From Frigoribacterium sp. PhB160 (lineage in GTDB: Bacteria; Actinomycetota; Actinomycetes; Actinomycetales; Microbacteriaceae), in NCBI RefSeq assembly GCF_003751785.1, contig NZ_RKIE01000003.1:1-64000 (forward strand): a DNA stretch of 64,000 bases, read 5' to 3'. Under the pieces are notes generated by a model. That model had not been told where the DNA came from, searched no databases, and worked only from the letters and a program-made list of their open reading frames with translations. The position numbers and the translations under genes were made by a program. Of the stretch, positions 1 through 64,000 are shown piece by piece (the stretch's first letter is position 1; each line of letters opens with the position of its first letter).

Positions 1-14
1 TGACAAGAAAGAAC

Positions 15-43
15 ATTACAGGCACACCAGCCCCAACGTCCAA
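15..43 (-). promoter_or_regulatory. Near-consensus sigma-70-type promoter firing leftward out of the window
   Basis: Read on the minus strand there is TTGGAC (43-38), a 17-base spacer and TGTAAT (20-15). The surrounding 90 bases are much poorer in GC than the rest of the window. The transcript would begin near position 8 and leave the window; its first bases contain GTTCTTTCTTG, which resembles a boxA antitermination element. A stable-RNA operon to the left is possible but cannot be seen here. A weak hairpin (CCGGG 57-61 / CCCGG 80-84, with GTGT/ACAC inside) lies just upstream. Confidence 0.5.
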
Positions 44-228
44 ACCCCCACACATCCCGGGCGTGTCGCAACACACTCCCCCGGAAAATCAAGGGTCCCA
101 GGGCTGAACGCCCGCCCACGAGGCACACACGGCGTCCCTGGCCCCCGTGAGGCGAGCGACCGCCGGCCCCTCCGGACGCGATCCGACCGAGTCGGCCCCG
201 GACGATCGACCGGACGGGAGCACCCGGC

Positions 229-1248
229 TCAGCCCAGGGGCAGGACGCGGACGACCACGAGCGAGAGCCCGGCGATGAAGACCCACGACGCGAGTCCGAC
301 CCCGACGGCCCGGGCCCCGGTGCCCACGAGCTTCTCGAGCCGGACGCTCGTGCCGAGCCCGACGAGTGCCAGGGCGAGGAGCAGGGTCTGGACCGTGTCG
401 GCGACCGTGAGCACCGCCTCCGGGAGGGGCAGCAGGGTGCGGATCGTCACCGCGACGAGGAACCCGACGACGAACAGGGGCACCACCGGAGGCCGCGCGC
501 CGGCTCCCCCGCCCCGGCGCCGGACGACCAGCGAGGTCACCGCCACCAGGGGAGCGAGCATGACCACGCGGGTCAGCTTGACGACGACCGCGATGGCGAG
601 CGCCGTCGCGCCCGCGGTCTGCGCGGTCGCGACCACCTGGCCCACGTCGTGCACGCTCGCGCCGGTCCACGCGCCGAACTGCACCTCGGTCAGGCCGAAC
701 GCGCTGCCCAGGAAGGGCAGCACCACGATGGCGGCCGTGCCGCACAGGGTGACGAGGGCCACCGGGGTGGCCGCGTCCTTGCCGCGATCGCGCGTCACCG
801 CGCTCATCGCCCCGATCGCCGACGCCCCGCAGATCGCGAAGCCGGCCGCGAGCAGCAGGGGCTGGTCACCGGGGAGCCGGGCCCACCGACCCAACGACCA
901 GGTGACGGCGAAGGTCGCGAGCAGGATGCCCACCACCGAGACGATCGTCAGCCAGCCGAGCGACGCGACGTCGACGAGGCTGAGCTTGAGGCCGAGCAGC
1001 ACGACCCCGATCCGGAGCAGGCGCTTCGCGGCGAGCGTCAGGCCGGGCGCGAGCACCCCGTCGAGCGGCGCCCGGGCCGGTCGCACCTGCCCGAGGACGA
1101 TGCCGAGGACGACGCTCGCGGTGAGCAACGGCACCGCCGGCACCACCAGATGCACGGCCCACGCGAGGCCGACGACCACCGCGGCGACGCCGACGCCCGG
1201 CAGCCACGGCGCCCGGTCGGGCGCGGCCGAGCCGCCGGGCGTCGTCAT
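229..1248 (-). CDS. YeiH-family (UPF0324) putative sulfate exporter, inner-membrane protein
   Basis: A 339-residue, highly hydrophobic protein with about ten predicted membrane segments. It shows family hallmarks: a GIVLGQVRPA stretch near residue 50, KRLLRIGVVLLGLKLS near residue 75, and the glycine/serine-rich AICGASAIGA motif near residue 138. Members of this family (E. coli YeiH) are annotated as putative sulfate exporters, but transport has rarely been shown. It starts 10 bases after the FAH-family gene on the same strand and is probably the last gene of the leuB-ilvE-FAH operon. No LysR regulator, the usual partner of yeiH, is adjacent. Family call is firm; substrate is not. Confidence 0.88.
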   Translation of the reverse strand: MTTPGGSAAPDRAPWLPGVGVAAVVVGLAWAVHLVVPAVPLLTASVVLGIVLGQVRPARAPLDGVLAPGLTLAAKRLLRIGVVLLGLKLSLVDVASLGWLTIVSVVGILLATFAVTWSLGRWARLPGDQPLLLAAGFAICGASAIGAMSAVTRDRGKDAATPVALVTLCGTAAIVVLPFLGSAFGLTEVQFGAWTGASVHDVGQVVATAQTAGATALAIAVVVKLTRVVMLAPLVAVTSLVVRRRGGGAGARPPVVPLFVVGFLVAVTIRTLLPLPEAVLTVADTVQTLLLALALVGLGTSVRLEKLVGTGARAVGVGLASWVFIAGLSLVVVRVLPLG

Positions 1249-1258
1249 CGACGCGGGG

Positions 1259-2029
1259 TCAGACGCGGTTCTTGGCGGGGTTGATCAGCGAGCCGATGCC
1301 CGAGATCGCGACCTCGACGGTCTCACCCGCGGCGATCGGGCCGATGCCGGCGGGGGTGCCGGTGAGGATCACGTCGCCCGGCAGCAGGGTGAACACCTCG
1401 GTGACGTACTCGATCAGCTCGGGGATCTTGTGGATCATCTGCAGCGTCGACTCACGCTGCTTGACCTCGCCGTCGACCCGCGTCTCGATCGTGATGTCGG
1501 TCCAGTCGAGCTCGTTCTCGATGTACGGGCCGAGCGGGAGGAACGTGTCGTAGCCCTTGGCCCTGGTCCACTGGCCGTCGGCGGCCTGGACGTCGCGGGC
1601 CGTCACGTCGTTCGCGATCGTGTAGCCGAAGACCACGTCCTGGAAGTCCTCCGCCTTGACGCGCTTCGCGATCGACCCGATCACGATGGCGAGCTCGCCC
1701 TCGAAGTCGACCTGGCCGACGTCGGGGGGCAGCTGGATCGAGTCGCCGAACCCGATCACGGTCGTGTTGGGCTTGATGAAGAGCAGCGGCGCCTCGGGCG
1801 GCGTCTGCCCCAGCTCGTCGGCGTGGTCGTGGTAGTTCAGGCCCACCCCGACGATCTTCGAGCGCGGGATCACCGGCGCGAGGATCTTCGCCGAGCGCAG
1901 GGACACCCGCTCGCCCGTGGTCTCGTAGCCGCTGTACATCGGGTCGCCCGCGAGCACGATCAGCTCGCGCTCGTCGACGATGCCGTAGCGGGGGTCTTCT
2001 CCGGGGGTCGCGAACCGTGCGATCTTCAT
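1259..2029 (-). CDS. Fumarylacetoacetate hydrolase (FAH) family protein
   Basis: A 256-residue protein with the FAH fold: an N-terminal domain beginning MKIARFATPG and the catalytic domain with GLNYHDHADE (about residue 68), the metal-binding acidic pair in VDFEGELAIVIG (about 110), NDVTARDVQ (about 145), KGYDTFLPLGPY (about 160) and LTGTPAGIG (about 225). Such enzymes hydrolyse or decarboxylate beta-diketo acids and oxaloacetate-like substrates; the substrate cannot be told from sequence. The start ATG at 2029 overlaps the ilvE stop as ATGA, so translation is coupled to ilvE. An in-frame start 21 bases further upstream would lie inside ilvE and is less likely. Confidence 0.9.
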   Translation of the reverse strand: MKIARFATPGEDPRYGIVDERELIVLAGDPMYSGYETTGERVSLRSAKILAPVIPRSKIVGVGLNYHDHADELGQTPPEAPLLFIKPNTTVIGFGDSIQLPPDVGQVDFEGELAIVIGSIAKRVKAEDFQDVVFGYTIANDVTARDVQAADGQWTRAKGYDTFLPLGPYIENELDWTDITIETRVDGEVKQRESTLQMIHKIPELIEYVTEVFTLLPGDVILTGTPAGIGPIAAGETVEVAISGIGSLINPAKNRV

Positions 2030-3144
2030 GCGTCGAGCCTCGTCATCCATCCGTGCGTGTCAGGTCGTCGGCCGTACTGGATGTCGGTGAGCTCCTCGCG
2101 GAGCGACATCGTGAGCGGACCGCCCTCGGCGGCGGGCGAGCCGACGTGGAAGCCGTCGCCCTTGAGCTCGGCGATCGGGACGACCACCGCTGCGGTGCCG
2201 CAGGCGAACACCTCGACGATGTCGCCGTTCTCGACGCCGTCGCGCCACTCGTCGAGCGTCACGCGTCGGCGCTCGACCCGGTGACCACGCGCCTCGGCGA
2301 GCTCGAGGATCGAGTCGCGCGTGATGCCCTCGAGGATCGAGTCGCTGTCGGGGGTGACGAGGGTGCCGTCGGCGTACACGAGCACGACGTTCATGCCGCC
2401 CAGCTCTTCGATGTACCGGCTCTCTGACGAGTCGAGGAAGAGCACCTGCTGGCACCCGTTCTCGTAGGCCTCCTGCTGCGGCAGCAGCGACGAGGCGTAG
2501 TTGCCGCCGGTCTTGGCCGCGCCCGTGCCGCCCTTGCCGGCGCGCGCGTAGTTCGTCGTCAGCCAGATCGAGACGGGGCTCACGCCGCCGGTGAAGTACG
2601 CCCCGGCCGGGCTCGCGATGACGTGGTAGTCGACCTGCTGCGCCGCACGGACGCCGAGGAAGCTCTCGCTCGCGATCATGAACGGCCGCAGGTACAGGCT
2701 CGTCTCGGGCGCCGAGGGCACCCACGACGCGTCGACCCGGACGATCTGCCGCACGCTCTCGACGAAGTCGTCCGTCGACAGCTCGGGCAGCGCGAGGCGC
2801 CGGGCCGAGCGCTGCAGCCGCCGCGCGTTCGCGTCGGGGCGGAAGGACCAGATCGAGCCGTCCGCGTGGCGGTAGGCCTTCATGCCCTCGAAGATCTCCT
2901 GCGCGTAGTGCAGGACGGACGCCGCGGGGTCGAGCTGCAGCGGCCCGTACGGGTGCACGCGCGCGGCGTGCCAGCCCCCGTCGAGCGTCCAGCGGATCGA
3001 CACCATGTGGTCGGTGAAGTGCTTGCCGAAGCCGGGGTCGGAGAGGATGACCTCCCGCTCGGCGGCGTCGCGGGCGCTCTCGGAGGGGGTCAGCTCGAAC
3101 GTCAGCCCGAACTCGGTCGACGCGGTGTCGTCGGTGGTCGTCAT
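2026..3144 (-). CDS. ilvE: Branched-chain amino acid aminotransferase
   Basis: A 372-residue class IV PLP aminotransferase catalysing the last reversible step of leucine, isoleucine and valine synthesis. Visible family motifs are FEGMKAYR near residue 85, the pyridoxal-phosphate lysine in GAAKTGGNYA near residue 210, EELGGMNV near 250 and FACGTAAVV near 320, which bind the cofactor phosphate. Length matches actinobacterial IlvE. A good ribosome-binding site (GAGGAG) precedes the ATG. It lies 26 bases after leuB and overlaps the FAH gene by 4 bases, so it is the middle gene of a leuB-ilvE-FAH operon. Confidence 0.97.
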   Translation of the reverse strand: MTTTDDTASTEFGLTFELTPSESARDAAEREVILSDPGFGKHFTDHMVSIRWTLDGGWHAARVHPYGPLQLDPAASVLHYAQEIFEGMKAYRHADGSIWSFRPDANARRLQRSARRLALPELSTDDFVESVRQIVRVDASWVPSAPETSLYLRPFMIASESFLGVRAAQQVDYHVIASPAGAYFTGGVSPVSIWLTTNYARAGKGGTGAAKTGGNYASSLLPQQEAYENGCQQVLFLDSSESRYIEELGGMNVVLVYADGTLVTPDSDSILEGITRDSILELAEARGHRVERRRVTLDEWRDGVENGDIVEVFACGTAAVVVPIAELKGDGFHVGSPAAEGGPLTMSLREELTDIQYGRRPDTHGWMTRLDA

Positions 3145-3170
3145 GGTCTTCTCCTCAGCCGGGCCGCGGG

Positions 3171-4238
3171 TCAGGCGCTCGGGGTGGACGTCGTGGTGCG
3201 CACGCGGTCGGCGATCGCCGTGCCGACCTCGGCGGTGCCGCGCGGGCCCGACCGCTCGGCGATGTCGGCCTCGACGGCACGGGTGACGCGCCCGGCGGCC
3301 TCAGGCAGGCCGAGGTGCTCGAGCATGAGCGCCGTCGAGAGGATCGCGGCGGTCGGGTCGGCCAGCTGCCGGCCGGCGATGTCGGGTGCCGAGCCGTGCA
3401 CGGGCTCGAACATGCTCGGGAAGGCGCCGGTCGGGTTCAGGTTGCCCGAGGCCGCCAGGCCGATGCCGCCGCTGATCGCGCCGGCGAGGTCGGTGAGGAT
3501 GTCGCCGAAGAGGTTGTCGGTGACGATGACGTCGAACCGCGCGGGGTCGACCACCAGGTGGATCGTCGCGGCGTCGACGTGCTGGTAGTCGACGGTCACG
3601 TCGGGGTACTCGGTCGCGACGGCGTCGACGACGCGCTGCCAGAGGCCGCCGGCGTGCACGAGCACGTTGGTCTTGTGCACGAGCGTCAGGCGACCGCGGC
3701 GCGAGCGGGCCTTCTCGAAGGCGAAGCGCACGACGCGCTCGACCCCGAAGGCGGTGTTCACGCTGAGCTCGTTGGCGATCTCGTGCGGGGTGCCGGTGCG
3801 GAGCGACCCGCCGTTGCCGACGTACGGCCCCTCGGTGCCCTCGCGCACGACGACGAAGTCGACGGCGCCGGGGTCGGCGAGCGGTGACGGCACGCCGGGC
3901 CAGACGGTGGTCGGGCGCAGGTTGACGTGGTGGTCGAACGCGAAGCGCAGCTTCAGCAGCAGCCCGCGCTCGATGACTCCGCCCGTCAGGCGGGGGTCGC
4001 GCGGGTCGCCGCCGACCGCCCCGAGCAGGATCGCGTCGTGCGTCGCCAGCGCCGCCAGGTCGTCGTCGGTGAGGACGTCGCCCGTCTCGAGGTACCGCGC
4101 CGCGCCGAGGTGGTACGTCGTCACGTCGAAGACGGCGTCGTCGCCGGCCGCGACCTCGAGCACCTTGAGGGCCTCGGCGACGACCTCGGGGCCGATGCCG
4201 TCGCCGGGGACGGCGGCGAGGCGGACGGTTCGCGACAT
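3171..4238 (-). CDS. leuB: 3-isopropylmalate dehydrogenase
   Basis: A 355-residue NAD-dependent beta-decarboxylating dehydrogenase that converts 3-isopropylmalate to 2-oxoisocaproate in leucine synthesis. It starts with [16 protein letters not shown], has [16 protein letters not shown] with the substrate arginines near residue 100, VREGTEGPY near 130, [10 protein letters not shown] near 190, [15 protein letters not shown] (metal-binding aspartates) near 240 and [12 protein letters not shown] near 280. A probable promoter lies upstream (minus-strand TAATGT around 4275) and a GGAG ribosome-binding site precedes the ATG. It is the first gene of the leuB-ilvE-FAH-yeiH cluster. Confidence 0.97.
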
Positions 4239-4343
4239 GGGGCTCCTGCACGGGCGGGGGTGGACGCACCTACATTACCCGCCGGGGCCCCGCCCCCGCG
4301 GCCCCCGCCCGACCGCGGCCCGACGCCCGCCGGAGGCGCGGCC

Positions 4344-5882
4344 TCAGTCGTCCGCGGAGGCCCGGCGGAGCGTCGTCAGGGCCACGAGCACGGCGAGCAG
4401 CATGATCCCGGCGCCGACCGCCGCGGTGGCCACGAGCCCGGCGTCGAACGCGTGGGTCGCCGCGTCGAGGAGGGAGGCGGCGGCCGAGGCGGGCAGTCCC
4501 TCGGTGGCGGACACCGCGCCTCCCAGGGTCTCGCGGGCGGCGGCGCCGGCCTCGGCCGGCACGCCCTCGGGCACGACGAGCGTGCCGCGGTAGATGGCGG
4601 TGAGCATGCTGCCGAGCACGGCCGTGCCGAGCACCGCGCCCACCTCGTAGGCGGTCTCGGAGACGGCCGAGGCGGCACCGGCCCGGTCGGCGGGGACGGC
4701 GGCGATGATCAGGTCGTTCGAGATCGTCTCGGCCGAGCCGACGCCGAGGCCGACGAGCGCGAAGGCGATGACGAAGGTCGCGACGGAGGCGTCGGCCCCG
4801 GAGATCCAGACGGTCGCGTAGGCGACGCCCGCGGCGGCGAGCCCGACGGCCACGATGGTGCGCGGCCGGACGTGCCGCACGATCGGCACGACGACGAGGC
4901 CGGCGACGATCATCACGGCGAGGCCGGGCAGCAGCGTGAGCGCGGCCGGCAGCGGACGGAGCCCCACGACCAGCTGCAGGTGCTGCGTCGTGAAGAAGAG
5001 GAAGCCGACGAGCGAGGTCACGGCCAGCAGGTTGACGAGCACCGACCCGGCGAAGACCGAGTTCGTGAAGAGGCGCACGTCGAGCAGCGGGCGGGGGCGC
5101 CGCAGCTGACGGCGGACGAAGAGCCAGCCGGAGGCGCCTCCCACGACCGCGAGGACGAGCACGTCCCAGCCCGGTCCGTGGGTGGCGAGCAGCTTGATCG
5201 CCGCCACAACGGGGGCCATCGCCGCGAGCGAGAGCAGCACCGACACGAGGTCGAACGGACCCGGCTCGGGGTCGCGGCTCTCGACGAGCAGGATCGGCGC
5301 GGCGATGAGCAGGGGCACGAGCACCGGCACGGCGATGAGGAAGATCGAGCCCCAGGCGAAGTGCTCGAGCAGCACGCCGCCGACGATCGGGCCGAGCGCA
5401 GACCCCGCCGCGAAGCCGCTCGCCCAGACGGCGATGGCGAGGCGGCGCTGGTCGCGGTCGGTGAACGTGCTTCGCAGGAGCGACAGGGTGGCGGGCATGA
5501 TCATCGCCCCGAAGAAGCCGAGGACGGCACGGGCGGTGATGAGCGCCTCCGCGCTGGGGGCGAAGGCCGCGAAGACGGAGACCGTCGCGAAGCCGGTCGC
5601 GCCGATCAGCAGCAGGCGCCGGCGGCCGAAGCGGTCGCCGAGCGAGCCCATGGCGACCAGCAGGCCGGCGAGGACGAGGGAGTAGGCGTCGACGATCCAC
5701 AGCTGGGCCGCGGCCGACGGGCGGAGCGCGGTCGAGATCTCGGGCAGGGCGAAGCTCAGCACGGTGTTGTCGACCGACACGAGCAGCACGGGCAGCATGA
5801 GCACGACGAGGGCGGCCCACTGGCGGGCCCCGGCGCGGGCGGGGGCCGGGGCGGCGGCGGGTCGGCGGGCGGTGGTGCTCAT
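4344..5882 (-). CDS. DHA2-family MFS drug-efflux transporter
   Basis: A 512-residue major-facilitator protein with about 14 membrane helices, the size of the DHA2 (QacA/SmvA/EmrB-like) group. Near the N terminus it shows LLVSVDNTVLSFALPEI (residues about 30-47), matching DHA2 motif D1, and GSLGDRFGRRRLLLIG in the first cytoplasmic loop (motif A). Such proteins expel cationic or amphipathic drugs by proton antiport. The chosen ATG begins MSTTARRPAA; an open frame runs further upstream but through the operator region. It is divergent from a TetR gene, with two operator palindromes between them. Drug specificity is unknown. Confidence 0.93.
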   Translation of the reverse strand: MSTTARRPAAAPAPARAGARQWAALVVLMLPVLLVSVDNTVLSFALPEISTALRPSAAAQLWIVDAYSLVLAGLLVAMGSLGDRFGRRRLLLIGATGFATVSVFAAFAPSAEALITARAVLGFFGAMIMPATLSLLRSTFTDRDQRRLAIAVWASGFAAGSALGPIVGGVLLEHFAWGSIFLIAVPVLVPLLIAAPILLVESRDPEPGPFDLVSVLLSLAAMAPVVAAIKLLATHGPGWDVLVLAVVGGASGWLFVRRQLRRPRPLLDVRLFTNSVFAGSVLVNLLAVTSLVGFLFFTTQHLQLVVGLRPLPAALTLLPGLAVMIVAGLVVVPIVRHVRPRTIVAVGLAAAGVAYATVWISGADASVATFVIAFALVGLGVGSAETISNDLIIAAVPADRAGAASAVSETAYEVGAVLGTAVLGSMLTAIYRGTLVVPEGVPAEAGAAARETLGGAVSATEGLPASAAASLLDAATHAFDAGLVATAAVGAGIMLLAVLVALTTLRRASADD

Positions 5883-5932
5883 GGCGTCTCGGTCTCGTGG
5901 TCGTGGGCGGGGCGGGGCGGGCGTGGTCGCAG

Positions 5933-5968
5933 ACCGTCCGGACGGTGCAGTATTACCGTCCGGACGGT
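5933..5968. promoter_or_regulatory. Double TetR operator between the MFS exporter and its regulator
   Basis: Two identical perfect palindromes ACCGTCCGGACGGT lie at 5933-5946 and 5955-5968, centres 22 bases apart, about two helical turns. The second extends to a 16-base palindrome (5954-5969). Between them are -10-like sequences on both strands (TATTAC / TAATAC). This is the classic arrangement for a TetR repressor bound as two dimers on one face of the DNA, controlling both divergent genes. Confidence 0.9.
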
Positions 5969-5973
5969 ACAGT
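5968..5973 (+). promoter_or_regulatory. Probable -10 element of a leaderless promoter for the TetR gene
   Basis: TACAGT ends six bases before the ATG at 5980 and overlaps the last base of the right-hand operator, so repressor binding would block it directly. Confidence 0.6.
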
Positions 5974-5979
5974 AACAGG

Positions 5980-6546
5980 ATGAGTCCACGCCCGTCAGCC
6001 CGAGGATCGATGCTCGACGCGTTCGAGCGCCTCGTCGTGGCGACGGGCGAGCGCAGTGCGACCTTCGACGCCACGGCCGCCGAGGCCGGCGTCTCGAAGG
6101 GCGGGCTGCTGTACCACTTCCCCTCGCGCGAGGCGCTGGTCGACGGGCTGGTCGACCGGCTGGGGGCCCTCCTCGACGCCGACGTCGCCGCCATGACGAG
6201 CGCGCCCGACGGCGTCGTCGACTACGTGCTCCGCACCTCGTCGCCCTCGGCGATCCCGGCCGACGACCCGCTCGACCGCTGCATCACCGCGGTGGCCGGC
6301 CTCGCGGCGAGCGGGCTCTGGCCCCGGGCCGCGTCGGCCCTCGCCTCGATGCAGCAGCGCTGGCACGACGTCGTGCTCGACGAGGTGGGCGACCCGGCCG
6401 TGGCGCAGGTGGTCAGCCTCGTCTCGGACGGCCTCTACTTCACGCCCGGCCAGTTCAGCTCGGACGGCTCGGGCAGCCCGGACCCGGCCCGGCCCCGGGC
6501 CTCGCTCGACGAGGTCATCGCGCTGCTGCGCGGCCTCGGTCGCTGA
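5980..6546 (+). CDS. TetR/AcrR-family repressor of the adjacent MFS exporter
   Basis: A 188-residue regulator with an N-terminal helix-turn-helix (FDATAAEAGVSKGGLLYHF, residues about 25-45) that is typical of TetR proteins, followed by an all-helical ligand-binding domain. The ATG at 5980 is chosen because the hexamer TACAGT lies exactly six bases upstream and because longer in-frame starts would run through the operators. Its position, divergent from the DHA2 exporter and sharing two perfect palindromes, indicates that it represses itself and the pump and is released by a pump substrate. The ligand is not predictable. Confidence 0.9.
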   Translation: MSPRPSARGSMLDAFERLVVATGERSATFDATAAEAGVSKGGLLYHFPSREALVDGLVDRLGALLDADVAAMTSAPDGVVDYVLRTSSPSAIPADDPLDRCITAVAGLAASGLWPRAASALASMQQRWHDVVLDEVGDPAVAQVVSLVSDGLYFTPGQFSSDGSGSPDPARPRASLDEVIALLRGLGR

Positions 6547-6561
6547 GCGCGGCCCGACGGC

Positions 6562-7614
6562 TCAGGCGACGACGATGCAGGCCGGGCTGCCGAGCGAGAA
6601 CACGTCGATCGGCTCGCCGGGCACGCCCGTCTCGGGGTCGAGCGGCAGCACCGCGACGGTGTCGGACCCCTGGTTGGCGCAGTAGAGCACGCCGGGCGTG
6701 ATCGCGAAGTGGCGCGGCCAGGCGCCGCCGCAGGGGGCCTCGCCCACGAGCCGCAGCCGCCCGTCGTCGCCGACGGCGAGGACGCTGATGGTGTCGCGGC
6801 CGCGGGTGGCGACGTAGGCACGCCCCGCGTCGACCGCGAGGTGCGACGGGAAGACGCCAGGGGTCGAGGACGAGCCCTCGAAGACCTCGACCGAGTGGTC
6901 GAGGACGAGCTTCTCGCCGACGTGCTGCAGCACGTGGAGGCGCGCGTCGAGCTCGCCCGCGACGACGAGGCGTCCGTCGTCGAGCCAGGCCAGGTGGCGC
7001 GGGCCCGCACCGGCGGGCAGCGGGTGCACGGCGACGACCTCGGGGTCGAGCGAGACGGGGTCGACGGTCAGCTCGACGAGCCGGTCGGTGCCGAGGTCGG
7101 CGACGAGCGTGGTGCCCCACGGGGTCGCGACGGCCTGGTGGGCGTGCGGACGCTCTTGTCGCTCGAGCACCGGGCCGTGGCCGAAGGGCAGCGCGACCGT
7201 GCGGGCGACGCGGCTCGGGTGCGACGCGTCGGCGGAGAGCACGCTCACGGTGCCCCCGACGTAGTTCGAGGCGACGAGGGCGCCCGAGGCCGGGTCGTGG
7301 TGGACGTGGCACGGCGAGGCGCCGCCCGACGGTGCACTCGAGGCCGCCACGAGGCGACCGGCCGAGATCGTGTACGAGAGCACGCGGCCCTCCGTCGTCT
7401 CGGAGGCGGCGTGCAGCGCGCCCTCCGTCACGACGAGGAACGACGGGTCGTCGGCCTCGACCGTCTGCACGGCCTGCCAGTGCGCCCCGGGCGCGGCGCG
7501 CTCGAGCACGGTGATGCCGGTGCCCGACCCGCCGCTCGTCGCCGTGTACGACCCGATGTAGAGGCGCTGCGGCTCGACGCCGGGCAGCGACCCGGCGACG
7601 TCGGCGTCGCTCAC
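6562..7614 (-). CDS. Lactonase-family seven-bladed beta-propeller protein (6-phosphogluconolactonase-like)
   Basis: A 350-residue protein of the Lactonase family (PF10282), recognisable by LYIGSYTATSGGSGTGI at the N terminus, CHVHHDPASGALVASNYVGG near residue 105, GPRHLAWLDDGRLVV near 200 and PRHFAITPGVLYCANQGSDTV near 310. Family members include YbhE-type 6-phosphogluconolactonase of the pentose-phosphate pathway, but others act on different lactones. It overlaps the chorismate mutase stop by 4 bases (ATGA), so the two are co-translated. No signal peptide is seen, so it is probably cytoplasmic. Confidence 0.85.
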   Translation of the reverse strand: MSDADVAGSLPGVEPQRLYIGSYTATSGGSGTGITVLERAAPGAHWQAVQTVEADDPSFLVVTEGALHAASETTEGRVLSYTISAGRLVAASSAPSGGASPCHVHHDPASGALVASNYVGGTVSVLSADASHPSRVARTVALPFGHGPVLERQERPHAHQAVATPWGTTLVADLGTDRLVELTVDPVSLDPEVVAVHPLPAGAGPRHLAWLDDGRLVVAGELDARLHVLQHVGEKLVLDHSVEVFEGSSSTPGVFPSHLAVDAGRAYVATRGRDTISVLAVGDDGRLRLVGEAPCGGAWPRHFAITPGVLYCANQGSDTVAVLPLDPETGVPGEPIDVFSLGSPACIVVA

Positions 7615-7988
7615 GCCCCTGCCCCGCCGCCCGGCGCGACGGCGCTCGAGGCCGTGTCGGCCGCGATGCGCTCGTGGTGGTGGATGACCTCGCCGACGAT
7701 GAAGTTCAGGAACTTCTCCGCGAAGGCCGGGTCGAGCCGCGACTGCTCGGCGAGCTGGCGGAGGCGCTGGATCTGCACGCGCTCGCGCTCGGGGTCGCTC
7801 GCCGGCATGCCCGCGGCCGCCTTGAGGTGGCCGACCGACTGCGTGAACTTGAAGCGCTCGGCGAGCAGGTGCACGAGGGCGGCGTCGATGTTGTCGATGC
7901 TCTGCCGGATGTCGGCCAGCTGGTCGATCGCGGACTGGTCGTCGTCGCTGAGCGGGCTGTCCGCCCCGAGGGGACTGTCGAGTGCCAT
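7611..7988 (-). CDS. Chorismate mutase, AroQ class
   Basis: A 125-residue single-domain all-helical AroQ-type chorismate mutase, converting chorismate to prephenate for phenylalanine and tyrosine. The core reads IRQSIDNIDAALVHLLAERF (residues about 27-46), where the arginine and the following helix form the active site, followed by KFTQSVGHLKAAAG and the downstream ERERVQIQRL helix. No periplasmic signal is present. The ATG sits six bases after the hexamer TAGGCT, suggesting a leaderless transcript. The downstream lactonase gene is translationally coupled to it, an unusual pairing. Confidence 0.9.
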   Translation of the reverse strand: MALDSPLGADSPLSDDDQSAIDQLADIRQSIDNIDAALVHLLAERFKFTQSVGHLKAAAGMPASDPERERVQIQRLRQLAEQSRLDPAFAEKFLNFIVGEVIHHHERIAADTASSAVAPGGGAGA

Positions 7989-7994
7989 TGCACG

Positions 7995-8000
7995 AGCCTA
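7995..8000 (-). promoter_or_regulatory. -10 hexamer of the leaderless chorismate mutase gene
   Basis: On the minus strand TAGGCT ends six bases before the ATG at 7988, matching the spacing seen at many other starts in this window. Confidence 0.55.
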
Positions 8001-8040
8001 TCGGCGGACCGTCGCCGAGGGCACCCGCCGGGGGACGGAC

Positions 8041-8078
8041 GAGGAGGCGCGCCCCGCTCTCGCAGGACGCGCCTCCTC
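8041..8078 (-). terminator. Hairpin terminator downstream of ohr, built from two GGAGGCGCG words
   Basis: An 11-base perfect stem (8041-8051 with 8068-8078) and a 16-base loop lie between the ohr stop and the chorismate mutase promoter. There is no U tract, as usual at this GC content. Confidence 0.7.
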
Positions 8079-8097
8079 GAGGGGGCGGTCGCCTCGG

Positions 8098-8523
8098 CTA
8101 GTCGACGAGGGTCAGCGTGACCTCGACGTTGCCGCGCGTGGCGTTCGAGTACGGGCAGACGTGGTGGGCGGCGTCGGCCAGCTCCTGCCGACGCTCGGCA
8201 GGCACGTGGGGCGTGTAGATGTCGAGCTCGACGGCGAGGCCGAAGCCGCCCTCGCCGTTGCCGCCGATGCCGACGCTCGCGCTGACCGAGCTGTCGCTGG
8301 TGTCGACGTCGAGCTTCTTGGCGATGCTGTGCATCGCGCTGAGGAAGCACGCGGCGTAGCCCGCGGCGAAGAGCTGCTCGGGGTTGGTGCCCTCGCCCGA
8401 GCCGCCGAGCTCCTTGGGGGGACGGGTGTCGAAGTCGAGGCGGTCGTCCTCGCTGCGGACGTGGCCGTCCCGGCCGCCGCCCGTGGCGTGGGCGATGGCG
8501 GTGTATGCGATCTCCAGAGTCAT
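8098..8523 (-). CDS. ohr: Organic hydroperoxide resistance protein (Ohr/OsmC family)
   Basis: A 141-residue thiol peroxidase that reduces organic hydroperoxides with lipoylated or dithiol partners. Both catalytic cysteines are in typical Ohr context: GYAACFLSAM near residue 60 and CPYSNATRGN near residue 125. The N-terminal IAYTAIAHATGGGRDGHV also fits the Ohr subgroup rather than OsmC. The ATG at 8523 is chosen because the protein then begins MTLEIAYTA, the standard family start. It lies 16 bases after the acetyltransferase gene on the same strand. No MarR-type OhrR gene is visible nearby. Confidence 0.93.
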   Translation of the reverse strand: MTLEIAYTAIAHATGGGRDGHVRSEDDRLDFDTRPPKELGGSGEGTNPEQLFAAGYAACFLSAMHSIAKKLDVDTSDSSVSASVGIGGNGEGGFGLAVELDIYTPHVPAERRQELADAAHHVCPYSNATRGNVEVTLTLVD

Positions 8524-8539
8524 GCCTGCCAGCGTCGCC

Positions 8540-9175
8540 CTACGATCTGGACGGTTCCTGGGAGTTCTCCAGACGAATCGTGAGCCCCTCTCGGATGCCG
8601 GGCCACTCGTCGGCCAGCACCGAGTAGACGGCCGTGTCGCGCCACGATCCGTCGGCCCTCGGCTGCGTGCGGCGCAGCACGCCCTCGAACGTCGCGCCGA
8701 GCTTCTCGATCGCGGCACGCGACCGCCCGTTCGCCGCGTCGGCCTGGATCTGCACCCGACCGAAGCCGTGGTCGAAGGCCTGCCCGAGCACGAGCAGCTT
8801 GGTCTCGACGTTGACCGCGGTGCCCCAGGTCTCGGGCGCGTAGGCCGTCCAGCCGAGGTGGGCGCTCTCGTTCGCGAGCTGGAACTCGCCGAGCGTCGTC
8901 GTGCCCACCAGCTCGCCCCGGGCACCGTCGGAGGACGCGGAGGCGCGGCGCACGCCGTAGACGTTCGCCGCCCCCCACAGCAGGTAGCGCCGCATGAACT
9001 CGGCCCACTGCTCGTAGTCGTCGCGGTAGGCGCCCGGCCCGCCGCCCCAGCCGCCGGCGAAGACCTCGGGCCGGCCGATCGCGCGGAACAGCTCGGGCAG
9101 GTCGTCGTGGGTCAGCGGGCCGACCTCGACGACGCGGCCGGACAGGGTGGCGAGGGGCGGGCGCACGGCGGTCAC
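8540..9175 (-). CDS. GNAT-family N-acetyltransferase (RimJ/RimL-like)
   Basis: A 211-residue protein of the RimJ/RimL-like acetyltransferase group: GRVVEVGPLTHDDLPELFRA at the start, then ESAHLGWTAYAPETWGTAVN (residues about 105-125) and IQADAANGRSRAAIEKLGAT (about 143-162), the acetyl-CoA-binding part where the NxxSxxxxxKLG pattern is recognisable. It probably acetylates an amine on a protein N terminus, antibiotic or small molecule; the substrate is unknown. The GTG start at 9175 is preceded at six bases by CAGGAT, supporting a leaderless transcript. It is divergent from the next gene with only 35 bases between starts. Confidence 0.85.
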   Translation of the reverse strand: MTAVRPPLATLSGRVVEVGPLTHDDLPELFRAIGRPEVFAGGWGGGPGAYRDDYEQWAEFMRRYLLWGAANVYGVRRASASSDGARGELVGTTTLGEFQLANESAHLGWTAYAPETWGTAVNVETKLLVLGQAFDHGFGRVQIQADAANGRSRAAIEKLGATFEGVLRRTQPRADGSWRDTAVYSVLADEWPGIREGLTIRLENSQEPSRS

Positions 9176-9181
9176 GGGGCG

Positions 9182-9204
9182 ATCCTGCCAGCACCTGTCA
9201 CGAT
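9182..9204. promoter_or_regulatory. Pair of divergent leaderless -10 elements
   Basis: CAGGAT on the minus strand (9187-9182) serves the acetyltransferase GTG at 9175. CACGAT on the plus strand (9199-9204) serves the ATG at 9211. Each ends six bases before its start codon. The two -10 elements are 11 bases apart, so the two promoters must overlap. Confidence 0.55.
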
Positions 9205-9210
9205 GTGCGG

Positions 9211-9819
9211 ATGAGCAACGCCGTGGCCTTCAGCCAGTCCGCCGAGTCGTTCGTCGACCTCCTCGCCCGGGTGCGCCCCGAGCAGTGGTCCGAGCCGGGC
9301 CTCGACCGCTGGACGGTGCGCGACCTCGCGGGGCACACCTCGCGCGCCGTGCTGACCGTGTCGACCTACCTCGCCCTCGACGAGCCGAGCGACGTCACCA
9401 TCCCGTCGGCCGAGGCCTGGTACTCGGCCTACGCGTCGCAGTTCACCGACGCCGACGGGGTGCACGCCCGGGGCGTCGAGGCGGGGCGCTGGCTCGGCGA
9501 CTCCCCCGCGACCGTGGTGGCGGCGGCGCTGACGGAGTCGCGGGAGGCGCTGCGACGTGCGCCGGGCGACCGCGTCGTGTCGATCGGCGGCATGGGCATC
9601 CTGCTCGACGAGTACCTCCGCACCCGCGTCTTCGAGCTCGTCGTCCACACGATCGACCTGTCGCGGGCGACCGGGCTCCCCCACACGCTGCCGACGGCCG
9701 CCGTCGCCGACACGGCGGCGCTGGCCGCACGCTCCGCCACGCTGCAGGGCCACGGCGAGGAGGTGCTGCTCGCGCTGACGGGACGCGGCCGCCTCACGGA
9801 CGGGTTCAGCGTCGTCTAG
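9211..9819 (+). CDS. Maleylpyruvate isomerase-like (MDMPI/DinB fold) protein
   Basis: A 202-residue protein of the actinobacterial TIGR03083/MDMPI_N group, a DinB-like four-helix bundle. The N-terminal half shows the family pattern WTVRDLAGHTSRAV (residues about 32-45), in which the histidine is one of three metal ligands, and LRTRVFELVVHTIDLSRATG (about 134-153) carries the others. The best-known member is mycothiol-dependent maleylpyruvate isomerase, but most members are uncharacterised thiol-dependent enzymes. The ATG at 9211 is preferred to the GTG at 9205 because of the leaderless -10 exactly six bases before it. Confidence 0.8.
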   Translation: MSNAVAFSQSAESFVDLLARVRPEQWSEPGLDRWTVRDLAGHTSRAVLTVSTYLALDEPSDVTIPSAEAWYSAYASQFTDADGVHARGVEAGRWLGDSPATVVAAALTESREALRRAPGDRVVSIGGMGILLDEYLRTRVFELVVHTIDLSRATGLPHTLPTAAVADTAALAARSATLQGHGEEVLLALTGRGRLTDGFSVV

Positions 9820-9848
9820 CGGCGCCGCGCCTCCGGCCGGCCCGGGTC

Positions 9849-11135
9849 TCAGCCGAGCAGGTCGTGACGGACGACGATCGCCTCGCGGCCCGGACCCACG
9901 CCGATCGCGGAGATGCGCGCGCCGCTGATCGCCTCGACGGCGAGCACGTAGTCCTGCGCGGCCTGGGGCAGGTCGCTGAACTCGCGGGCGCCGGTGATGT
10001 CCTCCGACCAGCCGGGGAACTCCTCGTAGATCGGCACGGCGTGGTGGAAGTCGCTCTGCGACACGGGCACCTCGTCGTGACGGACGCCGTCGACGTCGTA
10101 GGCGACGCAGACGGGGATCGTCTCGAGGCCGGTGAGCACGTCGAGCTTCGTCAGCACGAAGTCGGTCACGCCGTTGATGCGGGCCGAGTAGCGCGCGATC
10201 GGGGCGTCGTACCAGCCGCAGCGACGCGGCCGGCCGGTCGTCGTGCCGAACTCGAACCCGTTCGCGCGGAGGAACTCGCCGGAGGCGTCGAACAGCTCGG
10301 TCGGGAACGGCCCCGCGCCGACGCGAGTCGTGTAGGCCTTGACGATGCCGATGATGCGCTCGAGCTTGCCCGGGCCGATGCCCGAGCCGGTCGCGGCGCC
10401 GCCGGCCGTCGCCGACGACGAGGTGACGAACGGGTAGGTGCCGTGGTCGACGTCGAGCATCGTGGCCTGGCCCGCCTCGAAGAGCACCGTCTTGCCGCCC
10501 TCGAGGGCCTGGTGGATCTCGAGCGCCGTGTCGGCCACCATCGGCTTCAGCCGCTCGGCGTACGACAGCAGCGACTCGACGACCTCGTCGGCCTCGATCG
10601 CGCGGCGGTTGTAGATCTTGACGAGCAGGTGGTTCTTCTGGTCGAGGGCCGCCTCGACCTTCTGGCGGAGGATGCCCTCGTCGAAGATGTCCTGCACGCG
10701 GATGCCGACGCGGTTGATCTTGTCGGCGTAGGTCGGGCCGATGCCGCGGCCCGTGGTGCCGATCTGGCGCTTGCCGAGGAAGCGCTCGGTCACCTTGTCG
10801 AGGGTGCGGTGGTAGTGCGTGATGACGTGCGCGTTGGCGCTGACCTTGAGGCGCGAGACGTCGACGCCGCGGGCGATGAGCGCGTCGAGCTCGTCGAAGA
10901 GCACCTCGATGTCGACGACGACGCCGTTGCCGATGACGGGCGTGACGCCGGGCGACAGGATGCCCGACGGCAGCAGGTGCAGCGCGTACTTCTGGTCGCC
11001 GATGACGACGGTGTGGCCCGCGTTGTTGCCGCCGTTGAACTTGACGACGTAGTCGATGCGGCTGCCGAGCAGGTCGGTCGCCTTGCCCTTGCCCTCGTCG
11101 CCCCACTGGGCTCCGATGATCACTACTGCGGGCAT
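9849..11135 (-). CDS. purA: Adenylosuccinate synthetase
   Basis: A 428-residue enzyme of full length that makes adenylosuccinate from IMP, aspartate and GTP in AMP synthesis. It opens with [19 protein letters not shown] (GTP P-loop and catalytic aspartate, residues about 5-23), has [11 protein letters not shown] near 38, [20 protein letters not shown] near 127, [20 protein letters not shown] near 220 and the C-terminal [13 protein letters not shown] near 300. Preceded by a GAGGAG ribosome-binding site. It converges on the MDMPI-like gene and is separated from the mannitol operon by a strong terminator. Confidence 0.98.
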
Positions 11136-11213
11136 GGCATCTCCTCACGTCGGGGGAACGCACCCCGGTGAGGTGCACCTCAGCCTACAAGGACGGGTGT
11201 GGGCACGACAGGG

Positions 11214-11240
11214 CGGCGCCGGTCCCGGGGACCGGCGCCG
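11214..11240 (-). terminator. Strong hairpin terminator after the polyol operon
   Basis: A perfect 12-base stem (11214-11225 with 11229-11240) with a 3-base loop, located 13 bases beyond the dehydrogenase stop and upstream of purA. It would end the SBP-permease-permease-dehydrogenase transcript. Confidence 0.8.
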
Positions 11241-11253
11241 CGCCTCCCGCAGG

Positions 11254-12804
11254 TCACTGCAGCCGGGTCACCGTGGCGTGGGCGCCGTCGTCGACGAGCC
11301 CGGCGAGCGCGTCGAGGTAGGGCTCGGTGAAGCGGGGCTCGTCGACGAGGTCGCCGAACAGCTCGCGGTCGCGGAGGAACGCGAGCCGGTCGTCGCGCTG
11401 GGTCAGGGCCGTCTCCGTCAGCCGCTCGGCCAGCCGGTCGACGACGGTGATCTGCTCGCCGTTCTCGTCGGTGCCCTCGGCGTAGCGTGCCCAGCTCGCC
11501 ACGATCGCGGCCGACCGGGCCACCTCGCCGCCCGAGGCCAGGTTCTCGCGCACCACCGGCAGCAGCCACTTCGGGATGCGGTCGCTCGACTCGGCGCAGA
11601 GCCGCGCGAGCGTGTCGCGCACCTCGGGGTTGCGGAAGCGCTCGATCAGCGTCGCCTTGTAGTCGTCGAGGTCGATGCCGGGCACGGGCGGCAGGGTGGG
11701 CGTGGCCTCGCGGTCCATGTAGCTGCGGAGGAAGGTCGCGATCGCCGGGTCGGCCGTCGCCTCGTGGGCGTAGCGGTAGCCCGACAGGTAGCCGAAGTAG
11801 CAGAGGCCCTGGTGGCTGGCGTTGAGCAGGCGCAGCTTCATGAACTCGTACGGCTCGACGTCGTCGACGAGCTGCACGTCGGCCTGCTCGTACGGCGGGC
11901 GGCCGAGCGGGAAGTCGTCCTCGAGCACCCACTGGAAGAACGGCTCGGCCACGACCGGCCAGGCGTCGTCGACGCCGAGCACGTCGCGCACCTCGGCGCG
12001 GTCGTCGTCGCTCGTCACGGGCGTGATGCGGTCGACCATGCAGTTCGGGAACGAGACCGACTCGCGCATCCACGTCGCGAGGTCGGGGTCGACCAGGTCG
12101 GCGTAGGCCGAGAACATCTTCTTGGCGACGTGGCCGTTGCCCGGGATGTTGTCGCACGACATCACCGTGAACGGCTCGACGCCGCGCTCGCGACGACGCT
12201 GCAGCGCGGCCGCGACGAGCCCGAAGGTCGTGTGCGGCAGCCCGCCCGCGGCGACGGCCTCGACGTCGGCCCGCACGGCCGGGGTCGACTCGTCGAATTC
12301 GCCGGTCACGTGGTGGAAGTTGTAGCCGCCCTCGGTCACCGTCAGCGAGACGATGCGGGTCTCGGGCGACGCCATCTTCTCGATGACGGCCTCGGCGTCG
12401 TCGACGGCGAGCAGGTACTCGACGATGCTGCCGATGACCCGCGCCTCGCGACGGCCGTCGGGGTGCTTGAGGACGAGCGTGTAGAGGCCGCCCTGGGCGT
12501 CCATCACCTCCTTCATGCGGCGGTCCTGCTCGAGGACGCCGACGCCGCAGATGGCGAGGTCGCGGGCCTCCCCGGCGGCGAGCAGGCGGTCGACCACCAT
12601 CGCCTGGTGGGCCCGGTGGAAGCCGCCGACGCCGAAGTGGACGATGCCGGCGGTGAGGCCCTCGCGATCGTAGGTCGGCACGGCCACCCCGCGGGCGGCG
12701 ATCTCGTCGAGGGTGTCGGGGCGCAGGGCGATCGGCTCCCGGGCGGCGGTGCCGGTCGCGGCGTCGCTGCCGGCGGCCGGGGTGGTCTGGTCGGTGTCGG
12801 TCAT
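11254..12804 (-). CDS. Mannitol/arabitol-type polyol dehydrogenase (PSLDR family)
   Basis: A 516-residue polyol-specific long-chain dehydrogenase. Family features are the Rossmann fingerprint HFGVGGFHRAHQ (residues about 52-64), SLTVTEGGYNFHH near 148, the SCDNIPGNG segment near 215, FPNCMVDRITP near 255 and the catalytic KLRLLNASHQG near 325 (pattern KxxxxNxxH). The family includes mannitol 2-dehydrogenase (to fructose) and D-arabitol 4-dehydrogenase (to D-xylulose). The divergent operon encodes xylulokinase and there is no fructokinase here, so I infer an arabitol-like substrate. It follows the transporter genes and probably closes their operon. Confidence 0.9.
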   Translation of the reverse strand: MTDTDQTTPAAGSDAATGTAAREPIALRPDTLDEIAARGVAVPTYDREGLTAGIVHFGVGGFHRAHQAMVVDRLLAAGEARDLAICGVGVLEQDRRMKEVMDAQGGLYTLVLKHPDGRREARVIGSIVEYLLAVDDAEAVIEKMASPETRIVSLTVTEGGYNFHHVTGEFDESTPAVRADVEAVAAGGLPHTTFGLVAAALQRRRERGVEPFTVMSCDNIPGNGHVAKKMFSAYADLVDPDLATWMRESVSFPNCMVDRITPVTSDDDRAEVRDVLGVDDAWPVVAEPFFQWVLEDDFPLGRPPYEQADVQLVDDVEPYEFMKLRLLNASHQGLCYFGYLSGYRYAHEATADPAIATFLRSYMDREATPTLPPVPGIDLDDYKATLIERFRNPEVRDTLARLCAESSDRIPKWLLPVVRENLASGGEVARSAAIVASWARYAEGTDENGEQITVVDRLAERLTETALTQRDDRLAFLRDRELFGDLVDEPRFTEPYLDALAGLVDDGAHATVTRLQ

Positions 12805-12859
12805 GGTGTCTCCGTCGTACGGGGTGAGTGTGTGGGTGGGGTGCGCGCGCCGGTGCCGG

Positions 12860-13795
12860 CTACTTGACCGCGCCGAGGCTGAGGCCCTGCACGAGCTTGT
12901 CCTGCGCGGCGAACCCGGCGACGAGCACGGGGAACGAGACGGCCACCGCCGCGGCGCAGACCTTGGCGAGGAAGAGCCCCTGGCTCGTGACGAAGCTCGT
13001 GAGGAAGACCGGCGCCGTGAACGCCTGCGTGCTGGTGAGCACCGACGCGAACAGCAGCTCGTTCCAGCTGAAGATGAAGCAGATCAGCGCCGTGGCCGCG
13101 AGCCCGGGGCCGGAGATCGGGATGATCACCCGGCGGAAGATCGACGGCAGGCTCGCCCCGTCGAGCGCGGCGGCCTCGAGGATCTCGACCGGGATCTCGG
13201 CGAGGAACGACCGCATCATCCAGACCGCGATGGGCAGGTTCATCGACGTGTAGAGCACGATCAGCAGCCCGACCGAGTCGAGCGCGCCGATGCGCGAGGC
13301 GATGAGGTAGATCGGCAGCAGGCCGGCGACCATCGGCAGCATCTTCGTCGAGAGGAAGAAGAACATCACGTCGGACCACTTCTGCACGGGCCGGATGCTC
13401 AGGGCGTACGCGGCCGGCAGGGCCAGGCAGAGCACGAGCAGGGTCGACACGACCGACGCGGTGGCGCTGTTGATCAGCGGCGGCCAGGGGCTGGCGCCCG
13501 AGTTCGCGCCGAAGAAGTTCGCGTAGCCGTCGAGGGTGAGCGGCGCGAAGATCGAGGGCGGGTTCGTCGCCGCGTCGGTCTCGGAGTGGAAGCTCGTGAG
13601 GACCATCCAGGCCACCGGGGCGAAGAACGCGAGCCCCACGATCCAGGCGAGCAGGCCGAGCAGGCCCCCGCGGGCACGCCCGCCGAGGGTGCGTCCGGCG
13701 ACGACCCCCGGGGCCGAGGAGGCGCGGGTCGAGCGGACGCGCCGCCCCCCGCCGGTCGTCGGGCCGGCCGGGCGCTCGAGCGTGGGTGCGCTCAT
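12860..13795 (-). CDS. Polyol/sugar ABC transporter permease (MalG-type)
   Basis: A 311-residue inner-membrane permease of the CUT1 class with six predicted helices. The EAA loop, EAAALDGASLPSIFRRVIIP (near residue 215), contacts the ATPase, and the C terminus DKLVQGLSLGAVK is typical of MalG proteins. The first 40 residues form an arginine-rich cytoplasmic tail. The ATG at 13795 overlaps the stop of the MalF-type gene (ATGA). No ATPase gene is present in the operon, so a shared MsiK-type ATPase encoded elsewhere must energise it, as is common in actinobacteria. Confidence 0.95.
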   Translation of the reverse strand: MSAPTLERPAGPTTGGGRRVRSTRASSAPGVVAGRTLGGRARGGLLGLLAWIVGLAFFAPVAWMVLTSFHSETDAATNPPSIFAPLTLDGYANFFGANSGASPWPPLINSATASVVSTLLVLCLALPAAYALSIRPVQKWSDVMFFFLSTKMLPMVAGLLPIYLIASRIGALDSVGLLIVLYTSMNLPIAVWMMRSFLAEIPVEILEAAALDGASLPSIFRRVIIPISGPGLAATALICFIFSWNELLFASVLTSTQAFTAPVFLTSFVTSQGLFLAKVCAAAVAVSFPVLVAGFAAQDKLVQGLSLGAVK

Positions 13796-14769
13796 CGGTT
13801 CTCCTCCTTCAGAAGGGTCGAGACGCTGCGGAGCGCGAACGTCGCGATGGCGATGGTGCCGATGACGACGACCACGCCGGCCGCGGACGCGGCGCCGTAG
13901 TCGTGCGCCTGGAAGAACTGCTGGTAGATCGTGTACGGCAGGTTCGCCGTGCCGAGGCCGCCCGAGGTGATCGTGAAGACCGCGTCGAAGTTCTGCACGA
14001 TGTAGATCGAGCCGAGCAGGGCCGCGAGCTCGAGGTAGCGACGCATGTGCGGCAGCGTCATGTAGCGGAACAGCTGCCACGACGTGGCGCCGTCGACCCG
14101 GGCCGCCTCGATGACGTCCAGCGGCCGGCTCTGCAGCCCGGCCAGCAGGATGAGCATCATGAACGGCGTCCACTGCCAGATGAGGGCCGCCTCGACGGCC
14201 ATCAGCGGGTTGTTCGTGATCCAGTCGGGCTGCGGCGCCTGGAGGCCGACGAGCCCGAAGAGCCAGTTCAGGGCCCCGTTGAAGAGGCCGTACTCGGGGT
14301 TGAAGAGGGCGTGCTTCCAGAGCAGGGCCGCCGCGACCGGCACGACGAGGAACGGCGCGATCATGATCGTCCGCACCACGCCCCGGCCCCAGAAGGTGCG
14401 GTCGAGCAGCAGCGCCACGACGAGGCCGATGACGAGGCTGACCAGCACCACGGTGACGGTCAGCGCGATGGTGGTGAGCACCGACGAGCGCATGGCCGAG
14501 TCGGTGAAGACGTTGACGTAGTTGTCGAACCAGCCGAACGCGATGTCGTTCGGGTAGAGCGAGTTCCAGTTGACGAACGAGACGATGATCGTGATGACGA
14601 ACGGCACCTGGGTGACGGCGATCACGAAGATCAGGGCGGGCAGCAGGGGGGCCCGGCGGGCCCACGCCCCGGCCCGGGCCAGGGCTGCCGCATCCTTGCG
14701 AGGGGTGCGGAAGCCCGGGGCCGCGGGCCGGGGCTCGTGCGGAGCCGGTGCTTCGACGGTGGCGGTCAT
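13792..14769 (-). CDS. Polyol/sugar ABC transporter permease (MalF-type)
   Basis: A 325-residue CUT1 permease with six helices; PLLPALIFVIAVTQVPFVIT marks the first helix (residues about 40-60) and the EAA loop reads EAARVDGATSWQLFRYMTLP near residue 225. With the MalG-type partner it forms the membrane channel for the substrate delivered by the lipoprotein encoded just upstream. The chosen ATG (MTATVEAPAPHE) is 2 bases after the binding-protein stop. The downstream permease overlaps by 4 bases, so stoichiometric expression is expected. Confidence 0.95.
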   Translation of the reverse strand: MTATVEAPAPHEPRPAAPGFRTPRKDAAALARAGAWARRAPLLPALIFVIAVTQVPFVITIIVSFVNWNSLYPNDIAFGWFDNYVNVFTDSAMRSSVLTTIALTVTVVLVSLVIGLVVALLLDRTFWGRGVVRTIMIAPFLVVPVAAALLWKHALFNPEYGLFNGALNWLFGLVGLQAPQPDWITNNPLMAVEAALIWQWTPFMMLILLAGLQSRPLDVIEAARVDGATSWQLFRYMTLPHMRRYLELAALLGSIYIVQNFDAVFTITSGGLGTANLPYTIYQQFFQAHDYGAASAAGVVVVIGTIAIATFALRSVSTLLKEENR

Positions 14770-14771
14770 GA

Positions 14772-16145
14772 CTACTTCTGGTACTTCTCGCTGACCTTCT
14801 CGGCGAGGCCCTGGCCGGTGGTCAGCGCCTCCTCGACGGTCTCCTTGCCGGCGATCGCGGCGCTGACGTCCTGCGAGACCTGCGTCGCCATGTCGGCGAA
14901 CTCGGGCACCGCGACGAACTGGATGCCCGCGGCGGGACGCGGCTGCACCCCGGGGTCGTCGGGCTTGGCGCTCGTGATGGCGTCCTCGGTCTGCTGGTAG
15001 AACGGCGCGGCCGCGGCCTGGTAGTCGGCGTTGTCGTACGTGCTGGCGCGCTTGCCCGCGGGGACGCTCGACCAGCCGATCTCGTCGGCCACCAGCTCCT
15101 CGTACTCCTTGCTCGACGCCCACTCGACGAACTTCGCCGCGGCGTCCTGGTTCGCGCCGGCCTTCTGGATGCCCCAGGCCCAGGTGTAGAGCCAGCCCGA
15201 GCTGTCGGTCTCCTTGACGGGGGCCGCGGCGTAGCCGATCTTGCCCTTGACGGGCGAGTCGTCGGCCTCGAGGCTGCCGGCGGCGCTGGTGGCGTCGTAC
15301 CACATGGCCACCTTGCCCTGCTGCAGGTTGTTGAGGCACTCGGTGAAGCCGGCCTGCGGGGCGCCGGACTCGCCGTGCTCCTGGACGAGCTTCACGTAGA
15401 AGTCGACCGCGGCGGTGAACTCGGGGCTGTCGACCTGGGCGTTCCAGTCCTCGTCGAACCAGGTGCCGCCGAAGGTGTTGACGACCGTGGTGAGCGGGGC
15501 GAAGATCTGGCCCCAGCCGGGCTGGCCGCGCAGGCAGATGCCCTTCATGCCGTCCTGTGCCCCGTCGACCTGGGCCGCGAGCTCGGCGACCTGGTCCCAC
15601 GTGGGCTTGTCGGGCATCGTCAGCCCGGCCGCGTCGAAGACGTCCTTGCGGTACATGAGGAACGAGCTCTCGCCGTAGAAGGGCTCGGCGTAGAGCTTGC
15701 CGTCCTCCGCGGTGAGGGCCTTCGTCATCGGCTCGAGGATGTCGCTCTGGTCGAAGTCGGCGCTCGCGGCGACGGTGTCGTCGAGGGGCGTCAGCCAGCC
15801 GTTCGCGGCGTAGCTCGGCACCTCGTAGTTGCTGAGCGACGCGACGTCGTACTGGCCGGCCTGGCTCGAGAACTCCTGGCTGATCTTGGCGCGGACGTCG
15901 TTCTCGGGCAGGACGGTGTAGTTGACCTTGATGCCCGTGTCCTTGGTGAACGAGTCGGCCGTCAGCTTCTGCAGGTCGACCATCTGCGGGTTGTTGACCA
16001 TGAGGACGTTGACCTCGTCGGAGCCGCCGCCGGCCGCGCTTCCGCCGCCACCGCCCGCCCCTCCGCAGGCGCTCAGGCCCAGTGCTGCTGCGACGCCCAC
16101 CGACATCGCGATCGTGAGCTTGCTGGCTCGGTTGATGGATCTCAC
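14772..16145 (-). CDS. Polyol/sugar ABC transporter substrate-binding lipoprotein
   Basis: A 457-residue extracellular binding protein of family 1. The signal peptide ends in a lipobox LSAC with the acylated cysteine at residue 27, followed by a glycine/serine linker, then EVNVLMVNNPQMVDLQKL. It captures a sugar alcohol or sugar and delivers it to the two permeases encoded downstream. The GTG at 16145 is chosen because a GGAGG ribosome-binding site sits just upstream and because longer frames add a non-signal-like N terminus through the operator region. It is the first gene of the operon, divergent from a SorC-type regulator with four operator-like sites between them. Confidence 0.93.
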   Translation of the reverse strand: MRSINRASKLTIAMSVGVAAALGLSACGGAGGGGGSAAGGGSDEVNVLMVNNPQMVDLQKLTADSFTKDTGIKVNYTVLPENDVRAKISQEFSSQAGQYDVASLSNYEVPSYAANGWLTPLDDTVAASADFDQSDILEPMTKALTAEDGKLYAEPFYGESSFLMYRKDVFDAAGLTMPDKPTWDQVAELAAQVDGAQDGMKGICLRGQPGWGQIFAPLTTVVNTFGGTWFDEDWNAQVDSPEFTAAVDFYVKLVQEHGESGAPQAGFTECLNNLQQGKVAMWYDATSAAGSLEADDSPVKGKIGYAAAPVKETDSSGWLYTWAWGIQKAGANQDAAAKFVEWASSKEYEELVADEIGWSSVPAGKRASTYDNADYQAAAAPFYQQTEDAITSAKPDDPGVQPRPAAGIQFVAVPEFADMATQVSQDVSAAIAGKETVEEALTTGQGLAEKVSEKYQK

Positions 16146-16238
16146 GGGACCTCCATTGGTCGTGACAGGGCGGTGCGTCGGGGGTGCTGCGGGTGTGCGT
16201 CGTCCGGGGACGGGACCGAGGGAGGCGCGGGGTGCGTC

Positions 16239-16316
16239 GCTCAGATGAGCGCGCCTCCTCAGATGTGAGGGGAGTCTGACACGGCGTTCACAGATGTGCA
16301 AGGGGTCTCAGATGAG
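16239..16316. promoter_or_regulatory. Array of four SorC operator-like sites between the polyol operon and its regulator
   Basis: Four related words with a GA centre: CTCA-GA-TGAG (16240-16249, extended to GCTCAGATGAGC 16239-16250), CTCA-GA-TGTG (16258-16267), CACA-GA-TGTG (16289-16298) and CTCA-GA-TGAG (16307-16316). Centres lie 18, 31 and 18 bases apart, i.e. two identical pairs. SorC-family proteins act as tetramers, so two pairs of sites fit one or two tetramers or a DNA loop over the divergent promoters. Site identity is inferred from repetition and location. Confidence 0.7.
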
Positions 16317-16329
16317 CCATGATGAGCGG

Positions 16330-17286
16330 ATGGAACGACGAACCGGACCCGACCGCGAGCGCTGGCTCCTGCTCGCCGACGTCGCCCGCGCCTACTACCT
16401 CGACGACCTCTCGAAGGTCGACATCGCGGCCCGCTTCGACCTCAGCCGCTTCCAGGTCGCGAAGCTGCTCAAGCAGGCCCGCGACCAGGGCGTCGTCTCG
16501 ATCGAGATCCGCGACCCGCGACGACCCTCGCGCGACGACGACCTGGCCCGCCTGCTCGGCGTCGAGCGCGTGCAGGTCGTCGACGTCACCGGCACGACCG
16601 AGACGGAGGGAGCCGAGCGCGTCGGCACGGCCGTGATGGGGGCGCTCCGCCACACCCTCCGCAGCCGCATGACCGTCGGCATCTCGTGGTCGCGCACGAT
16701 GGACCTCGCCGCGAAGTTCCTGCCCGACCTGCCGCCGTGCACCATCGTCCAGCTGGCCGGGGCCCTGCAGGTGCCGGGCTCGGGCACCCTGCCCCAGGTC
16801 ATCTCGAACCTCGGCTCGTCGCCCGGCATCCGCACGTTGCCGATCCACGCCCCGCTCGTCGTCGACGGCGCCGCGACGGCCCGCGACCTCATGCGCCAGC
16901 CCGAGATCGCCCAGGCCCTCGAGCGCGCCGACGACCTCGACCTGGCCGTCGTCGCGATCGGCGCGTGGCAGGCCGGGGAGTCGAGCGTCTGGGAGAAGGT
17001 CTCGCCCGCCGACCGCGACGAGGCCGCCGCCGCCGGCGCCGTCGGCGAGATCTCGGGCCGGCTCTTCGACGTCGAGGGAAGCCACGTCGCGACCGCGCTC
17101 GACGACCGCCTGATCGGCGTGCGGTTCGACCAGCTCGTGCGGACGCCCCGCGTCGTGGCCGTCGCCCACGGCCCGGGTCGCGCCGCCGCGGTCGTCGCCG
17201 CCGCCCGCGCCGGGTTCGTCACGCACCTGATCGTGGACAGTACGCTGGCCGAGGCGTTGGCCGACCTGCTCGACGACGGGTCGTGA
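16330..17286 (+). CDS. SorC/DeoR-type sugar-binding transcriptional regulator
   Basis: A 318-residue regulator: an N-terminal helix-turn-helix (SKVDIAARFDLSRFQVAKLL, residues about 26-45), then a SorC effector-binding domain with TVGISWSRTMDLAAKFLP near 115 and the phosphosugar-isomerase-like fold ending AAARAGFVTHLIVDSTLAEAL. It probably senses a phosphorylated sugar and controls the divergent polyol operon plus xylB. The ATG at 16330 is preferred since CATGAT ends six bases upstream as in other leaderless genes here; starts at 16312 (with AAGGGG upstream) and 16294 are in frame and possible. Confidence 0.88.
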   Translation: MERRTGPDRERWLLLADVARAYYLDDLSKVDIAARFDLSRFQVAKLLKQARDQGVVSIEIRDPRRPSRDDDLARLLGVERVQVVDVTGTTETEGAERVGTAVMGALRHTLRSRMTVGISWSRTMDLAAKFLPDLPPCTIVQLAGALQVPGSGTLPQVISNLGSSPGIRTLPIHAPLVVDGAATARDLMRQPEIAQALERADDLDLAVVAIGAWQAGESSVWEKVSPADRDEAAAAGAVGEISGRLFDVEGSHVATALDDRLIGVRFDQLVRTPRVVAVAHGPGRAAAVVAAARAGFVTHLIVDSTLAEALADLLDDGS

Positions 17287-17321
17287 CCGCGCCCGCCCAC
17301 CCGCTCGAAGAGGAGTAGTCC

Positions 17322-18824
17322 GTGACGATCGACAACCCGACCCCCCGCGTGCTCGTCGCCGGGGTGGACTCGTCCACCCAGAGCTGCAAGGTGGTCGTCC
17401 GCGACGCCGCCAGCGGCGAGCTCGTGCGCCAGGGGACGGCCAAGCACCCCGACGGCACCGAGGTGCCGCCCGCCGCGTGGTGGGACGCCCTCGTCACCGC
17501 GATCGAGGCCGCCGGCGGCCTGGACGGCGTCTCGGCGATCGCCGTCTCCGCCCAGCAGCACGGACTCGTCGCCCTCGACGCCGAGGGCGAGGTCGTCCGC
17601 GACGCGCTGCTCTGGAACGACACCCGCAGCGCCGACGCCGCCCACCAGCTCATCGCCGAGGTCGGGGCCGACGAGTACGCCCGCCGCACGGGATCGGTGC
17701 CCGTGGCCTCGTTCACGGCGACGAAGCTCCGCTGGCTGCGCGACGCCGAGCCCGAGAACGCGACCCGCGTCGCCGCGGTGGCCCTGCCGCACGACTGGCT
17801 GACCTGGCGGCTGCTCGGGTACGGGCCCCGCGCCTCCTCGGCCCTCGGTCCCGACCTGGAGGCGCTGGTCACCGACCGCAGCGACGCCAGCGGCACCTCG
17901 TACTGGAGCCCCGTCGACGACGACTACGACCTCGAGCTGTTCGAGCGCGCCCTCGGCCGCGCCGGGCGGGTCGCCGCCGGGGCCGGCTCGACCGCGGAGG
18001 GCGACGCCGTCGTGCTGCCCCGCGTGCTCGGACCGTCGGAGGCGGCGGGCACGACGACCGCGCACGGCCCCGTCCCCGAGGGCCTCGTCGTCGGCGCCGG
18101 GGCCGGCGACAACGCCGGCGCGGCCCTCGGCCTCGGCGCCGCGGTCGGCGACCTCGTGATCAGCATCGGCACGAGCGGCACCGCCTTCGCCGTCACCGAC
18201 GCGCCCGTGTCGGACGGCAGCGGCACGGTCGCGGGCTTCGCCGACGCGGCCGGCGGGTTCCTGCCGCTCGTCGCGACGCTCAACGCGGCCCGCGTGCTGT
18301 CGTCGATCGGCACCCTGCTCGGCGTCGACCACGACGAGTTCGCGCGCCTCGCCCTCGCCGCCGAGCCGGGCGCGGGCGGCGTCTCGCTCGTGCCGTACTT
18401 CGAGGGCGAGCGCACCCCCGACCTGCCCGACGCGACCGCCACCCTCTCGGGCCTCACCATCGCCTCGACCACCCGCGAGAACCTCGCCCGGGCCGCGGTC
18501 GAGGGCATGCTCTCGGCCCTCTCCGACGGCGCCTCCGCGGTGCGCGACCAGGGCGTGGAGGTGCGGCGCGTGCTGCTCATCGGCGGAGCCGCGCTCAACC
18601 CCGCCGTGCAGGCCGTCGCGGCCCAGGTCTTCGACGCGCCCGTCACGATCCCGGCGCCGGGCGAGTACGTCGCCGACGGCGCCGCCCGGCAGGCGGCCTG
18701 GGCCCTCTCGGGGACCCGGCCGACGTGGGCCGTGTCGACCCGCGCCTCCTCCGAGCCCGACCTCGTGCCCGCGATCGGCGAGCGGTACCGCGCGGCGCGG
18801 GGGCTGGGGTCGCTGCCGCGCTGA
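17322..18824 (+). CDS. xylB: Xylulokinase (FGGY carbohydrate kinase)
   Basis: A 500-residue FGGY kinase that phosphorylates D-xylulose to xylulose 5-phosphate. Motifs seen: [13 protein letters not shown] (N-terminal ATPase fold, residues about 11-23), [13 protein letters not shown] near 92 with the FGGY-family substrate aspartate nearby, [13 protein letters not shown] near 265 (catalytic GAGDN aspartate), [10 protein letters not shown] near 286 and [12 protein letters not shown] near 422. The GTG follows GAGGAG at good distance and lies 35 bases after the sorC stop, so the two form an operon. This kinase can serve both the polyol dehydrogenase and XylA. Confidence 0.92.
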
Positions 18825-18907
18825 GGCGGTCGCGGACCAGGACGCGGAGGTGGGCCCGGGCGGCGGCGAGCGGCGCCCGGCGGGTGCTCGACGACGGCGG
18901 CCGGACC

Positions 18908-18913
18908 TAGGAT
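18908..18913 (+). promoter_or_regulatory. Leaderless -10 element for the DtxR-type gene
   Basis: TAGGAT ends six bases before the ATG at 18920; no ribosome-binding site is visible, so the gene probably has its own leaderless promoter rather than depending on xylB. Confidence 0.6.
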
Positions 18914-18919
18914 CGGCTC

Positions 18920-19672
18920 ATGCCACCGGAACCGGGACCCACCCGCTCGACGATGACCGAGGACTACCTCAAGGTGATCTGGAAGGCCGAGGAGTGGGCC
19001 GTCGAGGTCGACCCGGCCGCCGCTTCCCCCGGCTCGGCGCCGGCCCGCGGCATCACGACGAACGAGATCGCGGCGACCCTCGGCGTCGGGGCCTCGACCG
19101 TCTCGGGCAACCTGCGCAAGCTCGAGCGCGAGGGCTGGATCGACTACGAGCCGTACCGGCGCATCGCGCTCACCGAGCTCGGGCGCAGCGTCGCCGTCGG
19201 CATGGTGCGTCGCCACCGGCTGATCGAGACCTACCTCGTCGAGCGGCTCGGCTACGGCTGGGACGAGGTGCACGACGAGGCCGAGGTCCTCGAGCACGCC
19301 GTCAGCGACCGCCTGCTCGAGGCGTTCGACGTCGAGCTCGGCCGCCCGACCGCCGACCCGCACGGCGACCCGATCCCCGCCGCCGACGGCACCGTCACCC
19401 GACCCGTCGCGCACACCCTGCAGGAGTTCCGCGAGGGCGAGTGCGGCTTCGTCGTGCGCGTCTCCGACGACGAGCCCGAGCTGCTGCGCTACCTCGGGTC
19501 GCTCGACCTGCGCGTCGGCGCGCACGTGCGGGTCGGCGAGCGCCGCGACTACGCCGGGTCGCTGCAGGTCGTGCTCACCGACCAGCACGACGTCCCGGTC
19601 GGCAGCGTCGAGCTCGCCGGGCCGGCGGCGGCGTCGGTCTGGGCGAGCTCCGAGCCGCACACGCACGCCTGA
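18920..19672 (+). CDS. DtxR/MntR-family metal-dependent transcriptional regulator
   Basis: A 250-residue regulator. Residues about 10-80 form the winged helix, with ITTNEIAATLGVGASTVSGNLRKLEREG as recognition region; the dimerisation and metal domain follows (RRHRLIETYLVERLGYGWDEVHDEAE then LEHAVSDRLLEAFD), and the C-terminal 75 residues fit the FeoA-like SH3 domain of IdeR/MntR (FVVRVSDDEPELLRYLGSL). A 15-residue proline/serine insert sits in the winged helix around residue 33. Such proteins repress metal uptake when loaded with Mn or Fe; no metal-transport gene is adjacent, so its targets lie elsewhere. Confidence 0.88.
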   Translation: MPPEPGPTRSTMTEDYLKVIWKAEEWAVEVDPAAASPGSAPARGITTNEIAATLGVGASTVSGNLRKLEREGWIDYEPYRRIALTELGRSVAVGMVRRHRLIETYLVERLGYGWDEVHDEAEVLEHAVSDRLLEAFDVELGRPTADPHGDPIPAADGTVTRPVAHTLQEFREGECGFVVRVSDDEPELLRYLGSLDLRVGAHVRVGERRDYAGSLQVVLTDQHDVPVGSVELAGPAAASVWASSEPHTHA

Positions 19673-19705
19673 CCCGGCGGCGTCGCGCCCGGCGGGCGGG
19701 GCGAT

Positions 19706-19719
19706 CGGCCGCGCGGCCG
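19706..19719. terminator. Possible bidirectional hairpin between convergent dtxR-like and ROK genes
   Basis: The 14-base palindrome CGGCCGCGCGGCCG lies in the 48-base gap between the two convergent stops. Short and without a U tract. Confidence 0.4.
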
Positions 19720-19720
19720 G

Positions 19721-20899
19721 TCAGCGCCGCGGCGCCGCCGCAGGGTCGTCGAGGAGGCGCGCGAAGGCCAGCTCCGCCGCCCCGATCACGAGGCGGTCGG
19801 CTCCCAGCGCCGCGCGCACGAGCCGCACGTCCTCCGCGGGCCCGGGCAGCGCCTGACGGGTGACGCCCGCGAGCAGGCGGTCGGGCTCGGCCGCCAGCAG
19901 CGACCCCAGGAACCCGCCGAGCACGACGAGCGACGGGTCGAAGGCGTTGACGACGGTGCGCAGGGCGACGGCGAGCTGGTCGACCTGGCGCTCGACCTCG
20001 CGGCGGGCGGCGGAGCCGGGGGGCGCCTCCTGCAGGGCGGTGTCGAGCTCGTCGGCCTGGCCGCGGTCGAGGCCGGTCGCCGCGAGGAGCGACGCCTGGC
20101 CCACCTCGGTCTCGAGGCAGCCGGTGGCGCCGCAGTGGCAGACCCGGCCGACCGAGTTGACGAGGGTGTGGCCGATCTCGCCGGCGTAGCCGCCGACGCC
20201 GCCGAGCGGTCGTCCGGCCGAGATGACGCCGCCGCCGACGCCGCTCGCCCCGCCGTTGAGGAAGACGAGCTCGTCGACCCCGCGACCCGCCCCGAACCGG
20301 TGCTCGGCGACGGCCGCGAGCGAGGCGTCGTTCGCGGCCTCGGTGAGCAGCCCCGTCGCCTCCGCGAGCAGGGCGGCGAAGGGCTCGTCGACCCAGCCGA
20401 GGTGCGGGGCGAGGCGGACGAGCCCGCCGTCCGCCCGGACGAGGCCCGGCACCGCGGCGCCCACGCCCACCTCGACGAGCCGGGGGCCGAGCTCGGCGCG
20501 GAGCTCGGCGATGACGGCGGCGGCGATCCCTGCGGCCTCGGCGGCCGTCGGCACTCCCTCGGTCTCGCGGCGGACGCGGCGACGCACGACCCCGTCGAGC
20601 CCGACGACGCCGACCGTGACGGCGTCGATCTCGGGGTTGACCGACCAGGCGACGACGTCGGGGCTCGCCGACACGACGGGGCTGGGGCGGCCGACCCGCG
20701 AGACGCCGACCGGGTCGGCCTCGGTCGCGAGGCCCCGCTCGACCAGGTCGCCGACGAGCGAGGCGATCGTCGACCGGTTGAGCCCGGTCGCGCGCGTCAG
20801 CTCGGACCGCGAGACCGCGCCGCCCTCGTGCACGAGCCGGAGCACCGTCGCGAGGGTGCCGCGGGTGCGCTCGACCCGTCCTGCCTGCTCGAGCGTCAC
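19721..20899 (-). CDS. ROK-family transcriptional regulator (XylR/NagC-like)
   Basis: A 392-residue protein combining an N-terminal winged helix (SRSELTRATGLNRSTIASLV, residues about 31-50) with a ROK sugar-kinase-like domain. The zinc-binding signature CHCGATGCLE is intact near residue 260, and GHTLVNSVGR precedes it. The kinase ATP motif is poorly kept, as in XylR-type repressors. It lies 31 bases after the alpha-xylosidase gene on the same strand, so it is likely the last gene of the xyloside operon and a second, sugar-responsive regulator of it. GTG start with no obvious leaderless -10. Confidence 0.9.
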   Translation of the reverse strand: MTLEQAGRVERTRGTLATVLRLVHEGGAVSRSELTRATGLNRSTIASLVGDLVERGLATEADPVGVSRVGRPSPVVSASPDVVAWSVNPEIDAVTVGVVGLDGVVRRRVRRETEGVPTAAEAAGIAAAVIAELRAELGPRLVEVGVGAAVPGLVRADGGLVRLAPHLGWVDEPFAALLAEATGLLTEAANDASLAAVAEHRFGAGRGVDELVFLNGGASGVGGGVISAGRPLGGVGGYAGEIGHTLVNSVGRVCHCGATGCLETEVGQASLLAATGLDRGQADELDTALQEAPPGSAARREVERQVDQLAVALRTVVNAFDPSLVVLGGFLGSLLAAEPDRLLAGVTRQALPGPAEDVRLVRAALGADRLVIGAAELAFARLLDDPAAAPRR

Positions 20900-20930
20900 G
20901 TCGCCTCCCCGTCTCGGTCGTCGGTCGACC

Positions 20931-23237
20931 CTACTGCGGCGCGGGTGCCGCTCGGACCTCCTCGACCCGCCAGCCGGAGGCGGTGGTCTCGACCGCCACC
21001 GCGCCTCCGGCCCGGGTGACGACGAAGTCGGCCGCGGTGCCCTCGGGCGTCGTGACGGTGACCGTGCGCTCGCCGTCCGCCCCCGGGAAGACCCTCAGCA
21101 CGAGGCCGTCGAGGTAGTCGTGGTCGGGGCGGTCGTCACGACCGCCCACCGGCACGACGGCGCCCTCGCGCACCCAGAGCGGCAGCGTCGTGACGTCGTG
21201 CACCTCGGTGCGCCAGCCCCCCTGGCCGGCGTCGACCACCTCGCCTGTGAACCAGTCGGTCCAGCGCCCCGCGGGCAGGTAGACCTCGACCCGTCCGTCG
21301 GCCGAGAAGACCGGAGCCACGAGCAGGTCGGGCCCGAGCATGTACTGGGTGTCGACGTGGGCCGCGCCGCGGTCGTCGGGGAAGGCGAGCGCCATCGGTC
21401 GCATGACGGGCAGGCCCGTGCGCGAGGCCTCGAGCCCGGCCGCGTAGAGGTACGGCATCAGCGAGAGCTTGAGCTTCGTGAAGCGACGAGTCACCTCGAC
21501 GGCCTCGTCGTCGAACGCCCACGGGACCCGGTACGAGCTGCTGCCGTGGAACCGGCTGTGGCTCGAGAGCAGGCCGAAGGCGGTCCAGCGCTTGTAGACC
21601 TCGGGGTCGGGCGTGCCCTCGAAGCCGCCGATGTCGTGGCTCCAGAAGGAGAAGCCGCTCATCGCGAGCGAGAGCCCGCCGCGGAGGGTCTCGGCCATCG
21701 ACTCGAAGGTCGACGTCGAGTCGCCGCCCCAGTGCACCGGCAGCGCCTGGCCCCCCGTGGTCGCCGAACGGGCGAAGACGACGGCGTCGCCCTCCCCGCG
21801 CACCTCCTCCAGCACCTCGAAGACGGCCTGGTTGTAGAGCTGCGCGTAGAGGTTGTGCATGCGCTCCGGGTCGGAGCCGTCGTGCCAGACCACGTCGGTG
21901 GGGACGCGCTCGCCGAAGTCGGTCTTGAACGCGTCGACGCCCTGCGCCTGCAGGCCGCGGAGCTTCCCCTGGAACCAGGCGGTCGCCTCCGGGTTCGTGA
22001 AGTCGACGAGGCCCATGCCGGCCTGCCAGAGGTCCCACTGCCAGACGCTGCCGTCGGGGTTCCGCACGAGGTAGCCCGCGTCGGCCGCCTCCCGGAACAG
22101 CCGCGAGCGCTGGCCCACGTAGGGGTTGATCCACACGCAGACCCGCAGGTCGCGCTCGTGCAGGCGGGCGAGCATGCCCTCCGGGTCGGGGAAGACCCGA
22201 GGGTCCCACTCGAAGTCGCACCACCGGAACTCGCGCATCCAGAAGCAGTCGAAGTGGAAGACGCTCACCGGCATGTCGCGCCGGGCCATCTCGTCGACGA
22301 ACGAGGTCACGGTCGCCTCGTCGTAGTCGGTCGTGAACGACGTCGACAGCCACAGGCCCCACGACCAGGCCGGCACGTGGGCCGGGCGGCCGGTCAGCCG
22401 GGTGTACCGGTCGAGCACGTCGGCCGGGGTCGGGCCCGCGACGACGTGGTAGGTCAGCGACTGGCCGGCGACCGAGAACTGCACGCGCTCGACGGCCTCC
22501 GAGCCGATCTCGTACGAGACGTGGCCCGGGTGGTCGACGAGCACCCCGTAGCCTCGGTTCGTCAGGTAGAAGGGCACGTTCTTGTAGGCCTGCTCGCTCG
22601 ACGTGCCGCCGTCGGCGTTCCAGACGTCGACGGTCTGGCCGTTCTTCACCAGGGGCCCGAAGCGCTCACCGAGCCCGTAGACGAGCTCGCCCACGCCGAG
22701 CGAGAGCTGTTGCGACACGTAGTCGGAGGAGAAGCGTCGGCCGGTGCCCGCCCGGGCGTTGCCGGTCATCGCCCCGTCGAGCTGCGCGTCGGGCGCCACC
22801 GCGTGCCAGGCGACCGACTTGGCGCCCGAGCGCGTGAGCACCTGGTCGCCGTCGTGGAAGGCGAGGTCGAAGGGGGCTCCCGGGGCGACGGTCGCGGTGA
22901 GGCGTCCCGAGGTCAGGGACGCGCCTCCGGAGTCCGTCGTCGTCACGGTGCCGACCCCGGCCCGGCCGCCCTCGGCCCCGACCAGGTCGAAGCCGATCTC
23001 GTCGCGACCGCCGGAGAAGTGCTCGACGGTGACGCTGACGACGCCGTCCATCGGCGATCGGAGGGTGATCGTGAGCACGGGCCGGTTGAGGGTGTCGCCC
23101 CGGCTCGCGATGACCTTGGTCGGCGCGGTGACGACCAGGCCGTGGCCGTCGTCGGTGGCCTCGACGTCGTAGGCCTCCTGCCCGAACGAGGAGGTGACGC
23201 CCGGGCGGGTCTGCCAGAAACCGTCGGTGAACTTCAT
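20931..23237 (-). CDS. yicI: Alpha-xylosidase, GH31 family (YicI-like)
   Basis: A 768-residue glycoside hydrolase of family 31, the normal length for YicI. The nucleophile aspartate is in AFKTDFGERVP near residue 437 and the acid/base aspartate in HWGGDSTSTF near residue 505; FFWMREFRWCDFEWDPRVFP-type substrate-loop residues are near 345, and LSSHSRFHGSSSYRVPW near 560 binds xylose. It removes alpha-xylosyl groups from isoprimeverose and xyloglucan oligosaccharides. No signal peptide, so it acts on imported sugars, consistent with the ABC transporter genes directly upstream and xylA nearby. Confidence 0.93.
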   Translation of the reverse strand: MKFTDGFWQTRPGVTSSFGQEAYDVEATDDGHGLVVTAPTKVIASRGDTLNRPVLTITLRSPMDGVVSVTVEHFSGGRDEIGFDLVGAEGGRAGVGTVTTTDSGGASLTSGRLTATVAPGAPFDLAFHDGDQVLTRSGAKSVAWHAVAPDAQLDGAMTGNARAGTGRRFSSDYVSQQLSLGVGELVYGLGERFGPLVKNGQTVDVWNADGGTSSEQAYKNVPFYLTNRGYGVLVDHPGHVSYEIGSEAVERVQFSVAGQSLTYHVVAGPTPADVLDRYTRLTGRPAHVPAWSWGLWLSTSFTTDYDEATVTSFVDEMARRDMPVSVFHFDCFWMREFRWCDFEWDPRVFPDPEGMLARLHERDLRVCVWINPYVGQRSRLFREAADAGYLVRNPDGSVWQWDLWQAGMGLVDFTNPEATAWFQGKLRGLQAQGVDAFKTDFGERVPTDVVWHDGSDPERMHNLYAQLYNQAVFEVLEEVRGEGDAVVFARSATTGGQALPVHWGGDSTSTFESMAETLRGGLSLAMSGFSFWSHDIGGFEGTPDPEVYKRWTAFGLLSSHSRFHGSSSYRVPWAFDDEAVEVTRRFTKLKLSLMPYLYAAGLEASRTGLPVMRPMALAFPDDRGAAHVDTQYMLGPDLLVAPVFSADGRVEVYLPAGRWTDWFTGEVVDAGQGGWRTEVHDVTTLPLWVREGAVVPVGGRDDRPDHDYLDGLVLRVFPGADGERTVTVTTPEGTAADFVVTRAGGAVAVETTASGWRVEEVRAAPAPQ

Positions 23238-23262
23238 GTGGTGCCTCTCGGAGGTGGTCGCG

Positions 23263-24177
23263 TCACTTGACCGCGCCGGCGGTGATGCCGCGGGTCAGGG
23301 TGCGCTGGAAGATCAGGAAGAAGACGAGCGTCGGGATGAGCCCGAGCAGCGCCGACGCGCTGGTGGTCGTGACGTCCATGAGCCGGTCGCCCTGCAGCGC
23401 GGTGATCGCGACGGGCACCGTCTGGTTGTCGTTCGACACGAGGAACGTCAGCGGGATGAGGAACTCGTTCCACGTCCAGATGAAGAAGAAGATGGCGAGC
23501 ACCGCCAGGGTCGGGCGGCTGATCGGCACGATCACCCGCCAGAGGATCTGCCACCGGCTCGCGCCGTCGAGGGACGCGGCCTCGAGCACCTCCTTCGGGA
23601 AGGTGCCGTAGACGCTCGAGAGCAGGTACGTGCCGAAGGCGCTCTGGATCACCGTGAAGATGATGATGACGGCCCAGATGTTGTCGTAGAGCCCCACCTG
23701 CTTGAACATGAAGTACAGCGGGTAGAGGAGAGCCTCCTGGGGCAGCATGTTCGCCAGCAGGAACAGCACGATGATCCAGGTGCGGCCGCGCACCCGGCCG
23801 ATGCCGAGCGCGTACGCGTTCAGCACCGAGATCACCACGGCGAAGAACGCGACCAGGCCCGCGATGACGAAGCTGTTCCAGAGCTTCGCCGGGAACTCGA
23901 CGCGGTTCCAGAACTCGACGATGCCGTCCAGGTACAGCGACGTCGGCAGGCTGAGCGGCCCGCCGGCCGTGTAGTCCTGCGGCGACTTGAACGAGTTCAC
24001 CAGGATCAGCAGGAACGGCAGCGCGACGAGCACCCCGAACGCGACCGCCACGGCGAGCACGACCCAGTCGGTCGCCGTCTTGGGGCGCTTGCGCTGCTTC
24101 GCCACGGGGAGGCGCGGCGTGGGCACCGCGGGTCGGATGCGGTCGTCCTGGACCGGTGGCACGACGGACGTGGCCAT
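23263..24177 (-). CDS. Xyloside ABC transporter permease (MalG-type)
   Basis: A 304-residue CUT1 permease with six helices and a charged cytoplasmic tail of about 45 residues. The EAA loop is EAASLDGASRWQILWRVIVP near residue 198 and the C terminus LTRGITAGAVK is typical. It completes the importer with the upstream MalF-type gene; the two overlap by one base (TGATG), so translation is coupled. The alpha-xylosidase gene begins 25 bases downstream, which argues for transport of alpha-xylosylated oligosaccharides. Confidence 0.95.
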   Translation of the reverse strand: MATSVVPPVQDDRIRPAVPTPRLPVAKQRKRPKTATDWVVLAVAVAFGVLVALPFLLILVNSFKSPQDYTAGGPLSLPTSLYLDGIVEFWNRVEFPAKLWNSFVIAGLVAFFAVVISVLNAYALGIGRVRGRTWIIVLFLLANMLPQEALLYPLYFMFKQVGLYDNIWAVIIIFTVIQSAFGTYLLSSVYGTFPKEVLEAASLDGASRWQILWRVIVPISRPTLAVLAIFFFIWTWNEFLIPLTFLVSNDNQTVPVAITALQGDRLMDVTTTSASALLGLIPTLVFFLIFQRTLTRGITAGAVK

Positions 24178-25169
24178 CAGCGTTCCCTCTCTGTTCGCTC
24201 GACCCGGTTCTGGGCCCTGATGAAGAACACCGTGATGACGACGATGACGAGGGTCAGCGCCGTCGCTATCGTCGCGCCGTAGCCGACCTGCTGGCTCTGG
24301 AAGAACTCGCTGTAGGCGTAGTAGCTCGGCACGATCGTCGAGTCGCCGGGCCCGCCCCGGGTGAGGGCGTAGATCGGCCCGAACACCTTGAGCGCCGCGA
24401 TCGTGCAGGTGAGCACGACGACGAAGATCTCGGGACGGATGATGCTGATCGTGATCGCGCGGAAGCGCTGGAACCAGCCGGCGCCGTCGAGCTCGGCGGC
24501 CTCGTAGAGCTCGGGGTCGACGCGCTGCAGGGCTGCCATGAAGATCACCACCGGGTAGCCGAGCTGCACCCAGACCATCACCACCATGATGCTCAGCAGC
24601 GCCGTGTCGGGGCTCCCGAGCCAGTTGTGCTGGAACGCGCCGAGGCCCACGGCCTCGAGGACGGTGTTGAGGGCGCCGTTCTCGGGCCGGAGGATCCAGC
24701 CGATGACGATCGCGGCGATCGCCACGGGGAGGATCTGCGGCAGGTAGTACGTCGCCCGCAGGAACGAGGCGAGGCGCCCGCCGAACTTCCGGCCGACGAG
24801 GTCGAACAGCATCGCGGCGAGCAGGAGTCCGAGCACGGTCGGCACGACCACCATGGCGATGATGAGGAAGACGCTGTTGACGAACGACGTCCAGAAGCGG
24901 TCGTCGGTCATCAGCTCGCGCCAGTTGTCGAGCCCCGCCCAGGTCGGCGGGCGGATGCCGCGGTAGTCGGTGAAGCTGAGGTACACGTTCCAGACGAGCG
25001 GGACGAGGATCACGACCGTGAAGAGGACGAACCCGGGGATCAGGTAGAGCCAGAACCCACGACGGTCGGAGCCCGGCAGGAGGCTCTCCTCCGGCGGGAG
25101 GGCGGCGGACGACCGCCGGCCCTCCCGCGCGGGGCGCGCCTCCGTCGTCCCGGTGTCGACGACGGCCAC
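24177..25169 (-). CDS. Xyloside ABC transporter permease (MalF-type)
   Basis: A 330-residue CUT1 permease. After a 35-residue cytoplasmic tail come six helices starting FWLYLIPGFVLFTVVILVPL (residues about 39-58); the EAA loop reads EAAELDGAGWFQRFRAITIS near residue 228. It forms the channel with the MalG-type protein encoded next. It starts 3 bases after the binding-protein stop. As in the polyol operon, no ATPase is encoded here, so a shared ATPase is inferred. Confidence 0.95.
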   Translation of the reverse strand: MAVVDTGTTEARPAREGRRSSAALPPEESLLPGSDRRGFWLYLIPGFVLFTVVILVPLVWNVYLSFTDYRGIRPPTWAGLDNWRELMTDDRFWTSFVNSVFLIIAMVVVPTVLGLLLAAMLFDLVGRKFGGRLASFLRATYYLPQILPVAIAAIVIGWILRPENGALNTVLEAVGLGAFQHNWLGSPDTALLSIMVVMVWVQLGYPVVIFMAALQRVDPELYEAAELDGAGWFQRFRAITISIIRPEIFVVVLTCTIAALKVFGPIYALTRGGPGDSTIVPSYYAYSEFFQSQQVGYGATIATALTLVIVVITVFFIRAQNRVERTERER

Positions 25170-25172
25170 GAC

Positions 25173-26465
25173 CTACTCGCCCGTGATGTCGTCGACGCCG
25201 CTCTGGTACTGCTCGCCCAGCGTCGACAGCATGTCGTCGGGCGTGGTCGAGCCGTTGACCAGCTCCTGCGTGGCCGCCACGATCTGGTCGTAGAAGGTCG
25301 GCGTGGGCCAGTCGGGGTAGAACGCCAGGCCGTCGCGCTCGAGCAGCGTGTTGAAGTTGGCGATGAGCTCCTGGCTCTTGGGGTCGGTGATGTCGGCCGG
25401 GTCGGCCTTCACGGGGACGCCGCCGTTGTTGCCGATGAGGTTCTGGATCTCCGGGCGCATCGTGATGTCGATGAACTCGTACGCGAGGTCCTTGTTGGCG
25501 GCGTTCTCGGGGACGACCCAGAGGTTGCCGCCCGAGCCGGGGGCCATGTCGCTGCCCGGGAAGAGGAACGAGCCGTAGTCGAAGGTCGCCTCGTCGGCGA
25601 GGCGCCCGGCCCACCAGCTGCCGGAGACCATCATCGGGGCGCCGCCGCTCATGAAGGTGGTGCCCATGTCCTCGGCCTTGATGCCGGTGACGTCCTTCGA
25701 GATCCAGCCGTTGTCGACGTACTCCTGGAGCTTCTCCGCGGCGTAGGTCAGCTCGGGGCCCTGCCAGTCGACGTCGCCCTCGTAGAGCTGGTAGTCGTCG
25801 ACGAACGACCGGTCGGCCTGCGAGAGGGCCAGCTGGTAGAAGAGCTGGCCGAGGGGGTACTCGGCCCCGGCCTCGGCCAGCGGCGTGATGCCCGCGTCGG
25901 CGAAGGTCTGCAGCGCGGCCTCGAACTCGTCGTAGGTGGTGGGGACCTCGACGCCCTGCTCGGCGAACGCCTCCTTGTCGTAGAAGACCTCGACGTACTC
26001 GCCGTAGTTGGGGATGCCGTACCAGGCGCCCGAGCCCATGATGCCGCGCTCGTCGTAGCGCGAGGTCGTGGCGATCGAGGGAGCGAGGTCGTCGTCCCAG
26101 CCGTGCTCCTCGACGGCGTCGGTCATGTCGGTCAGGAGGCCCTGGCTGGCGAGCAGCCCGGCCGTGGCGTTGCCCTTGTTGTACTCGAGGATGTCGGGCG
26201 CCTCGTCCGAGTTGAGCACTTGGCTGGCCGTCGAGCGGATCTGCTCGAAGCTCTTCTCCTCGAACTCGACCGTCGCGCCGGTCTCCTCCTCGAAGGTCTC
26301 GATCGCCTGGGTCCAGGCGATGCCCATGGCGCTGGTCTCGCTCTCGAAGTGCCAGAGCTTGAGGACGTCGGGGTCGGACGATCCCGACCCGGCGGAGCAG
26401 CCGGTCAGCAGCCCGGCGGTGGCCGCGAGGGCCGTGCCGATGGCGAGCACGCGTCGTTTCTTCAT
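25173..26465 (-). CDS. Xyloside ABC transporter substrate-binding lipoprotein
   Basis: A 430-residue family-1 solute-binding protein: basic N terminus MKKRR, hydrophobic stretch, and lipobox LTGC with the lipid-modified cysteine at residue 23. The mature protein begins with a serine/glycine linker then VLKLWHFESETSAMGIAWTQ, a pattern of oligosaccharide-binding proteins. It gathers the substrate for the two downstream permeases. A GAGGAGG ribosome-binding site precedes the ATG, and a LacI-type operator lies 34 bases upstream of it. Confidence 0.94.
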   Translation of the reverse strand: MKKRRVLAIGTALAATAGLLTGCSAGSGSSDPDVLKLWHFESETSAMGIAWTQAIETFEEETGATVEFEEKSFEQIRSTASQVLNSDEAPDILEYNKGNATAGLLASQGLLTDMTDAVEEHGWDDDLAPSIATTSRYDERGIMGSGAWYGIPNYGEYVEVFYDKEAFAEQGVEVPTTYDEFEAALQTFADAGITPLAEAGAEYPLGQLFYQLALSQADRSFVDDYQLYEGDVDWQGPELTYAAEKLQEYVDNGWISKDVTGIKAEDMGTTFMSGGAPMMVSGSWWAGRLADEATFDYGSFLFPGSDMAPGSGGNLWVVPENAANKDLAYEFIDITMRPEIQNLIGNNGGVPVKADPADITDPKSQELIANFNTLLERDGLAFYPDWPTPTFYDQIVAATQELVNGSTTPDDMLSTLGEQYQSGVDDITGE

Positions 26466-26494
26466 GGTTCTACCTCCTCGTAGAGGCCCCTCGC

Positions 26495-26516
26495 ATCGTC
26501 GAAGCGTTTCGACGAT
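26495..26516. promoter_or_regulatory. LacI-family operator in front of the xyloside transporter operon
   Basis: An inverted repeat with arms ATCGTCGAA and TTCGACGAT around GCGT; the 14-base core TCGAAGCGTTTCGA (26499-26512) has the CG centre typical of LacI-family sites. A related site lies between lacI and xylA (27663-27676). Confidence 0.8.
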
Positions 26517-26592
26517 CGTCGCGGGGCGATGACTTCGGTGTCGGTGGTGCGGGGTGGTGGTGCCGTGGTGGGTGGTGCGTCAGGTGGTGCGG

Positions 26593-27618
26593 TCAGGGAC
26601 GTCGGGAGGCGCTGGGCGGGCCGGTGACCGACCCCTGCGCCAGGTAGGTGGGGGCGATGAGCTCGACGCCGGCCTCGACGCGCCCGTCGATGCGGTCGAA
26701 GGCGGCCTCGACCGCACGGCGGCACATCTCGTCGATCGGCAGGGGGATCATGTCGAGGGCGGGGTCGAGCTCGTCGGCGGGGTAGCTCGCGCAGGCGGCG
26801 AGCACGGACAGGTCGCGGGGCACCTCGAGCCCGAGCTGCCGGACGCGCTGCAGCACCGCCTCGGCCGTCGGCTCGCTGCAGTGCAGGACGAGTGCCGTCA
26901 TGCCCGGCAGGCGCGAGCGCAGCTCGTCGAAGGCCCGCCCGCCGGAGGCGCGGCTCAGGTCGGTCGGGATGGTCACGGTCTCGACGCCCCGCGCCGCGGC
27001 CCTGGCCGCGAACGAGTCGTCGAACCGGCGGATGAAGCCGGTGTCGCGCTCGTGGTAGGAGGCGGGGTGGCCGACGACGCCGACCACGGCGTGCCCGGCG
27101 TCGGCGAGCCGGTCGACGCTCTGGGCGGCGGCGGCCTCGAAGTCGAGGTCGACGCAGGCCAGGCCCTCCGCGCCCTGGGGGATGCCGATGAAGCCGACTG
27201 GGAGGTCGAGCTCGCGGACCAGGTCGACGCGCTCGTCGACGGTCGCGACCCCGATCGCCACGACGCCGTCGACCAGCGAGCTCGACGCGACGCGCCGGAT
27301 GCCCGACACCTCGTCGTCGGTCGCGAGCAGCAGCACGTCGTAGTCGCGACGGCGGGCCGCCTCGACGACGGCCGTGACGAAGCGCATCTGCGTCGGCTGG
27401 TGGTTGTCGGGCCGGATCGGCGCGCTGAGCGCGAGGATGTTGGTCCGCGCCCCGGCCAGCATGCGGGCCCCGGCGTGCGGTCGGTAGCCGAGTCGGTCGA
27501 CGGCGTCGGTGACGCGCTGACGCGTCGTCGCGGCGATCGAGCGCTTGCCCGAGAGGGCGTACGAGACCGTGGAGATCGACACGCCGGCGGCCTCTGCCAC
27601 GTCGTGGATCGTCGCCAT
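26593..27618 (-). CDS. LacI-family transcriptional repressor of the xyloside/xylose genes
   Basis: A 341-residue regulator starting [28 protein letters not shown], the canonical LacI helix-turn-helix and hinge with the YxLSGK variant, followed by a periplasmic-binding-protein-like sugar domain ([20 protein letters not shown] onward). The ATG at 27618 is chosen from this canonical start; the frame is open for over 100 codons upstream but that part runs across the intergenic operator. Its own promoter region and the promoter of the downstream transporter operon both carry matching operators, so it probably represses itself, xylA and the importer until xylose or a xyloside is present. Confidence 0.93.
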
Positions 27619-27662
27619 GATGACCTCGCTGTCTCGGTGCTCCGGAGTCGGCCTCGTCGTGG

Positions 27663-27676
27663 CGGAAGCGCTTCGA
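27663..27676. promoter_or_regulatory. LacI-family operator between lacI and xylA
   Basis: CGGAAGCGCTTCGA has a perfect AAGCGCTT core (27666-27673) and one mismatch in the outer arms compared with TCGAAGCGCTTCGA. It sits in the divergent lacI-xylA promoter region. Confidence 0.75.
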
Positions 27677-27761
27677 CGGGCTGCGATGCGAGACACTACG
27701 TCAGCAGTGAGCCGCCGCGCAACCCCTTTCGTTGCCTCCGACGACAAATGCCCGGGAGGGC

Positions 27762-27790
27762 TTCCGTCCACCGGTCGGACCGGATATGTT
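27762..27790 (+). promoter_or_regulatory. Likely xylA promoter
   Basis: TTCCGT (27762-27767), 17-base spacer, TATGTT (27785-27790), giving a leader of about 90 bases before xylA. This part of the region is less GC-rich than its surroundings. Confidence 0.45.
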
Positions 27791-27886
27791 GAGCAGCACC
27801 ACAATTGCGGCGGGGCCCCTGGCGCCCCCGTCGAGCGCCACCCCGCCACCCCGCACGCCGGGGACGACCCCCTGGAAGGGACATCG

Positions 27887-29095
27887 ATGTCCGACACCAC
27901 CGCCTCCACGCCCGCTCCCACGCGCGACGACAAGTTCTCGTTCGGCCTCTGGACCATCGGCTACACCGGGGCCGACCCGTTCGGCGGGCCCACGCGCCCC
28001 GACCTCGACGTCGTCGAGGCCGTCGAGAACCTCGACCGGCTGGGCGCCTACGGCCTCACCTTCCACGACGACGACCTCTTCGCGTTCGGCTCGACCGACG
28101 CCGAGCGCCAGACGCAGATCGACCGCCTCAAGGGCGCCCTCGACGCCACCGGCATCGTCGTGCCGATGGTCACCACGAACCTCTTCAGCGCGCCCGTCTT
28201 CAAGGACGGCGGCTTCACGTCGAACGACCGAGGCGTGCGCCGCTTCGCGCTCCGCAAGGTGCTGCGCAACATCGACCTGGCCGCCGAGCTCGGCGCCCAG
28301 ACCTTCGTCATGTGGGGCGGCCGCGAGGGCGCCGAGTACGACAGCGCGAAGGACGTGCAGGCTGCGCTCTCCCGCTACAAGGAGGGCGTCGACATGCTGG
28401 CCCAGTACGTCGTCGACAAGGGCTACGACCTCCGCTTCGCCATCGAGCCGAAGCCCAACGAGCCCCGCGGCGACATCCTGCTGCCGACGCTCGGCCACGC
28501 GATCGCCTTCATCGACACGCTCGAGCGCCCCGACCTGTTCGGCGTCAACCCCGAGGTCGGCCACGAGCAGATGGCCGGCCTGAACTTCACGGCCGGCATC
28601 GCCCAGGCGCTGTACCAGGGCAAGCTCTTCCACATCGACCTCAACGGCCAGCGCGGCATCAAGTACGACCAAGACCTCGTCTTCGGTCACGGCGACCTGC
28701 AGAACGCGTTCTCGCTCGTCGACCTGCTCGAGCACGGCTCGCCCGCCGGCGGCCCCAGCTACGACGGCCCCCGCCACTTCGACTACAAGCCCTCGCGCAC
28801 CGAGTCGATCGACGGCGTCTGGGAGTCGGCGGCCGCCAACATGCGCATGTACCTGCTGCTGAAGGAGCGCGCGCAGGCCTTCCGCGCCGACCCCGAGGTG
28901 CAGGAGGCGCTGCTCGCCTCCCAGGTCGCCGAGCTCTCCACGCCCACCCTCGGCGACGGCGAGGGCTACGAGCAGCTGCTGGCCGACCGCGCCTCCTACG
29001 AGGACTTCGACGCCGCCGCCCACTTCGGCGGCCACGGCTACGGCTTCGTCCGCCTGCAGCAGCTCGCGATCGAGCACCTGATGGGCGCTCGCTAG
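27887..29095 (+). CDS. xylA: Xylose isomerase
   Basis: A 402-residue isomerase converting D-xylose to D-xylulose. Active-site segments are visible: [13 protein letters not shown] near residue 50 (catalytic histidine and aspartate), [12 protein letters not shown] near 143, [13 protein letters not shown] near 185 (metal glutamate and lysine), [10 protein letters not shown] near 225 (metal ligands) and [24 protein letters not shown] near 250. Length fits the shorter actinobacterial class. The ATG at 27887 follows a GGAAGGG ribosome-binding site; upstream in-frame starts are unlikely. Its stop overlaps the stop of the convergent gene by 3 bases. Its product feeds XylB encoded 9 kb away. Confidence 0.97.
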
Positions 29096-29937
29096 TCCTC
29101 CACCGCACCACGAGCACGGTCGGCGTCGCGCCGGGCGGACGTCGCGTCCGCCCCGGCGCGGCGCCGTTCGCGTCGGAGGAACTTCTCCCGGTCGTCCAGG
29201 TCCCGCTGCCGCGCCTCGACCGCCGCGAACTCGTCCCGCAGGCGCCGGAGGCCGTCGGCCACCTCGTCTCGCGAGCGGGCGAGCTCGGCCCAGCGCGCCT
29301 CCACGTCGTCCCGCTCGGACTCGGCCTGCTCGGCGGCGCGCTCGGCCTCGTCGGCGGCCTGCTCGGCCGAGCGGCGACGGGCGGCCCGGTCGTCGTCCGG
29401 CGACGCGCGTCGCGCCGGCCGGGGGCGCGGACGACTCGGGGCCTCCCCCGCGACCGCGTCGTCGAGGTCGGCCTCGTCGACGCCGTCGGCGACGAGCGCC
29501 CGGACGAGGGCCCCGCTGCGGGCCGCGCCGGCGGCTCCCTCGTCGGCCACGACAGCACGGAGGGTCCCGTCGACGCCGGTGACGGCGGAGGCGGCGAGCG
29601 GGGCGCCCGCGTCGGACGCGAGTCCGCGGGCACGGCTCGTCAGGTCGGCGAGCGCCGCCTTCCGCTCGGCGGACAGGCGCCCCACCTCGTCACGGTCGCC
29701 GTGACGCTGGGCCGTCCGGAAGCGGTCGCCCAGCTCGGCGAGCTCGTCGAGGCCGCCCTCGGCCGCGAGCAGGTTCACCGCCCACGCCGCGGCGGAGGGC
29801 CTCCGGAGGGCCCTCACCCGGGCGGCGAGGTCGCGGTCGCCGTCGTCGGCGGCGTGACGGGCGAGGTCGGTGCGGGCCGCGACGAACCGCGGGGGCGGCG
29901 TGCCGTAGAGCTGCCGGACGGCCTCGGCGAAGTCCAT
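29092..29937 (-). CDS. Hypothetical coiled-coil protein
   Basis: A 281-residue protein I cannot assign to a function. Residues 1-60 form a conserved-looking head ([19 protein letters not shown], then [17 protein letters not shown]), the centre is alanine-rich, and residues about 165-281 are a long charged coiled coil ([20 protein letters not shown] onward). I recall similar proteins as common hypotheticals in high-GC actinobacteria. The ATG has TAGGGT six bases upstream, the leaderless pattern. No signal peptide or membrane segment. A structural or DNA-associated role is possible but not shown. Confidence 0.8.
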
Positions 29938-29943
29938 CCGCCG

Positions 29944-29949
29944 ACCCTA
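29944..29949 (-). promoter_or_regulatory. Leaderless -10 element for the coiled-coil gene
   Basis: Minus-strand TAGGGT ends six bases before the ATG at 29937. Confidence 0.55.
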
Positions 29950-29971
29950 CCGAGCGGTGCGGCCCGGCGGC

Positions 29972-30868
29972 TCAGGCCGCGACGGGCTCGTCGCCGGACG
30001 AGGCGAGGAGGTCGACGTCCTCCGCGAGCGGGGAGGACGACGCGCGCCGCGCCTCCACCGAGTCCAGGGCGAACGAGACGTGGGGCGCCAGCGCCTCGGC
30101 CCAGGTGCGGTGCATCGAGGCCCACGAGAAGAGGTCCTGCACGAAGAGGCCGTCGAGGTCCCAGGCGGGGAACGGCACGGCCGTCACGCCGTCGATCTCA
30201 CGGGCGAGCCGGCGGGTGACGGCGTCGAGGCGGGCGATCTGGGCGGTGATGAGGCGGCGGGCCAGCGGCGGGATGGGCCGGAAGTCGGCCATCGGCGGCA
30301 GCTCGGCCACGACGACGGCGCAGTCGCGTCCGGCCTCGCGGCGGGCACGCTCGATCAGCTTGCGGAGGCTGCGCTCCCACGACGCCGGGCTGGTGACCGT
30401 GAGCACGTCGGCGATGCCGAGCAGCAGGACGGCCACGTCGGTGCCGGGCGCGGCGAGCGCCGGGAGGGTCGAGGCCGTCTCGGCGGTGAGCACCGGCGAC
30501 GAGACCTCGGTCCAGCCCATGCCCCGGCGGCGGTTCGCGGCGACGCGCTGGGCGGTCTGGCTCGACGTCGTCATGCCGTGGCTCAGCACGCCGAGGCCGG
30601 CGACCGCGACGCTGCCGACGAAGGCGAGGCTCTCGGGTCGCGGGCCCTCGACCCGGGAGGTGCGCTCGTCGCGCGGGAAGATCGACGTCGACATCTCGCG
30701 ACGATAGATTTCGAAGTGGATGCCGAGCAGGGGCCGGGCCGCGGCGAGGAGGCCGCCGACGACGACCGAGCGCACGCGGCGGCGCCGCGGCGCGGGCGTC
30801 AGCGCCACCTCGACGCCCGGCACGGGCTCGGGGAGGGCCGGGTGGCCGGTGATGGTGTCGTCGTGCAT
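29972..30868 (-). CDS. SGNH-hydrolase-like protein with degenerate active site
   Basis: A 298-residue protein that fits the SGNH/GDSL hydrolase fold: block I around FVGSVAVAGLGVLSHG (residues 83-98), block III at LLLGIADV (148-155), a PP motif in AELPPMADF, and block V near DLFSWASMH followed by WAEALAPHV. However the GDS of block I reads GSV, the GxND reads GIAD, and the DxxH reads ASMH, so the catalytic serine and aspartate are not where they should be. It may be a non-catalytic member. A hydrophobic stretch at residues 34-50 could be a membrane anchor. It is divergent from the TetR operon at 31198 with a 329-base gap. Confidence 0.7.
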   Translation of the reverse strand: MHDDTITGHPALPEPVPGVEVALTPAPRRRRVRSVVVGGLLAAARPLLGIHFEIYRREMSTSIFPRDERTSRVEGPRPESLAFVGSVAVAGLGVLSHGMTTSSQTAQRVAANRRRGMGWTEVSSPVLTAETASTLPALAAPGTDVAVLLLGIADVLTVTSPASWERSLRKLIERARREAGRDCAVVVAELPPMADFRPIPPLARRLITAQIARLDAVTRRLAREIDGVTAVPFPAWDLDGLFVQDLFSWASMHRTWAEALAPHVSFALDSVEARRASSSPLAEDVDLLASSGDEPVAA

Positions 30869-31158
30869 GTGCGTCCTGCGTCCTGCTGACCGAGCGTGTG
30901 TCGGGGTCCCCGTCCTGGGGCACTGCCGAGTCTCGCCGCGCGGTCCCTCCCGCGCGCCCCCCCTTGCGCAATGGGGACAATGCGCATGCATGGACCCACG
31001 TCCGCAGAAGTGTGGACACGACCTCGAGGAATGCCTGGTCAGAGGCCTGGCGCCGACCCCGCGGGGAGGCGCGGTGCACGCCGACCGAGCCCGCACCCGT
31101 CCCGCGAACTGGGGGCATGTCGATGGGCGTCCGCCCGACCCGGGCCGTGGCGGACCGT

Positions 31159-31184
31159 GATCTTGCACACGGCTGTGCAAGATC
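31159..31184. promoter_or_regulatory. TetR operator: perfect 11-base inverted repeat
   Basis: Arms GATCTTGCACA (31159-31169) and TGTGCAAGATC (31174-31184) around CGGC. It covers the -35 element and most of the spacer of the promoter described next, so binding would shut off the operon starting at 31198. Confidence 0.88.
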
Positions 31185-31191
31185 GTAGAGT
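31163..31191 (+). promoter_or_regulatory. Promoter of the TetR/pseudo-ATPase/YhgE operon
   Basis: TTGCAC (31163-31168), 17-base spacer, TAGAGT (31186-31191), then six bases to the GTG at 31198. Leaderless. Confidence 0.7.
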
Positions 31192-31197
31192 GAGCGG

Positions 31198-31932
31198 GTG
31201 CCGACGACCCACCCGACCCCTCCCCCGACGCCCGCCCGTGCGCCGCGCCGCGACGCCGCGGCGAACCGCGAGGCGCTCATGGCCGCGGCGGTGCGGCTGC
31301 TGAACCGCGACCCCGCCGTGCCGCTCGAGGCGATCGCGGCCGAGGCGGGCCTCTCGCGCCGCAGCGTCTACGGGCACTTCGCGACCCGCGACGACCTCGT
31401 GCGCGAGGTGACCCTGCGCGGGGCCGCCCGCGTCGGCGCGGCCGCGCTGCCGGAGCCGACCGACGACCCGGTCGTGCAGCTCGCCACCCTCGGCGCCCGG
31501 CTCTGGGCCGAGGTCGCCCACGTGCGCGTGATGGCCCAGCTGACCGTCCGCGGGCCGATGATGCACGACGTCGCGACGGCGCTCGCCCCGCTGCGGGCCT
31601 TCCTCCGCGAGACCGTCCGACGAGGCGTCGCCGAGGGCCGGATGCGCGACGACGTCGCGCTCGACACCCTCGCCCGCCTCGTCGAGGGCGCCGCCCTGTC
31701 GGTTCTCGACGAGGCCGCGACCCACGGCCTCGACCGGGCCGAGGGACACCGTCTGGTGATGCTGACCGTCCTGGCCGTCGTCGGGCTCGGCTGGCGCGAG
31801 GCCGCCGAGCTGATCGCCTCGACGCCCGAGCTCGCCCGCCCGCTCGACCCGGCCGCGCCCGCGACCCTCGCCGCGCCCGCTTCCCCTCCCCCGTCCGCCA
31901 CCCCGACCACGCCCTCGGAGCAGAACGCATGA
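31198..31932 (+). CDS. TetR/AcrR-family regulator of the YhgE operon
   Basis: A 244-residue regulator. The helix-turn-helix IAAEAGLSRRSVYGHFATRDDLV spans residues about 44-66 and is preceded by a proline-rich tail; the C-terminal domain is helical, followed by an unusual proline/threonine/alanine-rich tail of about 35 residues (PAAPATLAAPASPPPSATP). It starts with GTG, six bases after TAGAGT. Its last codons overlap the next gene (ATGA), so it is the first gene of a three-gene coupled operon that it probably autoregulates through the inverted repeat at 31159-31184. Confidence 0.9.
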   Translation: MPTTHPTPPPTPARAPRRDAAANREALMAAAVRLLNRDPAVPLEAIAAEAGLSRRSVYGHFATRDDLVREVTLRGAARVGAAALPEPTDDPVVQLATLGARLWAEVAHVRVMAQLTVRGPMMHDVATALAPLRAFLRETVRRGVAEGRMRDDVALDTLARLVEGAALSVLDEAATHGLDRAEGHRLVMLTVLAVVGLGWREAAELIASTPELARPLDPAAPATLAAPASPPPSATPTTPSEQNA

Positions 31933-32561
31933 GACTCGAGCTCGACCAGGTCGCCGTGGGCGACGGACCGGGGGCCCCGCTGCCCGAGATCAGCGCCGTC
32001 GCCGACCGGGGCGCCCCCGGCTTCGTCGGCGTCGAGACGGTCGACGCGCCCACGCTGGCCTCGCTCGTCGCCGGCGGCCGGATGCTGCCCGACCGGGGCC
32101 GGGTGACGCTCGACGGGAGGGAGGCGACGGACGCGATCCGCGCCTCCTTCGCCCTCGTCGACACGCCCTCGGTGGCCGAGCCGTTCGCGACCCTCACCGT
32201 GGCGCAGGTCGCGCGGGAGGAGCTGGCCCTGGCCGGACTGCGCTCCGACCGCGCGAGCGCCGCGCTGCTGCTCGACGAGATCGGGCTGGCCGACCACCGG
32301 GGCACGCGCCTGAGCGCGCTGCCGTCCGAGCTCCGCGTCCGGCTGCTGACCGAGCTGGCCGTGCTGCGGCCCGGCGTCGCGGGCCTCGTCCTCACGACGC
32401 CCGAGCGCCACGGCGGCGACGTGCACGGCTGGCTCGCGGTCGTGCGCGACCTCGCCGAGCGCGGCTACACCGTGCTGACCGTGACGAGCCTCGCGGCGAT
32501 GACCGTGATCGCCCCCTCCGACACCGACCCCGACACCGCCCCCAGGAGCGACCCCTCGTGA
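31929..32561 (+). CDS. ABC-ATPase-like protein lacking all catalytic motifs (pseudo-ATPase)
   Basis: A 210-residue protein that follows the layout of an ABC ATP-binding domain: LELDQVAV start, RGRVTLDGREATDAI, an ATLTVAQVARE Q-loop region, LLDEIGLADHRGTRLSALP and VVRDLAERGYTVLTVTSL. Yet the Walker A position (residues 34-42) reads GVETVDAPT with no lysine, the signature reads LSALPSE (128-134), Walker B reads GLVLTTPE (152-159) without the aspartate-glutamate pair, and the H-loop histidine is serine 187. It should not hydrolyse ATP. It is coupled by 4-base overlaps to the TetR gene before and the YhgE gene after, so it is maintained as a gene, perhaps as a structural partner of the permease. 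Confidence 0.7.
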   Translation: MRLELDQVAVGDGPGAPLPEISAVADRGAPGFVGVETVDAPTLASLVAGGRMLPDRGRVTLDGREATDAIRASFALVDTPSVAEPFATLTVAQVAREELALAGLRSDRASAALLLDEIGLADHRGTRLSALPSELRVRLLTELAVLRPGVAGLVLTTPERHGGDVHGWLAVVRDLAERGYTVLTVTSLAAMTVIAPSDTDPDTAPRSDPS

Positions 32562-34624
32562 AGATCATCGCCCTCGTCCGCTCCGAGCTGCAGCGCCTCA
32601 CGTCGACCGGCCTCGCCCGGCTCGCCCTCGTCGCGCTGATGACCGTGCCCCTGCTCTACGGCGGCCTCTACCTCTGGGCCAACCAGGACCCGTACGCGAA
32701 GCTCGACCAGGTCCCCGCGGCGATCGTCGACGCCGACCTCGGCACCGTCGTCGACGGGAAGGCCACGAACTACGGCGAGCAGGTCACCGACGAAGTCGTC
32801 GACGGCGGCGACTTCGACTGGCACGCGGTGTCGGCGGCCCAGGCGGCGGCAGGCCTCCGCGACGGCACCTACGACTTCACCTTCTCGATCCCGAGCGACT
32901 TCAGCGCCGACCTCGTCAGCGCCTCGAGCGACGACCCCACGCGCGCGCAGATCACGCTCGCGACCAACGACGCCAACAGCTACCTGTCGACGACCATCGC
33001 CGGGCAGGCCGGCAAGACGATCCGCGCGTCGGTCACCGAGAAGGTCGGCAAGGAGGCCGCGGAGCAGCTGCTCGTCGGCCTCGCCGACATCCGCACCTCG
33101 CTCGGCAGCGCGGTCGACGGCGCCGACCAGCTCGTCAGCGGCACCGTCTCGGCGACCGACGGCGCCGACCAGCTCGTGGCGGGCGCCTCCGACGCCTCTG
33201 CCGGGGCCGACCGCCTCTCGACCGGGGCCTCCGACGCCGCGACGGGCGCCGACTCCCTCGCGGCCGGCACCGCCCGGCTCGCCACGGGAGCGACCGCCCT
33301 CTCCTCCGGCCTCGACCAGCTCGAGACCGCGACGAGCGGCCTGCCCGCGAGCACCCGGCAGCTGGCGACCGGCGCGCAGCAGGTCGCCGAGGGCGACCGC
33401 GCCCTGGCCGACGCCCTCGGCCCGGTCGCCGCGCAGAGCGCCGCCGACGCCGCGCAGATCCCCACCGAGGCCGAGGTGAAGGAGGCGCTGCTCACGAGCC
33501 CCCTGCAGCTGACCGACGCGCAGGCCACGGCCCTCGCCGCCCAGATCAGCGGCCTCAACGGCCGGCTCTCGGCGGCGAACGACCAGGTGCAGGCGCTGAA
33601 CGGCCAGGTCGGGACGCTCGCCGACGGGGCCGAGCAGGTCTCGGCCGGAGCAGCGCAGCTGAGCGCCGCGGCACCCGCCCTCGCCTCCGGCGTCTCCGAC
33701 GCCGCCGACGGCGCGGGGCAGCTCGAGACGGGCGCGGCGAGCGCCGCCTCGGGCGCCTCGACGCTGGCCACGGGCCTCGACGACCTCGACACGGGCGCGG
33801 CCTCGCTCGCGAGCGGGCTGGCCGCGCTGGACGAGGGGTCGACGACCCTCCGCGACGGCGTCGTCCAGCTGCGGGACGGGACCGTGCGCCTCCGCGACGG
33901 CCTCCAGAGCGGCCTCGGCGAGATCCCCGCGAGCACGGAGCAGAGCCGGGGGGACCAGGCCTCGGCGATCAGCGACCCCGTCGCCGTCTCCGACCAGGCG
34001 CTCACCAGCGCGGGCACCTACGGCGCCGGCCTCGCGCCGTTCTTCATCAGCCTCGCGGCGTGGATCGGCATCTACGCCCTGTTCCTCATCGTCAAGCCCC
34101 TCTCGAAGCGGGCCGTCACCGCCGTCAAGGCCCCCGTGCGGATCGTCACGGCGGGCTGGCTCGCCCCCGCGCTGCTCGGCGTCGTGCAGATGGTCGCGCT
34201 CTTCGCGGTGGTGCGCGGCGCGCTGGGCTTCGACGTCGCGCACCCCTGGGGCATGGTCGGGCTCATGGCGCTCGCGTCGGTCACCTTCGCGGCGATCATC
34301 ATGATGCTCAACGTGCTGCTGGGCAGCGTCGGGCAGTTCCTCGGGCTGGTGCTCATGGTGGTCCAGCTCGTGACGGCGGGCGGCACCTTCCCGTGGCAGA
34401 CCCTGCCCGGGCCGCTGGCGGCGCTCCACTTCGTGCTGCCGATGAGCTACGCGACCGACGGTCTGCGCCAGCTCATGTACGGCGGCAGCACCGCGGCGGC
34501 CTGGACCGACGCCGGGGTGCTGGCGCTGTGGATGCTCGGGGCCCTGCTCGTCTCGCTGCTGTCCACGGCCCGCATGACGCGACGGCGCACCCTCCGCGAC
34601 CTGCGGCCCTCGCTGATCGGCTGA
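32558..34624 (+). CDS. YhgE/Pip-family membrane protein with ABC-2-type permease domain
   Basis: A 688-residue protein. One helix near residues 15-36 is followed by a large extracytoplasmic region (about 37-485) and then about five or six C-terminal helices (from FFISLAAWIGIYALFLIV to VLALWMLGALLVSLLS). The outer region contains many degenerate repeats of the type GAxxLxxG (residues about 185-300 and 355-465), predicted to form a helical stalk, as in YhgE, Pip and EsaA/YueB. Family members act in phage attachment or transport, mostly unresolved. GTG start overlaps the pseudo-ATPase stop. Export of a TetR ligand is a reasonable inference. Confidence 0.88.
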   Translation: MKIIALVRSELQRLTSTGLARLALVALMTVPLLYGGLYLWANQDPYAKLDQVPAAIVDADLGTVVDGKATNYGEQVTDEVVDGGDFDWHAVSAAQAAAGLRDGTYDFTFSIPSDFSADLVSASSDDPTRAQITLATNDANSYLSTTIAGQAGKTIRASVTEKVGKEAAEQLLVGLADIRTSLGSAVDGADQLVSGTVSATDGADQLVAGASDASAGADRLSTGASDAATGADSLAAGTARLATGATALSSGLDQLETATSGLPASTRQLATGAQQVAEGDRALADALGPVAAQSAADAAQIPTEAEVKEALLTSPLQLTDAQATALAAQISGLNGRLSAANDQVQALNGQVGTLADGAEQVSAGAAQLSAAAPALASGVSDAADGAGQLETGAASAASGASTLATGLDDLDTGAASLASGLAALDEGSTTLRDGVVQLRDGTVRLRDGLQSGLGEIPASTEQSRGDQASAISDPVAVSDQALTSAGTYGAGLAPFFISLAAWIGIYALFLIVKPLSKRAVTAVKAPVRIVTAGWLAPALLGVVQMVALFAVVRGALGFDVAHPWGMVGLMALASVTFAAIIMMLNVLLGSVGQFLGLVLMVVQLVTAGGTFPWQTLPGPLAALHFVLPMSYATDGLRQLMYGGSTAAAWTDAGVLALWMLGALLVSLLSTARMTRRRTLRDLRPSLIG

Positions 34625-34640
34625 GGCCGGGCGGCGTCGC

Positions 34641-34657
34641 GGCGACGGACCGTCGCC
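34641..34657. terminator. Hairpin between convergent yhgE and DUF3151 genes
   Basis: Seven-base stem GGCGACG (34641-34647) / CGTCGCC (34651-34657) with a 3-base loop, in the 84-base gap between the two stops; further GC-rich inverted segments follow. Confidence 0.5.
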
Positions 34658-34708
34658 CGGGGCCGCCCCGCGCCTCCCCGGGGCTCGGGAGCGGCCGGGC
34701 CGGCCGGG

Positions 34709-35125
34709 TCAGGCGCGCTCGGCCTCGATGGCGGGCGCGGCGGCCGGGTCGGCGTCGGCGAGGAAGGTCGTCAGGCGCTCGACCTCGTCGGCCTCGCCGA
34801 TCGCGGCGGCCCCGCGGCGGAGCGCGAAGAGCGCCCGCAGCACGCCCCGGTTGGCCTCGTGCGACCACGGCACCGGGCCCTGGCCGCGCCAGCCGGCCTT
34901 GCGCAGCGCGTCGAGGCCGCGGTGGTACCCGACCCGGGCGTAGGCGTACGCCTCGAGCTCGGCCCCCCGGGCCGCGGCCTCGTCGCTGAGCAGGGCCCAG
35001 GCGAGGGACGACGTCGGGTGCGCCGTGACGACCTCGACGAGGTCGAGCGTCTCGAGGTCGGCGAGCACGTCGGGCTCGGCGGGCAGCAGGGTCTCGGGCA
35101 CGCCGAGGAGGTTCGTGGAGGTCAT
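34709..35125 (-). CDS. DUF3151 domain protein
   Basis: A 138-residue actinobacterial protein of unknown function. It matches the DUF3151 pattern with LLPAEPDVLADL at the N terminus, AHPTSSLAWALLSDEA near residue 37, EAYAYARVGYHRGLDALRKAGWRG near 57 and VPWSHEANRGVLRALFAL near 82. No signal or membrane segment. The ATG at 35125 is chosen over a GTG nine bases earlier because it yields the usual start; TAGCGT lies seven bases upstream, suggesting a leaderless transcript. It is encoded next to a TrmH-type methyltransferase on the same strand. Confidence 0.88.
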   Translation of the reverse strand: MTSTNLLGVPETLLPAEPDVLADLETLDLVEVVTAHPTSSLAWALLSDEAAARGAELEAYAYARVGYHRGLDALRKAGWRGQGPVPWSHEANRGVLRALFALRRGAAAIGEADEVERLTTFLADADPAAAPAIEAERA

Positions 35126-35176
35126 GCCGACCACGCTAGCGGGCGCCCCCGACGGATCCGCCCGTTCCGTGCTCGC

Positions 35177-35821
35177 TCAGAACCGGTGCTGCCGCACCCA
35201 GGCGTGCATGACGACGGCCGCGGCGGCGCTGGCGTTGATGCTCCGCGTCGAGCCGAACTGCGAGATCGCGAGCAGCGCCTCCGACGCCTCGACCGCCTCG
35301 GGGCTGAGGCCGGGCCCCTCCTGGCCGAAGAGCAGCACGCAGCGCTCGGGCAGGTCGAAGGTCTCGACCGGCACCGAGCCCTCGACGTTGTCGACGCCCA
35401 GGACGGGGAGGCGCTGCTCGCGCGCCCACGCCACGAACGTCTCGACGTCGGGGTGGTTCATCACGTGCTGGTACCGGTCGGTCACCATCGCGCCCCGCTT
35501 GTTCCACCGCCGGCGGCCGACGATGTGGACGGTGTCGGCCGCGAACGCGTTGGCGCTGCGGACGATCGAGCCGATGTTCATGTCGTGCTGCCAGTTCTCG
35601 ACGGCCACGTGGAAGGGGTGCCGGTGCTGGTCGAGGTCGGCGACGATCGCCTCCATGGTCCACCAGCGGTAGCGGTCGACCACGTTGCGGCGGTCGCCGT
35701 CGCGCAGCAGCTCGGGGTCGTACCGGGGGTCGTCCGGCCACGCGGCGGGGCCGCCGGGCCACGGCCCGACCCCGTGCTCGACCTCGGGCTCGACCTCGGG
35801 CTCCGTGCGCTCTCCGTCCAC
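35177..35821 (-). CDS. TrmH/SpoU-family RNA 2'-O-methyltransferase
   Basis: A 214-residue SPOUT enzyme transferring a methyl group from S-adenosylmethionine to a ribose of tRNA or rRNA. Motif 1 is NIGSIVRSANAFA (about residue 80), motif 2 is LLFGQEGPGLS (about 165) and motif 3 is STRSINASAAAAVVMHAW (about 195), forming the knotted cofactor site. The GTG at 35821 (VDGERTEPE) is preferred because TACCCT sits exactly six bases upstream; a longer frame from ATG 35869 only adds a proline-rich stretch. The N-terminal 50 residues are acidic and probably disordered. The target nucleotide is unknown. Confidence 0.9.
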   Translation of the reverse strand: MDGERTEPEVEPEVEHGVGPWPGGPAAWPDDPRYDPELLRDGDRRNVVDRYRWWTMEAIVADLDQHRHPFHVAVENWQHDMNIGSIVRSANAFAADTVHIVGRRRWNKRGAMVTDRYQHVMNHPDVETFVAWAREQRLPVLGVDNVEGSVPVETFDLPERCVLLFGQEGPGLSPEAVEASEALLAISQFGSTRSINASAAAAVVMHAWVRQHRF

Positions 35822-35827
35822 CGCACC

Positions 35828-35833
35828 AGGGTA
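35828..35833 (-). promoter_or_regulatory. Leaderless -10 element for the TrmH-type gene
   Basis: Minus-strand TACCCT ends six bases before GTG 35821; it decides the start. Confidence 0.5.
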
Positions 35834-35946
35834 CGGCGGACGGGGCGACCCCCGGACCCGGGCAGGCATCGCTCATGCCGCACGGGGGATGCAGGCCGGC
35901 CCGACCCCGGCCGGGCGGCGGGCGTCGCGACGACAGCCGCCGTCGC

Positions 35947-35952
35947 TAAGGT
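35947..35952 (+). promoter_or_regulatory. Leaderless -10 element for the HAD-IIA gene
   Basis: TAAGGT ends six bases before ATG 35959, which argues against the in-frame GTG at 35953. Confidence 0.6.
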
Positions 35953-35958
35953 GTGCCC

Positions 35959-36771
35959 ATGGCTGATCGAAGCGACGTGGAGTGCTGGCTGACCGACATG
36001 GACGGCGTGCTCGTCCACGAGAACCAGGCCCTGCCCGGCGCCGCCGCCCTCATCCAGCAGTGGCAGGACGAGGGCACGCCCTACCTCGTGCTGACGAACA
36101 ACTCGATCTTCACCCCGCGCGACCTCGCGGCCCGGCTGCGCGCCTCCGGGCTCGACGTGCCGGAGGAACGCATCTGGACCTCCGCGCTCGCCACCGCCGA
36201 CTTCTGCCGCTCGCAGATGCCCGGGGGCTCCGCCTTCGTGATCGGCGAGGCCGGCATGACCACGGCCATGCACGAGGCCGGCTTCATCATGACCGAGACG
36301 AACCCCGACTACGTGGTCGTCGGCGAGACCCGCAACTACTCGTTCGACTCGATCACCAAGGCAGTGCGGCTCATCCGCGCCGGGGCCCGCTTCATCGTGA
36401 CCAACCCCGACGCGACCGGTCCGAGCGCCGAGGGCGTGCTGCCGGCGACCGGCGCGATCGCCGCCATGATCCAGACCGCGACGGGCAAGACGCCCTACGT
36501 CGTGGGCAAGCCGAACCCGATGATGTTCCGGTCGGCGATGAACCGCATCGGCGCCCACAGCGAGAACACGGCCATGATCGGCGACCGGATGGACACCGAC
36601 ATCATGGCCGGCATCGAGGCGGGCCTGCACACGATCCTCGTCATGACGGGCATCAGCGACCAGGCCGAGATCGACCGCTACCCGTTCCGCCCCAACGAGG
36701 TGCTGAGCGGCGTCCACGAGCTCGTCCGCGCCGAGCCGGTCGAGAGCGACGTCGTCCCCGCCGAGGCCTGA
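35959..36771 (+). CDS. HAD-IIA family phosphatase (NagD-like)
   Basis: A 270-residue haloacid-dehalogenase phosphatase. Motif I LTDMDGVL holds the nucleophile aspartate 13 and acid/base aspartate 15, motif II is LTNNS near residue 46, the motif III lysine is in GKPNPMMFRSA near 180, and motif IV is IGDRMDTDIMAG near 205. The C2B-type cap between motifs II and III places it with NagD and phosphoglycolate-type phosphatases that clear small phosphorylated metabolites. Substrate unknown. It is a single-gene unit between the divergent methyltransferase gene and the convergent Septum_form gene. Confidence 0.92.
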   Translation: MADRSDVECWLTDMDGVLVHENQALPGAAALIQQWQDEGTPYLVLTNNSIFTPRDLAARLRASGLDVPEERIWTSALATADFCRSQMPGGSAFVIGEAGMTTAMHEAGFIMTETNPDYVVVGETRNYSFDSITKAVRLIRAGARFIVTNPDATGPSAEGVLPATGAIAAMIQTATGKTPYVVGKPNPMMFRSAMNRIGAHSENTAMIGDRMDTDIMAGIEAGLHTILVMTGISDQAEIDRYPFRPNEVLSGVHELVRAEPVESDVVPAEA

Positions 36772-36799
36772 CCCGGCCAGGAGGCGCGGGTCGACCCCG

Positions 36800-39139
36800 T
36801 CAGCCCGCCGTCGGAGCCAGGCTGGTCGCCAGCGCCTCGCCGCCCGACCTGTCCACGAAGCACGAGTACGTCCGAGCACCCGCCGCCCACTCGTCGGACG
36901 TCGTCGGGTAGCTCGCGCTGAACTGCAGGTCGGCGTAGGAGGCCGCCGCGCCGAGGTCGAGGGCGGTGGCCGAGGTGCAGAGCACCGTCATCTGGTTCTG
37001 GAGCGTGTCGGCCCCGGGGAAGGCCGCGGCCGCATCGCCCGGCAGGGTGCCGGTCGAGGCGAGCTGCGCGGCGTGCGGGGCACCGCAGTCGACCACGTCG
37101 TACTCCTGCTGCCACGCGTTCTCGAAGGTCGCGAAGCACTCGCCGCCCTGGAGGTCGCTCCACGCGTGCACCCCCGGGGAGAGCGGACCGGTCGCGACGT
37201 CGGCCGCCGCCTCCGCCGGCGCGGCGACGACGGTCTGCGTCGTGGCCGCGGCGGGCTCGGTCGTCGGCTCGGGCGCGCCCGCGAAGAGCGACCGGCTGAG
37301 GAAGAACAGCGCCAGCAGCGCGAGCACGACGACGAGCACGGCGGCAGCCCCCAGCAACAGCTTGCGGTTGCGCGACCACCCGGCGATGCCCTCGGGCCGG
37401 CCTCCGCCGGGCGCGCCCCCGTAGGGCTCGCCCGCCGCGACGACCGGGAACGTGGTGGTCAGGGTGGGCCCGACCTCCGGCCTCGCGACGGAGAGCCCGG
37501 GCAGCTCGCCCGGCGCCGACGGCGTGGTCCGCGGACGCTCCGCGCCCAGGGCGGCAGGGGCTGTCGCGAGGGGAGAGGCCGGCGTGACCGCGGCCGGTGC
37601 GGGGCGGTACGGCGGCGGGAAGGCACTCGTCGGTGCAGGCGCCTCCGGCCGAGGCGCGGCCTCGGCACGCGCCAGGTGCTCGTCGGAGACGTCGTCGTCG
37701 GGCACGTCGTCGAGGGGCGTGTCGCTCAGGTCGGTCGAGTCGTCGGCCTCCCCCTCGGCGGCGATGGCGCTGGCGTGGGGCTCGTCGTCGAGGCTGCTGA
37801 GCGACCACGAGCCCGCCGACGACTCCTCGACGGGGTCGTGACGACCCGCGTCGGCCGCCCCGTCGCCGGGGACGTCGGCCGGGGACTCGTCGTCGCCCTG
37901 CTCACGGTCCGGCACGGAGATGCCGAGCAGCTCGGTGAAGGTCGGCTCGCTCGCGGGCCGGGCGGCGGGCGGTGACGTCGGCGAGGCAGCGCTCGCGGAC
38001 GCGGCAGCAGCTGCGGCCGCGGCCGCGGCGGCCTCGGCGAGACGCCGCTCACGACGCGTCATCTCGTGGTGTTCCTCGACCCACCACGGGTCTCCCTGAC
38101 CGGCGGCGGCAGCGGAGCCTGCTGCCGGGGTCGACGGGGGTGCGGGGTCCGTCTCGACGGGCTCGGACGCCAGCCTCGGCGCCTCGGCGGCGCCAGGTCC
38201 CGGCTCAGGCTCGGATGCCGGTTCGACCTCGGGCTCGGGCTCGGATGCCGGTTCGAGCTCGGGCTCGGGCTCGGGCTCGGGCTCCGACGTCGGTTCCTCG
38301 TCCGGTGCCGTCTCGGGCACCGCGGCGGCGGGCGCGACCGCCTCGACGGCGCGGGTCGGGGCGTCCGGCTCGGGGCGCGCCTCCTCGTGTCCGTCGTCGT
38401 CGACGAGGGCCTCGACCGGCTCGGGCTCCGTCGCCGACGGCGTCACGGGCTCGGGCTGCGCGTCACGCGCGGGCAGGGCGTCCCACTCGAAGACGGACGG
38501 GGCCGGGGCGACCGGGGCGCTCGCGATGAGGGCGGTGAAGGGACCCGGCTCGCCGGCCGGTCGAGCGGGCTCGTCGGCGGGCGGCGAGAAGACGGGGGGC
38601 GCGGCCGGGCCGGAGTCGGCGCCGTCGTCGTCGGCAGGCGCGTCGGCGGGTGCGGTCGCGGGTGCCGCCGTCGCCGGCTCGACGGGGGGGACGGTCTCGT
38701 CGGTCGCGGCCGGGGGCTCGGGGGCCTCGACGGAGCCCTTCAGCTGGGAGAGGTCGAGCGCCATCGGGTGGCCCGAGCTCCGGGGCACGTCGGTCTCACC
38801 GGTGGGCGCGGCGGGCACGACGAACGCGGGGACGATCGGGGGCAGGTCGTCGTCGGCGGACGGACCCGCGGCAGGCTGTGTCGGCAGAGCTCGCGTCGCC
38901 GCGTCGGGCCCGGGCGCGGGCTCGGCGTCGGGCCGGAGCGCGGGCTCCGTGTCGACCGCCTGCGACGGCTCGCGATCGGTCGCGTCGGCGGCAGCGGCCT
39001 GGGCGTCGTCGTCGTCCTCGCCGAACTGCGCGGCGAGCCAGTCGCTCGCGTCGTCGGGAGCAGCACCGTCAGCAGCAGCCCCGTCGGGCTCCGCGCCCTC
39101 GGGCTGTCGGTCGTCGGGCCTGCGTTCGTCGTCGGTCAC
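36800..39139 (-). CDS. Large acidic single-pass membrane protein with C-terminal Septum_form-type domain
   Basis: A 779-residue protein. The first 600 or so residues are cytoplasmic, low-complexity and acidic, with Glu-Pro repeats near residues 290-330 and a run of 12 alanines; short ordered-looking islands are DPWWVEEHHEMTRRERRLAE and PTFTELLGISVPDREQ. One helix follows (KLLLGAAAVLVVVLALLALF, about residues 610-630). The last 130 residues resemble the Septum_form domain, with paired cysteines in GGECFATFEN, DCGAPHAAQLAS, TVLCTSA and RTYSCFVDRS. The GTG start overlaps the pyrE stop (GTGA). A role in cell envelope or division is suggested only by the domain. Confidence 0.78.
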   Translation of the reverse strand: MTDDERRPDDRQPEGAEPDGAAADGAAPDDASDWLAAQFGEDDDDAQAAAADATDREPSQAVDTEPALRPDAEPAPGPDAATRALPTQPAAGPSADDDLPPIVPAFVVPAAPTGETDVPRSSGHPMALDLSQLKGSVEAPEPPAATDETVPPVEPATAAPATAPADAPADDDGADSGPAAPPVFSPPADEPARPAGEPGPFTALIASAPVAPAPSVFEWDALPARDAQPEPVTPSATEPEPVEALVDDDGHEEARPEPDAPTRAVEAVAPAAAVPETAPDEEPTSEPEPEPEPELEPASEPEPEVEPASEPEPGPGAAEAPRLASEPVETDPAPPSTPAAGSAAAAGQGDPWWVEEHHEMTRRERRLAEAAAAAAAAAAASASAASPTSPPAARPASEPTFTELLGISVPDREQGDDESPADVPGDGAADAGRHDPVEESSAGSWSLSSLDDEPHASAIAAEGEADDSTDLSDTPLDDVPDDDVSDEHLARAEAAPRPEAPAPTSAFPPPYRPAPAAVTPASPLATAPAALGAERPRTTPSAPGELPGLSVARPEVGPTLTTTFPVVAAGEPYGGAPGGGRPEGIAGWSRNRKLLLGAAAVLVVVLALLALFFLSRSLFAGAPEPTTEPAAATTQTVVAAPAEAAADVATGPLSPGVHAWSDLQGGECFATFENAWQQEYDVVDCGAPHAAQLASTGTLPGDAAAAFPGADTLQNQMTVLCTSATALDLGAAASYADLQFSASYPTTSDEWAAGARTYSCFVDRSGGEALATSLAPTAG

Positions 39140-39687
39140 GGCTCCAGCCCCAGGTCGGCCAGCCCGATCGCGGCGAAGTAGGGGTAGCCGGCCTCCTCGA
39201 TCACCTCGCGGGCGCCCGTGCTGCGGTCGACGACGACGGCGACGCCGACGACGATCGCGCCGACCGCCTCGAGGGCCTTCGCGGCGGTGAGGGGGGAGCC
39301 GCCCGTGGTGGAGGTGTCCTCGAGGACGATCACGCGCTTGCCCGCGAGGTCGGGGCCCTCGACCTGCTTGCCGCGGCCGTGGTCCTTGGGCTCCTTGCGG
39401 ACGACGAAGGCGTCGTAGTCCTTGCCGAGGGCGACGCCCTGGTGCAGCACGGCCGCCGCGATGGGGTCGGCGCCCATGGTGAGGCCGCCCACGGCGGAGA
39501 CGTCGGGGACCTCGGCGATGAGGTCGACCATGACGCGGCCGATGAGGGGCGCGACGCGGTGGTCGAGGCTGACCTTGCGGAGGTCGATGTAGTAGGTCGC
39601 CTTCTTGCCGCTCGTGAGCGTGAAGTCGCCGTGGAAGACGGCCTCGGAGCCGATGAAGTCGATGAGCTGCATGCGTGCGTCGGTCAC
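39136..39687 (-). CDS. pyrE: Orotate phosphoribosyltransferase
   Basis: A 183-residue pyrimidine-synthesis enzyme joining orotate to PRPP to form OMP. It has VFHGDFTLTSGKKATYYIDL near residue 14, FVVRKEPKDHGRGKQVEG near 93 (catalytic loop) and the PRPP signature VIVLEDTSTTGGS near 119. GTG start MTDARMQLIDF agrees with related proteins; minus-strand TACGCT lies eight bases upstream. It is divergent from exonuclease III and overlaps the next gene by four bases, so the acidic Septum_form protein is translated along with a nucleotide enzyme, an odd pairing. Confidence 0.97.
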   Translation of the reverse strand: MTDARMQLIDFIGSEAVFHGDFTLTSGKKATYYIDLRKVSLDHRVAPLIGRVMVDLIAEVPDVSAVGGLTMGADPIAAAVLHQGVALGKDYDAFVVRKEPKDHGRGKQVEGPDLAGKRVIVLEDTSTTGGSPLTAAKALEAVGAIVVGVAVVVDRSTGAREVIEEAGYPYFAAIGLADLGLEP

Positions 39688-39743
39688 GGTGGTCCAGCGT
39701 AGGGCAGGAGGCCTGCGAGCACACCGGCCCGGGGCGCCGCCGG

Positions 39744-39749
39744 TAGCGT
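39744..39749 (+). promoter_or_regulatory. Leaderless -10 element for exonuclease III
   Basis: TAGCGT ends six bases before ATG 39756. Confidence 0.6.
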
Positions 39750-39755
39750 GGACGC

Positions 39756-40592
39756 ATGCGTGTCGCCACCTGGAACGTGAACTCCGTCCGCGCCCGAGCG
39801 GGGCGGGTCGTCGACTGGCTCGTGCGGGAGGACGTCGACGTCGTCGGCCTGCAGGAGATCAAGTGCAAGCCCGAGCAGTTCCCCCACGACCTCTTCCGCG
39901 ACGCCGGCTACGAGGTCGAGCTGCACGGCCTCAGCCAGTGGAACGGCGTGGCCTTCGCCAGCCGCCTCCCGATGGAGGAGGTGGAGATCACCTTCCCGAG
40001 CCAGCCCGGCTTCCTCAAGGGCCAGGAGGGTCCCGACCTGCCGAAGGAGGCCCGCGCGATCGGCGTGACGGTCGAGGGCGTCCGGCTCTGGTCGCTCTAC
40101 GTGCCGAACGGGCGCGAGCTCGGCGACCCGCACTACGACTACAAGCTCGACTGGCTGGCGAAGCTCGCGGCCGAGACCGAGGCGTGGCTCGCCGAGCGCC
40201 CCGACCAGCCCCTGGCCCTGATGGGCGACTGGAACGTCGCCCCGCTCGACACCGACGTGTGGGACATGGCGGCGTTCGAGGGCCACACCCACGTCAGCGC
40301 CCCCGAGCGCGCCGCCTTCGCCGAGTTCGAGCGGGTCGGCCTCACCGACGTCGTCCGGCCCCGACTGCCCGAGGGCTACACGTACTGGGACTACAAGCAG
40401 CTGCGGTTCCCGAAGGACGAGGGGATGCGCATCGACTTCATCATGGGCTCGCCCGCCTTCGCCGAGCTGGTCACCGACGCGCGCATCCACCGCGACGAGC
40501 GCAAGGGCGACGCCCCGAGCGACCACGTGCCGGTGGCGGTCGACCTCGACCTCGAGACCGAGCTCGACGACGACCGGCCGATGATCTTCTGA
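39756..40592 (+). CDS. xthA: Exodeoxyribonuclease III (AP endonuclease family)
   Basis: A 278-residue EEP-fold nuclease acting at abasic sites in base-excision repair. Catalytic segments: ATWNVNSVRARAG (residues 4-16), GLQEIKCKP near 34 (metal glutamate), SLYVPNGRELGD near 112, MGDWNVAP near 155 (DxN), and the C-terminal RIDFIMG near 228 with SDHVPVAVDL near 256 (catalytic aspartate-histidine). Length fits Xth. Leaderless start at 39756. It converges on the AEC transporter gene with only four bases between stops. Confidence 0.95.
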   Translation: MRVATWNVNSVRARAGRVVDWLVREDVDVVGLQEIKCKPEQFPHDLFRDAGYEVELHGLSQWNGVAFASRLPMEEVEITFPSQPGFLKGQEGPDLPKEARAIGVTVEGVRLWSLYVPNGRELGDPHYDYKLDWLAKLAAETEAWLAERPDQPLALMGDWNVAPLDTDVWDMAAFEGHTHVSAPERAAFAEFERVGLTDVVRPRLPEGYTYWDYKQLRFPKDEGMRIDFIMGSPAFAELVTDARIHRDERKGDAPSDHVPVAVDLDLETELDDDRPMIF

Positions 40593-40596
40593 GACG

Positions 40597-41517
40597 CTAC
40601 GCGAGCAGGCCGGCCACGAGCACCAGGACGGGCACGGACAACACCGTCGTCACGAGCACGGTGTCACGGGCCACGGCCACGCCGGTCTGGTACCGCTGGG
40701 CGTAGTTGAAGACGTTCTGTGCGCTCGGCAGGCCCGCGAGCACGACCGCCACGAACAGCTCGTCACGGTCGAAGTCGAAGGCGAACGCCCCGAGCAGCCA
40801 CGCGGTCACGGGCATGACCACGAGCTTCAGCGCCGTCGCGATGAGCACGTCGACGCGCCCCTCCTTCGCCTGCAGCGGCTTCGACCCCGACAGCGACATG
40901 CCGAACGACAGCAGCACGACGGGCACGGCCGCGGCCCCGACGAGCGCGAGCGGCTCGAGCACCGGCTCCGGGATGTCGAGGCCGGTCACCGCGACGAGCA
41001 CGCCGAGGGCCGAGCCGATGAGCAGGGGGTTCGTGAACGGGCGGGCGATCGTGCGGCCGAGGCTGCTGCCGCGGTTCGTGACGGTGTCCATGACGGCCAG
41101 CACGACCGGGGTGATGACGAGCAGCTGGTAGAGCAGCACGGGGGCGACGAAGGTGGCGCTGCCGAGGACGTACGTGGCCACGGGCAGGCCGATGTTGTTC
41201 GCGTTGACGTAGGCGCCGCCCATGGTGCTGATGGTCGTCTGGGCGGTCGACCGTCGGAGCACGAACCGCAGCAGCACCACCGAGATGACGGCCGCGACGA
41301 GCGAGGCGAGGGCCGAGACGACCAGCAGCCGCGAGAACAGCACGTGAACGTCGGCCTGCGAGATGGTCGAGAAGAGCAGGCAGGGCGTCAGGACGAAGAA
41401 GACGAGGCGCGAGAGCACCTGGTGACCGCTCGCGCCGAGCAGGTCGACGCGGCCCACGACGTAGCCGGCGGCGATGACGACGCCGATGATCGCGAACCCG
41501 ATCAGAACTCCACCCAT
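40597..41517 (-). CDS. AEC-family (auxin efflux carrier) transporter
   Basis: A 306-residue membrane protein with about ten helices in two inverted halves, typical of bacterial AEC/Mem_trans carriers of organic or dicarboxylic acids. Family features include LVFFVLTPCLLFSTIS near residue 38, GGAYVNANNIGLPVATYVLG near 98 with the conserved NxxxxG of the broken helix, and LPSAQNVFNYAQRYQ near 265. The ATG at 41517 follows minus-strand CAGGAT at six bases (leaderless pattern). Substrate not predictable. Confidence 0.9.
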   Translation of the reverse strand: MGGVLIGFAIIGVVIAAGYVVGRVDLLGASGHQVLSRLVFFVLTPCLLFSTISQADVHVLFSRLLVVSALASLVAAVISVVLLRFVLRRSTAQTTISTMGGAYVNANNIGLPVATYVLGSATFVAPVLLYQLLVITPVVLAVMDTVTNRGSSLGRTIARPFTNPLLIGSALGVLVAVTGLDIPEPVLEPLALVGAAAVPVVLLSFGMSLSGSKPLQAKEGRVDVLIATALKLVVMPVTAWLLGAFAFDFDRDELFVAVVLAGLPSAQNVFNYAQRYQTGVAVARDTVLVTTVLSVPVLVLVAGLLA

Positions 41518-41523
41518 GAGCCC

Positions 41524-41529
41524 ATCCTG
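41524..41529 (-). promoter_or_regulatory. Leaderless -10 element for the AEC transporter
   Basis: Minus-strand CAGGAT ends six bases before ATG 41517. Confidence 0.55.
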
Positions 41530-41588
41530 ACGCACGCCCCGCCCGGGGCCGTCGCGGTCGGGCTCCCGAGAAGGAGGCGCGGGTCGGC

Positions 41589-42107
41589 TCAGCGGGTCGG
41601 CGCACCCGACAGCACGGGCGCCCCGATGCGCGACAGCAGGTACCGCACGTGCTCGGCGCCGTCGGGGCCGAGGGTCCAGGCGACGTCGGCCGACGCCTCC
41701 TGCGCCCCGGACGTCGCGTCGGGCCACGCGCTGCACTCGACGCCGGCGACGTGGAAGTCGCGGCCCACGTCGAGGCCGCTGCGGCGGCCCAGCTCGACGG
41801 CGAAGCACCGGCCCAGCGACTCGGCCGGGCCGCGCGAGGCGATCACGACGAGGGCGCCGCGGCGGAGCCCGGGAGCGAGCAGGTCGGCGGCCGCCTCGAG
41901 CTGCCGCGCGACGTCGTCGGCCTCGACCGCGACGATGGCCACGTCGAACCCGGCCACGTCGGCCACCGGGGCGGGGGCAGGGGACTCGACGACGGGCGCG
42001 CCGACGAGGACGACCTCGGCGTCGAGCGCGGCCGCGCGGTCGGCGAGCGGGCGGAGGGCCGGCAGGAGCCCGGTCAGGACGAGTTTCGGGGCGTGGGCGA
42101 AATACAC
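41589..42107 (-). CDS. Hypothetical protein resembling the N-terminal half of UDP-glucose dehydrogenases
   Basis: A 172-residue protein with no recognised function. The stretch LRRGALVVIASRGPAES then GLDVGRDFHVAGVECSAWP (residues about 80-130) looks like the part of UDP-glucose/GDP-mannose dehydrogenases where LKPGxxVVxxST and GxDFxxAxxPE occur. The glycine-rich NAD motif at the N terminus, the catalytic middle and the C-terminal domains are all missing. It could be a truncated relic or a repurposed domain. GTG start, no clear ribosome-binding site or leaderless hexamer, so the exact start is uncertain. Confidence 0.55.
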   Translation of the reverse strand: MYFAHAPKLVLTGLLPALRPLADRAAALDAEVVLVGAPVVESPAPAPVADVAGFDVAIVAVEADDVARQLEAAADLLAPGLRRGALVVIASRGPAESLGRCFAVELGRRSGLDVGRDFHVAGVECSAWPDATSGAQEASADVAWTLGPDGAEHVRYLLSRIGAPVLSGAPTR

Positions 42108-42215
42108 GGCGGGCCTCTCGGGTCGGAGTCGGGGGCGATTGTCAGGGCGAGGATCAGGCGAGGTCGACTGAGGGCCGCCCTGCTCGCGGACAGGAGCGGC
42201 ACGGCCGAGAACTGT

Positions 42216-42232
42216 TCACACTCTACGTGTGA
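42216..42232. promoter_or_regulatory. Inverted repeat, possible operator between the hypothetical gene and threonine aldolase
   Basis: TCACAC (42216-42221) and GTGTGA (42227-42232) around five bases, in the most AT-rich part of a 230-base gap. A partial copy (TTCAC then GGTGATGAA) follows at 42242-42257. The binding protein is unknown. Confidence 0.5.
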
Positions 42233-42274
42233 CATTCGCATTTCACAAGGGTGATGAACCTGCGCGGCCTGTCT

Positions 42275-42301
42275 GCGCCTCCTCGACCCGCGCCTCCTCG
42301 A
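42275..42301. repeat. Direct repeat of the 12-mer GCGCCTCCTCGA
   Basis: Two exact copies at 42275-42286 and 42290-42301, 15 bases apart, upstream of the threonine aldolase gene. They are instances of the GGAGGCGC word (reverse complement) that recurs through the window. Confidence 0.8.
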
Positions 42302-42325
42302 TCCGCCCGACGAGCCCCGGCACGG

Positions 42326-42331
42326 CAGGAT
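42326..42331 (+). promoter_or_regulatory. Leaderless -10 element for threonine aldolase
   Basis: CAGGAT ends six bases before GTG 42338 and argues against longer in-frame starts. Confidence 0.55.
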
Positions 42332-42337
42332 GGACGG

Positions 42338-43384
42338 GTGACGCGACTCCACGACCCCTCGGCCCACACGTTCGCCTCCGACAACTACGCCGGCGCCCAC
42401 CCGGAGGTGCTGCAGGCCCTGGTCGACGCCAGCGGCGGCCACGTCGGCTCGTACGGCGCCGACCCCTACACGGCCCGGCTGCGCGAGGTCGTGGTCGAGC
42501 AGTTCGGCGAGGGCGCCGAGCTCGACCCGGTGCTCACCGGCACGGGGGCCAACGTCGCCGCCCTGCAGGCTCTCGTGCCGCGGTGGGGCGCGGTCGTCTG
42601 CGCCACGACGGCGCACGTCTACACCGACGAGGGCGGCGCGCCCGAGCGGCTCGGCGGCATCAAGCTGCTCACGGTGCCGACGCCCGACGGCAAGCTGACG
42701 CCCGAGCTGATCGACCGGCAGGCCTTCGGCTGGGGCGACCAGCAGCGTCCGCAGCCCCTCGCCGTGACCATCACCCAGAGCACCGAGCTCGGCACGGTCT
42801 ACACGCCCGACGAGATCCGCGCCGTGACCGACCACGCCCACGCGCTCGGCATGCGGGTGCACCTCGACGGCGCGCGCCTCGCCAACGCCGCCGCGGCTCT
42901 CGGCCTGCCGCTGCGGGCGCTGACGCGCGACGCGGGCGTCGACTCCGTGTCGCTCGGAGGCACGAAGAACGGCCTGGTGCTGGGCGAGTCGGTCGTGACC
43001 TTCTCCGAGGAGGCGCGGGCCGGCCTCGTCTACCTCCGCAAGATGGACGCCCAGCTCGTCTCGAAGATGCGCTTCGTCTCGGCCCAGTTCCTCGCGATGC
43101 TCGAGGGCGACCTCTGGCGGCGGTCCGCGGCGAGCGCCAACGCCCGGGCGGTGCGACTGGCGGCGGGACTGGCCGACCTGCCCGGCGTGACGATCACGCA
43201 GAGCGTCGACGCGAACGCCGTCTTCGTCGTGCTGCCGCGCGAGGTCGTCGAGCCGCTGCGAGCCGCCCACCACTTCTACGACTGGGACAGGCAGACCGGC
43301 GAGGTGCGGCTGATGTGCTCCTTCGACACGACCGACGAGCACGTCGACCGGTTCGTCGACGACGCCAGGGCGCTGCTCACCTAG
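42338..43384 (+). CDS. Low-specificity L-threonine aldolase family PLP enzyme
   Basis: A 348-residue fold-type I PLP enzyme splitting threonine or allo-threonine to glycine and acetaldehyde, or a related beta-hydroxy amino acid. Features: FASDNYAGAHPEVLQAL near residue 12, GTGANVAALQAL near 66, MRVHLDGARLANAAAALG near 172 (cofactor aspartate), and the lysine in SVSLGGTKNGLVLGE near 205. The GTG at 42338 is chosen over earlier starts because of the leaderless hexamer and because the upstream residues are proline/arginine-rich. The gene stands alone. Confidence 0.9.
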   Translation: MTRLHDPSAHTFASDNYAGAHPEVLQALVDASGGHVGSYGADPYTARLREVVVEQFGEGAELDPVLTGTGANVAALQALVPRWGAVVCATTAHVYTDEGGAPERLGGIKLLTVPTPDGKLTPELIDRQAFGWGDQQRPQPLAVTITQSTELGTVYTPDEIRAVTDHAHALGMRVHLDGARLANAAAALGLPLRALTRDAGVDSVSLGGTKNGLVLGESVVTFSEEARAGLVYLRKMDAQLVSKMRFVSAQFLAMLEGDLWRRSAASANARAVRLAAGLADLPGVTITQSVDANAVFVVLPREVVEPLRAAHHFYDWDRQTGEVRLMCSFDTTDEHVDRFVDDARALLT

Positions 43385-43419
43385 CCCCTGGACACGAACC
43401 CTCCTCCTGTGAGGGACGG

Positions 43420-43935
43420 GTCGCGGCGACCACGCAGTCCTTCCGCATCGACGGGGCCCACCTCGTCCCCGTCACGGCCGTCCCGGTCCCGCAGGGCCTC
43501 GAGGCCCTGCCGGTCGAGGACCCCGTCCGGCTCCGGAGCGGCTCGTCGGCGCCCGTGCCGCTCGGCGTGGAGACGGCCTCGGCGCTGGGCTCGCTCTCGG
43601 CCACGCTCACCCCCACCGCCCCCGCGGGCACGCACGTCGACGACCTCGAGGGGGAGCTCACGACCTGGCTGCGCCGCCCGGGCGGCGAGTGGGCCACGAC
43701 CGACCTCGTCGTCGCCGACGGGATGACGACCCGGGAGGACGGCACCGTCAGCGTGTCCGTGCGGAGCAGGGGCGAGGTCGACCTGCCCGCCGGCTCGCAG
43801 CTCCGGTGGTCGCCCTCCCTCACGGTGTCGGCGGACGCCCCGAACGGCCCGGCGGCCCTGGCCTGGCGGCTCACGGGCACGATCGACGGACGCTCCGTGA
43901 CGACCGGGGGCCAGGCCCGGGAATCCCGGCGCGCC
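43420..43935 (+). pseudogene. Start-less open segment, probable remnant of a secreted or surface protein gene
   Basis: Between threonine aldolase and the nitroreductase one plus-strand frame (positions 1 mod 3) encodes about 170 residues that look like real protein: TQSFRIDGAHLVPVTAVPVP, then ASALGSLSATLTPTAPAG, GELTTWLRRPGGEWATTDLV and LAWRLTGTIDGRSVTT, with alternating beta-type hydrophobicity. There is no ATG, GTG or TTG in this frame between the threonine aldolase stop and the segment, and no stop before the nitroreductase gene. It is best read as a 5'-truncated or frameshifted gene. No family recognised. Confidence 0.45.
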
Positions 43936-44006
43936 GAGCGAGGTTGGCGTGGGGGCGGCCCGACGGCGCGCCGCTCCCCCGCTCGTCCCCCACGAAAGCC
44001 GATGCC

Positions 44007-44606
44007 ATGTCGCTCACCGAGACCCCCTCGTCCACCTCGCGATCCGCCGAGACCAGCGTGCCCATCACGCCGCTGCTCGACGAGCGCTGGAGCCCCCGCT
44101 CCTTCGACCCGACCGCGGTCCTCACCGACCAGCAGCTGGACGCGCTGCTCGAGGCCGCCCGCTGGTCGCCCTCGGCCAACAACTTCCAGCCCCGCCGCTT
44201 CGTGGTCGGCCGCCGCGGGACCGAGACGTTCGAGGCGATCCACTCCGCCCTCGTCGGCTTCAACGCGGCCTGGGCCGGCAACGCCTCGGCCCTCGTCGTC
44301 GCGATCGCCGAGACGTCGACCGTCGAGGGCGACCTGCGCCCGACCGCCGCCTACGACCTGGGCGCCGCGATCGCGCACCTCACGGTGCAGGCGCACGCCG
44401 AGGGGCTGCACACCCACCAGATGGCCGGCGTCGAGTGGGAGAAGATCGTGGCGGCCTTCGGCCTCACCGACAACCTCTCCCCCCTGACGGTCACGGCGGT
44501 CGGCACGGTCGCCCCGGCGACCGAGCTCGCGGAGGCGCTCGCCGAGCGCGAGGTCGCCCCCCGCAGCCGCCTGCCCCTGAGCGAGCTGGTGCTCGTCCGC
44601 GACTGA
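44007..44606 (+). CDS. Nitroreductase-family FMN oxidoreductase
   Basis: A 199-residue nitroreductase-fold protein, likely a dimer with FMN at the interface and NAD(P)H as donor. LLDERWSPRSFDPTAVLTD (residues about 24-42) contains the FMN-phosphate RxSxR-type loop, LLEAARWSPSANNFQPRRFV (about 47-66) is the second FMN segment, and LGAAIAHLTVQAHAEGLHTH (about 116-135) is the dimer helix. Short for the family but complete. ATG 44007 chosen as the first start giving the standard N terminus; the frame extends upstream into the remnant. Substrate unknown. Confidence 0.88.
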   Translation: MSLTETPSSTSRSAETSVPITPLLDERWSPRSFDPTAVLTDQQLDALLEAARWSPSANNFQPRRFVVGRRGTETFEAIHSALVGFNAAWAGNASALVVAIAETSTVEGDLRPTAAYDLGAAIAHLTVQAHAEGLHTHQMAGVEWEKIVAAFGLTDNLSPLTVTAVGTVAPATELAEALAEREVAPRSRLPLSELVLVRD

Positions 44607-44620
44607 CCCCCGCAGACCCC

Positions 44621-44659
44621 GGGAGGCGCGGTGCCGGTCGACCCGGCACCGCGCCTCCC
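44621..44659. terminator. Very strong bidirectional terminator built from two GGAGGCGCGG words
   Basis: A perfect 17-base stem (44621-44637 with 44643-44659) and a 5-base loop TCGAC, located between the convergent nitroreductase and histidine kinase genes. It is the longest perfect hairpin I found in the window. Confidence 0.93.
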
Positions 44660-44673
44660 TGCGTCCCCGGCGG

Positions 44674-45900
44674 TCAGCGCACGACGACCCGCAGGCCGCC
44701 CCCGCCGCGCGGCCCGACGTCCACCGACCAGCCGTGGGCCCGGGCGACGGACGCGACGATCGCGAGGCCGAGGCCGCTGTGGCGGACCGGCGGGGCGCCT
44801 CCGGACCGGTCCGGCCGCCGAGGGTCGTCGTGCCCCCGCGTGAACGGCTGGGCGAGGGCCGCGGCCACCGCGGCCGACACGACGGGACCCGTGTTCTCGA
44901 CCACGAGCACGGCGTCCGGCGCCCCGTGCACGCGGACGCAGCCCCCCGGCACGTTGTACTCGACCGCGTTGTCCACGAGGTTGCGGACGAGCTGCCCGAG
45001 CAGCACGGCGTCGCCGCGCACCCGCGAGAACGTCCCGCGGGCCACGACGACCTCGACGCCGAGGTCGTCGGCCCGGTCGAGCTGGCCCGCCACGACCTCC
45101 CCGACGAGCTCGCCGAGGTGCACGTCGGCGTCCGCGACGACGCCGCGGTCGGCCGTCGCCAGGGCGAGGAGGCTCTCGATGAGGTGCTCGCTCGACCGGT
45201 TGACCTCGAGCAGCTGCTCGCGCGTCGCGACCACCTGCGCGGGCGTGGGGTCGTCGAGGCCGATCTGCAGCGCCGCGCGCTGCACGGCGAGCGGGGTGCG
45301 CAGCTCGTGCGACGCGTAGGCCACGAAGCGCCGCTGGGCCTCGAACGACGCCTCGAGCCGGTCGAGCAGCTCGTCGATCGTCTCGGCCACGCGGGCGACC
45401 TCGTCGCGGGGCCCGACGAGCCCGATGCGCTCGTGGAGGGTCGTCGCGGTGATGCCCCGGGCGGTCTCGACCACCTCGTCGAGGGGCCGCAGCATGCGTC
45501 CGCTGACGAACCAGCCGACCGCGGCCGCGAGCAGCGAGGCGACGACGACCCCGAGGCCCGACCAGAGCAGCTGCTGCCGGCGGAGGACGCCCGACACGAA
45601 GAGCTGCGGCGCCTCGGCCGCGAGGTCGCGGTCGCAGCCGTCCTCGCCGCAGCCCGTCCCCGTCTCGAGGAACACCGGCGGCGACGCGGCGGGCACGTCC
45701 GCCGCGTCGGACCCCAGCGACGGCACGGCGGCCATCGACACGGCCACGCCCTGCGAGGTCCCGGCCGCGACGCCGACCAGCACGAGGCCCGCCAGCAGGG
45801 CGAAGACGCCGCCGAAGGCGACGGCGGTGCGGGTGCGGATGCTCCACCGACGCGGCGACAGCGCGGCCGTCCATCCGTCGAGGGCCGGGACCGCGGTCAC
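44674..45900 (-). CDS. Two-component sensor histidine kinase
   Basis: A 408-residue membrane kinase. Helix 1 spans about residues 25-45, the sensor loop about 46-110 contains a GTGCGEDGCDRD patch with two cysteines, helix 2 about 113-135, then HAMP, the HisKA box with phosphorylated histidine in YASHELRTPLA near 200, and the HATPase domain with N box RNLVDNAVEYN near 305, VVENTGP near 335 and G2 box HSGLGLAI near 378. GTG start overlaps the response regulator stop (GTGA). It controls, by position, the divergent lipoprotein-MacAB operon. Confidence 0.95.
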   Translation of the reverse strand: MTAVPALDGWTAALSPRRWSIRTRTAVAFGGVFALLAGLVLVGVAAGTSQGVAVSMAAVPSLGSDAADVPAASPPVFLETGTGCGEDGCDRDLAAEAPQLFVSGVLRRQQLLWSGLGVVVASLLAAAVGWFVSGRMLRPLDEVVETARGITATTLHERIGLVGPRDEVARVAETIDELLDRLEASFEAQRRFVAYASHELRTPLAVQRAALQIGLDDPTPAQVVATREQLLEVNRSSEHLIESLLALATADRGVVADADVHLGELVGEVVAGQLDRADDLGVEVVVARGTFSRVRGDAVLLGQLVRNLVDNAVEYNVPGGCVRVHGAPDAVLVVENTGPVVSAAVAAALAQPFTRGHDDPRRPDRSGGAPPVRHSGLGLAIVASVARAHGWSVDVGPRGGGGLRVVVR

Positions 45901-46550
45901 ACCTGGTACCCGCGACCCGGCAGCGTGCGGATCGGGTCGGGGGCGCCGAGCTTGCGGCGCAGCTTGCTCACCGTCACGCGGACGGCGTTGGTGAAGGGGT
46001 CGACGTTGACGTCCCAGACCTTCTCGAGGAGCTCCTCGGCGCTGACGACGCGGCCGTCGGCGGCGAGCAGCACCTCGAGCACCATGAGCTCCTTCGTCGA
46101 GAGCCCGAGGTCGAGGCCGGCCCGGGTGGCGACGTGGCGGGAGGTGTCGAGCACGATCTCGCCGCGACGCAGCACCGGCGGCGAGGCCGGCCCGGACCGG
46201 CGGCCGAGCGCGCGCACCCGGGCGACGAGCTCGGGGTACTCGAAGGGCTTCGCCAGGTAGTCGTCGGCCCCGAGCTCGAGGCCCCGGACGCGGTCGCCCA
46301 GGTCGCCGGACGCCGTGAGCATGAGGATGCGCGTGGTGGCCCCCCGCTCCGCCACCGCCTGGGCCACGGCGTCGCCGTGCATGCCCGGCAGGTCGCGGTC
46401 GAGCACCACGACGTCGTAGTCGTTGACCGCCAGCAGCTCGTCTGCGTCGTCGCCCCGGTACGCCACGTCGACCGCCATCGCCTGCCGCGCGAGGCCCGCG
46501 GCGACGAGGTCGGCGAGGCTCCGTTCGTCGTCCACCACGAGCACCCTCAT
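45897..46550 (-). CDS. OmpR-family response regulator
   Basis: A 217-residue regulator: receiver domain with DDERS at the start, the phosphorylated aspartate in VVVLDRDLPG near residue 51 and the conserved lysine in YLAKPFEYPEL near 100, then a winged-helix DNA-binding domain (LSTKELMVLEVLLAADGRVVS near 150, ending RTLPGRGYQV). ATG with AGGAGA ribosome-binding site. It is the first gene of the two-gene regulatory operon and is divergent from the lipoprotein operon; the 155-base gap contains an AT-richer stretch at 46600-46640 where it probably binds. Confidence 0.96.
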   Translation of the reverse strand: MRVLVVDDERSLADLVAAGLARQAMAVDVAYRGDDADELLAVNDYDVVVLDRDLPGMHGDAVAQAVAERGATTRILMLTASGDLGDRVRGLELGADDYLAKPFEYPELVARVRALGRRSGPASPPVLRRGEIVLDTSRHVATRAGLDLGLSTKELMVLEVLLAADGRVVSAEELLEKVWDVNVDPFTNAVRVTVSKLRRKLGAPDPIRTLPGRGYQV

Positions 46551-46705
46551 CGTCTCTCCTCGTGATCTCCGACCGATCGCCCCGCGAATCGGAGCCCTGC
46601 ATGGAACATAGATGTCCGATGTTTCACGAGTGTAAGCACGAGACCTCGGATCGCGAAAGGGCCGGGGCGGTGGAGTGGTCGCCGTCCCCGATGGAAGGAA
46701 CCCCC

Positions 46706-47245
46706 ATGGACCTCTCGACCACCCCCTCCCCCCGGTCGGCAGCCCCGCGACGACGTCGACCGCTCCGCGCCGTCCCGGCGCTCCTGGCCGCGTCCGTGCT
46801 GCTGCCGGGCCTGCTCACGGCCTGCTCCTCCCCGGCGGCCGACGAGGCCGCATCAGGGGCGACGGCCTCCGACGCGGCCACCGTCGGCCAGTGCGTCCGC
46901 GATGCGGGCTACGACGTCGTCGACGACGACTTCGGCAACTCCGCCCTGGTCCGCCTCCCCGACGCGATCGAGCCCGAGACCGACGAGGCCGACGCGTTCT
47001 TCAGCGTCGTCTCGGACTGCCACGACGCGGCCGGCAGCGCCTCGCCTCGCCTCTCGGAGGGCGAGAAGGACGCCTTCGCGCAGAAGCTCGTGGAGATGGC
47101 GCAGTGCCTCCGCGACGAGGGCTTCGAGAACGTCCCCGACCCGGTCGAGGGCGTGTGGGAAGGGCCGGCGGAGTACGAGGGAGACCCGGCGTACGCCGTC
47201 GCGTCGGAGAAGTGCATGGCCGGCATGAAGGTCGCGGGCCGATGA
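46706..47245 (+). CDS. CxRxxG-motif lipoprotein 1 of the MacAB-type operon
   Basis: A 179-residue lipoprotein: basic, proline-rich n-region, hydrophobic core and lipobox LTAC with cysteine 40. The mature part carries two copies of a short motif, GQCVRDAGYDVVDDD (about residue 62) and AQCLRDEGFENVPDP (about 128), a pattern (CxRxxGxxxxxDP) I recognise from actinobacterial lipoproteins next to peptidoglycan-binding ABC exporters. Four cysteines remain in the mature chain and may form disulfides. GGAAGGAA precedes the ATG. First gene of a five-gene coupled operon under the divergent two-component system. Function unknown. Confidence 0.82.
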   Translation: MDLSTTPSPRSAAPRRRRPLRAVPALLAASVLLPGLLTACSSPAADEAASGATASDAATVGQCVRDAGYDVVDDDFGNSALVRLPDAIEPETDEADAFFSVVSDCHDAAGSASPRLSEGEKDAFAQKLVEMAQCLRDEGFENVPDPVEGVWEGPAEYEGDPAYAVASEKCMAGMKVAGR

Positions 47246-47775
47246 CGTCGACGAGGCCCGTCTCCCGACCGGGCCGGGCCGCCGCGGCCCGGTCGCTCCC
47301 CGCCGCGGCGCTCGGGCTCGCCGCCGTCGCGGTCCTCGCCGCGTGCACCGGCGTCGCGGCGTCGGACCCCGCAGGCTCGACCTCCCCCGGCACCAGCTGG
47401 TCGGCCGCCATGGGGTCGTGCCTGCGGGCGGCCGGACACGACGTCGCGGACGACGACCTCCACGAGGGGGTCGTCGCGGCGCCCGACGGGGTCGACCCCG
47501 ACGAGTACGCGAGCAGCTTCGACCGGTGCCGGGACGGCCTGCCGGCCGACCTCGGCGGCGGGCGGCAGGAGCCGTCGGCCGAGGACGTGGCCGAGCGGCA
47601 GGCATCCGGGGTCGAGATCGCCCAGTGCGTCCGCGAGGCCGGCTTCCCGGACTTCGCCGACCCCGTCGACGGCGACTTCGGCCCGATGTCCACCGAGGAG
47701 TCGCCGCTCGCCCGGGCCCTCTGGGACTGCGACGCGATGCACGGGCTACACGCCGACGACGGGGCCGACCGATGA
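47242..47775 (+). CDS. CxRxxG-motif lipoprotein 2 of the MacAB-type operon
   Basis: A 177-residue paralogue of the previous protein: lipobox LAAC with cysteine 35, then [15 protein letters not shown] (about residue 58) and [15 protein letters not shown] (about 127), plus two further cysteines in DRCRDG and WDCDAM. Overall identity with lipoprotein 1 is low outside these motifs, so the duplication is old. Start and stop overlap both neighbours (ATGA), so it is made together with the adaptor and exporter. It may be an extracellular sensor or cap for the exporter; this is inference. Confidence 0.82.
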
Positions 47776-48860
47776 GGCGCGTCCCCGTCGTCCCGCTTCG
47801 TCGCGCGACCCGGGCCTGGGTCGCCCTCACCGCCGGGGCGGCCTGCCTCGGCGTCCTGAGCGGGTGCACCCTGCCCGCCGACGGGCCGCCGACGGCCGAG
47901 GCCAGCGCCGGGTCGAGCGCCTCCCGCCCCACCACCCCGGTCACCCGCGGCGACCTCGTCGAGGGCAGGAAGATCCCCGGCACGCTCGGCTACGGCACGC
48001 CCGTGCCGGTCACGTCGTCCGGGTCCGGCACCGTCACCGGCCTGCCGGGCTTCGGGGACGTGATCGGCCTGGACGGCGTCCTCTACTCGGTGGACGAGCG
48101 CCCCGTCCGTGCCCTGCACGGGTCGGTCCCGATGTGGCGCACCCTCGAGCGGGGCCTCCGCGGCGCCGACGTCGACCAGCTCAAGGACAGCCTGCGCGCC
48201 CTCGCCCACGACCTGGCCGACGACGACCGCTTCGACCGGCGCACCCAGGTCGCCGTGACCGCGTGGCAGAAGCAGCGGGGCCTGGAGCAGACGGGACGAC
48301 TCACCTCGTCCGACGTCGCGTTCGTGCCCGGCGACGTCCGCGTCGACGACCTCCGGGGCCGCGTCGGCGATCCCGCCGGCGAGGTGGTCTACGGGTACAC
48401 CTCGACCGCGCTGGTCGCGGTCGCCTCCGTCTCGCCCGCCGACCTCGTCCGGTTCCAGGGCGGCGCCGCCGTCGACGTCGGCCTCGCCGACGGGACCCGC
48501 GTGCCCGGCACCGTGCAGAGCATCGGAGGCGACGTCGACAGCGGCTCGGGCGACGAGCCCGGCTCCGGCGGCGGCGGACAGAAGGCCACGCTCGTGGTGC
48601 ACCTCGACGACCCCCTGCCCGAGGGCACCTCGACGACCGCGCCCGTCGACCTCCTCGTCGACGGGGAGTCACGGGAGGACGTGCTGAGCGTCCCCGTCAC
48701 CGCCCTGCTGGCGACCGCGGACGGCTACGCCGTGGAGAAGGCCCACGCCGACGGCTCGACGACCCGCGTCCCCGTCGAGCTCGGCTTCTTCGCGCAGGGC
48801 CGGGTCGAGGTGATCGGGGACGACCTCTCCGACCGCGACGACGTGGTGGTGCCGTCGTGA
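47772..48860 (+). CDS. Peptidoglycan-binding adaptor lipoprotein (MacA/HlyD-like) of an ABC exporter
   Basis: A 362-residue protein with lipobox LSGC at cysteine 32. Residues about 50-110 fit a split biotinyl-lipoyl/adaptor domain ([20 protein letters not shown]), residues about 120-175 a PG_binding_1 domain ([20 protein letters not shown] then [22 protein letters not shown]), and the C-terminal half a beta-barrel adaptor region ([39 protein letters not shown]). It probably anchors the MacB-type exporter to the cell wall and gates substrate. Overlaps by four bases with both neighbours. Confidence 0.88.
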
Positions 48861-49711
48861 GCGGGCTCGAGACGGCGACCTCCCCGCTCGACCCGGCCCG
48901 CGCCTCCTCGTCCGTGGCCGGGTCGGCCTCGCCGCCGACCGCACCCGTGCTCGAGCTGACCGGCGTCACGAGGGTCTACGGCGAGCTGGCCGCCCTCGGC
49001 GGCGTCGACCTCGTCGTGGGGCGGGGCGAGTTCGTGGCCGTCGTCGGCCCCAGCGGGTCGGGCAAGTCGACGATGCTCAACGTGATGGGCACCCTCGACC
49101 GGCCGACGGCCGGCTCGGTGCGCGTGGCGGGACACGAGATCGGCGACCTCGGCGACGACGCCGTGTCGCAGCTGCGGGCCGAGCACATCGGGTTCGTCTT
49201 CCAGCACTTCCACCTCGCCGCGGGGGCGACCGCCACCGAGAACGTCGCCGACGGCCTGCTCTACGCCGGCGTGCCGCGCCGCGAACGCGCCGAGCGGGCG
49301 CGCGCGGCGCTGGCCCGCGTCGGGCTCGGGCACCGCGTCGACCACCAGCCGCACCAGCTCTCGGGCGGCGAGAAGCAGCGCGTCGCCATCGCGCGTGCCG
49401 TCGTCGGCGAACCGACGCTCCTGCTGGCCGACGAGCCGACGGGCGCCCTCGACTCGGCCTCGGGATCGGCGATCCTGCGGCTGCTCGGCGACCTCAACGA
49501 CGCCGGGACGACCATCGTCGTCATCACGCACGACCTCGCGCTGGCCGCGAGCCTGCCGCGGCAGGTGCGCATGCGCGACGGGATCGTCGACGACGTGTCC
49601 GGGCTCGACGCGGCGGGCCTCGCGGCAGTCCTGCCCGCGTCGTCGGGCTCGGCCGCCGAGGCCGCGGCGCGTGCGGCACACCCCTCGGGCCGGACGGGGG
49701 CGGCCTCGTGA
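48857..49711 (+). CDS. MacB/LolD-type ABC transporter ATP-binding protein
   Basis: A 284-residue ATPase with intact Walker [10 protein letters not shown] (near residue 70), Q-loop FVFQHFHL (near 114), signature [15 protein letters not shown] (near 163), Walker [14 protein letters not shown] (near 185) and H-loop [10 protein letters not shown] (near 220). The family powers FtsX-type permeases that export macrolides, lipoproteins or peptides by mechanotransmission. N-terminal extension of about 30 residues before the ATPase core. GTG overlapping the previous stop; overlaps the permease by four bases. Confidence 0.95.
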
Positions 49712-50916
49712 CCGCCCCGGCCGCCCGTCGGGCCGGACGCCTCACCGGGGGCGACCTCCTCCGCCTCGGGGTCTTCGGCCTCCGCACCCGTCCGACCAGG
49801 GTGGTCCTCTCCGCCCTCGGCATCGCGATCGGCATCGCGGCGATGATCGCCGTCGTGGGCATCTCGTCGTCGAGCCAGGCCTCGTTGGCCCGCATCCTCG
49901 ACGGCCTGGGGACGAACCTCCTCGAAGCTGCACCGGGCACGGACGTCGGAGGGGACTCCGTGCCCCTGCCCGAGGAGGCCGTCGCGATGCTCGACCGTCG
50001 CGACGACGTCGAGTCCGCGGCCGGGGTCGGGCGGGTGGCCGACCAGAAGGTGTACCGCAGCGACCACGTGCCCGCGGCGGCGTCCGGGGGGATCACCCTC
50101 GACGTCGTGGAGGGCGACCTCACGGGCGTGCTGCGGGGCGAGCTCGCCTCGGGCAGCTGGTTCGGGGCGACGGCCGACGAGCACCCCCAGGTCGCGCTCG
50201 GGGCGACCGCCGCCGCGACGCTCGGGCTCGACCGCGTCGAGGGCGACACCCGCATCTGGATCGCCGGTCGGTGGGTCGCCGTCGTCGGCATCCTCGAACC
50301 CCTGGCCCTGGCGCCCGGCCTCGACGGCGCCGCGCTCGTGCCGGCGGCGGTCGCCGAGCACGAGTTCGGCTGGGACGGGCACCCGACGGAGCTGTTCGCA
50401 CGCGCCGACCCGGACCACGTGGCCGAGGTGCGCGACGTGATCGCCCGCGCGGTGAACCCCGCCGCCCCCGGGGGCGTGGCGGTCAGCCGCCCGTCCGACG
50501 CCCTCGCCGCCCAGGAGGCGACCGAGGCGTCGTTCACGGGGCTGCTGCTCGGCATCGGGGGCGTGGCCCTGCTCGTCGGCGGGATCGGCGTGGCCAACAC
50601 GATGGTCATCACGGTGCTGGAGCGCCGCGCCGAGGTCGGCGTGCGGCGGGCGCTGGGGGCCAGGAGGCGCCACATCCGCGACCAGTTCCTGGTCGAGTCG
50701 CTGCTCCTCTCGCTCCTCGGCGGCGTGGTCGGCGTCGTGATCGGCGCGGGGGTGACCGCCGTCTTCGCGGTGACGCAGGGCTGGCCCGTGACCGTCCCGG
50801 CGTGGGCGGTCGGCGGCGGGCTCGGGGCCACGGTGCTGATCGGCGGCGTCAGCGGCCTGTGGCCCGCCTCACGGGCCGCCCTCATCCCGCCGACGTCGGC
50901 GCTCGCGGCGGCCTGA
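49708..50916 (+). CDS. MacB/FtsX-type ABC transporter permease
   Basis: A 402-residue permease with the MacB topology: one N-terminal helix ([21 protein letters not shown], residues about 32-52), a large extracytoplasmic MacB_PCD domain (about 53-270), and three C-terminal helices, the FtsX domain starting [20 protein letters not shown] (about 275) followed by [20 protein letters not shown] and ending with the [18 protein letters not shown] signature. With the upstream ATPase and adaptor it forms a tripartite-like exporter adapted to a Gram-positive envelope. Last gene of the operon; trpF follows from its own promoter. Confidence 0.94.
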
Positions 50917-50965
50917 CGAGCGGCGCTCGCGGTGGCCGGGCGTCGGGCGGGCGTCGGGCGTCGGG

Positions 50966-50971
50966 CAGAAT
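50966..50971 (+). promoter_or_regulatory. Leaderless -10 element for trpF
   Basis: CAGAAT ends six bases before ATG 50978, downstream of three GCGTCGGG direct repeats. Confidence 0.5.
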
Positions 50972-50977
50972 CGACGC

Positions 50978-51595
50978 ATGCGCACCTGGGTCAAGATCTG
51001 CGGTCTCTCCACGACCGACACCGTCGACGCCGCCGTCGAGGCCGGCGCCGACGCGGTGGGGTTCGTCCTCGCGCCCGGCAGCCCCCGGACGGTCGACGCC
51101 GAGACGGCGCAGGCGTTGGCGGTGCGCGTGCCCGAGCACGTCACGGCGATCGGGGTGTTCCGCGGCCAGCGCATCGACGAGGTGATCGAGACGGCCCGCG
51201 CCGCCTCGCTCTCGACGGTGCAGCTGCACGGCGACGAGCAGCCGTCCGACGTGGCCGCCGCGCACGACGCCGGCCTCCGAGTCGTGCGCGCGGTCGACGT
51301 CGCGACCTACGCCGCCGAGTCCGAGGAGGCACGGCTCGCCTTCCGGGAGGACCTCCTCCTCATCGACGCGGTCACCCCCGGTGCCGGCGCCGGCTTCGAC
51401 GCCGCCCCTCTCGTGGCGTCCCCGCCGCACCGCGAGTGGGTGCTGGCCGGCGGGCTGACTCCCGACGCCGTCGCGGCGCGGGTGGCCGAGCTGCGACCGT
51501 GGGGCGTCGACGTCAGCAGCGGGGTCGAGTCGAGCCGCGGGGTCAAGGACGTCGCGCTGATCCGCCGGTTCGTGGCGGAGGCCCGACGCCCCTGA
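50978..51595 (+). CDS. trpF: Phosphoribosylanthranilate isomerase
   Basis: A 205-residue single-domain TIM barrel of tryptophan synthesis, converting phosphoribosylanthranilate to CdRP. Key segments: VKICGLSTTDTVDAAVEAGA (residues 4-23, catalytic cysteine 7), GADAVGFVLAPGSPR near 22, VQLHGDEQPSD near 76, LLIDAV near 124 (catalytic aspartate) and WVLAGGLTPDAVAARV near 152, then GVDVSSGVESSRGVKD near 177, the phosphate loop. No other trp gene is in the window, so it is an orphan here. It converges on clpB with nine bases between stops. Confidence 0.95.
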   Translation: MRTWVKICGLSTTDTVDAAVEAGADAVGFVLAPGSPRTVDAETAQALAVRVPEHVTAIGVFRGQRIDEVIETARAASLSTVQLHGDEQPSDVAAAHDAGLRVVRAVDVATYAAESEEARLAFREDLLLIDAVTPGAGAGFDAAPLVASPPHREWVLAGGLTPDAVAARVAELRPWGVDVSSGVESSRGVKDVALIRRFVAEARRP

Positions 51596-51604
51596 CCGCA
51601 GCGG

Positions 51605-53794
51605 TCACGCGAGGTCGTCGAGCGCCTCCGGCGACGGCTCCGCCACGATCTGGCGGACGACCGTCAGGCTCTCGCCGTCGTCGGCCACGTCGACGAGCAC
51701 GGTGTCGCCGTCGACGATCGTGCCGCCGAGCAGCGCCATGGCGAGCTTGTCGTCGATCTGGCGCTGCATGAGGCGCCGCAACGGCCGGGCGCCGTAGATC
51801 GGGTCGTAGCCCCGCTCGGCGAGCCACGCCCGGGCGTCCGGGGTGACGGCGAGCGACAGGCGACGGTCGGTGAGGCGGCGGCCCAGGCGGTCGACGTACA
51901 GCGAGACGATCTGCCCCAGGTCGTCGGTCGACAGGGTCGAGAACACCACGATGTCGTCGAGCCGGTTGACGAACTCGGGCTTGAACGCCTGCCGCACGAG
52001 CCCCTGCACGAGCTCTTCCTTCTGCGGGTCGCTGAGGCCCGGGTCGGTGATGACCTGCGAGCCGAGATTCGAGGTCAGCACGAGGATCGTGTTGCGGAAG
52101 TCGACCGTGCGCCCCTGGCCGTCGGTCAGGCGACCGTCGTCGAGCACCTGCAGCAGCACGTCGAAGACCTCCGGGTGAGCCTTCTCGACCTCGTCCATGA
52201 GCACGACGCTGTACGGGCGACGCCGCACCGCCTCGGTCAGCTGCCCGCCGGCCTCGTAGCCCACGTAGCCGGGAGGCGCGCCCACGAGGCGGGACACGCT
52301 GTGCTTCTCCCCGTACTCGCTCATGTCGATGCGCACGAGGGCCTTCTCGTCGTCGAACAGGAAGTCGGCGAGGGCCTTCGCGAGCTCCGTCTTGCCGACC
52401 CCGGTGGGGCCGAGGAAGAGGAACGAGCCGGTCGGGCGGTCGGGGTCGCTGATGCCCGCGCGGGTACGACGGACGGCCTCGCTGACGGCCTGGACCGCGG
52501 CGCGCTGGCCGATGAGGCGCCTCCCCAGCTCGCTCTCGAGGTGCAGGAGCTTCTCGGTCTCGCCGCTCAGCAGCCGACCGACCGGGATGCCCGTCCAGGC
52601 CGCGACGACCTCGGCGATGTCGGAGTCGGTGACGCTGTCGCTGACCAGACGGTCGTCGGACTTCTCGAACGACTCGGCGTCGGCCAGGCGCTTCTCGATG
52701 TCGGGGATGCGCTCGTAGCTGATGCGGGCGGCGTCCTCGTAACGCCCCTCTCGGAGCGCCCGGTCGGCGTCGATGCGCGCCTCGTTGAGGTCGCTGCGGA
52801 GGGTGCCGACGCCCTGCAGGGCGGCCTTCTCGGCCTGCCACCGGGCGTTCAGGTCGTCGTAGGCGGCCTGCTGCTGGGCGAGCTGCTCGCGGAGCGTCGC
52901 GAGCCGCGCCTGGGCGGCGTCGTCCTTCTCCTTCTTGAGGGCGAGCTCCTCGATCTGCAGCCGCACGAGGCCGCGATAGAGCTGGTCGAGCTCGACGGGC
53001 GACGAGTCGATCTCCATCTTGAGCCGCGACCCGGCCTCGTCGACGAGGTCGATCGCCTTGTCGGGCAGCTGACGGCTCGGGATGTACCGGTTCGACAGGG
53101 AGGCGGCGGCCACCAGGGCCCCGTCGGTGATCGTCACGCCGTGGTGCGCCTCGTAGCGCTCCTTCAGCCCGCGGAGGATGGCGACGGTGTCCTCGACGCT
53201 GGGTTCGCCGACGTAGACCTGCTGGAACCGGCGCTCGAGGGCGGCGTCTTTCTCGACGTACTGGCGGTACTCGTCGAGGGTGGTGGCGCCGATGAGCCGG
53301 AGCTCGCCGCGGGCGAGCATGGGCTTGAGCATGTTGGAGGCGGCCACCGAGCCCTCGCCGCCGCCCGCGCCCATGAGGGTGTGCAGCTCGTCGATGAAGG
53401 TGATGACCTGGCCGTCGCTCTTCGTGATCTCGCTGAGCACGTCCTTCAGGCGCTCCTCGAACTCGCCGCGGTACTTCGCTCCCGCGACGAGGGCGGCCAG
53501 GTCGAGGCTGATGAGCCGCTTGTCCTTCAGACTGTCGGCGACGTCGCCCTCGACGATGCGCTGGGCGAGCCCCTCGACGACGGCCGTCTTGCCGACGCCC
53601 GGCTCGCCGATGAGGACGGGGTTGTTCTTGGTGCGCCGGGTGAGCACCTGGCTGACCCGGCGGATCTCGGCGTCGCGGCCGATGACCGGGTCGAGCTTGC
53701 CGCTGCGGGCGACGGCCGTGAGGTCGACGCCGTACTTCTCGAGCGCGCTCTTCTGCTTCTCGGTGGAGGCGGGTGCGCCCTGCATGTTCGCCAT
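51605..53794 (-). CDS. clpB: ClpB disaggregase without the N-terminal Clp_N domain
   Basis: A 729-residue AAA+ chaperone that with DnaK rescues aggregated proteins. It has nucleotide domain 1 from about residue 15 ([20 protein letters not shown], Walker [21 protein letters not shown]), a coiled-coil middle domain (about 265-385) that identifies ClpB rather than ClpC, and nucleotide domain 2 ([40 protein letters not shown]). The usual 150-residue N domain is absent: the chain begins [10 protein letters not shown] straight before the ALEKYGVDL linker, like the short ClpB80 form made from an internal start in E. coli. A promoter with overlapping HAIR operator precedes it. Confidence 0.93.
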
Positions 53795-53811
53795 GATCGT
53801 TCCCTCCAGGA

Positions 53812-53832
53812 CTTGAGTGGACCAGACTCAAG
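53812..53832. promoter_or_regulatory. HAIR operator (HspR binding site) of clpB
   Basis: Perfect inverted repeat CTTGAGT-N7-ACTCAAG, the HAIR consensus. It overlaps the last bases of the clpB -10 element and lies 18 bases before the start codon, so HspR should repress clpB. Confidence 0.95.
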
Positions 53833-53858
53833 TTTACGCACACGATCTCCCGACGCAA
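53831..53858 (-). promoter_or_regulatory. clpB promoter
   Basis: Minus strand TTGCGT (53858-53853), 16-base spacer, TAAACT (53836-53831). The same 16-base spacing and HAIR overlap occur at dnaK. Confidence 0.75.
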
Positions 53859-53912
53859 GACGTCGCGATGGTCGGGTCCGTTCGTCTGGGAGCACGCACC
53901 AGACGTCGAGGG

Positions 53913-53918
53913 CAGGAT
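53913..53918 (+). promoter_or_regulatory. Leaderless -10 element for the hypothetical gene at 53925
   Basis: CAGGAT ends six bases before ATG 53925. Confidence 0.55.
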
Positions 53919-53924
53919 GTCGGC

Positions 53925-54383
53925 ATGATCGACGTCGACCTCGCCCGCCGCCTCCGAGACGCCGGCCTCCGCTGGCGTCCCGCCCCGGGGGACCGCTTCG
54001 TCGTCGAGCGCCTCGTCGACAGCGACGAGGGCGTCGGCGACGTGTTCACCATCAGCGACATGACCATCGAGGCGCACGAGCACCCGACCGGCACCGTGCT
54101 CGGCTTCAACGGCACGACCGAGTGGGCCCTCGACTCGGTCGCCGCCGAGGACGCGCTCTGGCTCCCGCGCGAGGACCAGCTCCGTGAGCTCCTCGGACGG
54201 TCGTTCGTGGGCCTGAGCCGGGTCTTCGTCGACGACGAGCACGTCGCCTACGAGGTGCGCGTCCTCGACCGCGACTCGTCGACGGGCGACGAGGTCCACG
54301 CGGCCGACGACGCCGAGACCGCCTACGCGCACGCCCTCCTGGCCTACGTCGACGCCTCCCTGCGCCTGGGCGAGATCGAGTAG
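53925..54383 (+). CDS. Conserved hypothetical protein
   Basis: A 152-residue cytoplasmic protein common in actinobacteria, sometimes labelled pilus assembly protein CpaE although no ATPase or receiver motif is present. Recognisable segments are LRDAGLRWRPAPGDRFVV near residue 10, FTISDMTIEAHEHPTGTVLGFNGTTEWALDSV near 41-72 (two overlapping family segments), and LWLPREDQLRELLG near 78. No helix-turn-helix, signal or membrane segment is visible. Leaderless start. It is divergent from clpB but does not share the HAIR operator arrangement. Function unknown. Confidence 0.8.
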   Translation: MIDVDLARRLRDAGLRWRPAPGDRFVVERLVDSDEGVGDVFTISDMTIEAHEHPTGTVLGFNGTTEWALDSVAAEDALWLPREDQLRELLGRSFVGLSRVFVDDEHVAYEVRVLDRDSSTGDEVHAADDAETAYAHALLAYVDASLRLGEIE

Positions 54384-54392
54384 CGACCGCCC

Positions 54393-54414
54393 GGCCCCGC
54401 GACGACGCGGGGCC
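54393..54414. terminator. Bidirectional hairpin terminator
   Basis: Nine-base stem GGCCCCGCG (54393-54401) / CGCGGGGCC (54406-54414), loop ACGA, in the 37-base gap between the convergent hypothetical gene and methyltransferase gene. Confidence 0.72.
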
Positions 54415-54420
54415 TCGGGG

Positions 54421-55548
54421 TCAGCGGCGGGTCGAGACCGTCACCGTGAACTTGGGCCCCCGCGCCGCCTGACGCGTCGGACCGACGGTGCGCTCGAGGG
54501 CCGCGCGGTAGCCGAGGTGCGAGTTCCAGACGCACCAGAGCTCCCCGCCCGGCCGCAGCAGCCGGGCCGCGCCGTCGAACAGCTTGTGGGCGATGCCCGC
54601 GTGCACGGCGGCCCCGACGTGGAACGGCGGGTTGAGCAGCACCAGGTCGGCGGAGCCTGCGGGGAGCGAGGCGCCGGCGTCGTCGCGCCGCGCCTCCACG
54701 CGTCCGGCGACGCCGTTGGCCTCGGCCGTGAGCCGGGCCGAGGCGACGGCCGCCCACGACTGGTCGGTCGCGACGACCCGGGCCGCCGGATGCGCGAGGG
54801 CGAAGGAGGCGCCGAGCACTCCCGTGCCGCAGCCCAGGTCGACGACGTGCGCCGCCTGCGCGAGCCCGGGCGCGTCCGCCTCGGCCGAGAGCGCCGCCAG
54901 CAGCGCGCGCGTGCCGACGTCGATCGAGGTCCCGGCGAACGCCGCGCCGTGGGCCACGACGACGAGGTCGCCGTGGCGACGTCGCTGCGGCCACGCCGGG
55001 TCCCCGGATCCGGGTGACGGCGACGTCGCGGTCAGCACGCGCGACTTCTGCCGGGCGAGGCCGGCTCGCACGTCGCCGAAGTGACGGCCGAGCACGCCGT
55101 TCATGGCGATCGTCATGTGCTTGACCCTGCCGCCCGCGACGACGACGACGTCGGGATGCGCGTGGGCCGCGACGAGCTCGGCGATCTCGTCGAGGGCGTC
55201 GAGGCCCCGGGGCAGCTGCAGCAGCACGACGCGGGCGTCGGCGACCAGGTCGGGCTCGAGGGGCAGCGACCGCCAGCGCGCCTCGACCCCCAGGGCCTCG
55301 GCGTTGGCGGCCAGCGCGAGCTCGCCGGAGAGGGCGTCCTGGTGGACGCGCAGCTCGGCGCCGTCGACGAGGTCGGACGCACCGAGGGCGAGGGCGCCGT
55401 GACGGTCGCCGATGACGACGACGCCGTCCGGGTGGGCGACCACCGCCTCGCGCGCCGTGTCGAGCAGCAGCCGGTCGGTCGCGTCGTACGCGACGAGCTC
55501 GGGGGCCTCGACGTCGGGCCACCGGCGGAGCTGGTCGAAGTCGATCAC
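54421..55548 (-). CDS. Class I SAM-dependent methyltransferase (RsmC/RlmG-like)
   Basis: A 375-residue protein of two tandem Rossmann-like domains, like RsmC/RlmG. The N-terminal domain (1-180) is degenerate; the C-terminal domain carries VVDLGCGTGVLGASFALAHP (SAM motif I, near residue 235), VVATDQSW near 257 and the catalytic LVLLNPPFHVG near 305, the NPPF motif of N-methyltransferases acting on rRNA guanine. The GTG at 55548 (VIDFDQLRRWP) is chosen because TAACGT ends exactly six bases upstream; a start two codons earlier would overlap that hexamer spacing. Likely 23S or 16S rRNA m2G methylation. Confidence 0.85.
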   Translation of the reverse strand: MIDFDQLRRWPDVEAPELVAYDATDRLLLDTAREAVVAHPDGVVVIGDRHGALALGASDLVDGAELRVHQDALSGELALAANAEALGVEARWRSLPLEPDLVADARVVLLQLPRGLDALDEIAELVAAHAHPDVVVVAGGRVKHMTIAMNGVLGRHFGDVRAGLARQKSRVLTATSPSPGSGDPAWPQRRRHGDLVVVAHGAAFAGTSIDVGTRALLAALSAEADAPGLAQAAHVVDLGCGTGVLGASFALAHPAARVVATDQSWAAVASARLTAEANGVAGRVEARRDDAGASLPAGSADLVLLNPPFHVGAAVHAGIAHKLFDGAARLLRPGGELWCVWNSHLGYRAALERTVGPTRQAARGPKFTVTVSTRR

Positions 55549-55554
55549 CCGCAC

Positions 55555-55560
55555 ACGTTA
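55555..55560 (-). promoter_or_regulatory. Leaderless -10 element that fixes the methyltransferase start
   Basis: Minus-strand TAACGT ends six bases before GTG 55548. It lies just beyond the hspR stop. Confidence 0.55.
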
Positions 55561-55573
55561 CCGGCAGGCAGGC

Positions 55574-56020
55574 TCAGCGCAGGGGCCGCCAGACGACGAC
55601 CGAGGTCTGCCGGGACGGCCGCGTGCCGTGCCGCAGGGGGACGACGCCGCTCTCGCCCGCGGCGAAGACCCGGGCGCCGGGCCGTGTGACGAGCTCGTCG
55701 GCGAGGGCACGCTCGAGCTCGCGCACCCGCGACTGCAGCGCCGTCACCTGGTTCTCGAGCTCGAGGATGCGCCGGATCCCCTCCAGCGAGACGCCCTCGC
55801 CCCCGAGCCGGGCGACCTCGCGCAGCTGCACGACGTCGCGCATCGAGTAGCGCCGGGACTTGCCCGCCGTGCGCTGCGGGACGACGAGGCCGAGGCGGTC
55901 GTACTGCCGGAGCGTCTGCGCGTGCATGCCCGTCAGCTCGGCCGCCGCGGCGATCGCGAAGACCGGAGAGTGCTCGTCGAGGGGCCACTGCGTGGCGTCG
56001 GGTCGGTCCATCGTCTCCAC
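55574..56020 (-). CDS. hspR: HspR, MerR-type heat-shock repressor
   Basis: A 148-residue MerR-family regulator. The helix-turn-helix and wing read FAIAAAAELTGMHAQTLRQY (residues about 21-40), then DRLGLVVPQRTAGKSRRYS, followed by a dimerisation coiled coil (RILELENQVTALQSRVRELE). HspR binds HAIR repeats with DnaK as co-repressor; three HAIR-type sites are present in this window, before clpB and dnaK. It is the last gene of the dnaK-grpE-dnaJ-hspR cluster, 27 bases after dnaJ. Confidence 0.95.
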   Translation of the reverse strand: METMDRPDATQWPLDEHSPVFAIAAAAELTGMHAQTLRQYDRLGLVVPQRTAGKSRRYSMRDVVQLREVARLGGEGVSLEGIRRILELENQVTALQSRVRELERALADELVTRPGARVFAAGESGVVPLRHGTRPSRQTSVVVWRPLR

Positions 56021-56047
56021 CTCCGGTCGCGGGTCGGTCTGGTCGGT

Positions 56048-57055
56048 CTAGCCCCGGGCGCGGACGATCAGGTCGTCGCGCGGGTTCTCGGCGGGCAGCG
56101 CCGCCGCGAGGGCCTCGACCGCCTCGCGGGCCTTGTCGCTGAGGTGCGAGGGCACGGCCACCTGCACCGTCGCGAGCAGGTCGCCGGTCGACGACTTGGT
56201 CGAGACGCCGCGGCCCTTGACCCGCAGCACTCGGCCCGACGGGGTGCCCGGCGCGACGCGCAGCCGCACCGGCTCGCCGCCGAGCGTCGGCACCTCGATC
56301 GTGGCGCCCAGCGTCGCCTCGGCGAAGGTGACCGGCACGTCGAGGCGCAGGTTGGCGCCGTCGAGCTCGAACACGGGGTGCTTGCGCACGGCGATGGTGA
56401 GCACCATGTCGCCGGACTCGCCGCCGTCGGGGCTCGCCTCGCCCTTGCCGCGCAGGCGGATCTTCTGGCCGTCGTGCACGCCGGCGGGGATGCGGACCTT
56501 CATCGGCCGGCCGTTCGCACCCTGCAGCGAGATGGTCTCGCCGACCACCGCCGTCTGGAAGTCGAGGGTCGTCGTCGCTGTCATGTCGCGCCCCTTGGCG
56601 GGCCCGCCGTAGCCGCGGAAGCCGCCGCTCGTCTGGCCGAAGCCGCCGCCTCCGAACATGCCGCCGAAGATGTCGTCGAACCCGCCGCCGCCCTGCTGGT
56701 ACCGGGGACGCTGGCCCGCGCCTGCTCCGGCACCGCCGCCGAACATGGTGCCGAAGACGTCCTCGAACCCTCCGCCCGCGCCTCCTGGTCCGCCGCTGCC
56801 CGCGGTGAAGCGGGCTCCGCTGCCCATGGCACGCACCTGGTCGTACTCGCGCCGTTGCTCGGGGTCGGAGAGCACCGAGTTCGCCTCGCTGACCTCCTTG
56901 AACTTCGACTCGGACGCGGCGTCGCCGGGGTTCGAGTCGGGGTGGTACTTGCGCGCGAGCTTCCGGTAGACCTTCTTGAGCTCGGCCGGCGTCACGTCCT
57001 TGGAGACGCCGAGGATCGCGTAGAAGTCCTTGTCGAACCAGTCCTGACTCGCCAC
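56048..57055 (-). CDS. dnaJ: DnaJ/CbpA-type co-chaperone without zinc finger
   Basis: A 335-residue J-protein. The J domain (5-73) has the HPD triad in KYHPDSNPG, which stimulates DnaK ATPase; residues about 78-155 are a very glycine/phenylalanine-rich linker; the rest is the two-barrel C-terminal client-binding domain. The chain contains no cysteine, so the CxxCxGxG zinc-finger repeats of classical DnaJ are absent, as in CbpA. GTG start with GGAAGGAGGT ribosome-binding site. Two hairpins separate it from grpE, so its level may be lower than that of DnaK. Confidence 0.92.
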   Translation of the reverse strand: MASQDWFDKDFYAILGVSKDVTPAELKKVYRKLARKYHPDSNPGDAASESKFKEVSEANSVLSDPEQRREYDQVRAMGSGARFTAGSGGPGGAGGGFEDVFGTMFGGGAGAGAGQRPRYQQGGGGFDDIFGGMFGGGGFGQTSGGFRGYGGPAKGRDMTATTTLDFQTAVVGETISLQGANGRPMKVRIPAGVHDGQKIRLRGKGEASPDGGESGDMVLTIAVRKHPVFELDGANLRLDVPVTFAEATLGATIEVPTLGGEPVRLRVAPGTPSGRVLRVKGRGVSTKSSTGDLLATVQVAVPSHLSDKAREAVEALAAALPAENPRDDLIVRARG

Positions 57056-57079
57056 CGGGCACCTCCTTCCTGTGATCTC

Positions 57080-57100
57080 GGTCGGCGCCGTGCGCCGACC
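57080..57100 (-). other. Second hairpin in the grpE-dnaJ gap
   Basis: Nine-base stem GGTCGGCGC (57080-57088) / GCGCCGACC (57092-57100) with a 3-base loop, just upstream of the dnaJ ribosome-binding site. It may stabilise the dnaJ-hspR RNA end. Confidence 0.4.
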
Positions 57101-57116
57101 CGAAGAGAATGTGGGA

Positions 57117-57150
57117 GGCGGTGGGCACCCCCTCGAGGACGCCCACCGCC
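57117..57150 (-). terminator. Hairpin (partial terminator/attenuator) after grpE
   Basis: Ten-base stem GGCGGTGGGC (57117-57126) / GCCCACCGCC (57141-57150), 14-base loop, 27 bases after the grpE stop. It probably reduces read-through from dnaK-grpE into dnaJ-hspR. Confidence 0.65.
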
Positions 57151-57177
57151 GGTCGCGACCTGCGTCGCGGATGGTGC

Positions 57178-57876
57178 TTACTGCGGGGTGTGGACCGCGA
57201 CCTTGGCGGCCCGGATGACCCGGTCGCCGATCTTGTAGCCCGGCTCGATGACGTCGGCCACCGTGTTCACGGTGACGTCCGCGCTCGGCAGCTGGACCAG
57301 CGCGTCGTGCATGCTCGGGTCGAAGACCTCGCCCTTCGCACCGACCTGCGTCAGCCCGAACTTGTCGAGCCCGCCGCGGATCTTCTGGGCGATGACCGTC
57401 ATCGGGCCCTCGGCCAGGTCGCCGTGCTGCTCGGCCCGGGCGAGGTCGTCGAGCGCGGGCATCAGCGAGCGGACGACCTCGGCCACGACCGCGTCGCGGT
57501 TGGCCTCGCGGTCGCGCTCGACCCGGCGACGGAAGTTGACCAGCTCGGCCTGTGCCCGGAGCATGTCCTGGCGCATCTCGGCGACCAGGTCGACGCTCGC
57601 GCCGTCGAGGATGGCCTCGTCCTCGGCGCTGAGCGCCTCGGCGGCCATCTCCTCCGCGGCGGCCGCGGCCCCGGCGGGGGCCTGGGCCCCCGCCGGCACC
57701 TCGACGTCGGGCGCCTCGGCGTCGACCAGCTGCTCCGGGTCGGTGACGTCGGCGGTGCCGCCGTCCTCCGACGGAGCGGCCGGCTCGGGCCGCAGCTCGC
57801 CGGTCTCCGGGTCGATGCGTCGCTTGTCGTTCACGACGGGCTCCTCGTCGGGAGCGCGGTTCTGCTCGTCAGTCAT
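57178..57876 (-). CDS. grpE: GrpE nucleotide-exchange factor
   Basis: A 232-residue DnaK partner. The N-terminal 90 residues are acidic, alanine-rich and probably disordered; the long dimerisation helix follows (RAQAELVNFRRRVERDREAN, residues about 110-129), then a four-helix bundle and the beta domain with FDPSMHDALVQLPSADV near 180 and GYKIGDRVIRAAKVAV at the C terminus, the GrpE signature. It starts six bases after the dnaK stop, so both are made from one transcript. Confidence 0.96.
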   Translation of the reverse strand: MTDEQNRAPDEEPVVNDKRRIDPETGELRPEPAAPSEDGGTADVTDPEQLVDAEAPDVEVPAGAQAPAGAAAAAEEMAAEALSAEDEAILDGASVDLVAEMRQDMLRAQAELVNFRRRVERDREANRDAVVAEVVRSLMPALDDLARAEQHGDLAEGPMTVIAQKIRGGLDKFGLTQVGAKGEVFDPSMHDALVQLPSADVTVNTVADVIEPGYKIGDRVIRAAKVAVHTPQ

Positions 57877-57882
57877 CAGCCC

Positions 57883-59754
<1,872 letters not shown>

Positions 59755-59807
59755 GTGCTGTTCTCCTTCGTGGTGCGGGTGATGCGGGAAGTCAGGGGGC
59801 CGACGTG

Positions 59808-59828
59808 CTTGAGTCGGCCGGGCTCAAC
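59808..59828. promoter_or_regulatory. HAIR operator 1 of dnaK
   Basis: CTTGAGT-N7-GCTCAAC, one base off in each outer position of the right arm; it overlaps the -10 of the dnaK promoter by two bases. Confidence 0.9.
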
Positions 59829-59854
59829 TTTACTCACGCTCGGTGGCGAGTCAA
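59827..59854 (-). promoter_or_regulatory. dnaK promoter
   Basis: Minus strand TTGACT (59854-59849), 16-base spacer, TAAAGT (59832-59827). The -35 is close to consensus. HAIR sites flank it on both sides. Confidence 0.8.
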
Positions 59855-59869
59855 GCCGTGAACCTGAAA

Positions 59870-59890
59870 GTTGAGCCAGAACGACTCAAG
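59870..59890. promoter_or_regulatory. HAIR operator 2 of dnaK
   Basis: GTTGAGC-N7-ACTCAAG, centred 62 bases upstream of operator 1, on the far side of the -35 element. Confidence 0.85.
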
Positions 59891-60011
59891 GAGCCCCCTT
59901 GCCCGCCCGCGCACGTGCCGTGTCGCGTCCCGCCGGCCCCCGGCGCACGTCTCGCCGAGGGCCGACCCGCGCTCCCGACGCACACCCCCCCGACGCGACA
60001 CGCGCGGCCGC

Positions 60012-60017
60012 TAGGGT
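60012..60017 (+). promoter_or_regulatory. Leaderless -10 element for the UMF1-type transporter
   Basis: TAGGGT ends six bases before ATG 60024. Confidence 0.6.
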
Positions 60018-60023
60018 GACGCC

Positions 60024-61406
60024 ATGACCGCCGCCCCGCCCCTGGCCGAGGCGTCGCCGATCCCCCGGCGCCGCGTGATCTCGTGGGCCCTGTGGGACTG
60101 GGGCTCCGCGGCGTTCAACGCCGTCGTCACCTCGTTCGTCTTCAGCACCTACCTCGCGAGCGGGGCGTTCGTCGCCCCCGCGGTCGTGGCCGCGGCCGGC
60201 GACGACGCCCGCAACCCCGCCCTCGTGCTCGCGAAGGCCGAGAACGCGACCGTCATCTCGACGGCGCTGACCGTGGCCGGCGTGCTCATCGCCCTCCTGG
60301 CCCCGGTGCTCGGGCAGCGGAGCGACGGCTCGGGGCGCCGCAAGACGTGGCTCGCGATCAACACCGGGCTCGTCGTCGTGGCGATGGTCGCGATGGTGCT
60401 CGTGGCACCGGCCCCGCCGTACCTCGTGTTCGGCGCAGCGCTCCTCGCGGCCGGCAACCTCTTCTTCGAGTTCGCGAGCGTGAGCTACAACGCGATGCTC
60501 GTGCAGGTCTCGACGCCGCGCACGATCGGCAAGGTGTCGGGCTTCGGCTGGGGCCTCGGCTACGTCGGCGGCATCGTCCTGCTCCTGCTGCTGCTCGTCG
60601 CGTTCCTCCAGAGCTTCGGCGTCGACGGACGCGGGGGCCTGCTCGCCGTGCCCACCGGGACCGAGGGAGGCGCGTGGGACGTCCGCCTCTCGATCGTCGT
60701 GGCCGCGGCCTGGTTCGCCGTCTTCGCGGTGCCGGTGCTGCTGGCCGTCCCGGAGCTGCCCGCCACGGCCACGGGCCCGCGGGCGGGGCTGCTGCGCTCG
60801 TACCGCCTCCTCGGCTCCACGATCGCGAAGCTCTGGCACACCAACCGGCAGGTGCTGCTCTTCCTGCTCGCCAGCGCCGTCTTCCGCGACGGGCTCGCGG
60901 CCGTCTTCACCTTCGGCGCGATCATCGCGGCGCAGGTCTTCGGCTTCTCGCCGAGCGAGGTCATCTACTTCGCCGTCGGCGCCAACCTCGTCGCGGGCAT
61001 CGGCACCTTCGTCGGCGGCTGGCTCGACGACCGCCTCGGCGCGAAGGCGATCATCGTCGGGTCGCTCGCGGGTCTCGTCGTCGCGGCCGGGGGCGTGCTC
61101 GCCATCGGCACGGAGGCCCGGCTCTTCTGGGTCTTCGGCCTCGCCCTCGCGCTCTTCGTCGGGCCGATCCAGTCGTCGAGCCGGTCGTTCCTCGCCCGCG
61201 TCACGCCCGCGGGGCGCGAGGGCGAGATCTTCGGCCTGTACGCGACGACGGGACGGGCGGTGAGCTTCCTCGCACCCGGGCTCTTCACGATCTTCGTGGG
61301 CGTCACGGGCGACACGCGCTTCGGCATCATCGGCATCGCCCTCGTCCTGCTCGCGGGGCTCGTGCTGATGCTGCCCGTGAAGGCGGTGCAGCGCTCGATC
61401 GACTGA
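60024..61406 (+). CDS. MFS transporter of the UMF1 (Atg22-like) group
   Basis: A 460-residue membrane protein with about 12 helices. VISWALWDWGSAAFNAVVTSFV (residues about 16-37; shown in part) is the N-terminal UMF1 hallmark (WALYDWxxSAF), and GWGLGYVGGIVLLLLLL near 175 and GGWLDDRLGAKAIIVGSLAG near 333 fit the same group, related to yeast Atg22 amino-acid exporters. Bacterial members are mostly uncharacterised. Leaderless start. It is divergent from the dnaK cluster and converges on the GH1 gene. No sign of transfer. Confidence 0.88.
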   Translation: MTAAPPLAEASPIPRRRVISWALWDWGSAAFNAVVTSFVFSTYLASGAFVAPAVVAAAGDDARNPALVLAKAENATVISTALTVAGVLIALLAPVLGQRSDGSGRRKTWLAINTGLVVVAMVAMVLVAPAPPYLVFGAALLAAGNLFFEFASVSYNAMLVQVSTPRTIGKVSGFGWGLGYVGGIVLLLLLLVAFLQSFGVDGRGGLLAVPTGTEGGAWDVRLSIVVAAAWFAVFAVPVLLAVPELPATATGPRAGLLRSYRLLGSTIAKLWHTNRQVLLFLLASAVFRDGLAAVFTFGAIIAAQVFGFSPSEVIYFAVGANLVAGIGTFVGGWLDDRLGAKAIIVGSLAGLVVAAGGVLAIGTEARLFWVFGLALALFVGPIQSSSRSFLARVTPAGREGEIFGLYATTGRAVSFLAPGLFTIFVGVTGDTRFGIIGIALVLLAGLVLMLPVKAVQRSID

Positions 61407-61447
61407 GCGCGCCCCGCGCACTCGCGCACCCCGACACACACCCCCGA

Positions 61448-61473
61448 CGCCCGCTCCTCCCCCGGGGCGGGCG
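61448..61473. terminator. Possible bidirectional terminator between the UMF1 transporter and GH1 gene
   Basis: Stem CGCCCGC (61448-61454) / GCGGGCG (61467-61473) with a 12-base C/G-rich loop, just before the GH1 stop on the other strand. Confidence 0.5.
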
Positions 61474-61483
61474 CTCCTGCCGG

Positions 61484-62680
61484 CTAGGCCCCGGCCCGCG
61501 TGGCGCGCTCGAGACCACCGCGGCGGGCGACCTCGCCGTACCAGCGCGCGCTCGGCTTGGGGGTGCGCTCGAAGGTGTCGCGATCCCAGGCGATGAGGCC
61601 GAAGGTGGGCCGGAAGCCGCTGGCCCACTCGTAGTTGTCGAGGGCGCTCCAGTGCTGGTAGCCCAGCACCTCGACACCCTCCTCGATGGTGTCGTGGACG
61701 CCCTCGAGGGCGCCCTGCGTGTACGCGATGCGTCGCTCGTCGTCGGCGGTCGCGATGCCGTTCTCGGTGACCATGACGGGCACGTGGCCGCTGAGCTCCC
61801 ACGCGCTGCGGATGCCCTCGGCCGCGGCGGCGGGCCAGAACTCCCACCCGGTCAGCGTCGTCTCGAGGCCCTCGGCGACAGGGCGCGGACCCTCGGGCCC
61901 GACGAAGGTCTGCGTGTAGGCCTGCACGCCCACGAAGTCGTCACCCGCCGCCATCTCGCTGTACCAGTCGTCGCGGACGTAGCCGTACTCACGGGCCTTC
62001 TCCGCGGCGCCCGGCTCGTCGACCGCCTTGAACGCCTGGGTCGCGACGGTCCAGCCCGACCTGAGCCCGTCGACCTGCGACAGCACCTCGCGGCTGCGCC
62101 TGTGCGAGGCGAGCAGGGCATCGGCCACCTCGAGGTCGGGGGCCGGGAGGCCGTGCGCGACGAGGTTCGAGGCGTCTTCTCCCCCGGCCAGCATCGCCGC
62201 GATGTTGGGCTCGTTGATCGTGCAGACGTACCGCACGCCCTCGCTGACGACCGGGAGGGCGAGCTCGGTGTAGCGCGCGAAGAGGTCGGCGGCGTCGGGC
62301 GCCCGCCAGAAGCCGTCGCGCTCGAACCAGCGCGGGACGGTGAAGTGCATCAGCGTCACGATCGGCTCGACGCCGAACTCGTGGCAGGTCTCGACCATGC
62401 GGCGGTAGTGCGCGATCTCGGCCTTCGAGACGACGCCGCGCTCGGGCTCGATGCGGGCCCACTCGATGCTGAAGCGGTAGCTGTTCAGGCCGAGCTCGGC
62501 GAGCAGGCGGATGTCGTCGCGGAACCGGTGGTAGCTGTCGGCCGCGTCGCCGCTCGGCTCGACGATCGTCGTGCCGGGTGCGTGCTCGTGCACCCACCAG
62601 TTCGAGTTCACGTTGTTGCCCTCGATCTGGTGGGCGGCGGTCGCGGCGCCCCAGAGGAAGCCGTCGGGGAAGGTCAGCAT
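61484..62680 (-). CDS. GH1-family beta-glucosidase/beta-glycosidase
   Basis: A 398-residue glycoside hydrolase of family 1, slightly shorter than the usual 440-480. FPDGFLWGAATAAHQIEG (residues 4-21) is the N-terminal signature, SYRFSIEWARIEP near 66, the acid/base glutamate is in CTINEPNIA near 156 and the nucleophile glutamate in VMVTENGIA near 305; GYQHWSALDNYEWASGF near 345 forms the aglycone region. No signal peptide, so it cleaves imported beta-linked oligosaccharides. The fused Dpp/Opp-type ATPase gene lies upstream on the same strand, suggesting one uptake operon. Confidence 0.93.
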   Translation of the reverse strand: MLTFPDGFLWGAATAAHQIEGNNVNSNWWVHEHAPGTTIVEPSGDAADSYHRFRDDIRLLAELGLNSYRFSIEWARIEPERGVVSKAEIAHYRRMVETCHEFGVEPIVTLMHFTVPRWFERDGFWRAPDAADLFARYTELALPVVSEGVRYVCTINEPNIAAMLAGGEDASNLVAHGLPAPDLEVADALLASHRRSREVLSQVDGLRSGWTVATQAFKAVDEPGAAEKAREYGYVRDDWYSEMAAGDDFVGVQAYTQTFVGPEGPRPVAEGLETTLTGWEFWPAAAAEGIRSAWELSGHVPVMVTENGIATADDERRIAYTQGALEGVHDTIEEGVEVLGYQHWSALDNYEWASGFRPTFGLIAWDRDTFERTPKPSARWYGEVARRGGLERATRAGA

Positions 62681-62715
62681 GCGTGTCCGTTCAGGTCGTG
62701 CGCGGGTCGAGGGGG

Positions 62716-64000
62716 TCAGGAGGCGCGGTGCGTCCGCCGCGGATTCGGCACGGCGTCGAGGAGGCGCACCGTGTACGGGTCGGTCGGCCGCTGGAGCACC
62801 TCCGCGGTGCGGCCGCGCTCGACCACGGCGCCGTCGTGCAGCACCATGACGTCGTCGGTGACGAGCCGCGCGCTGAGCAGGTCGTGCGTGATGTAGAGCA
62901 TCGAGACGCCCCACTGCTCGCGGAGGTCCTCGAGCAGCGCCAGCACGCCGGCCCGCAGCGACACGTCGAGCATCGAGACGGGCTCGTCGGCGATGATCAC
63001 CTGCGGGTCGCTCGCGAGCGCCCGGGCGATGACGACCCGCTGCCGCTGACCGCCGGACAGCTGGTGCGGCAGCTTCGCCGCGAACTGCTCGACCGGCGTC
63101 AGACCGACCGTCTCGAGCAGTTCGAGGACGCGGCGCCGCGCCTCCTGCCCTCGGAGCCCGGTGTAGTTCACGACCGGCCGCGTCAGCGTGTACTCGACGG
63201 TGTGCAGCGGGTTGAGGGCCGAGTACGGGTCCTGGAAGACCATCTGCACGTCGCTCCGCAGGTCGCGCAGGCCGCGGCCGCGCACGCGGCTCACGTCGAC
63301 GTCGCCGAAGGTGATCGTGCCCTCGCTCGGCTTCTCGACGCCCGTCACCATGCGCGCGATCGTGCTCTTGCCCGAGCCCGACTGGCCGACGAGCGCGAGC
63401 GACTGCCCGGGCTCGAGGGTGAACGACACGTCGCGGACGGCCCGCACGGGGTCCTCGCCCCGACGCGGAGGCGCGTAGGTCTTGCTCACGCCGGTCACCG
63501 TGATCGCGCTCTGCGCCGCCTTCGTGCTGCGCGTGCCGACGCTCGGCGTGCTGGTGGTCGTGTCGACGCGGCGCTCGCCCCGGGCCCGGCGCACCGCGCG
63601 GTCCTCGAAGCCGGGCAGCGACACGACCTCGGCACGGGGGTCGGCGTAGTGCGAGAGCAGCATCTGCGTGTACTCGTGCTGCGGGTCGGCGAGCACCTCG
63701 GCCGAGCGGCCGTCCTCGACGATGCGGCCCTCGTGCATGACGAGCACCCGCTCCGTCGCCTCGAGCACGATGCCGAGGTCGTGGCTGATCAGCACCGCCG
63801 TGAATCCCTCGCTCTGCTGCAGCGCGATGATCGTGTCCATGACGGCGTGCTGCACGAGCACGTCGAGCGCGGTCGTCGGCTCGTCGAAGACCATCAGCTG
63901 CGGCTCGAGCGACAGGGCGAGCGCGATCGAGACGCGCTGCCGCATGCCGCCGCTGAGCTCCCCGGGGAACCGAGCGAGCACCGCCGGGTCGAGCTCGACC
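62716..64000 (-). CDS. Fused (double) Dpp/Opp-type ABC transporter ATP-binding protein, partial
   Basis: The 3' part of a gene that runs off the right end of the window; at least 428 residues are visible and the first Walker A lies outside. The first ATPase shows its signature ELSGGMRQRVSIALALS, Walker B LMVFDEPTTALD and LISHDLGIV. A linker follows (near 63600-63480), then a complete second ATPase: VGQSGSGKSTIARMV, MVFQDPYSALNP, QLSGGQRQRVVIARALA, IIADEPVSMLD and LYITHDL. The PxxxLxDAVPNP-like tail is typical of Opp/Dpp ATPases. With the GH1 gene downstream, import of beta-glucosides is inferred rather than peptides. Confidence 0.92.
   Translation of the reverse strand, partial: VELDPAVLARFPGELSGGMRQRVSIALALSLEPQLMVFDEPTTALDVLVQHAVMDTIIALQQSEGFTAVLISHDLGIVLEATERVLVMHEGRIVEDGRSAEVLADPQHEYTQMLLSHYADPRAEVVSLPGFEDRAVRRARGERRVDTTTSTPSVGTRSTKAAQSAITVTGVSKTYAPPRRGEDPVRAVRDVSFTLEPGQSLALVGQSGSGKSTIARMVTGVEKPSEGTITFGDVDVSRVRGRGLRDLRSDVQMVFQDPYSALNPLHTVEYTLTRPVVNYTGLRGQEARRRVLELLETVGLTPVEQFAAKLPHQLSGGQRQRVVIARALASDPQVIIADEPVSMLDVSLRAGVLALLEDLREQWGVSMLYITHDLLSARLVTDDVMVLHDGAVVERGRTAEVLQRPTDPYTVRLLDAVPNPRRTHRAS

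Follow-up and report, generated by a model that had tools for sequence, protein, structure and literature searches.

Proteins of the YhgE/Pip family are phage receptors and relatives of the type VII secretion part EsaA. Among ABC exporters, TAP, TmrAB, ABCG5/G8 and SUR have one of their two nucleotide sites degenerate; in these transporters, nucleotide-binding domains (NBDs) without catalytic residues yet with retained fold and interface offer a likeness to the protein described here. On transport by YhgE/Pip, PMC4999554 offers speculation only; YhgE/Pip is an entry of a table in PMC9782250, and yhgE a gene of a pilus cluster in PMC5152845. In the open-access literature, no description of a YhgE-NBD pair was found by title or abstract opening.

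The locus studied here lies in a window of 64,000 nucleotides from Frigoribacterium sp. PhB160 (contig NZ_RKIE01000003.1, positions 1 to 64,000) and encodes a TetR-family regulator, a protein with the shape of an ABC NBD (hereafter pseudo-NBD) and a YhgE/Pip membrane protein (Table 1). The last belongs to the same family as the Bacillota YhgE/Pip proteins (Pip of L. lactis, PIP-EF of E. faecalis) and EsaA, with 205 bits for TIGR03062 (cut-off 102) and 176 bits for TIGR03061 (cut-off 96), in addition to TIGR03057 repeats.

Table 1. Features of the tetR/pseudo-NBD/yhgE locus (coordinates refer to the window).
Feature	Coordinates	Strand	Evidence
Probable TetR operator, inverted repeat with 11-base arms and 4-base spacer	31159..31184	.	
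TetR-family regulator, 244 aa, GTG start	31198..31932	+	PF00440 (TetR_N DNA-binding domain), 35.1 bits (cut-off 24)
Pseudo-NBD, 210 aa, ABC nucleotide-binding-domain fold without catalytic motifs	31929..32561	+	AlphaFold2, Foldseek
Walker A loop remnant GVETVDAPT, residues 34-42, no Lys	32028..32054	+	Alignment with 12 true ABC ATPases
Q-loop remnant, D78-P85	32160..32183	+	D78 and P85 invariant in 78/78 relatives
ABC signature position, residues 131-135, LPSEL in place of LSGGQ	32319..32333	+	Alignment with 12 true ABC ATPases
Walker B and D-loop remnant, residues 152-161	32382..32411	+	P158 and R160 invariant in 78/78 relatives
H-loop position, Ser187	32487..32489	+	Alignment with 12 true ABC ATPases
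YhgE/Pip membrane protein, 688 aa	32558..34624	+	TIGR03062, TIGR03061, TIGR03057 repeats, PF12698
Putative coupling-helix stretch of YhgE, residues 510-527, with R518	34085..34138	+	Short helix 517-522 in the model; R518 conservation

The three open reading frames lie where the original prediction had placed them and are coupled, as it had proposed, by four-base overlaps, ATGA (31929-31932) and GTGA (32558-32561). It had also described a perfect 26-base operator upstream; the two arms are indeed perfect, but the whole is not a perfect 26-base palindrome, since a four-base spacer separates them (GATCTTGCACA-CGGC-TGTGCAAGATC). The core of this repeat, CTTGCACA-N4-TGTGCAAG, has a single exact occurrence in the genome (3.34 Mb), where the next-best sites are three with 3 mismatches each and where a reversed control of the core gives more hits than the true core (8 versus 4 per strand). 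The repeat recurs in 68 of the 160 loci of the window's clade, its exact copies always having the four-base spacer. A wider TetR regulon was rejected for want of a second exact site in the genome, and a promoter and terminator scan of positions 30950-34800 found nothing. The TetR protein would repress the operon from this operator just upstream of it.

AlphaFold2 modelled the pseudo-NBD as an ABC NBD fold (pLDDT 90.3, pTM 0.85), and the best PDB match of this model in Foldseek is LptB (E 1.4e-10, TM-score 0.70 by query length). A structure prediction without this fold, which the original prediction had named as a refuting outcome, did not appear. Pfam and NCBIfam profiles gave no match in the pseudo-NBD of the window, and distant members of its family match PF00005 (27 of the 66 scanned, best 2.8e-16). 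At the level of sequence, these distant members show that the pseudo-NBD shares descent with the NBDs of ABC transporters (PF00005; LptB, HrtA), with which it has the fold in common.

All 12 true ABC ATPases from the same genome that we aligned with the pseudo-NBD contain the Walker A Lys, the Q-loop Gln, the SGG of the signature, the Walker B Asp and Glu and the H-loop His; the pseudo-NBD has none of them. The column of the Walker A Lys corresponds to P41 when counted from the following helix or to A40 when counted from the first Gly. The loss of motifs announced for this protein is therefore real, although the equivalent of LSGGQ had been sought at LSALPSE and aligns instead with LPSEL.

Relatives were compared in a family sample of 180 distinct protein sequences (145 near and 35 distant), which are not independent lineages. 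Two NBD-like ORFs beside yhgE (L149 and L153) fall below the 1e-4 cut and hence outside the 180, and three loci (L001, L039 and L040) were excluded as repeats. One row (L198) was misaligned in the motif counts owing to a wrong far-upstream start; its true sequence likewise has no catalytic motifs. Three smaller sets comprised the window with 25 of 29 relatives after removal of near-duplicates (A1), the window with 43 of 55 diverse YhgEs (A2), and 66 of 70 representatives, the excluded ones being L198 and three rows longer than 330 aa (A3).

In contrast to ABC transporter NBDs, none of the 180 sequences keeps the catalytic Glu, the signature SGG, the Q-loop Gln or the H-loop His, and the Walker A Lys is kept in only 11, all of them inside the distant clade (11/35 versus 0/145 near relatives). 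Because four motifs are absent throughout and the Lys nearly so, the loss, read from the alignment, is inherited and wide in Actinomycetota. An alignment-free pattern check agrees with it (its H-loop pattern was faulty and was left out of the evidence); a loose Walker B pattern matched 31 of the 180 sequences and, among the matches listed, always elsewhere in the protein. The other refuting outcome named in the original prediction, close homologues at the same position with full Walker A and B, did not appear either: a full motif set occurs in 0/180, and the loss spans genera and families. At the Walker A position the loss looks graded, from Lys to Arg and then to His or Pro.

The Walker B Asp persists in 33/35 distant and 15/145 near members, so that, together with the 11 sequences retaining the Walker A Lys, some family members may still bind nucleotide. 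One could then imagine a sensor that binds ATP or another ligand without hydrolysis and thereby sets the state of YhgE, with nucleotide binding preserved in members that carry GSGKT or GSGRT; the P-loop glycines of the distant clade, mostly retained (33/35, 31/35 and 32/35), would suit such a role. The Walker A loop of the window's clade, however, is as variable as the protein mean (2.11 versus 2.0 bits), a poor fit to a kept nucleotide pocket, and we regard a sensor as rather unlikely. The nucleotide-site segments of the near clade are in general about as variable as the mean, and stronger conservation is found in the Q-loop remnant stretch, at the end of helix 1 and in the D-loop; the Walker B segment of this clade shows no relaxation (1.44 bits), owing to the invariant P158. 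The pseudo-NBDs of the window's clade have probably lost nucleotide binding as well.

New polar residues have become invariant in the pseudo-NBD, D78, E97 and R160 being unchanged in 78/78 relatives and H161 in 69/78. These four residues might form a new active site, making the protein a different enzyme or ATPase, but they differ in the distant clade despite a common gene order, and they would also suit a protein interface; a new enzyme therefore seems very improbable to us. Complete loss of the catalytic motifs could also be read as the decay of an ABC ATPase copy. Strong matches to the pseudo-NBD are nevertheless present in 15/15 other genomes of the same genus searched and in other genera, its dN/dS among members of the genus is close to 0.3 (0.31, compared with 0.26 for tetR and 0.43 for yhgE), and the protein has new invariant residues. 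From these substitution ratios, the gene is under purifying selection. Since, moreover, yhgE follows it in 195/196 loci, we consider a decaying copy extremely unlikely; the original prediction had likewise held that the gene is not simply decaying, and no relative with full motifs was found beside yhgE.

Of the 196 loci where a pseudo-NBD relative was detected, 195 have yhgE downstream on the same strand at less than 700 bases, and the remaining one is interrupted by a contig end; the 195 pairs include some genomes twice. Fused forms of the two proteins, which would have pointed to contact, occur in none of these pairs. Conversely, 19 of the 59 yhgE loci read have no detected NBD gene, so an NBD partner is not always needed by YhgE. 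The Bacillota YhgE/Pip and EsaA group offers a comparison here, as no adjoining NBD gene is listed, in an incomplete gene table, for YhgE copies on Leuconostoc, Parageobacillus and Deinococcus plasmids. Annotation misleads on the partners that do occur: that of an Arthrobacter plasmid, which has Arg in place of the Walker A Lys, bears the label 'ABC transporter ATP-binding protein' and that of a Tsukamurella plasmid the label 'hypothetical protein'.

Because the genome contains 104 PF00005 matches, an unlinked canonical ATPase is a possible further partner. The pseudo-NBD would then be the dead half of a heterodimer whose other half, a canonical ABC ATPase with its gene at another locus, energises YhgE, in the manner of exporters with a single degenerate site. 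In TAP, TmrAB, ABCG5/G8 and SUR the degeneracy concerns one site out of two, whereas here the operon has a single NBD gene, whose product lacks every motif; there is no second ATPase in the operon and no fixed ATPase neighbour in the loci read, in scans that targeted NBD-like, yhgE and tetR genes only. We find this arrangement improbable.

The ABC-2-like membrane domain attributed to YhgE has support in sequence likeness, as PF12698 and PF01061 are both above cut-off in the protein of the window, and its structural match is weak: Foldseek against ABC exporters gave ABCH-9C (E 2.2e-3) and ABCG25 (E 1.7e-2), with coiled-coil matches ranking higher. The YhgE model (pTM 0.58) contains an N-terminal helix and, between membrane helices, a short helix at residues 517-522. 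R518 is present in 44 of the 46 NBD-paired YhgE representatives versus 7 of the 17 orphan ones, a difference that follows the tree and for which a contrast test with four independent pairs (one or two agreeing, none or one against) cannot reach significance. In one orphan lineage (L120), which branches within a group of paired lineages, the residue at this position is Glu. Mean-field DCA of pseudo-NBD against YhgE (133 distinct pairs, Neff 61) did not enrich cytoplasmic segments among its top inter-protein pairs (33 of the top 160 and 3 of the top 20, with 34 and 4 expected, respectively), and with a noise-like signal within the proteins it was discarded as contact evidence.

We hold with moderate confidence that the middle gene encodes a pseudo-NBD docked on YhgE as a non-hydrolysing scaffold or clamp, in an operon under TetR repression. 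This descendant of an ABC ATPase has lost the residues of hydrolysis, and with them probably ATPase activity, while retaining its fold and its partner. Most likely it would contact YhgE from the cytoplasmic side, where the N-terminal helix and, around residues 510-527, the coupling helix would serve as docking sites comparable to those of an NBD on an ABC-2 exporter; it would hold a YhgE dimer together.

Whether YhgE/Pip across Actinomycetota often assembles with an ATP-independent pseudo-NBD into a complex shaped like an ABC exporter seems to us an evenly balanced question; the family would then document how an ATPase turned by degrees into a structural or regulatory subunit, the catalytic Glu and the signature being absent even from those sampled members that still bear the Lys. 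The pseudo-NBD family would thus provide a natural series for the change from ATPase to pseudo-enzyme, and the pseudo-NBD itself a concrete protein for the experimental study of YhgE. A conserved partner that has the shape of an ABC motor but lacks its chemistry points to these YhgE proteins not being driven by ATP in the usual way, and the dead-NBD gene ahead of yhgE in many of the actinobacteria sampled suggests a machine that resembles an ABC transporter but does not use ATP as fuel.

The window sequence contains all three open reading frames of the original prediction, each overlapping the next by 4 bases, together with the inverted repeat in front of them. The first protein is a TetR regulator (PF00440 match) and the third a YhgE/Pip protein, recognized by TIGR03061 and TIGR03062 and also carrying TIGR03057 repeats. 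The second, hereafter pseudo-NBD, has no match in Pfam or NCBIfam, and a sequence search of the PDB retrieves ABC ATPases with weak similarity (best E 0.25). AlphaFold2 and Foldseek point to an ABC nucleotide-binding domain (NBD) fold for this protein; the outcome that would have refuted the original prediction on this point, a structure with no such fold, did not appear. The model, built from 26 sequences (pTM 0.85, mean pLDDT 90.3), matches 807 PDB chains at E <= 0.001, the best with a TM-score of 0.70 by query length (E 1.4e-10); among the 50 matches listed of these 807, all are ABC ATPases or complexes containing them wherever the title tells, including LptB, EcfA, HrtBA, MacB and FtsEX. 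The protein ends in a low-complexity tail whose length varies greatly among relatives (e.g., loci L013, L036 and L088).

Coordinates of the operon, of features of its proteins and of two related genes
Feature	Coordinates	Strand	Remarks
Inverted repeat	window 31159..31184		
tetR	window 31198..31932	+	protein 1
pseudo-NBD gene	window 31929..32561	+	protein 2, 210 aa
Low-complexity tail of pseudo-NBD	window 32517-32558		C-terminal end; rich in Asp, Pro, Thr and Ala
yhgE	window 32558..34624	+	protein 3, 688 aa
N-terminal helix, YhgE	residues 2-14		AlphaFold2; followed by the first membrane helix, then an alpha/beta part
Long coiled coil, YhgE	residues 174-454		AlphaFold2
Putative coupling-helix stretch, YhgE	residues 510-527		includes R518
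Short helix, YhgE	residues 517-522		AlphaFold2; between the first two membrane helices of the C-terminal membrane domain
NBD-like gene, locus L143	2944-3600		
NBD-like gene, locus L267	2654-3331		

We aligned 180 distinct family sequences, 145 from the window's clade and 35 from a distant clade, together with 12 true ABC ATPases encoded in the window's genome, which served as controls. Every one of the controls keeps the Walker A Lys, Q-loop Gln, signature SGG, Walker B Asp-Glu, D-loop Asp and H-loop His. None of the 180 family members keeps the catalytic Glu, SGG, Q-loop Gln or H-loop His in this alignment, the Q- and H-loop columns of the distant members being alignment-dependent and less certain. 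The motif loss is not peculiar to the window's protein: every sampled member lacks the residues for ordinary ATP hydrolysis. The Walker A Lys is found in 11 of the 180, every one inside the distant clade, where the same column otherwise holds Arg (23) or Gln (1); 33 of these 35 sequences retain the Walker B Asp, and Asp replaces Glu in 28. Throughout the window's clade the Walker A Lys is gone: its column is occupied by Pro in 115 of the 145 sequences, by Arg in 16, by His in 10 and by other residues in the rest, while 15 of the 145 retain the Walker B Asp (locus L198 is misaligned within these motif counts). An alignment-free pattern check gave the same outcome for Walker A and the signature. 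Pfam ABC_tran was detected in 27 of 66 family members scanned, the window's protein not among them.

Across 16 Frigoribacterium loci, NG86 dN/dS has a median of 0.31 for the pseudo-NBD gene, 0.26 for tetR and 0.43 for yhgE (119 of 120 pairs per gene, only part of yhgE being covered). Eight residues of the pseudo-NBD (R51, G57, D78, P85, E97, P158, R160 and W168) are invariant in all 78 relatives. Measured over 39 representatives, with a protein mean of 2.0 bits, entropy is about average in the Walker A loop (2.11), the signature (1.93) and the H-loop strand (2.07), versus 0.73, 0.32 and 1.20 in the 12 true ABCs. It is below the mean, indicating stronger conservation, at the end of helix 1 (1.27), in the D-loop stretch (1.27), in Walker B (1.44) and in the former Q-loop stretch (1.54). 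Because ABC transporters turn their Q-loop region towards the membrane subunit and their D-loop towards the dimer partner, this pattern is consistent with a retained interface and a relaxed nucleotide site.

The finding is real and extends further than the original prediction, drawn from one sequence, could show: Actinomycetota have a family of ABC NBD relatives that is linked to YhgE. Relatives of the pseudo-NBD were detected at E <= 0.001 in 63 of 99 related genomes searched, with strong matches in all 15 other genomes of the genus and in further genera of the same family; among the 63, the weakest (E above about 1e-7) may be ordinary ABC ATPases. At the order level, a profile search recovered the pseudo-NBD in 54 of 297 genomes (E <= 1e-8) and YhgE (TIGR03062) in 208 (E <= 1e-10), 167 of them over the cut-off; in a phylum sample, YhgE was over the cut-off in 34 of 246 genomes. 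An NBD-like gene (E < 1e-4) was detected in 196 loci, and in 195 of them yhgE follows it on the same strand, no more than 700 bases downstream, a linkage that is not circular for most loci, since they were located via the NBD gene, and is partly built in for the distant ones, which were located via yhgE; the sole other locus is at a contig end. We also read the gene preceding yhgE in 59 loci picked by hand, hence non-randomly, from the order and phylum searches, mainly at places where these had shown no near relative: an NBD-like gene is directly upstream in 40 (three of the window's own clade) and was not detected in 19.

Two members of the window's family (loci L143 and L267; genomes G212 and G099) have a second yhgE copy preceded by a degenerate NBD-like gene of a separate, very divergent lineage, with GEPVDRR replacing Walker A. 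In another part of the phylum, several genomes carry two yhgE copies about 3 kb apart or less (L268, L271, L272 and others); reading three such loci revealed no NBD-like gene. In plasmid records, the YhgE partner is annotated as 'ABC transporter ATP-binding protein' (Arthrobacter), 'ATP-binding cassette domain-containing protein' (Rhodococcus) or 'hypothetical protein' (Tsukamurella); none is listed beside YhgE in the incomplete gene tables of one Deinococcus, one Leuconostoc and one Parageobacillus plasmid. We found no description of a YhgE and NBD-like pair in the portion of the open-access literature that was searched.

A quick maximum-likelihood tree built from 70 representatives plus five true ABCs, with SH-aLRT as the only branch support, separates the family from the true ABCs (SH-aLRT 100) and sets the wider clade of the window's protein (39 rows) apart from the remainder (SH-aLRT 98). 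Members with Lys are mostly found near the base, followed by Arg, then by His, Gln, Leu and Pro, with at least six changes among Lys, Arg and other residues at the Walker A position; the Lys-bearing L157 adjoins an Arg-bearing row away from the base. This order is consistent with stepwise loss, in a tree with a small outgroup and 27 of 72 inner branches weak, where change counts do not distinguish gain from loss.

Of 160 loci in the window's clade, 68 carry the exact repeat TTGCACA-N4-TGTGCAA, versus none of the 35 distant loci, and its spacer is always 4 bases long though 3 to 6 were allowed. A longer form with up to three mismatches occurs in 116 of the 160 loci versus 2 for a reversed control, and the repeat is found once in the window's genome. 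The simplest reading is a local, autoregulated operon with this repeat as its putative operator.

The YhgE model (44 sequences; pTM 0.58, pLDDT 82) has two Foldseek matches at E <= 0.001, both coiled-coil proteins, followed by weakly scoring ABCH-9C (E 2.2e-3), ABCG25 (E 1.7e-2), CcmB and TarGH. At the sequence level, matches over the cut-off to PF12698 and PF01061 support the assignment of its membrane domain to the ABC-2 type. Two loci, L120 and L121 (genomes G209 and G336), encode a YhgE near the window's type in a lineage from which the pseudo-NBD gene has been lost, and have Glu-Glu-Ala in the coupling-helix stretch versus x-Arg-Ala in paired YhgEs.

R518, at the short helix, is found in 44 of 46 NBD-paired YhgE representatives versus 7 of 17 orphans, i.e., YhgEs without a detected NBD gene beside them. 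The orphan L120, although nested within the paired YhgEs, has Glu at this position, and its genome gave no pseudo-NBD match in the profile search of the 297 genomes of the order. The pattern is consistent with docking at the short helix, the independent changes being too few for a test. Our best guess at the mechanism, held with moderate confidence, is that the pseudo-NBD would act as a non-hydrolysing subunit docked on YhgE.
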